DNA of 32,238 bases from Chlorobiota bacterium (GTDB lineage: Bacteria; Bacteroidota; Ignavibacteria; OLB7): positions 80,858-113,095 of the forward strand of contig JAGWAZ010000006.1 in the NCBI GenBank assembly GCA_021296135.1, in the 5' to 3' direction. The notes beneath the pieces were generated by a model that saw only the letters and a list, made by a program, of their open reading frames with translations, made no database searches and was not told the DNA's origin. The translations under genes and the position numbers were made by a program. Below, in pieces: positions 1-32,238 of the stretch. Position 1 is the first letter of the stretch. Each line of letters opens with the position of its first letter.

Positions 1-15
1 TATCGTTCGTGTTGG

Positions 16-94
16 TTTTACGGAGATTTCGTTGTTACTAAGAGTTCATAAGGCTAAAGATACATATCTATTTCAGTTCCTTATTAGAACATAG
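16..94 (+). repeat. Left copy of a 79-bp terminal inverted repeat
   Basis: These 79 bases reappear in reverse complement as the last 79 bases of the window (32160-32238). Reading both inwards from the TTTTACGGAG end, I find two mismatches: G/C at about base 38 and C/T at about base 65. Homology stops just after ACATAG. The left copy lies 9 bases past the stop of the first gene; 15 further bases (1-15) precede it and have no counterpart on the right. The element has no coding potential. It is most simply a dispersed intergenic repeat. Confidence 0.85.
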
Positions 95-103
95 CGTTTT
101 GAA

Positions 104-1471
104 TTAACCTGAAGATCTCCTTCCTCCGCTTCGTCCGAATGAACCGGATCGTCCTGAACCGCTGCTTCTTGTACGTGATGAGGCGCTGGTATATGAGGTC
201 TTCCCATTTACTGTCCGAGTTGAAACACGACCAAATCCAGCTGGTTTTGTCTTGCCAACGCCGGCTCTGCCCCCTTGAGTTGCAGAGGAGAACGTCGTTG
301 GTCGCCGAGTAGGCGAATAGTTTGGTCTTCTAACTGTCGAAGGAGAACGGAGCGAGCCATAGTTATAGGCCCTGACCGGCAGGAACATTGGATAGAATGC
401 GTAGAAGAACGGACTGTAATAGGGATGTCCACCGTAATAATAGGTCCGGTGTGTTGATGATGTACCTTCATCGACCTCACCAAGCTCGGCAATTGACTCT
501 GCGCTTGGCGGTTGGAAATCTGTCAAAGGCATCATCGTGACCTGAATGCCAGCATCACGGTAGGCGACAAACTCCTCGTTCAGATCATCAAGTTCCTCCG
601 TCCGTTTCTGGTCAGGGGTTGTGTAGATAATGCTTTCAATGTTTTCAGCCTTCAGATTTTCAGCTGTCGGCATTGTGGCGATATACCGGTTGTCAAAGGC
701 ATCCCTGCTATCACGGTACGGAGTAAGACGGTTACTATCCATGGCAAAGACTGTCGGCCCACCCTCCGAGCGTTTTTCCTTGTTCTCCTCAACTTCCTCC
801 GCATAATAGAGCATAGCACCGAGTGTCTCCTGTGAGGGGACAACACCATTCGGGTGAGGCCAGTTATCGAATGTGGTGACGACGTCGGCATAATCCGATA
901 GAGCTGCTGCGTACGCAACCGCCTCCGGTCCCGGAAGATCTACCACGATAGCAGTACTACCCGGGTTCTTGCTCTCTTCAAGGAGTTCTTTCATTCCAAG
1001 ACCGCGCGAATAGGCCTCATCCATGGTTTTCGAATGAACCGGCTGTACTGAGTTCTTCAACGAGGGCTGGTTCAGCGAGTTGATGAGTTCAGAAGAGACG
1101 AATTTTTTGTTTGCTTCTTCTGCGGGACCCCACGCCGTACGAAGCTTTTCAGGGTCGGTATACACTTTCCAGCCATCGATGGAGTTCTTGCTGTCGGTTG
1201 GAGAGGCATTTTTAAGTGCAAGTCTCTTTGATTCTGCTCCAACGTTCCAGCCAGATTCTTTCTGAACATCGATAGCATCTTTTGCGTTTGCAGCGGCCTC
1301 TTCGCTATCAAAGTCATCGTCACCACCGCAGCCAATCATGACGCCTGCTGAAGTCAGTAGAGCAGCCCCCGCGCCAATTGCCGCGAGACGTTTACCCACC
1401 TGTCGGCGATTAAGAGATTCTTCCCACCAGTTCTGTCCTTTCTCCTCGTGTTGTTCAAATTCCTTGTTCAT
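104..1471 (-). CDS. Tat-signal lipoprotein with Ser/Gly/Arg-rich C-terminal tail (YgiB-like layout)
   Basis: 455 residues; I do not recognise a named family. Seen: a twin-arginine-like signal (N-R22-R23-Q-V-G-K), a hydrophobic Ala/Gly/Leu stretch at about 29-46 and a lipobox ending M-I-G-C48, so it is probably exported folded and anchored by a lipid. Residues about 70-330 look like an alpha/beta globular domain. Residues about 343-375 are very rich in Tyr/Phe/Pro, and the last 80 are Ser/Thr/Arg/Gly-rich and end in Gly-Arg-Ser repeats. It lies 219 bases downstream of the ATP-grasp gene on the same strand. E. coli YgiB (DUF1190), encoded beside the related enzyme YgiC, is also a lipoprotein with an aromatic patch and a GFG/SRSxGG-type tail. 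The resemblance is architectural and the partnership is inferred. No Shine-Dalgarno is seen at the ATG. Confidence 0.8.
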   Translation of the reverse strand: MNKEFEQHEEKGQNWWEESLNRRQVGKRLAAIGAGAALLTSAGVMIGCGGDDDFDSEEAAANAKDAIDVQKESGWNVGAESKRLALKNASPTDSKNSIDGWKVYTDPEKLRTAWGPAEEANKKFVSSELINSLNQPSLKNSVQPVHSKTMDEAYSRGLGMKELLEESKNPGSTAIVVDLPGPEAVAYAAALSDYADVVTTFDNWPHPNGVVPSQETLGAMLYYAEEVEENKEKRSEGGPTVFAMDSNRLTPYRDSRDAFDNRYIATMPTAENLKAENIESIIYTTPDQKRTEELDDLNEEFVAYRDAGIQVTMMPLTDFQPPSAESIAELGEVDEGTSSTHRTYYYGGHPYYSPFFYAFYPMFLPVRAYNYGSLRSPSTVRRPNYSPTRRPTTFSSATQGGRAGVGKTKPAGFGRVSTRTVNGKTSYTSASSRTRSSGSGRSGSFGRSGGRRSSG

Positions 1472-1690
1472 GCTTGTTGTAAATGGCTATGAATGATAGT
1501 TGTTCGATTACCTATTTCTTAACCTTGGTCTTCTTTGTGCTAACATGTCGGTAGTGAGTAGCGGGTAGTGAGCTATCAGTCTGCACCACTGCCTGCGACA
1601 AAAGCTGTCTACTACAGACTCTATTAACCCACAACTCTATAAACCCTATGAACTCTACCAACTTCGGAGTGCAAAGAATACACAAAAGAG

Positions 1691-2980
1691 TCACGTCTCA
1701 ACAAATGTTGGTACAGTCACTGCCCGATAGTCAGTTGAGGCAGAAGAGAATCGAGCAAAGATACCGCCTGCCTTGCCACCGATCAAGAAGAGACCATAAT
1801 TCGGGACCATTCCATTTTCATCTTCCGCTGCATGAAAATACTCTTGAGCAATCCATCGTTCAGGGATGGCGTCCGTTACAATCCTTTCCCAGGTTTCAGC
1901 CGGAGTAATTCTTCCAATAAGGACTTCATCTCCTTCACAACCGAAGTCAGTCTTCAACACCCAACACTCTCTTTCACGTAAAAGAGTATTACTGTCAACG
2001 TCACAGAGTCGGAATGTGGGAGGGATGTACGCACGAATTGCATCCTGGGATTCATTGCTGAAGCGATGAATTTCCTTGTGCATAAGTGCCATTGCAAGTT
2101 TGTTTTGTGCGAGAATTGCCCCGAACGGGTTAACAACGGCCACACGACCATCAACATCTGCTCCGAGAATTGCCTGAAGTGGCTCATCGAGCGGATCAGG
2201 ATCGAGATATTCTTCGTCATGGAAAAGAACCGGTTCCCGTTCACCCCACCAGTCAGTTTTATAATGTCGTAATGCAATGTGTATCCGTTGTCCGAACATC
2301 CGGAGTGTGCCGTCAGGGGCTCGTGTCAGATTATAGGGTGATCCGAGAACGACCTTCCAGTTCTGATTCTCCAGCCAGGTGCGGTAGAGTTCAATCATAG
2401 ACAAGTCTTCAGGTATATCAGTCGGATAGATGATACCGACAGTCGGTTGGTCGGGGACGTGTTCGCCAAAGGTTGCTCGGTAAGAAGACCTGATCATTCT
2501 GAGGAACTTCTCTTCAAACTCAGCATTTGGATCGATCAGATCAGGATGAAAACGATGGCGGAGTTTATTAAGGATAACTGCCTCCGGTTCCCCGCTTGGA
2601 GTATCGGCGTTCAACTCGCAGATGCGAATGCTACCGTCGTTCAATACAAAGGCATCGGCTCGCGCGATACCATGCCATGCTCCTCCCGATGAAATCCACA
2701 TCACTTTCTGCCATGGTGTGAGATAGAAGGAACGTTCGAGTAGATCCTCGTCGTTGTAGACAAGATGAATCATCTCTGCATAAGCCGTACCAACTGACGT
2801 AATAGCTTGGCAAAAACGTTGGTGTTCTCCTTGCGTGAGTATGATCGGTTCGAGTCGAAATCGTTCTTTTCCTTCGACCCATGGGTCGCTAATAATGCAG
2901 GTGTTTATCAGCTCCTGAGCGAATAGACCATACTCCTCTTGGTCAATTGAATTCAGTCTTGCTTCTTGGTGCTTTTCCAT
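1691..2980 (-). CDS. Glutathionylspermidine synthase family ATP-grasp protein (YgiC/GSP_synth-like)
   Basis: 429 residues, close to stand-alone YgiC-type proteins (about 390) and shorter than bifunctional Gss (about 620), so it has the synthetase domain without the amidase. Seen: the substrate-side signature CELNADTPSGEPEA at about 121-134; a basic/aromatic patch RHYKTDWWGERE at about 238-249; the ATP-grasp lysine and glycine loop VLKTDFGCEGDEVLIG at about 341-356; and the end block with NYGLF, GGIFARFS and VPTFVET. The family joins a carboxylate to an amine through an acyl phosphate. Gss makes glutathionylspermidine, but for YgiC-like members the substrate is not established, so I give no specific reaction. 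It is probably cytoplasmic. It is followed on the same strand by the Tat lipoprotein, and 194 bases separate it from the upstream helicase stop. The family call is firm; the substrate is unknown. Confidence 0.88.
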   Translation of the reverse strand: MEKHQEARLNSIDQEEYGLFAQELINTCIISDPWVEGKERFRLEPIILTQGEHQRFCQAITSVGTAYAEMIHLVYNDEDLLERSFYLTPWQKVMWISSGGAWHGIARADAFVLNDGSIRICELNADTPSGEPEAVILNKLRHRFHPDLIDPNAEFEEKFLRMIRSSYRATFGEHVPDQPTVGIIYPTDIPEDLSMIELYRTWLENQNWKVVLGSPYNLTRAPDGTLRMFGQRIHIALRHYKTDWWGEREPVLFHDEEYLDPDPLDEPLQAILGADVDGRVAVVNPFGAILAQNKLAMALMHKEIHRFSNESQDAIRAYIPPTFRLCDVDSNTLLRERECWVLKTDFGCEGDEVLIGRITPAETWERIVTDAIPERWIAQEYFHAAEDENGMVPNYGLFLIGGKAGGIFARFSSASTDYRAVTVPTFVET

Positions 2981-3080
2981 GCCGGGAGTAGGTTACCCTG
3001 ATTTTTACGTACAGTATAACGCTTATCGGATGCCCTCCAAGCGGTTCGATTATGATGTGGCAGGTTTTTTCCATATTCAT

Positions 3081-3141
3081 GCTCTGCTTCGGAGCACCAT
3101 AGCAAAGGCTGCCCTCAAGCGACATAACAGTCGAGGGTGGC
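3081..3141. terminator. Two hairpins in the helicase/ATP-grasp gap, possible weak terminator
   Basis: The gap holds two stem-loops. 3081-3095 pairs GCTCTG with CGGAGC over a 3-base loop. 3108-3141 pairs GCTGCCCTC with GAGGGTGGC (two G-T wobbles), with an inner GAC/GTC stem. On the plus strand the second is followed directly by TTTTT, but no plus-strand gene ends here. On the minus strand, where the helicase ends at 3175, only TTT follows. A role in ending helicase transcription is possible but weak. Confidence 0.3.
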
Positions 3142-3174
3142 TTTTTGTAGGAATGTGGTTTGAGAAAAACCTTC

Positions 3175-5220
3175 TTATTCATCCTCCAAAACAAATCGAT
3201 CAGCAATCTCATCTGGTATGTCTGCGATGAACCGGGACGGTTTTGTGAGGGTCATCCCCATCTCACGGTCGTACAGATTAAGTGGGTAGGAGAGGATGAG
3301 TCGATTCTTTGCACGAGTTGCAGCAACGTACATCAAACGTCGCTCTTCTTCCATGTCATTCAGGTCTTCGGCAGCCCAAAATGAAGGGAAACGTCCGTCG
3401 AGCGCTGTTAGAATGAAAACGGTATCCCACTCAAGTCCCTTTGCACTATGGATTGTTGAGAGTACCAGCTTCTCATCATCCTCTCCCGCTTCCAGTCCCA
3501 CGACCGAGTCAGTTGGCGGTTCGAGCGCCATGTCGGCCAGGAAGGAATTGAGTGAGCGGTAGCGATCTGCAATTTCCGCAAAGACTTCAATGTCTTTTTC
3601 CCGCTTTGAGTAATCATCATACTTCCCTTGCATTATTGGCCGGTAATACTCGATTAATCGTTCTACCTTCTCAGGGACTGGTATTTCCTCAGATCCGATT
3701 AAGCTGAGGAAGCGGAAGAGAGAGCCGACCCGTTCGTTCCCCGGAGCGTTTTCGGCAGATTCTTCATTGAGGCGGAGCTCGCCGCTGGAAATCAGATCTA
3801 TGACATTCTGCGATGTACGAGGGCCAACACCTTCAAGTAAGAGAAGAATCCTGTTCCAGCTCACGACATCCTGTGGATTGTGAACTACACGAAGATAAGC
3901 CACGAGATCTTTCACGTGCGCAGCCTCAATAAACTTGAACCCACCCATCTTTATGTATGGGATGTTCACCTTGTTCAGTTCAATCTCCAGATCGAATGAA
4001 AGAAAACTGGAGCGGAAGAGAACTGCGATATCACTTAACTCTGTTCCCTGTTCCCGAAGTTCCAGTATCATCTGCACAATAAACTCCGATTGTAATTGAT
4101 CGCTCCCCGTGGCAACAATCATCGGAGTCTGACCACCAGTCCGCCGTGTATAAAGATGCTTCTCATACTTTTCCACAGCACGTCGAAGAATCTCATTTGT
4201 AAAATCGAGGATTGGCTGGCTTGATCGATAGTTCTCTTCGAGCTTGACAATCTCGGTTCCAGGAAACGCCTTTGGAAAATCCATGATGTTCCTGAAGTTC
4301 GCTCCACGAAAGCTGTAGATTGATTGCGAGTCATCCCCAACCACCATAACGTTTTTATGCTTTTCTCCGAGCAGCCGGACGATCTCGTGCTGAAGCTTGT
4401 TCGTGTCCTGATACTCGTCAACCATAATGTAGCGGTGCTTGTCGGCAAGGTGCTTGCGAATATCTTCGTGACGGTCGAGCAGCAGTGCCATGTTGACCAG
4501 AAGGTCATCGTAGTCCATCAGGTTATGGCCTGCTTTGTAATCTCGATAGGTACGGGCAAGTCCCTCAATCTCCTCGATCTCTCGTCGAAAATGAGAGTAA
4601 GCCTCCTCAACAAACTCTCTGACCGGTATAACGCGATTTATCGAAGCTGAGATGATCGATCCAAGCGTTCGTTTGCGTGGAAACCGCCGGTTCTTGGCAT
4701 CGAGTCCCATCTGCCCCCGCAGAAAGTTGATGGCATCTTCAGCATCGCCTTGATCGAGTATTGTGAAGTTGTTCTGATAGCCGAGGAGTTTTGCGTAACG
4801 ACGAAGCGTCAAGTTTGCGAAGGAATGGAACGTGCCGCCTTCAACTTGTTCGGCACGTGAGCCAACAAGGATAGCAGCCCGACGAAGCATTTCGGCAGCA
4901 GCTTTCCGGGTGAACGTCGTCAGCAGGATGTTGTCGGGACGGATACCGGACTCAATCATACGAGCAACACGATAGACCAATGTCCTTGTCTTGCCCGTTC
5001 CGGCACCGGCAATGACAAGGATCGGACCTTCAGTTTGCTCAACCGCCGCGAGCTGTGCAGCGTTCAACTCGTCGCTGTAGCGAATACTCAAGTGAGTTCC
5101 TTCGACTTCGTCTCGTCTTTTCAGAACGATCTTTTTGTGCCGTGCAGGCCGGGTCTCTTCAGCTTCACCGGTGAGAGCAGGAAGGTTAGGGTTCTGTTGA
5201 TCTGAGTCGTCGTGATTCAT
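3175..5220 (-). CDS. UvrD/Rep/PcrA-type superfamily 1 DNA helicase
   Basis: 681 residues; an ATP-dependent 3'-5' DNA helicase of the kind used in repair and replication restart. Seen in order: the Q-motif region ELNAAQLAAV at about 51-60; Walker A GAGTGKT at 72-78; motif Ia TTFTRKAAAEM; motif II DEYQDTN; motif III VVGDDSQSIYSFRGA; motif IV LEENYRSSQPIL; motif V TIHSAKGLEWD; and motif VI EERRLMYVAATRAKNRL. This is the full SF1A set. A charged leader of about 45 residues precedes the helicase core. The C-terminus stops soon after motif VI (SRFIADIPDEIADRF), so the long linker and Tudor-like tail of PcrA/UvrD (about 720-750 residues) is missing. The family is certain; the choice between uvrD, pcrA and rep cannot be made from this, so no symbol is given. 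Confidence 0.95.
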   Translation of the reverse strand: MNHDDSDQQNPNLPALTGEAEETRPARHKKIVLKRRDEVEGTHLSIRYSDELNAAQLAAVEQTEGPILVIAGAGTGKTRTLVYRVARMIESGIRPDNILLTTFTRKAAAEMLRRAAILVGSRAEQVEGGTFHSFANLTLRRYAKLLGYQNNFTILDQGDAEDAINFLRGQMGLDAKNRRFPRKRTLGSIISASINRVIPVREFVEEAYSHFRREIEEIEGLARTYRDYKAGHNLMDYDDLLVNMALLLDRHEDIRKHLADKHRYIMVDEYQDTNKLQHEIVRLLGEKHKNVMVVGDDSQSIYSFRGANFRNIMDFPKAFPGTEIVKLEENYRSSQPILDFTNEILRRAVEKYEKHLYTRRTGGQTPMIVATGSDQLQSEFIVQMILELREQGTELSDIAVLFRSSFLSFDLEIELNKVNIPYIKMGGFKFIEAAHVKDLVAYLRVVHNPQDVVSWNRILLLLEGVGPRTSQNVIDLISSGELRLNEESAENAPGNERVGSLFRFLSLIGSEEIPVPEKVERLIEYYRPIMQGKYDDYSKREKDIEVFAEIADRYRSLNSFLADMALEPPTDSVVGLEAGEDDEKLVLSTIHSAKGLEWDTVFILTALDGRFPSFWAAEDLNDMEEERRLMYVAATRAKNRLILSYPLNLYDREMGMTLTKPSRFIADIPDEIADRFVLEDE

Positions 5221-5253
5221 GAAACGAAGGTACGGAAATGCAGGGTGATCTTG

Positions 5254-5430
5254 TTAATCGTTATACGTTCTCTTTCTCAGATCGAATTCAAGGAGCAATA
5301 TAGCCGGTCGCTTGCGGATTTCTGGTTCAGCTTCCTCCATTAATACGACGGGCCGGTAGTTACTCTTCTTTCGCTTGAAGCGTATGGTGATAGTCGTCGA
5401 TACTGTTTGCAGGCCGTATAGCAATGCCAT
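5254..5430 (-). CDS. Possible small basic protein, 58 residues
   Basis: An ATG-to-TAA ORF of 58 codons fills most of the gap between the aminotransferase and helicase genes, on their strand, and ends 33 bases before the helicase start. The product is basic: it has an RFKRKK cluster near residue 18, then VVLMEEAEPEIRKRP, then a LLLEF/DLRKR end. I do not recognise it. An in-frame stop lies two codons upstream of the ATG and no Shine-Dalgarno is visible. It could be a chance ORF; without it this interval has no gene. Confidence 0.28.
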   Translation of the reverse strand: MALLYGLQTVSTTITIRFKRKKSNYRPVVLMEEAEPEIRKRPAILLLEFDLRKRTYND

Positions 5431-5512
5431 CTGTCAGAAATGATAAGTGCCGACAAAAGTTCGTCGACACTCTCAGTCTGTTTTGGCTTCTACAGGCCAT
5501 GCTTCGACGGCT

Positions 5513-6700
5513 TTATGTTGTCGCGACAACTTCATTCAACTTTGCTAATGCTACCTTGATTCGGTCAAGAGCCATCTGAATGTTCTCAATCGAGTTAGCA
5601 TAGCTGAAGCGGATAAATCCTTCGCCGTGAGCGCCGAAAGCTGTTCCACTTAGACAAGCTACCCCAGCTTCGTTCAGTAAATAGTGGGCCATGAACGCCG
5701 ATGAGCGACCTGTCCCTTCAATGTTCGGGAAGACGTAGAAAGCCCCATGTGGAGGGTGGCAACGGAAGCCAGGAATCTCGTTGAGTCCATCAACAATTGC
5801 ATCTCGACGACGTTTGAACTCAGTAATCATCTTTTGGGCAGCATCCTGTGATCCGTTCAATGCTTCGATGCCAGCCATTTGTGTAAAGCTGGCCGTGCAG
5901 CTTGTGCAGTTCGTCTGAAGTTTGGAAACAAGCGCAGCGATTGCCGGAGGCATTACACCGTAACCAAGCCGCCACCCGGTCATTGCGTAGGTCTTTGAGA
6001 AACCGTCCAACATTATTGTCCGCTCTTGCATATTCGGGAACTGCAGAATTGATCTATGCTCAAACCCATCATAGGTAATCCTCGAATATATTTCATCGCT
6101 GAAAATGATCATATTGTGCTGTTCGGCAATCGTGGCAATATCTCGGAGATCATCCTCAGTCAAAACGCCACCGGTCGGATTCTGAGGGGAGTTGATGATG
6201 AGCATCCGGGTCTTTTCAGTGATGCGTGATTCGAGGTCGGCCAAGTCGAAACGAAACTCCTTCTCTTCCTGAAGTGGAAGCGGCACAGCTTTTGCTCCCA
6301 AGAAGTTGATCACCGATTCATAGATGGGAAAGCCTGGATTCGGGTAGATTACTTCGTCACCTTCATCGATGGTTGCCATCATACCAAAGAACATGATCGG
6401 TTTAGCACCTGGCGTAACCACGACTTCATCAGGGGAGACATCAATGCCACGGGTCTTTGCAACGTATGCAGCAATTGCTTCACGTGCGTCGGGCATGCCG
6501 GGAGAAGGCCCGTAGTGAGTGAAGCCGTTAGCCAGGGCATCACGGCCGGCATCAATGATGTTTTGCGGAGTATCAAAGTCCGGCTCGCCAATCTCCAGAT
6601 GAACAATATCCCGTCCCTCTGCCTCAAGTGCTTTTGCCTTTACGAGAACTTCGAATGCCGTCTCGGTTCCAAGCCGTTCCATGCGATTTGCAACGTGCAT
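5513..6700 (-). CDS. Pyridoxal-phosphate-dependent aminotransferase, class I/II (aspartate aminotransferase type)
   Basis: 395 residues, normal for the bacterial Ib aspartate aminotransferase group. Seen: GEPDFDTP at about 38-45; NPTGG at 174-178; the cofactor-binding SDEIY with Asp202 and Tyr205; the Schiff-base motif DGFSKTYAMTGWRLGY with Lys236 and phosphate-binding Arg244; and near the end FIRFSYANS, which carries the substrate-carboxylate arginine. It should move amino groups between an amino acid (probably aspartate) and 2-oxoglutarate in the cytosol. Specificity within the family (aspartate, alanine, aromatic or LL-DAP) cannot be fixed. The start is supported by GGAG about 7 bases upstream of the ATG. 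A 119-base gap separates it from the next PLP enzyme upstream on the same strand, so the two may share a transcript. Confidence 0.92.
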   Translation of the reverse strand: MHVANRMERLGTETAFEVLVKAKALEAEGRDIVHLEIGEPDFDTPQNIIDAGRDALANGFTHYGPSPGMPDAREAIAAYVAKTRGIDVSPDEVVVTPGAKPIMFFGMMATIDEGDEVIYPNPGFPIYESVINFLGAKAVPLPLQEEKEFRFDLADLESRITEKTRMLIINSPQNPTGGVLTEDDLRDIATIAEQHNMIIFSDEIYSRITYDGFEHRSILQFPNMQERTIMLDGFSKTYAMTGWRLGYGVMPPAIAALVSKLQTNCTSCTASFTQMAGIEALNGSQDAAQKMITEFKRRRDAIVDGLNEIPGFRCHPPHGAFYVFPNIEGTGRSSAFMAHYLLNEAGVACLSGTAFGAHGEGFIRFSYANSIENIQMALDRIKVALAKLNEVVATT

Positions 6701-6819
6701 TGTGGTCTCCAGATTAATGGTATGAGTGTACTAAAATGTTTGTTCTCAATATAAGCAACACGGATGAACGCAAATGGATGAGGGTAATAGAGATAGATAA
6801 CAACGTAATTCTGAGATAC

Positions 6820-8028
6820 TCACATTGCCTCGCTTGCGAGTTCCGGAAGAATCTCGGCAATTCCCTGAAAGAGTCTTTCAAGATCATCTTGAGTGTTGTA
6901 TCCCTGGATCGATATGCGAATTATCTGTTTCCCGTTCCAATCGAAGACCGGAATTTCAACTCTGTATTCATCAAAGAGCCGTTGTTGAAGCAGATGACCA
7001 TCGACATGTTCTGGCAGAAGGAAAGCACACATCTGCACAAACCATTCAGGCGAGTTGGGGGAGAGTGCGATAAATCCGAATCTGGTGGAGAGTTCGGAAC
7101 GTGCTTTCACAACCAGTTCATGACATCGTTCCCGAACGCTCGGCCAATCATGCTCGCGCTGAAAGTTTATCGCTGCTCCGGTGGCAAGAGCAGGCGCCGC
7201 TTCACGTGTCCCTTGATACTCGTGGTGGTCGATAAACTCGGAATCCCCTTCATCTTCAGGCTCCCATCCCCAGCTCACAACCAGAGGATGTAATAGCTTC
7301 TGCATTTCCTGGCGTGCATAGAGGAAGGCCGATCCTTTTGGTGCACAGAGCCACTTATGCAGATTACTTGTGAAGAAGTCGGGATTAATTTTCTGGAAAT
7401 CAAGGTCAATTTGTCCGATTGAGTGAGCACCGTCAATAAGGGTGATGATACCACGTTCACGCGCAATCTGACAGAGCTCCTCTACCGGCAACGTCAATGC
7501 TGTCGGCGATGTGATATGGCTGATGAACAGAACTTTGGTTTGGTCGTTCATCCCTTCTACAACTCGTTGGACAATGTCCGGTTGGGTTGTAACCGGAACC
7601 GGAATTTCAACACGATTTAGTACGAACCCATGCTTGCGACGGAGGAATTCCCACATCCTATCACACGCTCCGTATTCATGGTCAGTTGTGAGAACTTCAT
7701 CACCCGGACCAAGCTCCAATGACCGGGCAACGATATGAACGCCGACAGTCGCGTTCGCGACAAAGACCAGATCAAGGGGATCGGCGTTAATAAATCTTCC
7801 CAGGTCTTCACGTGCCGTTCGCATAAGGTCGGCAAACTTCCTTGCATGATTTTCAACCGGACTGCGTTCAAACTCTCGTTGCCACTGTTGATACTCTTCA
7901 AAGACCGGATGTGGACATGCGCCGAAGGAGCCGTGGTTCAGAAATGCAAGCGCGGGATCAAGGAGAAAGAGGGAACGAAGGTGGTCATTGGGGTTTAACG
8001 TTGTGGTTGCTTGTTCAGTTGTTCTCAT
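6820..8028 (-). CDS. Aminotransferase class V-fold PLP enzyme, isopenicillin N epimerase (CefD)-like
   Basis: 402 residues. Seen: the N-terminal FLNHGSFGACP at about 29-39, typical of the CefD/EgtE-like branch; the loop ATVGVHIVARSL; the cofactor-binding DGAHSIGQ with Asp199 and His202; and the Schiff-base lysine in SNLHKWLCAPKG (Lys225). The family includes epimerases, C-S lyases and desulfurases. No beta-lactam or ergothioneine gene is nearby, so the substrate is unknown and the usual epimerase label should not be taken literally. The gene starts 37 bases downstream of the stop of the lipocalin-like gene on the same strand. No Shine-Dalgarno is evident. Confidence 0.88.
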   Translation of the reverse strand: MRTTEQATTTLNPNDHLRSLFLLDPALAFLNHGSFGACPHPVFEEYQQWQREFERSPVENHARKFADLMRTAREDLGRFINADPLDLVFVANATVGVHIVARSLELGPGDEVLTTDHEYGACDRMWEFLRRKHGFVLNRVEIPVPVTTQPDIVQRVVEGMNDQTKVLFISHITSPTALTLPVEELCQIARERGIITLIDGAHSIGQIDLDFQKINPDFFTSNLHKWLCAPKGSAFLYARQEMQKLLHPLVVSWGWEPEDEGDSEFIDHHEYQGTREAAPALATGAAINFQREHDWPSVRERCHELVVKARSELSTRFGFIALSPNSPEWFVQMCAFLLPEHVDGHLLQQRLFDEYRVEIPVFDWNGKQIIRISIQGYNTQDDLERLFQGIAEILPELASEAM

Positions 8029-8065
8029 GTATATGTGTGTTGTCTTAGTTGCTCAGTTCCAAGAT

Positions 8066-8770
8066 TTACGGATACTCCGAGGGATCGTCACTGAAGCGAT
8101 AGTACTTTGTACCATTGATCTCAACGGTTGCTCGTTCAGGATCGTCATCTCCTCTGCTGAGGAAGGTAGGGCCAACTGACAGAGTAATTCTTTTGGGATC
8201 TTCAAACCTTGTGCTCTTTTCAGAGGCTCCTACAAGCATCGAGTCGGATACGCAGGAGCCGTCCGATTCGATCATTCTTCCACCTTCCAGTCGAAGCCAT
8301 TCGGTTACCCTTAGCTCCAACCCATCGGTGCCGGTTCGCTCCCAGCCCCCTTTGCTCCAGACCAGACGTTTTGCGCAGTCCATCTGGTTCTCATTGAGGA
8401 TAAACGTCCCATCGGCAAAGAACTGATAGGCAGTTGACCACCCAGTTGCCATTGTTCGGCTGTCCTGCCAAACTCCAACGAGAGGATCATCTTCATGAGA
8501 GCCTTTATCTTCAGGCTTGTTCTGTATATCCATCTCTTGAGATGAGGCTTCAGGGAGATTCACTATGGTGTCAGAGGCATCATGCTCTTCCACACGAACT
8601 TTTTCTCTGTTTCCGCAAGCTATAAAAATAGCTCCATGCCGAAGCATGGGGTAGAAGATTGCCCCGTTCACCAAAGCACCATCGGTGCGAGCCTGATTCA
8701 GGAAACGGTTCGCTCCTACGGAGCTGATTTCGAGTCGCGTAGCGACCTTTGATCTAAGAATGTCGATCAA
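8066..8770 (-). CDS. Hypothetical lipocalin-like lipoprotein with repeat-encoded N-terminus
   Basis: 234 residues if read from the most upstream ATG. The body (about 75-234) has PLVGVWQDS, FFADGTFILNE and SKGGWERTGTD, the pattern of small lipocalin-like 'fraction-remaining' domains that start with a GxW motif. Residues 1 to about 51 are encoded by a cluster of perfect hairpins (see the repeat at 8618-8746) and look unlike a normal leader. An alternative ATG at 8645-8647 (residue 42) would give MLRHGAIFIAC, a very short hydrophobic run ending in a lipobox-like I-A-C52-G-N. The repeat ends almost exactly at that cysteine codon. A reasonable reading is that the original lipoprotein signal was replaced or disrupted by the repeat. 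The gene may still be expressed or may be degrading. Function unknown. Confidence 0.6.
   Translation of the reverse strand: MIDILRSKVATRLEISSVGANRFLNQARTDGALVNGAIFYPMLRHGAIFIACGNREKVRVEEHDASDTIVNLPEASSQEMDIQNKPEDKGSHEDDPLVGVWQDSRTMATGWSTAYQFFADGTFILNENQMDCAKRLVWSKGGWERTGTDGLELRVTEWLRLEGGRMIESDGSCVSDSMLVGASEKSTRFEDPKRITLSVGPTFLSRGDDDPERATVEINGTKYYRFSDDPSEYP
8618..8746. repeat. Hairpin-array interspersed repeat, copy 1
   Basis: About 130 bases packed with short perfect stem-loops: AGCTAT/ATAGCT at 8618-8633, CCATGC/GCATGG at 8634-8649, GCACC-ATC-GGTGC at 8675-8687, GCTCC-TAC-GGAGC at 8712-8724 and GTCGC-GTA-GCGAC at 8734-8746. The last two recur at 11766-11778 and, inverted, at 11936-11948. 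Such REP-like or MITE-like arrays occur in many Bacteroidota genomes. No transposase or RAYT gene is present in the window. The element overlaps the 5' end of the adjacent minus-strand ORF. Confidence 0.75.
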
Positions 8771-8788
8771 CGATGTTCGATCTATGAT

Positions 8789-9100
8789 CTATTTGTTTTG
8801 GCTATATGCTGAATAAACGGCTGAATCAGAGAATGTTTTCCAGGTTTGCCAAGTTGATAGCCCGGCAAAAGCGTAGTAAGCCAATTGTTGACTATCGCCT
8901 TGAGCCGCATAGCGACTAAGAGCATCCGAAGCATCCCAAACGAACCGTCCGTAGTCAACAGGGATCTCGGTTGAGAGAACCTTCTGCCCGAGCACATCGG
9001 TGATCTGAAGACTTCCCTTGTTCCCCTGTCTCCGCCACTCCTTGTTCCCTTCTGCCAGGAAACAACGACTTCTCCCGATGAAGGATCAGGACATTTTTTT
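8789..9100 (-). pseudogene. Frameshifted remnant of a T9SS type A C-terminal sorting domain
   Basis: In one minus-strand frame (about 9072-9100) the translation is KKCPDPSSGEVVVSWQKG, matching the PNPSSGxxxVxW opening of the T9SS sorting domain. About 45 bases downstream the match continues in the next frame with SLQITDVLGQKVLS and YGRFVWDASDA, the domain's DxxGxxV core and later strand. That frame ends at a TAG at 8789. The upstream part of the protein is absent, because the convergently read deacetylase gene begins at 9141. So this is a tail whose body is lost and whose frame is broken around 9030-9060. It reads on after the core with an atypical AYYAFAGLSTWQTW stretch. A sequencing indel would explain the shift but not the missing body. 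Confidence 0.5.
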
Positions 9101-9140
9101 ACGGTGATGCTTTTCCTCCCTGGCCCTATCTTTCGATTCC

Positions 9141-10706
9141 ATGAGCCGTACTTTATCCATCGGGTTGCTTGACAGGACACCTGGCTGGGATATCCTGCTG
9201 GAGTGGACAGGCGCTCCCTGGCGAGTTGTGCACAATGTGTCAGAGCTTTCCGTTGAACGCTTTGCCCTTATAATAACCAACCGACATCTTTGGAAGGAAG
9301 AGATTGAGGCTGTTGAGGCGTTTGTTTCCTCCGGTGGGGCGGTTCTTGATATCGGCCGATTCCTTCCACACATGATGCCGAATGCAATCGAACGCCGATG
9401 GTTTACTTCTGTTTTGTCGGGCGCATCCGATGCGTTCTCTACAGGTATTCCTATTCTTGATCTTCACGGCAGAGGTGTTGGACCTCGACAGAGGGATCTG
9501 CTCAACGGCTTGCTTGGGTTCTTCCCGATGGGACGGGGAGTTGTAGCGACTCTCGGGATTGATCCGGGATTGATGATGTATGACTATCGAGCCAGAGCCA
9601 AACGCTTCCCAGGCCTTGACGGTAAACATCCTGCAGAGCGTGTTGCACGGTTGACCAAGGGTGAGATCGGATTGTTACTTCGTAGGATTGTCGTTCATCT
9701 GTTCCATGAACAACGTCTTCCGTTTGTTCGCAAGCGTTCTTTCCCGGCCGATGCATCGAATGTCTTCTGCTTCCGTGTCGATAGTGACTATGGGAGCCGG
9801 GAGCAGATCGATGCTCTCTACGACGTTGCCCGGTCAACATCCATGCCGATGACCTGGTTCATTCACACGGAAGGACATTCGGGATGGCTTGATCGCTTTG
9901 TCCGGTTTGAAGGGCAGGAGAGTGCCTTTCATTGTTCGCGACATAAAACGTTTCCTGAGAAGGAGAGAAATCTGGCAAACATGCAAGAGGGTTGCAGAGC
10001 TTTGAAGGATGCCGGGCTTGAGGTCTCGGGATATGCTGCCCCAAACGGAATCTGGCACCATGGTATAGCCCAGGCAATAGAGGAACAGGATTTTCTTTAT
10101 TCATCGGAATTCGGGCTGGCCTATGATGCTCTTCCGTTCAATCCGATTCTACCAATGAATCGTCGCGTCAACAACGACTTCTACCGAGCGCTTCAGATTC
10201 CGGTCCATCCGATTTCAGTTGGCAATCTCGCGCGTGTTGGTATTTCAGATGAGCGAATGATTGATTACTATAAGAATGTGATTGCCTGGAAAGAGTATAG
10301 TCAGGAGCCTTTAATCTTCTATCATCATCCAACACATGAGCGATGGGGAGTGGTGGAACAGATTATTGAAGCGGCGCATAACCCGAACGTTCTCCTTCTG
10401 AGGTTCGGAGAATATGCCGAGTGGTGGTCCAAGCGAACGGTGAGTCAGTTTGAAGTGGCTCTTGATGATGGGAATTTGAACCTGTACTCCTATAACCGGG
10501 ATTCATCCGTTTTTCTTGATCTGTTTTTTGATGATGGAACTGTTGGAATTGTGAAGGATGATGGAATGATTTCTCTTGCGGATATACCGAAGATGTATCC
10601 TTCCAACCCACCCGAGAGTCGGGAGAAACATAGTCACCTGCGAAAATTTTCGTTCACTGTTGCGCGACGTGCGTTGCGTGACTCTTTGATCAGGATGGGC
10701 CGATGA
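9141..10706 (+). CDS. Polysaccharide deacetylase-like protein with GATase-like N-terminal domain
   Basis: 521 residues. The N-terminal 1-130 (WRVVHNVSEL, FALIITN, EAFVSSGGAVLDIG) resembles a ThuA/class I GATase-like Rossmann domain without an obvious catalytic Cys. Residues about 205-400 form a NodB-type deacetylase: FRVDSD with Asp214 and Asp216, HCSRH with His264/His268 as likely metal ligands, YAAPNGIW at about 298-305, and FYHHPTH near 395. Family members remove N- or O-acetyl groups from polysaccharides using a divalent metal. There is no signal peptide, which suggests a cytoplasmic role or action on a lipid-linked intermediate. Its stop codon overlaps the start of the GT4 gene (ATGA at 10703-10706), so the two are translationally coupled and probably act in one glycan pathway. 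The exact substrate is unknown. Confidence 0.82.
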   Translation: MSRTLSIGLLDRTPGWDILLEWTGAPWRVVHNVSELSVERFALIITNRHLWKEEIEAVEAFVSSGGAVLDIGRFLPHMMPNAIERRWFTSVLSGASDAFSTGIPILDLHGRGVGPRQRDLLNGLLGFFPMGRGVVATLGIDPGLMMYDYRARAKRFPGLDGKHPAERVARLTKGEIGLLLRRIVVHLFHEQRLPFVRKRSFPADASNVFCFRVDSDYGSREQIDALYDVARSTSMPMTWFIHTEGHSGWLDRFVRFEGQESAFHCSRHKTFPEKERNLANMQEGCRALKDAGLEVSGYAAPNGIWHHGIAQAIEEQDFLYSSEFGLAYDALPFNPILPMNRRVNNDFYRALQIPVHPISVGNLARVGISDERMIDYYKNVIAWKEYSQEPLIFYHHPTHERWGVVEQIIEAAHNPNVLLLRFGEYAEWWSKRTVSQFEVALDDGNLNLYSYNRDSSVFLDLFFDDGTVGIVKDDGMISLADIPKMYPSNPPESREKHSHLRKFSFTVARRALRDSLIRMGR

Positions 10707-11734
10707 AGGTCTGCTTTATCGCGCAACAGAGCGTCTCGATGGTTGGCGGCGGACCGTTTATTCAGCTACGAGAGACAGCCCGTTATCTCCCGGAGTTTGG
10801 AGTCGACGTTGAGTGGTTTAATCAGTGGGAGGATTTTCCGCCAGACAAGTACGACCTGGTTCACATCTTTGGTGCAAGCTTTATGAGCTATGATATCGCA
10901 CTTCGCCTTCATCACTTTGGAATACCTTTCGTTGTCTCGTCGATCTTCTTCACAATGCGCTCTCCTCGTTCTGTTCGTACCGCTCGACGTGTTATCAGGC
11001 TTGTATCACGTCTCCTTAGAGGTCTTCGGACGGACTATACATTCACCGCGGATATTTGCCGAATGAGTAGAATGGTGCTGCCAAACACTGCTGCCGAGGC
11101 AGAGATTATCGTGAAAGGGATGGAAGTTCCATCAGCTAACGTCCGGATTATTCCTAACGGAGTCGACCCCCGTTTTGCGCAGGCTGATCCTGCGTTCTTT
11201 GTCAACAAATATGATGTCAGGGATTTCGTGCTGAACGTCGGGCATATCGGAACGGGCCGGAAAAACCTGTTGAACCTGATCCGGGCAATGAAGGATATAG
11301 ATCGTTCTCTTGTGATTATTGGCAAGGTACAGCAAGGGGAGTATGCCGACGTCTGTCTTCGGGAGGCGAAGGCCAATCCTCATATAACGATTATTGAAGG
11401 CTTGCCAAATGATTCCGGGATGCTTGCTTCAGCCTATGCCGCCTCCGAAATCTTTGCGTTGCCTTCTCTGTTTGAAACTCCTGGAATTGCTGCGCTTGAG
11501 GCTGGCCTTGCTGGTGCAAAGATCGTTATCACGCCTTATGGTGGAACGCGTGATTATTTCGACGATGAAGCGATCTATGTGGAGCCAAGATCTGTAGAAT
11601 CAATTAAAAAAGGAATTGAGGAGAGTCTCCGACTACCGAAATCGACAACATTACGTAAGCGCATTTTAGGTGAATACACATGGAGGAACGTCGCAGAAAA
11701 GACGGCACAGGCATATAAAGATGCGTTGTCATAG
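10703..11734 (+). CDS. Glycosyltransferase family 4 (GT-B fold)
   Basis: 343 residues, slightly short for GT4. Seen: an N-terminal loop MVGGGPFIQLRE at about 13-24 (acceptor-side glycine loop); VRIIPNGVDPRF at 147-158, the typical GT4 hinge motif; NVGHIGTGRKNLLNLIRAM at 178-196 with the donor-phosphate Arg/Lys pair; and LFETPGIAALEAG with Glu258 and Glu266 (the EX7E motif). It transfers a sugar from a nucleotide donor, with retention, onto a glycan or lipid acceptor in the cytoplasm or at the inner membrane. It overlaps the deacetylase gene by 4 bases, so they form a two-gene unit. The hairpin-array repeat begins about 30 bases after its stop and may sit in the transcript's 3' end. Donor and acceptor cannot be predicted. 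Confidence 0.92.
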   Translation: MKVCFIAQQSVSMVGGGPFIQLRETARYLPEFGVDVEWFNQWEDFPPDKYDLVHIFGASFMSYDIALRLHHFGIPFVVSSIFFTMRSPRSVRTARRVIRLVSRLLRGLRTDYTFTADICRMSRMVLPNTAAEAEIIVKGMEVPSANVRIIPNGVDPRFAQADPAFFVNKYDVRDFVLNVGHIGTGRKNLLNLIRAMKDIDRSLVIIGKVQQGEYADVCLREAKANPHITIIEGLPNDSGMLASAYAASEIFALPSLFETPGIAALEAGLAGAKIVITPYGGTRDYFDDEAIYVEPRSVESIKKGIEESLRLPKSTTLRKRILGEYTWRNVAEKTAQAYKDALS

Positions 11735-11762
11735 TGTGGGATTTGAAGCGAAGAGATAACGG

Positions 11763-11950
11763 GTCGCTCCTACGGAGCTTGTTCAAGCCAAGCCCCTTGC
11801 TAGCCCTGCACTTCCGTACAGGGCTAAGGACAGCTCGCCACTCCCTGGCGGAAGCTAGCCCAGCCGTAAACGACTGGGCTAGCTTTGCCCTCATCGTCCC
11901 AGCCGTAAACAGCTGGGCTAGTTTCCCAACCGAGCGTCGCTACGCGACTT
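11763..11950. repeat. Hairpin-array interspersed repeat, copy 2
   Basis: About 190 bases made of stem-loops: GCTCC-TAC-GGAGC at 11766-11778, TAGCCCTG/CAGGGCTA at 11801-11826, CGCCA/TGGCG at 11836-11850, GCTAGCCCAG/CTGGGCTAGC at 11854-11883, CCCAGC/GCTGGG at 11898-11917 and GTCGC-TAC-GCGAC at 11936-11948. The fourth and fifth are diverged direct copies sharing CCCAGCCGTAAAC. The first and last modules also occur in copy 1 (8618-8746), where they lie side by side; here they bracket the others. No ORF crosses it convincingly. Nothing recognisable follows in 11951-12153. Confidence 0.78.
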
Positions 11951-12153
11951 GAACAACATTGCAATGGCAATCTTCAACCCCGTGTTTCCGCCTGGTCTAT
12001 ACTACGGCAGCCATGTGGAAACTTGTTTGTAAAGTTATTTACCCGTTATACCTTCCCGTTGTCCTAAATTGTGGTTTGAACAACTATGAATTACAACAAC
12101 GATTTCATCGTCTATTTTGACCCATTTCAAATACCGGGCGTTTTCGGGATAGA

Positions 12154-12315
12154 ATGAGACTTTTTCAAGTCTTGTCCATCTCGCTTCAAGATGATGCCGA
12201 TCAGGAGTGCGGGTCGGTCTCTGTTGTATACGGATGTTTACGTAAACATGGGGCTTGGCTTTGTAATGTTGAGTCCAATAACGAAGAGACTTTGTTGCAG
12301 TTCAGTAAAAGGTGA
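12154..12315 (+). CDS. Possible 53-residue ORF coupled to deformylase
   Basis: The ORF begins with MRLFQVLSISLQDDADQ and ends in LLQFSKR. Its TGA (12313-12315) overlaps the deformylase ATG (12315-12317) as TGATG, the classic arrangement for translational coupling. A GGGAT sequence lies a few bases upstream of its ATG, and an in-frame stop at 12118-12120 bounds it. The two Cys and mixed composition match no family I know. Without it there is no gene between 11735 and 12314. It may be a coupling leader, a small protein or chance. Confidence 0.33.
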   Translation: MRLFQVLSISLQDDADQECGSVSVVYGCLRKHGAWLCNVESNNEETLLQFSKR

Positions 12316-12866
12316 TGGAAGTTCTACCAGTCTATACATACGACCACCCGATCCTTCGTAAGAAGCTGAGGCCGGTTGAGGAGATCACCGAAGAAGTGAT
12401 CGAGCTCGCGCTTGCAATGCACCGTACGATGAAGAATGCTGACGGGATTGGTCTTGCAGCCAATCAGGTCGGTCGTGATATGCAGATGTTGGTTATCGAC
12501 CTCAGCCATACGGAGGGGAATGAAGATGTAAAGCCATTGACCGTGATAAACCCGGCGATCAAAGCATACTCCGAAGAAGAAGTTCCGTTCGAAGAAGGAT
12601 GTCTGAGCCTGCCCAATCTTCGAGCAGATGTGATTCGCCCCGAAGCAATCCAGGTCAAGTTTTATGATACGGCAATGAAGGAACATGAAATGGAAGCCGA
12701 TGGTCTTCTTGCTCGTGTGATGCAGCATGAGGTCAACCATCTTCATGGAATCTATCTCTTCGATCATCTCTCTCCAATGCGCAGAGCATTGCTGAAGAGG
12801 AAACTTCTGGGGATCAAGCGGGGTGAGGTTGAGACTGATTACCCGCTTTGGAGAGATGAAGGATGA
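12315..12866 (+). CDS. def: Peptide deformylase
   Basis: 183 residues, normal length. It removes the N-formyl group from nascent proteins at the ribosome exit. All three family motifs are present: GIGLAANQ at 44-51, EGCLSLP at 94-100 (metal ligand Cys96) and HEVNH at 138-142 (metal ligands His138 and His142, catalytic Glu139). The usual third motif is HExDH; here Asn141 replaces the Asp, a position that is not a metal ligand. I chose the ATG at 12315; a GTG directly before it (12312) is in frame and would add one residue. AAAAGG lies just upstream but too close to be a clear ribosome site, which suggests coupling to the small ORF before it. alaS follows after 122 bases on the same strand. Confidence 0.96.
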   Translation: MEVLPVYTYDHPILRKKLRPVEEITEEVIELALAMHRTMKNADGIGLAANQVGRDMQMLVIDLSHTEGNEDVKPLTVINPAIKAYSEEEVPFEEGCLSLPNLRADVIRPEAIQVKFYDTAMKEHEMEADGLLARVMQHEVNHLHGIYLFDHLSPMRRALLKRKLLGIKRGEVETDYPLWRDEG

Positions 12867-12961
12867 AAGAATATGCGTTGTTGCTCTCCTTATCCCAGCT
12901 GGGGAATCAGGGTCTGGATGAACACGTATTGGGAAAGAGTTGGGGTGAGGGCCATTGGTGA
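12863..12961 (+). repeat. Intergenic segment with common repeat-like sequence and a 32-codon ORF
   Basis: A 32-codon ORF (MKEYALLLSLSQLGNQG and on) starts at an ATGA overlapping the deformylase stop. The segment contains CTCTCCTTATCCCAGCTGGGG and ends with GTTGGGGTGAGGGCC. The latter resembles the GGTTGGGGTGAGGG intergenic sequence dispersed in many bacterial genomes, so I favour a worn repeat that happens to be open over a real gene. The recognition is from memory and unchecked. Confidence 0.3.
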
Positions 12962-12988
12962 TTTTTCTTTTGAACTTTTACATGACTC

Positions 12989-15571
12989 ATGACTTCGCAG
13001 GAATTACGTCGTTCGTTTCTCGACTTTTTCAAGGATAAAGGGCATACGGTTGTCCCTTCTCTGCCAGTGATCCCGCACGGTGATCCAACCCTCTATTTCA
13101 CCAATGCAGGAATGAATCAGTTCAAGGATGTCTTCCTTGGAACCGGTTCTCGTGATTATTCCCGGGCAGTCGATACACAGAAGTGTATTCGGGTTTCCGG
13201 AAAGCACAATGATCTCGAAGAGGTTGGACATGATACCTACCATCATACCCTCTTTGAGATGCTCGGCAACTGGTCGTTCGGCGACTACTACAAGGAGGAG
13301 GCGATCTCTTGGGCGTGGGAACTGCTGACAGGGGTCTGGGGAGTTGATCCTAAGCGACTTCATGTGACTGTCTATCGAGCCGACGATGGAAGTGAACAGG
13401 ATGATGAAGCCTATGAGATCTGGAAGAAACAACCGGGACTCGGTCCCGATCACATTCATTGGTTTGGGGTGGAGGATAACTTCTGGGAGATGGGAGAGAC
13501 CGGCCCATGCGGCCCATGCTCCGAAATTCATTTCGACAGAACGGCTGATCTTTCCGGTGGCCCTCTTGTCAATGTCGGCGTGCAGGATGTGATCGAAATC
13601 TGGAACCTTGTCTTTATCCAGTTCAATTGTGATGCGGAAGGAAAGCTACATGAGCTCCCGGCAAAACATGTTGACACCGGTATGGGTTTCGAGCGGGTAT
13701 GTGCAGTGATGCAGGGTGTGCAGAGCAATTACGATACGGACGTCTTTACTCCATTGCTGAGAGCAATCGGGGAGATTGCCGGAAGCGAGTATACCGGTTC
13801 AATCGATGAGAAGAAGGACATTGCAATGCGTGTGATTGCCGATCATGTTCGTGCCCTCTCCTTTGCGATTGCCGATGGTGCCGTGCCGGGCAATACGGGA
13901 CGTGGCTATGTGCTACGCAGAATCCTTCGACGCGCTGTCAAGTATGCTTTCCTTGATCTCGACGTGAAGGAACCACTCCTCTACAAATTGGTTCCCACAC
14001 TTGTGGAGACGATGGGGGAGACCTTCCCAGAAATAGTCAAGCAGCAGGAGTATATCGAAAAGATCATCAAAGCGGAAGAAGAAGGCTTTCTCGAAACTTT
14101 GGAGCATGGAGTCAAGGAGTTTACGAGTCGTATTCACGATGGAAGAATTACCGATGCCGACGCTTTTATGCTCTACGACACCTTTGGCTTCCCCCTCGAC
14201 CTAACTGTACTGATGGCACGTGAACAGGGAATGACGGTCGATGTCGAAGGCTTTAACAAGCTGATGGAAGAGCAGAAGCAACGTGCACGCGACGCTCGCA
14301 AATCTGTTTCGCAGGAAGTGAGTGATCTGCAGATTGACGGGTCAACTGAATTTGTCGGATACACGGAAGAAGAGATCGAGGCTTTTGTTTTAAAAGTCGT
14401 AGAAGGAGGAGTTGTGCTCGACAAAACTCCTTTCTATGCTGAAATGGGTGGTCAGGTAGCTGATACAGGTGAGATTGTTGTTGGTGGTGAACACTATCGG
14501 ATTGATGATGTCCGCAAGGTGGGGGATGCCTTCGTTCATATCGTTGTGGATGACGTAGAAGTCAAGAAAGGGGAGAGCGTTCATGCCGAGATAGATCATG
14601 ATCGTCGCGCAGCGATTGAGCGGAATCATTCGGCAACGCATATTCTGCATGAGGCACTGCGCTGGGTGTTGGGAGATCACGTGCAACAGGCCGGTTCGCT
14701 TGTTGCCCCTGACCATCTTCGTTTTGACTTCAATCATTTCAGCAAGGTGAGTGAAGAGGAGTTGCGAGATATCGAAAGTTTGGTGAACGAGAAGATTCGT
14801 GAAGCTATTGCAGTTGAAACCGAAGAGATGGCTTTTGATGAAGCACGTAAAATTCCGAACGTCAAGATGTTCTTTGGCGACAAATATGGTTCGGAAGTTC
14901 GTGTAGTGACGATTGATCCAGATTTCTCACGAGAGTTTTGTGGCGGAACGCATGTCGATAACAGTGCTGAAATCGGTCTTCTGAAATTGACATCTGAAGA
15001 GAGTATTCAATCCGGTGTTCGCCGTGTCAACGCTGTGACAGGCCTTACTGCCGATGAGCTATTGATAGGGCGTTACACAGAAATCGAACGCCTCTCGCAT
15101 CTACTGAATGTGACTGATCGCGAACTCTACCGCCGGATTGAAGAATTGCTTGAAGAAAAAAAGAATCTGGAGAAAGAGCTTGCGAAGCTGCGGCAGGAAG
15201 AGGCTGCCGGTGGTCTTGGTGCGATTCTTGCCAAGCCGGTTGAGGGCAACGGCGTCAAAATTGTTTCCGGGCGTGTTAATGTATCGAACATAGATAGCCT
15301 GAAGGAACTTGGCGATAAGCTGCGCGAGGGGTTGTCTGGCATGGGAGGAGGGATTGGCCTGCTTGGAACTGAGATTGATGGTAAGGCGATGCTAGTCTGT
15401 GTCGTAACCGATAATCTGACAAGAGACTATCCTGCAGGAAAAATCGTCGGAGCAGCAGCCAAACAGCTTGGCGGTGGCGGTGGCGGTAAACCTCATATGG
15501 CAACAGCCGGTGGAAAAGACGTCTCGAAATTGGATGAGGTGTTGGACGGGGTGAAGGAGTTAGTTGAGTGA
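12989..15571 (+). CDS. alaS: Alanyl-tRNA synthetase
   Basis: 860 residues, full length. It charges tRNA-Ala and edits mischarged Ser/Gly. Domains in order: the class II catalytic core, with TNAGMNQFKDVFLG at 38-51, KHNDLEEVGHDTYHHTLFEMLGNWSFGDY around 72-100 and the motif 3 region near GNTGRGYVLRRILRR at 301-315; the tRNA-recognition helices; the editing domain with HSATH (His547, His551) and CGGTH (Cys651, His655) as metal ligands; a coiled linker at about 665-730; and the C-Ala DHHA1 domain with the glycine-rich GGGGGGKPHMATAGG near the end. The ATG follows a short gap after def; a second ATG lies 8 bases upstream out of frame. No T-box or other leader is visible. It converges with the BtuF-like gene, with 25 bases between stops. 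Confidence 0.98.
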   Translation: MTSQELRRSFLDFFKDKGHTVVPSLPVIPHGDPTLYFTNAGMNQFKDVFLGTGSRDYSRAVDTQKCIRVSGKHNDLEEVGHDTYHHTLFEMLGNWSFGDYYKEEAISWAWELLTGVWGVDPKRLHVTVYRADDGSEQDDEAYEIWKKQPGLGPDHIHWFGVEDNFWEMGETGPCGPCSEIHFDRTADLSGGPLVNVGVQDVIEIWNLVFIQFNCDAEGKLHELPAKHVDTGMGFERVCAVMQGVQSNYDTDVFTPLLRAIGEIAGSEYTGSIDEKKDIAMRVIADHVRALSFAIADGAVPGNTGRGYVLRRILRRAVKYAFLDLDVKEPLLYKLVPTLVETMGETFPEIVKQQEYIEKIIKAEEEGFLETLEHGVKEFTSRIHDGRITDADAFMLYDTFGFPLDLTVLMAREQGMTVDVEGFNKLMEEQKQRARDARKSVSQEVSDLQIDGSTEFVGYTEEEIEAFVLKVVEGGVVLDKTPFYAEMGGQVADTGEIVVGGEHYRIDDVRKVGDAFVHIVVDDVEVKKGESVHAEIDHDRRAAIERNHSATHILHEALRWVLGDHVQQAGSLVAPDHLRFDFNHFSKVSEEELRDIESLVNEKIREAIAVETEEMAFDEARKIPNVKMFFGDKYGSEVRVVTIDPDFSREFCGGTHVDNSAEIGLLKLTSEESIQSGVRRVNAVTGLTADELLIGRYTEIERLSHLLNVTDRELYRRIEELLEEKKNLEKELAKLRQEEAAGGLGAILAKPVEGNGVKIVSGRVNVSNIDSLKELGDKLREGLSGMGGGIGLLGTEIDGKAMLVCVVTDNLTRDYPAGKIVGAAAKQLGGGGGGKPHMATAGGKDVSKLDEVLDGVKELVE

Positions 15572-15596
15572 CAGTACTGGGTGACGGCCGTTTGAG

Positions 15597-16517
15597 TTAC
15601 AAGTCCGGATGTAGTATCCTGAAGATCTGTTGCAATCCATCGACGATCCTTGGGCTGGGACGTGCAATCAGATTCTGTGGGATAGTCCGAATCTTTTTTT
15701 CTTTGTATGCCCGTAGTTCCTGCCATTCCGGGTACATAGTGATAAATTCGTCGATCACCTTTTCCGAGCTTGATGGAACCAGTATCACTTCAGGATCCTG
15801 TCGTAAAAGTAACTCACGACTATATGTTGGATGCGGAATTGGATCATCTGCTGCGATGTTTCGTCCTCCGGCTGATTCGATCACGCTCCCGATAAATCCC
15901 CCGGACGTTGTCATCAATGGTGATTTGTCAATGACAATAAAGGTGGAGACCGGATCATAAGAGGCTGCCTTCTCTTCTATTCTCATGACAATCCGTCGTA
16001 AGCTATCAGTTTTTTGACCTGCTGTGTGTTTACGCCCCAACACAATTCCAACGGTATCAAATCCATTGATGACATCGTTGATCGATCCCTCTGCTATTGC
16101 AAAAGGGCGTAATCCCAACTCTTTGAGTCGATCATATTCTCCTTTGGAACTGCCATCAAACGTCATCATCAGGATCAAATCAGGTCTGAGTGCCACCATG
16201 CTTTCGTAATTGTAGAAGCCGAGCGTTCCTATTGAGGGAACGCTATCAACTGCTGGCGGATAATCGCAGTAGTCAGTACGACCAACCAAGCCTCGCTCAC
16301 CATTCAGGAAATAGACAACCTCAGTCAGATTTGGGGCCAATGAAATGAAACGCTTGGGAGGATTGTCTAAGGAGATAGTATCCTTATATGCATCGACCAG
16401 AATGAGGGCGGAATCCTTGGTTGGCAGGCTCCCGTTTGTCTTGAATCTCTTTTCATTGTTGTTTTCGGAGCATGTACCGAAAAGGAGAGAAAAAGTGAGA
16501 GCAAGAAAAAATCGCAT
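15597..16517 (-). CDS. Periplasmic metal-chelate/cobalamin-binding lipoprotein (BtuF/FepB-like)
   Basis: 306 residues. It has a short signal MRFFLALTFSLLFGTC with a possible lipidated Cys16; the box F-G-T-C is non-canonical. The body is a helical-backbone binding protein of the Peripla_BP_2 family: PKRFISLAPNLTEVVYFL at about 54-71, VGRTDYCDYP, the mid-helix region YESMVALRPDLILM, and the C-terminal DPEVILVPSS and IRTIPQNLIARPSPRIVDGL. DYCDYP and the RPSPRI end are common in cobalamin-binding BtuF-type proteins. It should hand a corrinoid or siderophore to an ABC importer, but no permease or ATPase gene is adjacent. Upstream (16518-16684) there is no sign of a cobalamin riboswitch. Ligand uncertain. 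Confidence 0.85.
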   Translation of the reverse strand: MRFFLALTFSLLFGTCSENNNEKRFKTNGSLPTKDSALILVDAYKDTISLDNPPKRFISLAPNLTEVVYFLNGERGLVGRTDYCDYPPAVDSVPSIGTLGFYNYESMVALRPDLILMMTFDGSSKGEYDRLKELGLRPFAIAEGSINDVINGFDTVGIVLGRKHTAGQKTDSLRRIVMRIEEKAASYDPVSTFIVIDKSPLMTTSGGFIGSVIESAGGRNIAADDPIPHPTYSRELLLRQDPEVILVPSSSEKVIDEFITMYPEWQELRAYKEKKIRTIPQNLIARPSPRIVDGLQQIFRILHPDL

Positions 16518-16684
16518 GGCTTCGATTCCTACTGTTTCTATTGAGTTTGTTGCCGAAGGTAATATGTTCAGTTTAATATTACGTCAAACCTCCAGGTTGT
16601 TTTTACTAACTTGCTACGAAAGTCGCGATTTGCAGGGGGGAATCCGAAGCGCACTAAGCATTATACTATAATCCAATTATTGTC
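16518..16684. promoter_or_regulatory. Divergent promoter region, BtuF-like / T9SS Asp-box protein
   Basis: 167 bases separate two divergent starts. An AT-rich block TTATACTATAATCC lies at about 16660-16674, only 10-20 bases before the plus-strand ATG; its complement gives TATAGTATAATG reading towards the minus-strand gene at a usable distance. No convincing -35 box or Bacteroidota TAnnTTTG -7 box was found at correct spacing. The region is a promoter by position, with weak sequence support. Confidence 0.3.
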
Positions 16685-19600
16685 ATGTCGTTCCCGTATC
16701 GAGCATTGTTCAGTCTTAGTCTCTCGCTCGCACTCCTTTGTGGTATACCAACTTTTCTGTTTCCTCAGCAGAGCGATGATCTACGACCCAACCCCGATCA
16801 GGAGTTGGAGCGTATAGAAGAGCAGTTGAAGGAATCGTTGAAAGTTGCCAAAGATGGCCAGGAAGGTGAAGACCCATCCGGGCGGCACGAGTGGTTCCTT
16901 TTTCAGCGACGTTTCCCATATAGCACAATTCCGGCAGAAATGCGGACAAAAGCTATTCGCGAGACCAAGGCTATGGTGGAGCGGTTAGCGCAATCTGTTG
17001 TTCGGGAGAAAGGAGCTTCAGTTCAGACTGATGCTGCCGAGTGGGTCAATATCGGGCCACGCAATATCGCCGGTCGCGTTCGAGCTATTGCCATGCATCC
17101 CTCCAATGAGGGGACATTCTTTATCGGTGCCGCATCAGGTGGTGTCTGGCAGAATACAGGGAATTATAATCAGTGGACAACAACCTTTGACGGACAATCT
17201 GCTCTTGCAATTGGGGCAATCGAGTTCGATCCTTCTAACCCGGATATAGTCTATGTCGGTACCGGGGAGGTTATCAACTCTCATACAAGCCAGTTCAATG
17301 CAACGCCAGCCTATTTTGGTGATGGGATCTTCAAATCAACCGATGGTGGGCAGACATGGTTTCCTTTGGGACTCTCTCAGCTTGGTACGATTTCCGATAT
17401 ATATGTCCGACGGGATAATCCAAACATGATTTTTGCCACGAGCGCACAAGGAGGAGGAGGATTCTATCGTTCGACCGATGGAGGTGGGAATTGGGTTCAG
17501 CTACATGAGGGGATTTTCTTTGGTATGGCTGTGAATTCCAAGAATGAAGATGAGATGTTGATCGCCGAGGTAAGCACCTTTGCCGGTTCCGGACGCGTAG
17601 TTATTGTTACCAATGCCAGTGGTGCAACTCCTGAATTCGCCAGTGCCGTCGGGATTTCTCCCAGTCGGACAACACGCGTAAGCATTGCTCGTTCGCTTTC
17701 AAATCCCAATATCGTCTATGCTCTTGCTGCCCAACGAAATGAAACTGCAAACTCAGGACGTGACAGTGGGTTGGTCTACAAGTCGGTAGATGGAGGTGAG
17801 AACTGGACGTTAAAGTCGCGATTTGGAGGGGCTTTCTTCAATGCTCAAGGGCACTACAACAACTATATAGCAGTTCACCCATCCAATTCGAGCATTGCTC
17901 TTCTTTGTGGTATCGATGTCTACCGAACGGCAAATGGTGGGGATACGTGGACGAATACGACACGCTCATTATTATTAGGCAATGTACATCCTGATCAGCA
18001 CGTAGCTCTGTTTGATCCGTTCGATAATGACGTTGTCTATCTTGGCAATGACGGTGGTGTTTACCGCTCCTCGAACACAGGTTTAACGTGGACGCGCATC
18101 AGCCTTTCGTTGCCGATCACACAGTTCTATGAGTTGGGCCTTGACCAGACGCGTCCTTATCGTGTGTATGGAGGCACACAGGATAATGGGTCAATGGGGG
18201 CTTTCAGTCCAAACGAGTGGGCAGATAAGTGGACCCCTATACTCGGAGGAGATGGATTCCATGCCATTGTGGATGAGTCGGATCCAAACACGATCTATGC
18301 CGAGTCGCAGTATGGGGTCCTTTCACGAATAAACGCCACTACCCTGCGGCGTACATATTTGACACGCAACCTTGATCGCCACAGCAGTTCAGATTATGAT
18401 CCCGGTGCCTGGTCAACGCCAATTGCAATGAGTCCTGCGGACAAGCTCTCCCTGTATACTGGTCGTGCTGCGCTTTGGCGTTCAACCGATAGGGGTTCTT
18501 CGTGGCAGGCATTACAACCCGGCAACAGTGCACGCATCTCGGCAATCGGACTCTCATCCTTTGACCATCTTGATATGGTGATTGGAACTGCTGGGGGTGA
18601 AGTCTTCAGCTCAACAGATGGTGGATTTGGTTGGGAGCGTGCATCGGGAATTCCCAGACGATATATCTCGGAAATCATTTTTGATCCCGTAGTTAACAGC
18701 AGAGTCTACATAACCGCTTCCGGTTTCCGTTCAGGGCATGTGTTCCGCTCCGATGACTTTGGCAGAACCTTTGTTGATATCACAAATAATCTGCCTGATA
18801 TTCCGACAAGTTCAATTGCCGTTGACCCGGAGAACAACAACACTCTTTTTGTTGGTAATGACGTCGGTGTCTTTATCTCGCTTGATGGGGGAGAACTTTG
18901 GTTGCCTTTCAATAACAAACTCCCCTTTGTCCCGGTTGTAGACCTTGAAATTCATCGTTCGAGAAGAACGCTGGTTGCAGCAACTCATGGACGTTCGATG
19001 TTTGAGATCAGCATTGTCGATCCACAGCTGCAGCCAACAATTATTCGTCCCAGTCGCGGACAGAATTTTGTTTCTGACGATACCTTGAATATTGTGTGGA
19101 CTGGTATCGAGGAACCGGTTCGTGTCATGATAAGCTATGATGGGGGACGAACGTTTGACACGATAGCTATTGTTAATGATGGTTCGACATTATGGTACAT
19201 CATACCATTTGTCCGTTCTACAAACACGATAGTTCATATTGAAACGCTTGACAGAAGGATCATTGTAGATTCTGATCCGTTTTCAGTCTCGCCAAAGATA
19301 AATACCGATTCCCGCGGTACAAGAGGATTCCTTGCAGGAGCTATTGCAATACGAGGTGGAAGTCTCTGGGCTGTGAACAGAGAGAACGATAACATCGAGG
19401 TCCTTCGTTTGCCTATGTTGTTTCCTATAACAAAGAGTGTTACGCGAACTGGCATACCCGGAGATGTGATTGATCTCGCTTACGATGAAGCGAACGATCG
19501 TTTCTTCGTTCTGACGGGCACTACGAGTGACTTCAGTGGTGCAAAGCTTTATGCCATGGATACTACCGGCGCTTCGACAGGTGAAGTTCCTTTGCCCGAA

Positions 19601-20311
19601 TCGACAATCGGTGGTGTTGCGATGACTCCACAAGGATTAACGGTCATGACAGCCGGAACTGATGGTCGTGCCTATGTCATCGATCCGGATGATGGATCAG
19701 TAATCAGCTCAACAGATCGGCTCGTCAACGGGACAGGTGATCGTCGTACCGGACTCGACTGGGATGGCTCGAGGCTCGTTCAGGGCGTTAAGAATGCTCA
19801 ACCAAACACTTCGTTTCCAGATGCGCTGCATCGACTTCGTTTTGAAGAACAGCTTGCCGTGCGACATGAAATCCCATTGGTTGTGCAGAACAATAGATCA
19901 ATTGATCTGTATGGTCTTGCTTTCTTCCCGGATGAGGATCCAACCAATGGTCGATATTATCTCACCGATACTGACGGGGAGTTCTATATCCTTAAAACCT
20001 TGATAACGACTGGTGTGCAGGATCGTAGATTCCTTGAAGTCAGTTCAAGCGTTACGCTACGACAAATTTCTCCAAACCCGTTTCGTTCTGTTGCGGAGTT
20101 GGAAGTAGAGATAACCTCGGCTGGTAATGTGCGGATAGATGTTTTTGATGAGGAAGGACGGAACATTGCGACGCCGTTTGATGGACGTATGGAGCCTGGC
20201 ATGCATTCGATCCGGTTCAATGCGGATAATCTGCCAAGTGGTGTTTATACCTTTGTTTTGACTGGATCAAATGGAGATCGTGATATACGACCGGCAATCC
20301 TCTTGCGATAA
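16685..20311 (+). CDS. Secreted Asp-box (BNR/sortilin-like) beta-propeller protein with T9SS sorting domain
   Basis: 1208 residues with a signal peptide (hydrophobic to about residue 27, then PQQSDD). From about 217 to 825 there are some ten Asp-box motifs of S/T-x-D-x-G-x-x-W type, e.g. STDGGQTW, STDGGGNW, SVDGGENW, STDRGSSW, STDGGFGW, SLDGGELW and SYDGGRTF; this is the hallmark of sialidase/VPS10-type propellers. No sialidase Arg triad is apparent, so enzymatic activity should not be assumed. A second propeller-like part (about 875-1120) follows. The last 85 residues (SPNPF, LEVEI, VRIDVFDEEGRNI, GMHSIRFNADNLPSGVYTFVL) are a clear T9SS type A sorting domain, so the protein should pass the outer membrane by T9SS and become surface-bound or released. 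It is monocistronic: divergent upstream, hairpin at 20357-20393 downstream. Confidence 0.9.
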   Translation: MSFPYRALFSLSLSLALLCGIPTFLFPQQSDDLRPNPDQELERIEEQLKESLKVAKDGQEGEDPSGRHEWFLFQRRFPYSTIPAEMRTKAIRETKAMVERLAQSVVREKGASVQTDAAEWVNIGPRNIAGRVRAIAMHPSNEGTFFIGAASGGVWQNTGNYNQWTTTFDGQSALAIGAIEFDPSNPDIVYVGTGEVINSHTSQFNATPAYFGDGIFKSTDGGQTWFPLGLSQLGTISDIYVRRDNPNMIFATSAQGGGGFYRSTDGGGNWVQLHEGIFFGMAVNSKNEDEMLIAEVSTFAGSGRVVIVTNASGATPEFASAVGISPSRTTRVSIARSLSNPNIVYALAAQRNETANSGRDSGLVYKSVDGGENWTLKSRFGGAFFNAQGHYNNYIAVHPSNSSIALLCGIDVYRTANGGDTWTNTTRSLLLGNVHPDQHVALFDPFDNDVVYLGNDGGVYRSSNTGLTWTRISLSLPITQFYELGLDQTRPYRVYGGTQDNGSMGAFSPNEWADKWTPILGGDGFHAIVDESDPNTIYAESQYGVLSRINATTLRRTYLTRNLDRHSSSDYDPGAWSTPIAMSPADKLSLYTGRAALWRSTDRGSSWQALQPGNSARISAIGLSSFDHLDMVIGTAGGEVFSSTDGGFGWERASGIPRRYISEIIFDPVVNSRVYITASGFRSGHVFRSDDFGRTFVDITNNLPDIPTSSIAVDPENNNTLFVGNDVGVFISLDGGELWLPFNNKLPFVPVVDLEIHRSRRTLVAATHGRSMFEISIVDPQLQPTIIRPSRGQNFVSDDTLNIVWTGIEEPVRVMISYDGGRTFDTIAIVNDGSTLWYIIPFVRSTNTIVHIETLDRRIIVDSDPFSVSPKINTDSRGTRGFLAGAIAIRGGSLWAVNRENDNIEVLRLPMLFPITKSVTRTGIPGDVIDLAYDEANDRFFVLTGTTSDFSGAKLYAMDTTGASTGEVPLPESTIGGVAMTPQGLTVMTAGTDGRAYVIDPDDGSVISSTDRLVNGTGDRRTGLDWDGSRLVQGVKNAQPNTSFPDALHRLRFEEQLAVRHEIPLVVQNNRSIDLYGLAFFPDEDPTNGRYYLTDTDGEFYILKTLITTGVQDRRFLEVSSSVTLRQISPNPFRSVAELEVEITSAGNVRIDVFDEEGRNIATPFDGRMEPGMHSIRFNADNLPSGVYTFVLTGSNGDRDIRPAILLR

Positions 20312-20356
20312 TGGACAGCCTGGACGGTAAGAAGAGAAACTATCATATAAGAATCT

Positions 20357-20393
20357 GAAAGGACTGGTCGATAAAATAACGATCAGTCCTTTC
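20357..20393 (+). terminator. Strong stem-loop after the T9SS protein gene
   Basis: GAAAGGACTGGTCG (20357-20370) pairs with CGATCAGTCCTTTC (20380-20393): 14 pairs with one G-T, over a 9-base AT loop. It starts 46 bases after the stop codon. The downstream sequence GTCATATTTAAT is only moderately T-rich, so this is a probable rather than textbook intrinsic terminator. Nothing else but AT-rich leader is seen up to 20553. Confidence 0.6.
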
Positions 20394-20553
20394 GTCATAT
20401 TTAATGTCATGTTCATAATGGAAAGGCTCAAGAAGTTTGTTATAGTTTTGTAGTGATGAATTTGTGTGGGGGTAATGAGAAAACAGGAGCGAATCCTATC
20501 CCCTCTTGGTTTCGTAGCAGAAAGGCAATAGTAGCTGGCTGAAAAAGGATAGA

Positions 20554-20901
20554 ATGGCAATCAGAATAACAGATGAGTGCATTAATTGTGGGGCCTGTGA
20601 GCCAGAATGCCCAAACAATGCAATCTATGAAGGAGGAGTGCCTTGGACGCTTGCCGGGATTACCTATGCACCTGGTGAAGAAGCCCCGAGTGGGGCACAA
20701 GATTTTTTTTCCAATAATTGTTACTACATCGTTCCGGACAAGTGTACTGAATGTGTCGGCTTCCATGATGAGCCACAGTGTGCGGCTGTCTGCCCGGTCG
20801 ACGTCTGTCTTCCGGATCCCGATCATATTGAGTCAGCAAAGGAATTACTGAGCAAAGTGGATTATCTGAGCATGATAGATATTGAACGACTCAGAACGTA
20901 G
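20554..20901 (+). CDS. 2[4Fe-4S] ferredoxin (Alvin/Chlorobium-type)
   Basis: 115 residues; a small cytosolic electron carrier. The first cluster motif is C9-x2-C12-x2-C15-x3-C19-P. The second is C64-x2-C67-x8-C76-x3-C80-P, with the eight-residue insertion (VGFHDEPQ) typical of the Allochromatium vinosum-type ferredoxins also common in green sulfur bacteria. The 44-residue spacer with an extra Cys56 is longer than in the usual 80-100 residue members of that group; Cys85 may also be free. AAAAGGA lies 5 bases before the ATG, one of the few good ribosome sites in this window. gcvP follows on the same strand, but no functional link is known. Such low-potential carriers serve oxidoreductases such as pyruvate:ferredoxin oxidoreductase; the partner is not in the window. 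Confidence 0.93.
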
Positions 20902-21069
20902 AGACTATAGGGTGACAGAAAAAGGTTCACGGCTTATGCTGCAGGCGGACTGACCTCTCAAATTCCCCCGGTGAAACGTACTATGACGACTCGACATCTA
21001 GAAGTCGAGGAGTTTTGTAGGATAGAAAACGAATCAAGTAATTCTCAACTATTCAAATTCCTATCACAC

Positions 21070-23964
21070 ATGGCGGGAACGCTGCGCGAACTTGAAATCA
21101 CAACAACGGACAATTTTGCTCCGCGACACATTGGGCCAAACAAGGAAGAAGTCCAATCCATGCTTGAATATCTTGGGTATGGGTCACTCGATGAGATGAT
21201 TGACGCAACCATATCGGCAGATATTCGCCTTGGCAAATCGCTCGACATTGAGAAGGGTATGAGCGAATATGAACTCCTGGAAGAACTCAGGCGGATTGCT
21301 GCGATGAACCTTCCTGCCCGGTCATTTATCGGCATGGGCTATTATGACTGTATCACACCACCTGTCATACTGAGAAATATTCTGGAAAATCCGGGATGGT
21401 ACACACAGTACACGCCCTATCAGGCAGAGATCTCTCAAGGACGTCTCGAAGCTTTGCTCAACTTCCAGACTATGGTGATTGATATGACTGGTCTGTCAAT
21501 AGCCAACGCGTCACTTCTTGATGAAGGTACTGCCGCGGCTGAAGCCATGCACCTTAGCTATGGAGAATCAAAAGGGGATGCAAACGCATTCTTTGTTTCG
21601 GAGGCATGTTTCCCACAGACAATAGAGGTAGTAAGAACACGAGCCGAAGCTCTTGGAATAGAAGTGCTTGTGGGCGATCATCAGACCTTCGATTTTTCAA
21701 TTCCGATCTTTGGTGCACTTCTGCAGTATCCAGCCGAAGACGGAGCAATTTACGATTACCACCCGTTCGTTGAGCGTGCACATGAACATAGTGCGCTCGT
21801 TACGGTCGCAGCCGATCTTCTGGCGTTGGCTCTACTGAGGCCGCCGGCTGAGTTCGGTGCCGATATTGCTGTTGGAAGTACGCAGAGATTTGGAGTTCCT
21901 CTCGGCTATGGTGGCCCTCATGCGGCGTATTTCGCCTGTCGTGAAGAATACAAGCGGAAGATTCCAGGGCGCATCATTGGTCTTTCTGTTGATGCAGAGG
22001 GAAACCCCGCCCTGCGAATGGCGTTGCAGACACGGGAGCAGCACATTCGTCGTGAGAAGGCAACAAGTAATATCTGTACCGCGCAGGTATTGCTGGCGGT
22101 GATCGCTGGAATGTATGCTGTCTATCATGGCCCTGAAGGAATTCAGAAGGTTGCCCGCCGTGTAAACCAATTGACGAGAGCGCTTGCAAATGGTCTCGAG
22201 AAGCTTGGATATGCCATCACACACGATCTTTACTTTGACACTCTTCGCGTGGAGACGGGTGACAAGACTGAGAGTATTATACGGGCTTCGCGCGAACGTT
22301 TGATCAATCTTCGTCTGATTGATGAAAAGACAATAGGTCTGTCGCTTGATGAGGCAACCCGTATCACCGAACTCCAAATACTGCTGGAGGTTTTTAGCTC
22401 GGAAGAGGTATCCGAAAGTCTGCTTCACGAGTCGTTTGCTGAGGAAGATGCTACCTACCCTTCACCCCACGCCAGAACATCTGCGTACCTGACCCATCCG
22501 GTCTTTAACACACATGGCTCGGAGACGGAAATGCTCCGATATATGCGGAAATTGGAATCACGAGATCTATCACTTACGCATTCGATGATCTCGCTCGGTT
22601 CTTGCACTATGAAGCTGAACGGCACAACCGAAATGATTCCGGTTACCTGGCCGGAGTTTGGGCGAGTTCATCCGTTTGCCCCGCTCGATCAGACGAAAGG
22701 GTATCAGCATATCTTTAAAACGCTTGAGCGGGATCTTGAAGAGGTCACAGGGTTTGCAAAGATTTCACTACAACCTAATGCCGGATCGCAGGGAGAGTAT
22801 TCCGGACTGCTTGTGATTCGTGCCTATCATCAAAGTAGAGGAGACAAGGATCGAAATATCTGCTTGATACCGAAATCGGCCCATGGCACGAATCCTGCCA
22901 GTGCGGTTATGGCTGGTATGAAGGTCGTTGTCGTTGGAACGGACCAGAATGGGAACATCGATCTGGACGATCTTCGAGCAAAAGCTGAGGAGCAGAAGCA
23001 GAATCTCGCGGCTTTGATGGTAACCTATCCAAGTACGCATGGTGTCTTTGAGGAGACTATAAGTGAAGTCTGCAACATCATTCACTCTCATGGTGGGCAG
23101 GTCTATATGGATGGTGCAAACATGAACGCACAGGTCGGTCTCTGCCGACCTGGAGATTTTGGAGCAGACGTCTGTCACCTGAACCTTCATAAGACTTTCT
23201 GCATTCCGCATGGTGGCGGAGGACCGGGAATGGGGCCGATCGGAGTAGCAGAGCATCTCGCTCCTTTCTTGCCAACGCATCCGATTGTCGCTGGGATAGG
23301 TGGCAAGAATGGGATAGGTGCGATCGCTGCGGCTCCCTGGGGAAGTGCGAGTATCCTACTGATCTCCTGGGCCTATATCAAGTTAATGGGAGGAGAAGGG
23401 TTGAAGCAGGCGACACAGGTCGCTATCCTCAACGCCAACTATATGGCCCGAAGACTTGAGGAGCACTATCCTGTCCTTTACAAAGGCAAAAATGGCGCTG
23501 TTGCTCATGAGTGCCTTATCGATCTTCGCCCCTTGAAGATATCCTCTGGCATTGAGGTGGAGGACGTTGCAAAGCGACTGATTGATTATGGCTATCATGC
23601 ACCAACGGTTAGCTTTCCGGTTCCGGGAACAATGATGGTGGAACCGACCGAAAGCGAAGCGAAGGATGAGCTTGACAGATTCTGTGATGCAATGATCTCA
23701 ATACGTGCAGAGATCCAGGAAGTAGAAATCGGTCTTGTTGACAAAACGGATAACGTGCTAAAACAGGCTCCGCATACAGCCACAGCCGTTGTTGCTAACG
23801 AATGGTCTCATTCCTACAACCGCGAAAAGGCAGCCTATCCTGCTCCCTGGACGAAAGAGCATAAGTTCTGGCCCTATGTTCGGCGGATTAACAATGCTGC
23901 CGGTGATCGCAATCTTATCTGTGCTTGTCCACCGATTGAAGAGAAGAGTATGTGTAAAATGTAG
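21070..23964 (+). CDS. gcvP: Glycine dehydrogenase (decarboxylating), P-protein of the glycine cleavage system
   Basis: 964 residues from the chosen start, the usual length of the single-chain P-protein. It decarboxylates glycine with PLP and passes the aminomethyl group to lipoyl-H-protein. Seen: [13 protein letters not shown] near the N-terminus; the N-terminal half (gcvPA-like) with [22 protein letters not shown] and [19 protein letters not shown]; and the C-terminal half (gcvPB-like) with [37 protein letters not shown] and the Schiff-base Lys in [18 protein letters not shown] (AAG at 23191-23193). The frame is open to a GTG at 20971 and an ATG at 20983; the latter has GGTGA 8 bases upstream and would add 29 residues. 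I prefer 21070 because homologues begin about 10-15 residues before RHIGP. gcvT and gcvH are not in the window. Confidence 0.96.
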
Positions 23965-24086
23965 CTCTGAACTCGTCATCATAGCGCGTTGTCGTATTGA
24001 TCAATAGCGATACCGAGTTGTCGTTCCACTTACGATATTGATTCTGAAAATCAATGAATATTAAATAAACCAATTCCATTCTCCTG

Positions 24087-25895
24087 ATGAACAGATTCCA
24101 GCTACTGTTGCTCGTTTGCGGAGTACTCTTTCTACCATGGGTTCCTTTCGCCAACGCACAACAAATTTCTGACATAACAGTAGAAGAATTGCGCACGCAT
24201 GTCAAATATCTCTCGAGTGACGAACTTGAGGGAAGGCGAACCGGAACACGAGGCAACTTGTTGGCAGCCGGATATATTAGTGGAGAGTTTGTGCAGTATG
24301 GTCTCGAGCCTGTTAATGGATCATATCTGCATGATTTCCCCTATCTCAAGTCAGTGACCGCTGGTCCGGCCAACAGCTTTGCATTTCTCGGTCAAAAAAC
24401 AAACGGTGCAGAGGAATACAAACAACTTCTGCCGAAACTTGATTTTGCTCCGCTCAGTTTTAGCAGTAATGGCTCGGTAGATGGAGAAATAGCTTTTGTC
24501 GGCTATGGTATTTCCGCCCCTGATAGAAAATATGATGACTATCAGAATGTCGATGTCGACGGCAAGATTGTAATGATGCTTAGGTACTCTCCTCCAAACC
24601 TCTCCTATCATGATAAAGAAAAAGATCTCTTAATATATGCCGGCACTGTCACGAAAGTCTTGACCGCTCGCGAGAAGGGAGCTTCTGGAATCATTATGGT
24701 TGATCTCGATGGATATGGGGATAGACCAATGTCAACCTCTTTGATGCGGGGATTTACAGACGCCGGAATGCCTGTTGTCTCAGTTCGCCCCGGAGCTCTC
24801 GACTGGTTCAGAGATGCCGAAGGACTTAGCATCGTTGAAGTGCGCGAGGGAATTGACAAGAATCGTGTGCCTAATTCTTTTTTGATCGAGGGTAAGGAAG
24901 CTTCTATCACGACTGATTTGAGGTTCGACCGTGTCAATGCACCGAATGTGCTTGGCATGGTTCCCGGGAATGATCCCACGTTGAAAGATGAGATCATTAT
25001 TGTCGGTGCTCACTTCGATCATCTCGGACATGGCGGCTCAGGATCGCGTCACCGCGATTCTGATTCGGCAATCCACAATGGTGCGGATGATAACGCATCA
25101 GGAACAGCAGGCGTTATAGGGCTTGCTCGTTACTATGGGGCGACTCGGTCAAACCGTCGTACAATCATCTTCATAGCCTTTAATGGTGAAGAAGAGGGCT
25201 TGCTTGGATCGGCTGCACTCGTTGATAATCCTCCCTTTAACACCGAGAACGTAGTTGCGATGATTAACCTTGATATGATTGGCAGACTCGGAAACAACGA
25301 GCTTGTTGTGCAAGGGACCGGGACTGCCACGGAATGGGAAGAGATCCTCGAACGGGCCAATAGTGGAGGACTCCTAGTGAAAAGTGTCAAGGATGGATTT
25401 GGTCCAAGCGACCACTCCAGTTTTTATGCCAAGCAGATACCGGTCCTCTTTTTCTTTACAGGACTTCACGGTGACTATCATCGTCCAAGCGATGATTGGG
25501 AGTTGGTGAACTATGAGGGGCTTCACGATGTCGTTGATCTTGTAGGCCGAGTAGTAGGCGAAATTGATAGCCGGATAGAGCCTCTTCACTATGTCGAAGT
25601 TCCACGTTCAGCTCCAAGAAGAGGTCCGCGGCTTCGTGTGGTCCTCGGTCTCATTCCCGATTATGGCTTTGATGGTAAGGGGTTACGACTTTTGGGTGTC
25701 TCCAAGGGAGGTCCAGCCGAAAAGGGAGGTGTTCGTAGTGGAGATATTATCATCAGGCTGAATGGGAAAGAGGTGAACGGCATAGAGGAATACATGTATG
25801 TCCTCGCTTCGACTGAACCGGGTAAGGAGGTTGAGGTGGTTCTACTCAGAGATGAAACGGAAGTCTCAACGTTTGTAATCCCTAAAAAGAGATAA
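24087..25895 (+). CDS. Exported M28-family zinc aminopeptidase with PDZ domain
   Basis: 602 residues. The signal peptide MNRFQLLLLVCGVLFLPWVPF ends at an ANA-QQ cleavage site near 26. An insert at about 110-250 resembles a PA domain. The catalytic M28 domain follows, with all zinc-site motifs: AHFDH (His309), GADDNASG (Asp334/335), GEEEG (Glu368-370, containing the base and a ligand), NLDMIG and HGDYHRPSDD (His465). The last 90 residues are a PDZ domain (GLRLLGVSKGGPAEKGGVRSGDIIIRLNG), which usually binds C-termini or regulates access. The enzyme should trim N-terminal amino acids from peptides in the periplasm or outside. M28-PA-PDZ proteins of this size are common in Bacteroidota. An AT-rich 122-base gap precedes it. 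No Shine-Dalgarno seen. Confidence 0.93.
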   Translation: MNRFQLLLLVCGVLFLPWVPFANAQQISDITVEELRTHVKYLSSDELEGRRTGTRGNLLAAGYISGEFVQYGLEPVNGSYLHDFPYLKSVTAGPANSFAFLGQKTNGAEEYKQLLPKLDFAPLSFSSNGSVDGEIAFVGYGISAPDRKYDDYQNVDVDGKIVMMLRYSPPNLSYHDKEKDLLIYAGTVTKVLTAREKGASGIIMVDLDGYGDRPMSTSLMRGFTDAGMPVVSVRPGALDWFRDAEGLSIVEVREGIDKNRVPNSFLIEGKEASITTDLRFDRVNAPNVLGMVPGNDPTLKDEIIIVGAHFDHLGHGGSGSRHRDSDSAIHNGADDNASGTAGVIGLARYYGATRSNRRTIIFIAFNGEEEGLLGSAALVDNPPFNTENVVAMINLDMIGRLGNNELVVQGTGTATEWEEILERANSGGLLVKSVKDGFGPSDHSSFYAKQIPVLFFFTGLHGDYHRPSDDWELVNYEGLHDVVDLVGRVVGEIDSRIEPLHYVEVPRSAPRRGPRLRVVLGLIPDYGFDGKGLRLLGVSKGGPAEKGGVRSGDIIIRLNGKEVNGIEEYMYVLASTEPGKEVEVVLLRDETEVSTFVIPKKR

Positions 25896-25967
25896 GAAAA
25901 ACCGTAGTTCTTGATGAGTCGTTAGCTGATGCACTTAGGCAAAGGACAAGCAGATTAAGAAAGCGAT

Positions 25968-26954
25968 ATGATAAGAATGAACACGATGTTGAACTGGAAA
26001 GCACAACTGGCAATAGTAGGTCTTCTCTGCGCGGTTACATCTGGAATTGGGTTCGATGGCTGTTACGATGCGAATGGGGGAAATGCAAGTCAAATGGGAA
26101 GGGGAGTCTCTCCCATGCCGGATGGCTTTCAAGAAGCTGCTGAATTCAATGATTACTGGTACAAGGGAGTCGCGGAGTTGAACCGCTATAAGCTTGAGCA
26201 GGCCCGGTACAGTGAGCTTAGGGAAGGCGACGCGGTGCTCATTTTTGTCACCGAGGATTTTCTTGCCGATAAACAGGTAAAGCTTGAATCACCGGAAGGA
26301 GAAAGAGTTGCTCCGAGCGTTCTGAAGGTCAACATTGTCAAGAAGTTCCTGACAGGACTCTACCCTTATTCAATGATGGCTTCTGTCTTTACACCGGTCG
26401 ATCTGAAGAACTGGCCGAACAGTCTGAAGGTCACAACCACTTCCCAGGAATGGTGTGGTCATACGTTTACCCAGATTAACTGGAGCAATCCAGGGTATCG
26501 TCTGCGCCAGTTCTCCTATTTCGAGGCTGAAGGTGACATCGATCGAGAGATAAAACCTCAGTTGCTCGAGGATGAAGTCTGGACCCGTCTGCGTATTGAT
26601 CCTGCCTCACTTCCGGTCGGTCGCGTCATGGTGTTGCCCGGCACGATGACTTCCCGTTTGCTCCATACTGATCAGACTCCAATCAGCGCCGAAGCAAGTT
26701 TCCTGGATATAGCTCCGGATTCTGACGGGAAGAAGATGCGACGGTATATCCTTGAGTATACCGATCCTGCACGGACATTGCTGATTGACTATCGTGCGGA
26801 CTTCCCACACGAGATCATGGGTTGGTCAGAGACATACAGCGATTTCGGTAAGGTCCTCACGACGAAAGCAGTGCGGACAGATGTTCTTCACACAGATTAT
26901 TGGAATAAGCACAGCGTGGTCGATACGCTCTTGCGAAAGGAATTGGGACTGTAA
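25968..26954 (+). CDS. Conserved exported protein of unknown function (often mislabelled 'septum formation inhibitor Maf')
   Basis: 328 residues. It has a signal-like hydrophobic segment at about 11-28, followed by F-D-G-C32, perhaps a lipidation site though the box is unusual. The body has FNDYWYKGVAELNRYKLEQARYSELREGDAVLIFVTEDF, KKFLTGLYPYSMMASVF and TTTSQEWCGHTFTQIN (each seen as short blocks), which I recognise from proteins of Flavobacteria and relatives that databases have called Maf. The real Maf nucleotide-pyrophosphatase motifs are not seen, and Maf is cytoplasmic, so that label is likely wrong. It starts 72 bases after the M28 gene on the same strand and may be cotranscribed. Starts at 25977 or 25986 are also in frame. 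Function unknown. Confidence 0.85.
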   Translation: MIRMNTMLNWKAQLAIVGLLCAVTSGIGFDGCYDANGGNASQMGRGVSPMPDGFQEAAEFNDYWYKGVAELNRYKLEQARYSELREGDAVLIFVTEDFLADKQVKLESPEGERVAPSVLKVNIVKKFLTGLYPYSMMASVFTPVDLKNWPNSLKVTTTSQEWCGHTFTQINWSNPGYRLRQFSYFEAEGDIDREIKPQLLEDEVWTRLRIDPASLPVGRVMVLPGTMTSRLLHTDQTPISAEASFLDIAPDSDGKKMRRYILEYTDPARTLLIDYRADFPHEIMGWSETYSDFGKVLTTKAVRTDVLHTDYWNKHSVVDTLLRKELGL

Positions 26955-26967
26955 TAATACTATCAGT

Positions 26968-28275
26968 TCAGTCAGAAGAGTCTATCCGATGCCGTAACTC
27001 CGCAATTCGATTCCGCAATTCAACATAATCACGCGAGACGTTCAGCTTACGGGCCTCACTGATAGTCGTTTCATTGTTCGGCCCAGACATCTCTTTTTGA
27101 CCCGAGGAATCTTCAGGTTCCTGAGCATTAGCGGTTGCGGCCTCCATCCTTTGTCGCAACTGGTCCGCCTGTCTCGAGCTTCTCTGTGTTTCCGGATCTC
27201 TTGTCTGAGCATGTGGTTCTGATGCTGTGGTCGAAGGCTCTTCGACCTCTATCAGTTCTTCGGTATCAATAACAATTTCAGGAGCGACCAGCGAAGATGC
27301 TCTCGGATCAACGGCCTGGCCGATTTCCTCTTCAGTTTCCGTGCCCACAGATGATGGAACAGCCTCAAGAGTCTCAGGAGGTCCGGTTGTAGGAGTCTCT
27401 GATGATGTCTTCTCGGGTTTGCGGGTAAACCATGTTGCAAGACTGATGATTACAATTGCTGCCAGAGCGATCAGGAGTATTCCCCTCCAGCTTTTCAACA
27501 TTTCTGACAACTCCCGTTCAGTCCCTGCCACATCTGTGTCAGTCGATCTGTTTGTCTCAGTCGGGCTATCGGCAATACTAAAGTCAGAGTTGACTTTTGA
27601 TTGAAACATCTGCTCGTCTTTCGTTGCTTCCTCATCGTCGCCTGCCCTTCTACGCACTTCGGCCCGTGCCATATAATCATCTGGTCCGAGAGGTGCTTTC
27701 AAATAGATCATTGCAAGCGAATCTTTCCCCTCGCGTGCATAGAGAATACCAAGAATTGAAGCTGCTCTTCGTGCTGATGCGCTGCTATCCTTTGAAGTCG
27801 CCCTTGCAGCGCTCAGTTGTTCTTTTGCAAGCTCCGGGAGGCCCTGCTCCAGGGAGAGTAGCCCGCGGTGATAATCTGTCTCGGCACGGTTTAGCTCATC
27901 CCAAACAAACGTATGAACAACCAGTCGGTTGGAATACGGACGCCACAGAGTCGAATATCCGAGACGACCGTTCTTCTGAATTCTCAGTATTCGAATTCCG
28001 TCCGAACCATCACGTGAAAGGGATGTCTTGATGCCATCAGGGCTTGTTATTACTCCCTCATCAGACTCCAATGATGAAAAGAAACGAATAACAAGTGTTG
28101 ATGAGTCGCTTTTGGTAAGGTCAACCTCATAGCCAACGGAATCACTCAATTGAATAATGAAGTCATTCCCAATCCAGAGTGTGTCCTTTACCTGCACCCC
28201 TTGTGAAAGCGCTGTCACACTGCTGATCAGAACAATGAGAAGCAACGTTGTAAACCAGTGAATTCCTTTATACAT
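26968..28275 (-). CDS. Single-pass membrane protein with periplasmic helical-repeat domain and acidic cytoplasmic tail (FimV/HubP-like layout)
   Basis: 435 residues, no named family. Seen in order: a signal peptide at 1-24; a beta-rich region at about 28-125; a helical segment at about 127-215 with TPR-like spacing (ETDYHRGLLSLEQGLPELAKEQLSAA, ASILGILYAREGKDSLAMIYL); a low-complexity Ser/Thr/Asp linker; one membrane helix at 264-283 followed by RK; and a long Pro/Glu/Thr-rich acidic tail ending in a helix, VELRNRIAELRHRID. So the N-terminal half is periplasmic and the tail cytosolic. FimV/HubP polar-hub proteins share this topology, and HubP helps place FlhF, but there is no LysM domain here and the resemblance is one of layout only. 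The start overlaps the FlhF-like gene by 8 bases, with GGAGG 6 bases upstream, so the two are cotranscribed and coupled. Confidence 0.85.
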   Translation of the reverse strand: MYKGIHWFTTLLLIVLISSVTALSQGVQVKDTLWIGNDFIIQLSDSVGYEVDLTKSDSSTLVIRFFSSLESDEGVITSPDGIKTSLSRDGSDGIRILRIQKNGRLGYSTLWRPYSNRLVVHTFVWDELNRAETDYHRGLLSLEQGLPELAKEQLSAARATSKDSSASARRAASILGILYAREGKDSLAMIYLKAPLGPDDYMARAEVRRRAGDDEEATKDEQMFQSKVNSDFSIADSPTETNRSTDTDVAGTERELSEMLKSWRGILLIALAAIVIISLATWFTRKPEKTSSETPTTGPPETLEAVPSSVGTETEEEIGQAVDPRASSLVAPEIVIDTEELIEVEEPSTTASEPHAQTRDPETQRSSRQADQLRQRMEAATANAQEPEDSSGQKEMSGPNNETTISEARKLNVSRDYVELRNRIAELRHRIDSSD

Positions 28276-29218
28276 GGCTTGCCTCCGGGTTATGCTCTAC
28301 ATTAGGAAGTCCTTCTACGGCCCAGGCGCCAGCGTTGACCTCGCGGGAGGAAAGAAGATCATCAGGGATTATCGTTCCGGTTGCGAGGTAGCCAAGTGGG
28401 AGACCTATCCAGCTGAGTGAGGAAATCATTGGACCGAGCGAGGGAGCTTCATCAAGCTTTGTGAATGTTATATAGTCGATCTTTTCTCCGAGGAAAAGAG
28501 CGGCTGTATCCTGGATTGCCCGACTACTCATCGTTGATGAAAGGACAAGGTGAATCTCATTTGGACTTGCAGCCGTCATAAAATCTTCAAGCTCCTTTCG
28601 GGCTCCTCGGTCTGACCGACCGGCCGTATCAATAACTACGAGATCAATATCGGATCCTTCTATCAAGGATTCCACCTCATTTGTTTCAAAGGCTATTCCT
28701 ACCGGAACTTTCAGAATATCTGCAATCGTCTGTACTCCCTCTACCGAGCCGATTTTATATGTATCACATGAGATAATTTTTACACGTAATCCCTGACTCA
28801 GCAAGGCGCGGACTGCAAGCTTGTACATCATAGTTGTTTTTCCGGCACCGGAAGAACCGACCAGCGCTATGATGTAAGGCCGCTCACCATGTTCACGGCG
28901 ACGAATTCTCGGAAGAGCTTCTTCCATCGTTCGAATGCCGGCATTGATTTCGGCTATAGCAGCAAGTTGCAATTCCTCCTGGCTCAAATCCCGTCCTCCT
29001 TTGGCCTGGAAGATCGATCTCGTGATTTGAGCGGCGTAGCGACGCTCAAAATCATTGGAGACTAAGTGAGAGAAGAGTTTACGATAAGAGTTCGGCAGAG
29101 AAGAGACCTGTTCAGAACGCATCCAATCGTGCAGGTCGCCAACAAGCTCCTCGATACGTGCAAGCCGAGATTCGATCGCAGTTGAGTAAAGTGCAGTGTT
29201 GTTAAATTGGTCAATCAT
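28268..29218 (-). CDS. flhF: SRP-family GTPase, FlhF type
   Basis: 316 residues. The N domain (about 50-110) is followed by the G domain with G1 GSSGAGKTT at 121-129, DTYKIGSVEG at 152-161 (FlhF has DTYRIGAVEQ; FtsY and Ffh have different residues here), G3 DTAGRS at 197-202, G4 TKLDE at 253-257 and the closing TGTIIPDDL at 280-288. It lacks the long basic B domain of classical FlhF (about 370-500 residues); its first 45 residues are acidic to neutral. In flagellated bacteria FlhF sets the number and position of flagella at a pole. No other flagellar gene is visible here. It is coupled to the downstream membrane protein. The role could be flagellar, with genes elsewhere, or placement of another envelope machine. 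Confidence 0.83.
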   Translation of the reverse strand: MIDQFNNTALYSTAIESRLARIEELVGDLHDWMRSEQVSSLPNSYRKLFSHLVSNDFERRYAAQITRSIFQAKGGRDLSQEELQLAAIAEINAGIRTMEEALPRIRRREHGERPYIIALVGSSGAGKTTMMYKLAVRALLSQGLRVKIISCDTYKIGSVEGVQTIADILKVPVGIAFETNEVESLIEGSDIDLVVIDTAGRSDRGARKELEDFMTAASPNEIHLVLSSTMSSRAIQDTAALFLGEKIDYITFTKLDEAPSLGPMISSLSWIGLPLGYLATGTIIPDDLLSSREVNAGAWAVEGLPNVEHNPEASHV

Positions 29219-29331
29219 AGCGGGTAGACATACCTTGCTGAGAGATTATGTGCTTGGATTCGATCGTAAAAGGAAAAATACAGTTCTTTCAGCTAACTTC
29301 TGTCGTATCTTCTTTGTTGAAACTCAATCTG

Positions 29332-29369
29332 ATGTGACATTTCCGGAGAGATTCGTCATTTTGTGACAA
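29332..29369. promoter_or_regulatory. Two TGTGACA near-palindromes in a divergent intergenic region
   Basis: ATGTGACAT (29332-29340) and TTGTGACAA (29361-29369) are both symmetric around a central G and share TGTGACA, with centres 29 bases apart, about three helical turns. They lie between the FlhF-like gene (minus) and the VWA-OmpA gene (plus). A paired operator for a dimeric regulator is possible. I cannot name the regulator and no regulator gene is in the window. Confidence 0.3.
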
Positions 29370-29478
29370 GATTGCCATTTTTCACTTGCGCATCGATGAG
29401 TAGATGTTGTAATCTCGGTTCAGGAAAACCAGGATCGTGACATCATTTGTGACCCCGGTATCAATTGATCAATTATCT

Positions 29479-30924
29479 ATGAACACGGTTGTATTGCAAT
29501 TCAATAAAATAATAGTTCTTCTTACCATCCTCTCATTTGTAGGGGTTCTTCCAGGATGCAGGTCATTCGATGAGGCAATCAAATCTGTTATCGATAATAC
29601 ACCTGATGCTGATTCGAATCGGGTCTATATGACCGGCACTCGCCCCTACTCCGAATCGGATGGTAACAATCTTCTATTGAACGTCTGGCGGATCAACTCC
29701 GATCCATTTCCCGATTCCGTCCTGGTCTATGCACGAGTGATGGATGGTCAGGGAAACTTTATCTCGAACCTTGCACCTCCCTACTATCAGGGATCGAAAG
29801 ACTATAAGGAAATATGGGGTGGTGTGAAGGAGCAGATCGGCGATGGAGGAAAGGTCTTTGAGATTGATGACTTTGATGTCCGTGAGTTCAGCGACAAAGA
29901 TGGCATTCCGTTTGAGATAGCCTTGGCACTCGACTACTCCGGTTCGATGGGGTCGAACATCACCTTCCTTGAGGATGCTGCCGTCACGTTCATCAACCTG
30001 AAGCTTCCTCAAGACCGTATCACGATTGTCAAGTTTGACGACACACCCAGGCTTGTTGTACCACCAACGCAGTCGAAACAGGAATTGATTGCGCAGTACG
30101 GACGGACCGGGCTCAACGGATTTGGTGCCTACACCGCTCTTTATGCGGCTGGAAAGCTGGGAGGAGAGCAGATTATCGAGGCTCCTGAGACACATCCGCG
30201 TGCTCTGATTCTCTTTACTGACGGGGAAGATAACTCAAGCGCAATTACCTCATCGGAGCTCTATGATTTCTGCAAGACGAACAATATCCCTGTTTTTGCC
30301 GTTGCATTCGGAGCTGTCAACAAGGAGATATTGGCTAATCTTGCTTCCGGTACTGGAGGGCGTTTTTATCAGACAAACGATCCGAAAGAGCTTGAGGCGA
30401 TCTTCAAGGATATCTATCTGAGTTTGCGTAACTACTATCTGATTCATTATAGGCCACCGAAAGTCGATGGTAAGCATATTATCACGATTGCTTTGAATCC
30501 ACCGGGTGGTGGCTCTACAATCGGTGCAACGGCCGTTTATGAGAAGTATGGGTATAGCTCCAAGGATACTATTCTCACACCGCCACCAGATCTTCCTAAC
30601 AGAGTTCTCTTTGCCTACAATAGTGCCGAACTGCTTCCGGGCGCCATGGAACATATTCAACCCTGGGTTGAGGAGATGAAGCGCAATTCACGACTGGTAG
30701 TTGAGATCGGGGGGCATACCGATTCGGTTGGCACCTTCGACTACAATCAGGAACTCTCCGAACGACGCGCTATGGCTGTTTGTGACGTGTTCAAATCTTC
30801 CGGTATTGAAGAGAGGCGATTGCGTTGTATAGGATATGGAGAGTTGCGTCCCAAGACCACAAACACGACCGAAGAGGGAAGAAGTATGAACCGCCGTACT
30901 GAGTTCAAGATTCTACGGCAGTGA
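29479..30924 (+). CDS. VWA-domain lipoprotein with C-terminal OmpA peptidoglycan-binding domain
   Basis: 481 residues from the ATG at 29479. A GTG at 29437 is in frame but would put 14 extra residues before the signal, so I reject it. The signal (KIIVLLTILSFVGVLPG) ends in a lipobox L-P-G-C27. A beta-rich region follows, then a von Willebrand A domain (about 145-335) with an intact MIDAS: DYSGS, a Thr in the GAYTAL loop and the Asp of FTDGEDN. The last 110 residues are an OmpA-like domain (LFAYNSAELLPGA, GGHTDSVGTFDYNQELSERRA), with the Asp and Arg that bind diaminopimelate present. So the protein should be lipid-anchored in the outer membrane, clamp to peptidoglycan and expose or hold a metal-dependent adhesion domain in the periplasm. 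It converges with the beta-barrel gene, with 5 bases between stops. Confidence 0.92.
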   Translation: MNTVVLQFNKIIVLLTILSFVGVLPGCRSFDEAIKSVIDNTPDADSNRVYMTGTRPYSESDGNNLLLNVWRINSDPFPDSVLVYARVMDGQGNFISNLAPPYYQGSKDYKEIWGGVKEQIGDGGKVFEIDDFDVREFSDKDGIPFEIALALDYSGSMGSNITFLEDAAVTFINLKLPQDRITIVKFDDTPRLVVPPTQSKQELIAQYGRTGLNGFGAYTALYAAGKLGGEQIIEAPETHPRALILFTDGEDNSSAITSSELYDFCKTNNIPVFAVAFGAVNKEILANLASGTGGRFYQTNDPKELEAIFKDIYLSLRNYYLIHYRPPKVDGKHIITIALNPPGGGSTIGATAVYEKYGYSSKDTILTPPPDLPNRVLFAYNSAELLPGAMEHIQPWVEEMKRNSRLVVEIGGHTDSVGTFDYNQELSERRAMAVCDVFKSSGIEERRLRCIGYGELRPKTTNTTEEGRSMNRRTEFKILRQ

Positions 30925-30929
30925 TGATT

Positions 30930-31868
30930 TCACCACATCCCACCAAAACTTGAGGCTCGCACACCAAGCAGAATAAGTGATGCAGGTGTTGGTTCCATCA
31001 GGATGCCTGCGTCCCGTTGCCATTCTCCGCGGGCAAATATGGTGAAAGCTGAACCGGTCGGATTATAGGCCTTACCGTGGAGTGTTGTCCCTTCATCCGG
31101 AGAAGCGAGCGTTACCATATAGCTTGCCGATCCATGCAAGCCGAGCCAGCCATTGCCAAATCTCCCATCGAGTCGTGCAGAGGCTGTTAATGATCCAATC
31201 AAGTCTTCTATGTTTGGTTGCGAACCAGTCTCTCTATCGTCCCAGGGGTTGTCAAGCGTGTGGAAAAAGTAATCGAGGCGGAGTGCAGAGCCTGCGTAGA
31301 GATCGATCGGTCCGTCAAAAAATTTGGTTGGGCGATGTAATACTCTGAAGAAAGGACCACTGTAAATCAGTGTTCGTTGTTCATAACTACCCTCTCTCTT
31401 AAATACCTCGATGTTGTCAATGTCATGCTTGCATCGATGCGTATAGCCGAACTGGATTCCGGCATGATTATTCCACGGAGCACGCGTTGATATCAGGGCT
31501 CCTTCCTCCCAGAAGATCGCTCTTGGATTAAAGTTGATGTCGTTCAAGGGGTCCATGATCACCTCCATCGTTCCTGCCAAAGCAATACTCCACGTAGAAT
31601 CCCAACGAGCAAACTCAGCGTAGCCCCCCATCTTTGCGTTCCATTGATGGGTTTGATCGTCTTCGCCGTTCGCATAGTAACCAAACTCGCCGTAGAGTCG
31701 GGTTCCAGGAAGAAGAGTGAACCGGTCAGAGTTCAGGGTTGTATCTCCGAGCGGATCGAGAATGATAATCCTGTCGGGCAAGTTCTGGGCTTGCAAGAGA
31801 GTTTGAATGGATGGAAGCAGAAAAACAATTATGGTGAATCGCAACATGATTTTCTCGTTCTTTTTCAT
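30930..31868 (-). CDS. Probable outer-membrane beta-barrel protein of unknown function
   Basis: 312 residues. A signal peptide (MKKNEKIMLRFTIIVFLLPS) is followed by LLQAQ, a typical cleavage site near 28. The rest is rich in aromatic residues and alternating strands such as TRLYGEFGYYANGE, AGIQFGYTHRCKHD, LYAGSALRLDYFF and LGLHGSASYMVTLA, and it ends in a terminal aromatic (GGMW), as barrels recognised by BamA do. A few lines (GIQFGYTHRCKHDID) recall DUF1207-like outer-membrane proteins, but I am not certain. No Shine-Dalgarno. Function unknown; it may share a promoter region with whatever lies beyond the right end of the window. Confidence 0.75.
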   Translation of the reverse strand: MKKNEKIMLRFTIIVFLLPSIQTLLQAQNLPDRIIILDPLGDTTLNSDRFTLLPGTRLYGEFGYYANGEDDQTHQWNAKMGGYAEFARWDSTWSIALAGTMEVIMDPLNDINFNPRAIFWEEGALISTRAPWNNHAGIQFGYTHRCKHDIDNIEVFKREGSYEQRTLIYSGPFFRVLHRPTKFFDGPIDLYAGSALRLDYFFHTLDNPWDDRETGSQPNIEDLIGSLTASARLDGRFGNGWLGLHGSASYMVTLASPDEGTTLHGKAYNPTGSAFTIFARGEWQRDAGILMEPTPASLILLGVRASSFGGMW

Positions 31869-32159
31869 GGCAACCAGATTTCAGTTGTTTCCGCAAATAC
31901 TCCCCGAACAACCCGTGTTCGACCTGATAAATGGTTCGCCCGGTCTGATACGCCACGAGCCACGATCTCAGAGTCGAAGCCAAACTAACGGTGCGCAACC
32001 AATGTGGTTGAGAACAATCCGTGCCAATCGACATTGACACCGTTGAAGACCCGTTCGTTGTTTGGCTTCACGGTGACATTGCTCAACTTTTCATTGCCAG
32101 TTACACCCTTGTTGTGCAACTGAAGTGTCGTTTTGAGTCAAGCCGTTAGTCACAATACA
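31869..32159. other. Intergenic region, no gene seen
   Basis: 291 bases between the beta-barrel gene start and the right terminal repeat. The short ORFs crossing it show no recognisable protein features, and I find no tRNA, strong hairpin or riboswitch. It should contain the promoter of the minus-strand beta-barrel gene, but I cannot place it. Confidence 0.5.
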
Positions 32160-32238
32160 CTATGTTCTAATAAAGAACTGAAATAGATATGTATCTTTAG
32201 CGTTATGAACTCTTAGTAACAACGAAATCTCCGTAAAA
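32160..32238 (-). repeat. Right copy of the 79-bp terminal inverted repeat
   Basis: This is the reverse complement of 16-94 with two mismatches. The window ends exactly at the outer end of the match (CTCCGTAAAA). No gene reaches it; the nearest is the beta-barrel gene, about 290 bases inward. Confidence 0.85.

Follow-up and report, generated by a model that had tools for sequence, protein, structure and literature searches.

An FlhF-derived GTPase and its predicted envelope-spanning partner are conserved in a bacterial family without flagella

Introduction

FlhF is usually treated as a flagellar protein, and in other bacteria it is activated by the N-terminal DQAxxLR helix of FlhG. Two further proteins serve here for comparison, SwrB, a DUF6115-type protein, and PilQ, whose B domains are AMIN domains. 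Shewanella FlhF contacts FliG through its B domain and the landmark HubP through its NG domain (PMC11236974), and FipA, a DUF2802 protein, binds FlhF and brings it to the pole (PMC11620751). Here we describe two overlapping genes within a 32,238-nucleotide stretch of DNA from a Chlorobiota bacterium (the window), which encode a GTPase of the FlhF type and a protein, here called X, that is predicted to span the envelope. The two genes form a real, conserved module that is under selection and comes from flagellar genes, in bacteria that have no flagellum.

Results

A two-gene unit conserved across the family

Both genes lie on the minus strand, where the gene for the GTPase (28268..29218, 316 aa, N and G domains only as judged from Pfam SRP54, NCBIfam FlhF and a tree) is followed downstream by that for X (26968..28275, 435 aa). 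A first-pass annotation of the window had described two open reading frames overlapping by 8 bases with no flagellar genes nearby, and it was right on both points, the overlap ATGTATAA occupying 28268..28275 (minus strand) and no flagellar gene being found around the pair. The host, a Bacteroidota/Chlorobiota lineage close to Kapabacteria (genome 2.86 Mb, 99.8% complete), shares this unit with the other members of its family: the pair, its gene order and its 8-bp overlap recur in 5/5 genomes from three genera, so that pairing is maintained in non-flagellated relatives, and the GTPase and X are the only genes common to all five loci. Within the family, identity to the window proteins is 63-64% for the GTPase and 34-38% for X. 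The neighbour of the pair in the window is a VWA-OmpA lipoprotein gene (29437-30924, plus strand), divergent from the GTPase gene, an arrangement seen in G000 and G004 (L038 10448-11965) and not in G001 or G003.

The GTPase carries a Pfam SRP54 GTPase domain at residues 115-288 (1.2e-27), and its best NCBIfam match is FlhF (TIGR03499 equivalog), at 95.7 bits against a curated cut-off of 174.15. Because this match begins only at profile position 116 the B domain must be missing, which accounts for a score so far under the cut-off, and alignment with full-length FlhFs likewise revealed no counterpart of the N-terminal B domain. The P-loop GSSGAGKTT (residues 121-129; 28832..28858, minus strand) is intact and, in the family alignment, invariant save for residue 122. 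The DTYKIG motif (residues 152-157; 28748..28765, minus strand) is invariant in all five family GTPases, and DTYK[IV]G is found in related FlhFs too. The earlier description of an FlhF-type GTPase with DTYKIG and without a B domain is therefore borne out, also by the tree, in which the protein branches with FlhFs. Two further SRP GTPases of the host genome branch with FtsY and Ffh, and we reject the GTPase as a second FtsY. In its NG domain, its DTYKIG motif and its descent from the FlhFs of the class the protein resembles FlhF, from which it differs in lacking the FliG-binding B domain, in falling under the TIGR03499 cut-off and in residing in a host with neither FlhG nor a flagellum.

Protein X is a predicted envelope-spanning anchor with a conserved tail motif

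The predicted layout of X is a signal peptide, a periplasmic AMIN-like domain with TPRs, one transmembrane segment and a variable tail of 150 residues. In AlphaFold models of 13 X homologs (pLDDT 87) a beta domain is predicted with confidence, and six helices paired into TPR-like hairpins come after it; the beta domain modelled alone reaches pLDDT 90. For this putative AMIN-like domain (residues about 26-125; 27901..28200, minus strand) the best PDB match is PilQ B2 (TM 0.62, E 0.022), which it resembles in fold but with 13% identity and without the secretin domain of PilQ; Pfam AMIN gives a weak match, below cut-off, in one X family member (0.009). The three TPR-like helical hairpins (residues about 130-229; 27589..27888, minus strand) are matched by Pfam TPR in 5/13 homologs, and Foldseek also returns TPR structures. 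When the whole N-terminal part is searched, the top Foldseek match by E-value is a Campylobacter periplasmic flagellar scaffold (9e-4), yet the superposition is poor (TMq 0.27, rmsd 26.8), and the likeness to the PflA/PflB motor scaffold, a beta domain and TPRs in the periplasm, is thus a lead only. The single transmembrane segment (residues 265-283; 27427..27483, minus strand; hydropathy 2.58) is followed by basic residues.

The first-pass annotation had proposed a FimV/HubP-like partner with a signal peptide, helical repeats, a single transmembrane segment and an acidic tail. The first three features stand, with the TPRs preceding the transmembrane segment. The acidity holds in the window (32 D/E vs 16 K/R) but not in G002 and G004, where the tail is about neutral (21 D/E vs 20 K/R), and it is consequently not the conserved feature of X. 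As for FimV/HubP, the topology fits and homology does not. Like HubP, FimV and TspA, X has a signal peptide, a periplasmic part, one transmembrane segment and a long cytoplasmic tail, and it would anchor the NG domain of FlhF; unlike them, it has an AMIN-like domain instead of LysM, its TPRs are periplasmic rather than C-terminal and cytoplasmic, and its tail is not acidic in all relatives. Pfam and NCBIfam profiles gave no match to a LysM or FimV domain in X, and we reject X as a FimV/HubP homolog.

What is conserved in the tail is two short C-terminal motifs, the remainder varying strongly. Motif 1, RQADQLRQRMEAAT (residues 368-381; 27133..27174, minus strand), has Q369, A370, R376 and E378 invariant in the family. 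Its QADQLRQ was considered as a stand-in for the DQAxxLR activator of FlhG and rejected, since on a profile of 13 FlhG N-termini the family proteins rank 42nd to 302nd of 541. Motif 2, ETTISEARKLNVSRDYVELRNRIAEL (residues 402-427; 26995..27072, minus strand), is a putative GTPase-binding site. We built a profile from the C-terminal motif of the FipA/SwrB-like proteins of the class and applied it to the final 60 residues of each of 612 ORFs. No unrelated ORF scores as high as X of the window and that of one relative, and each of the other three is outscored by a single unrelated ORF. HMMER gives no significant match to the motif for any of the five family X proteins and these five are not independent, for which reasons we regard it as likely, and not more than likely, to be FipA/SwrB-like. 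No match to Pfam DUF2802 or DUF6115 was found in X itself, and among the residues that FipA needs for binding, it seems that only the Leu has a conserved equivalent in X, with positions counted by hand. X shares with FipA (DUF2802) and SwrB (DUF6115) a single transmembrane segment, a cytoplasmic C-terminal part, a similar C-terminal motif and, in relatives (G097, G116), a link to the flhF operon, and it differs from both in its large periplasmic AMIN-like and TPR part and in having no Pfam match.

The modelled AMIN-like fold and TPRs of the periplasmic part would also suit a protein acting on the cell wall. In that case a wall enzyme or surface protein would be brought in by the AMIN-like domain, and X would be controlled from the cytoplasm by the GTPase as a switch, at division for instance. 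The divergent lipoprotein gene beside the pair in G000 and G004 speaks for such a role, but in G001 and G003 the pair lacks this neighbour and no amidase gene is linked to the pair, and we consider this explanation quite improbable.

The pair probably derives from the two ends of a flagellar operon

In the tree the family GTPases form one clade (100/100), whose sister group (98/97) consists of the FlhFs from families f6, f15 and f19. These families are flagellated and, by X profile search, are exactly those that carry X homologs: 9/9 sampled members with FHIPEP or FliF have one, and the same search found none in the flagellum-less f6 members G122 and G132. One more match, in G074 (f2), is weak and broken by stops. 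The genes run in the order flhF, flhG, a small gene, sigma, HDOD, histidine kinase and X in G097 and G116. Elsewhere among the flagellates of the class, the slot from the kinase to flgF is taken by a single-TM DUF2802/DUF6115-like (FipA/SwrB-like) protein, the best of which matches DUF2802 at 1.6e-5 and DUF6115 at 6e-4, both below gathering. Since the operon ends in X and proteins in this slot are FipA/SwrB-like, the pair appears to be what is left of the operon's two ends after loss of the genes between them, a loss that we infer from gene order.

This ancestry bears on a further reading, that the GTPase is a third SRP-like targeting factor with X as its membrane receptor, the two helping to deliver or secrete certain envelope or exported proteins and having no part in positioning. 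The NG domain of FlhF is indeed common to Ffh and FtsY, and as a precedent FlhF of Bacillus cereus is reported to support hemolysin secretion (PMC7218170). As FtsY and Ffh are both present in the host, this would have to be an added route. However, GTPase and X descend from a flagellar operon in which their homologs are positional or assembly factors, and the large periplasmic anchor of X would be superfluous for a simple receptor, which leaves the SRP-like role unlikely.

The flagellum is gone and the pair is under selection

Genome-wide profile searches found neither FHIPEP (FlhA) nor FliF in the host genome or in the four other family genomes, and the same searches succeed in E. coli, B. 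subtilis and flagellated relatives. With both absent, the GTPase is not the sole FlhF of a flagellar operon elsewhere in the genome. A flagellar-type FlhG is likewise lacking in 5/5 family genomes, where the best matches (1e-15 to 1e-17) are at the general ParA/MinD level, compared with 1e-70 to 1e-118 in flagellated relatives. Among 149 class genomes full-length FlhF tracks FHIPEP (50 genomes), with one draft exception (G009, with FliF), and the family of the window is the only group found with an FlhF and neither FHIPEP nor FliF. No GTPase of this B-domain-less type was detected elsewhere in the phylum (396 genomes), and a scan of genome contigs with the family alignment gave no match. In the part of the literature that our search covered, we found no report of FlhF kept without flagella.

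All five family genomes are drafts (95-100% complete) and the C-terminal tail of X is highly variable, as might be expected if the pair were a decaying relic of recent flagellum loss, or if flagellar genes were merely missing from the assemblies. Yet the same genes are missing from all five in spite of this completeness, and the open reading frames, the P-loop and the gene overlap are intact across three genera. Furthermore, between the closest pair (G002 and G004) the GTPase genes differ at 33 nucleotides and the proteins at no amino acid (dS 0.15, dN 0), with dN/dS near 0.3 for X. The GTPase is, by this substitution pattern, under strong purifying selection, and relic or assembly gap alike we hold to be extremely improbable.

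Discussion

We propose that the pair is, rather probably, the landmark half of a polar-flagellum positioning machinery that was retained and repurposed after the flagellum was lost. With that loss, the flhF-flhG-sigma-HDOD-kinase-X operon would have shed its middle genes, leaving its ends to overlap, and the overlap may keep GTPase and X in step. X would act as the envelope-spanning anchor. Its periplasmic part would comprise the TPRs and the AMIN-like domain, the latter probably binding peptidoglycan or an envelope protein, and one transmembrane segment would cross the inner membrane. The long flexible tail, ending in the FipA/SwrB-like motif, would recruit the NG domain of the GTPase. The GTPase has kept this GTP-switched domain, the landmark side of FlhF, and has given up the B domain, which elsewhere provides the grip on FliG. 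Held at the site marked by X, probably the pole or the division site, the GTPase would direct where a non-flagellar envelope process takes place, or license it. Against this model stands the loss from the family of FlhG, the known GTPase activator of FlhF.

The pair probably now positions something else. A client in a pilus or type II secretion system is rejected, as no T2SSE ATPase scored over the cut-off in the family. Type IX secretion is a possible client; its protein SprA is present in the host, but as SprA is found in every class member tested it provides no specific link to the pair. More tentatively, and with some doubt on our part, the repurposed pair may be a self-standing two-protein pole-positioning system, built from the landmark half of FlhF, that places a non-flagellar envelope machine. 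If that is true, the positioning module of the flagellum is able to function without it. The retention of the NG domain and its membrane partner minus flagellum, FlhG and FliG-binding domain points to a non-flagellar use of this module, and would make the pair a natural system in which the landmark function of FlhF is reduced to a minimum. It also suggests that flagellates of the Bacteroidota-Chlorobiota possess a FipA/SwrB-like partner of FlhF.

Several flagellar loci of the class depart from the common pattern. G009 (L022, L039, L068) has a full-length FlhF, FliF and X and neither FHIPEP nor a flagellar-type FlhG, which may reflect either an assembly gap or a second case of flagellum loss, caught at an earlier stage. 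G028 (L069, L104) and G142 (L076, L105) have a complete FHIPEP, a divergent FlhF and X homologs that do not carry the usual C-terminal motif; G028, a single contig, gave no FliF match. In L070, L071, L074, L075, L069 and L076, X is followed by genes for a small protein with a C-terminus like a T9SS sorting tail and for a PorV-like outer membrane protein, a link that is absent in the family of the window. The FlhGs of f19 (L071 14096-14878, L074 4601-5413, L106 3196-3969) do not have the N-terminal DQAxxLR helix, with start codons taken as called. Finally, a conserved hydrophobic protein of 78-91 aa is encoded between flhG and the sigma gene in many flagellates of the class (L091 804-1076, L092 6701-6976, L096 953-1189, L101 6914-7150).
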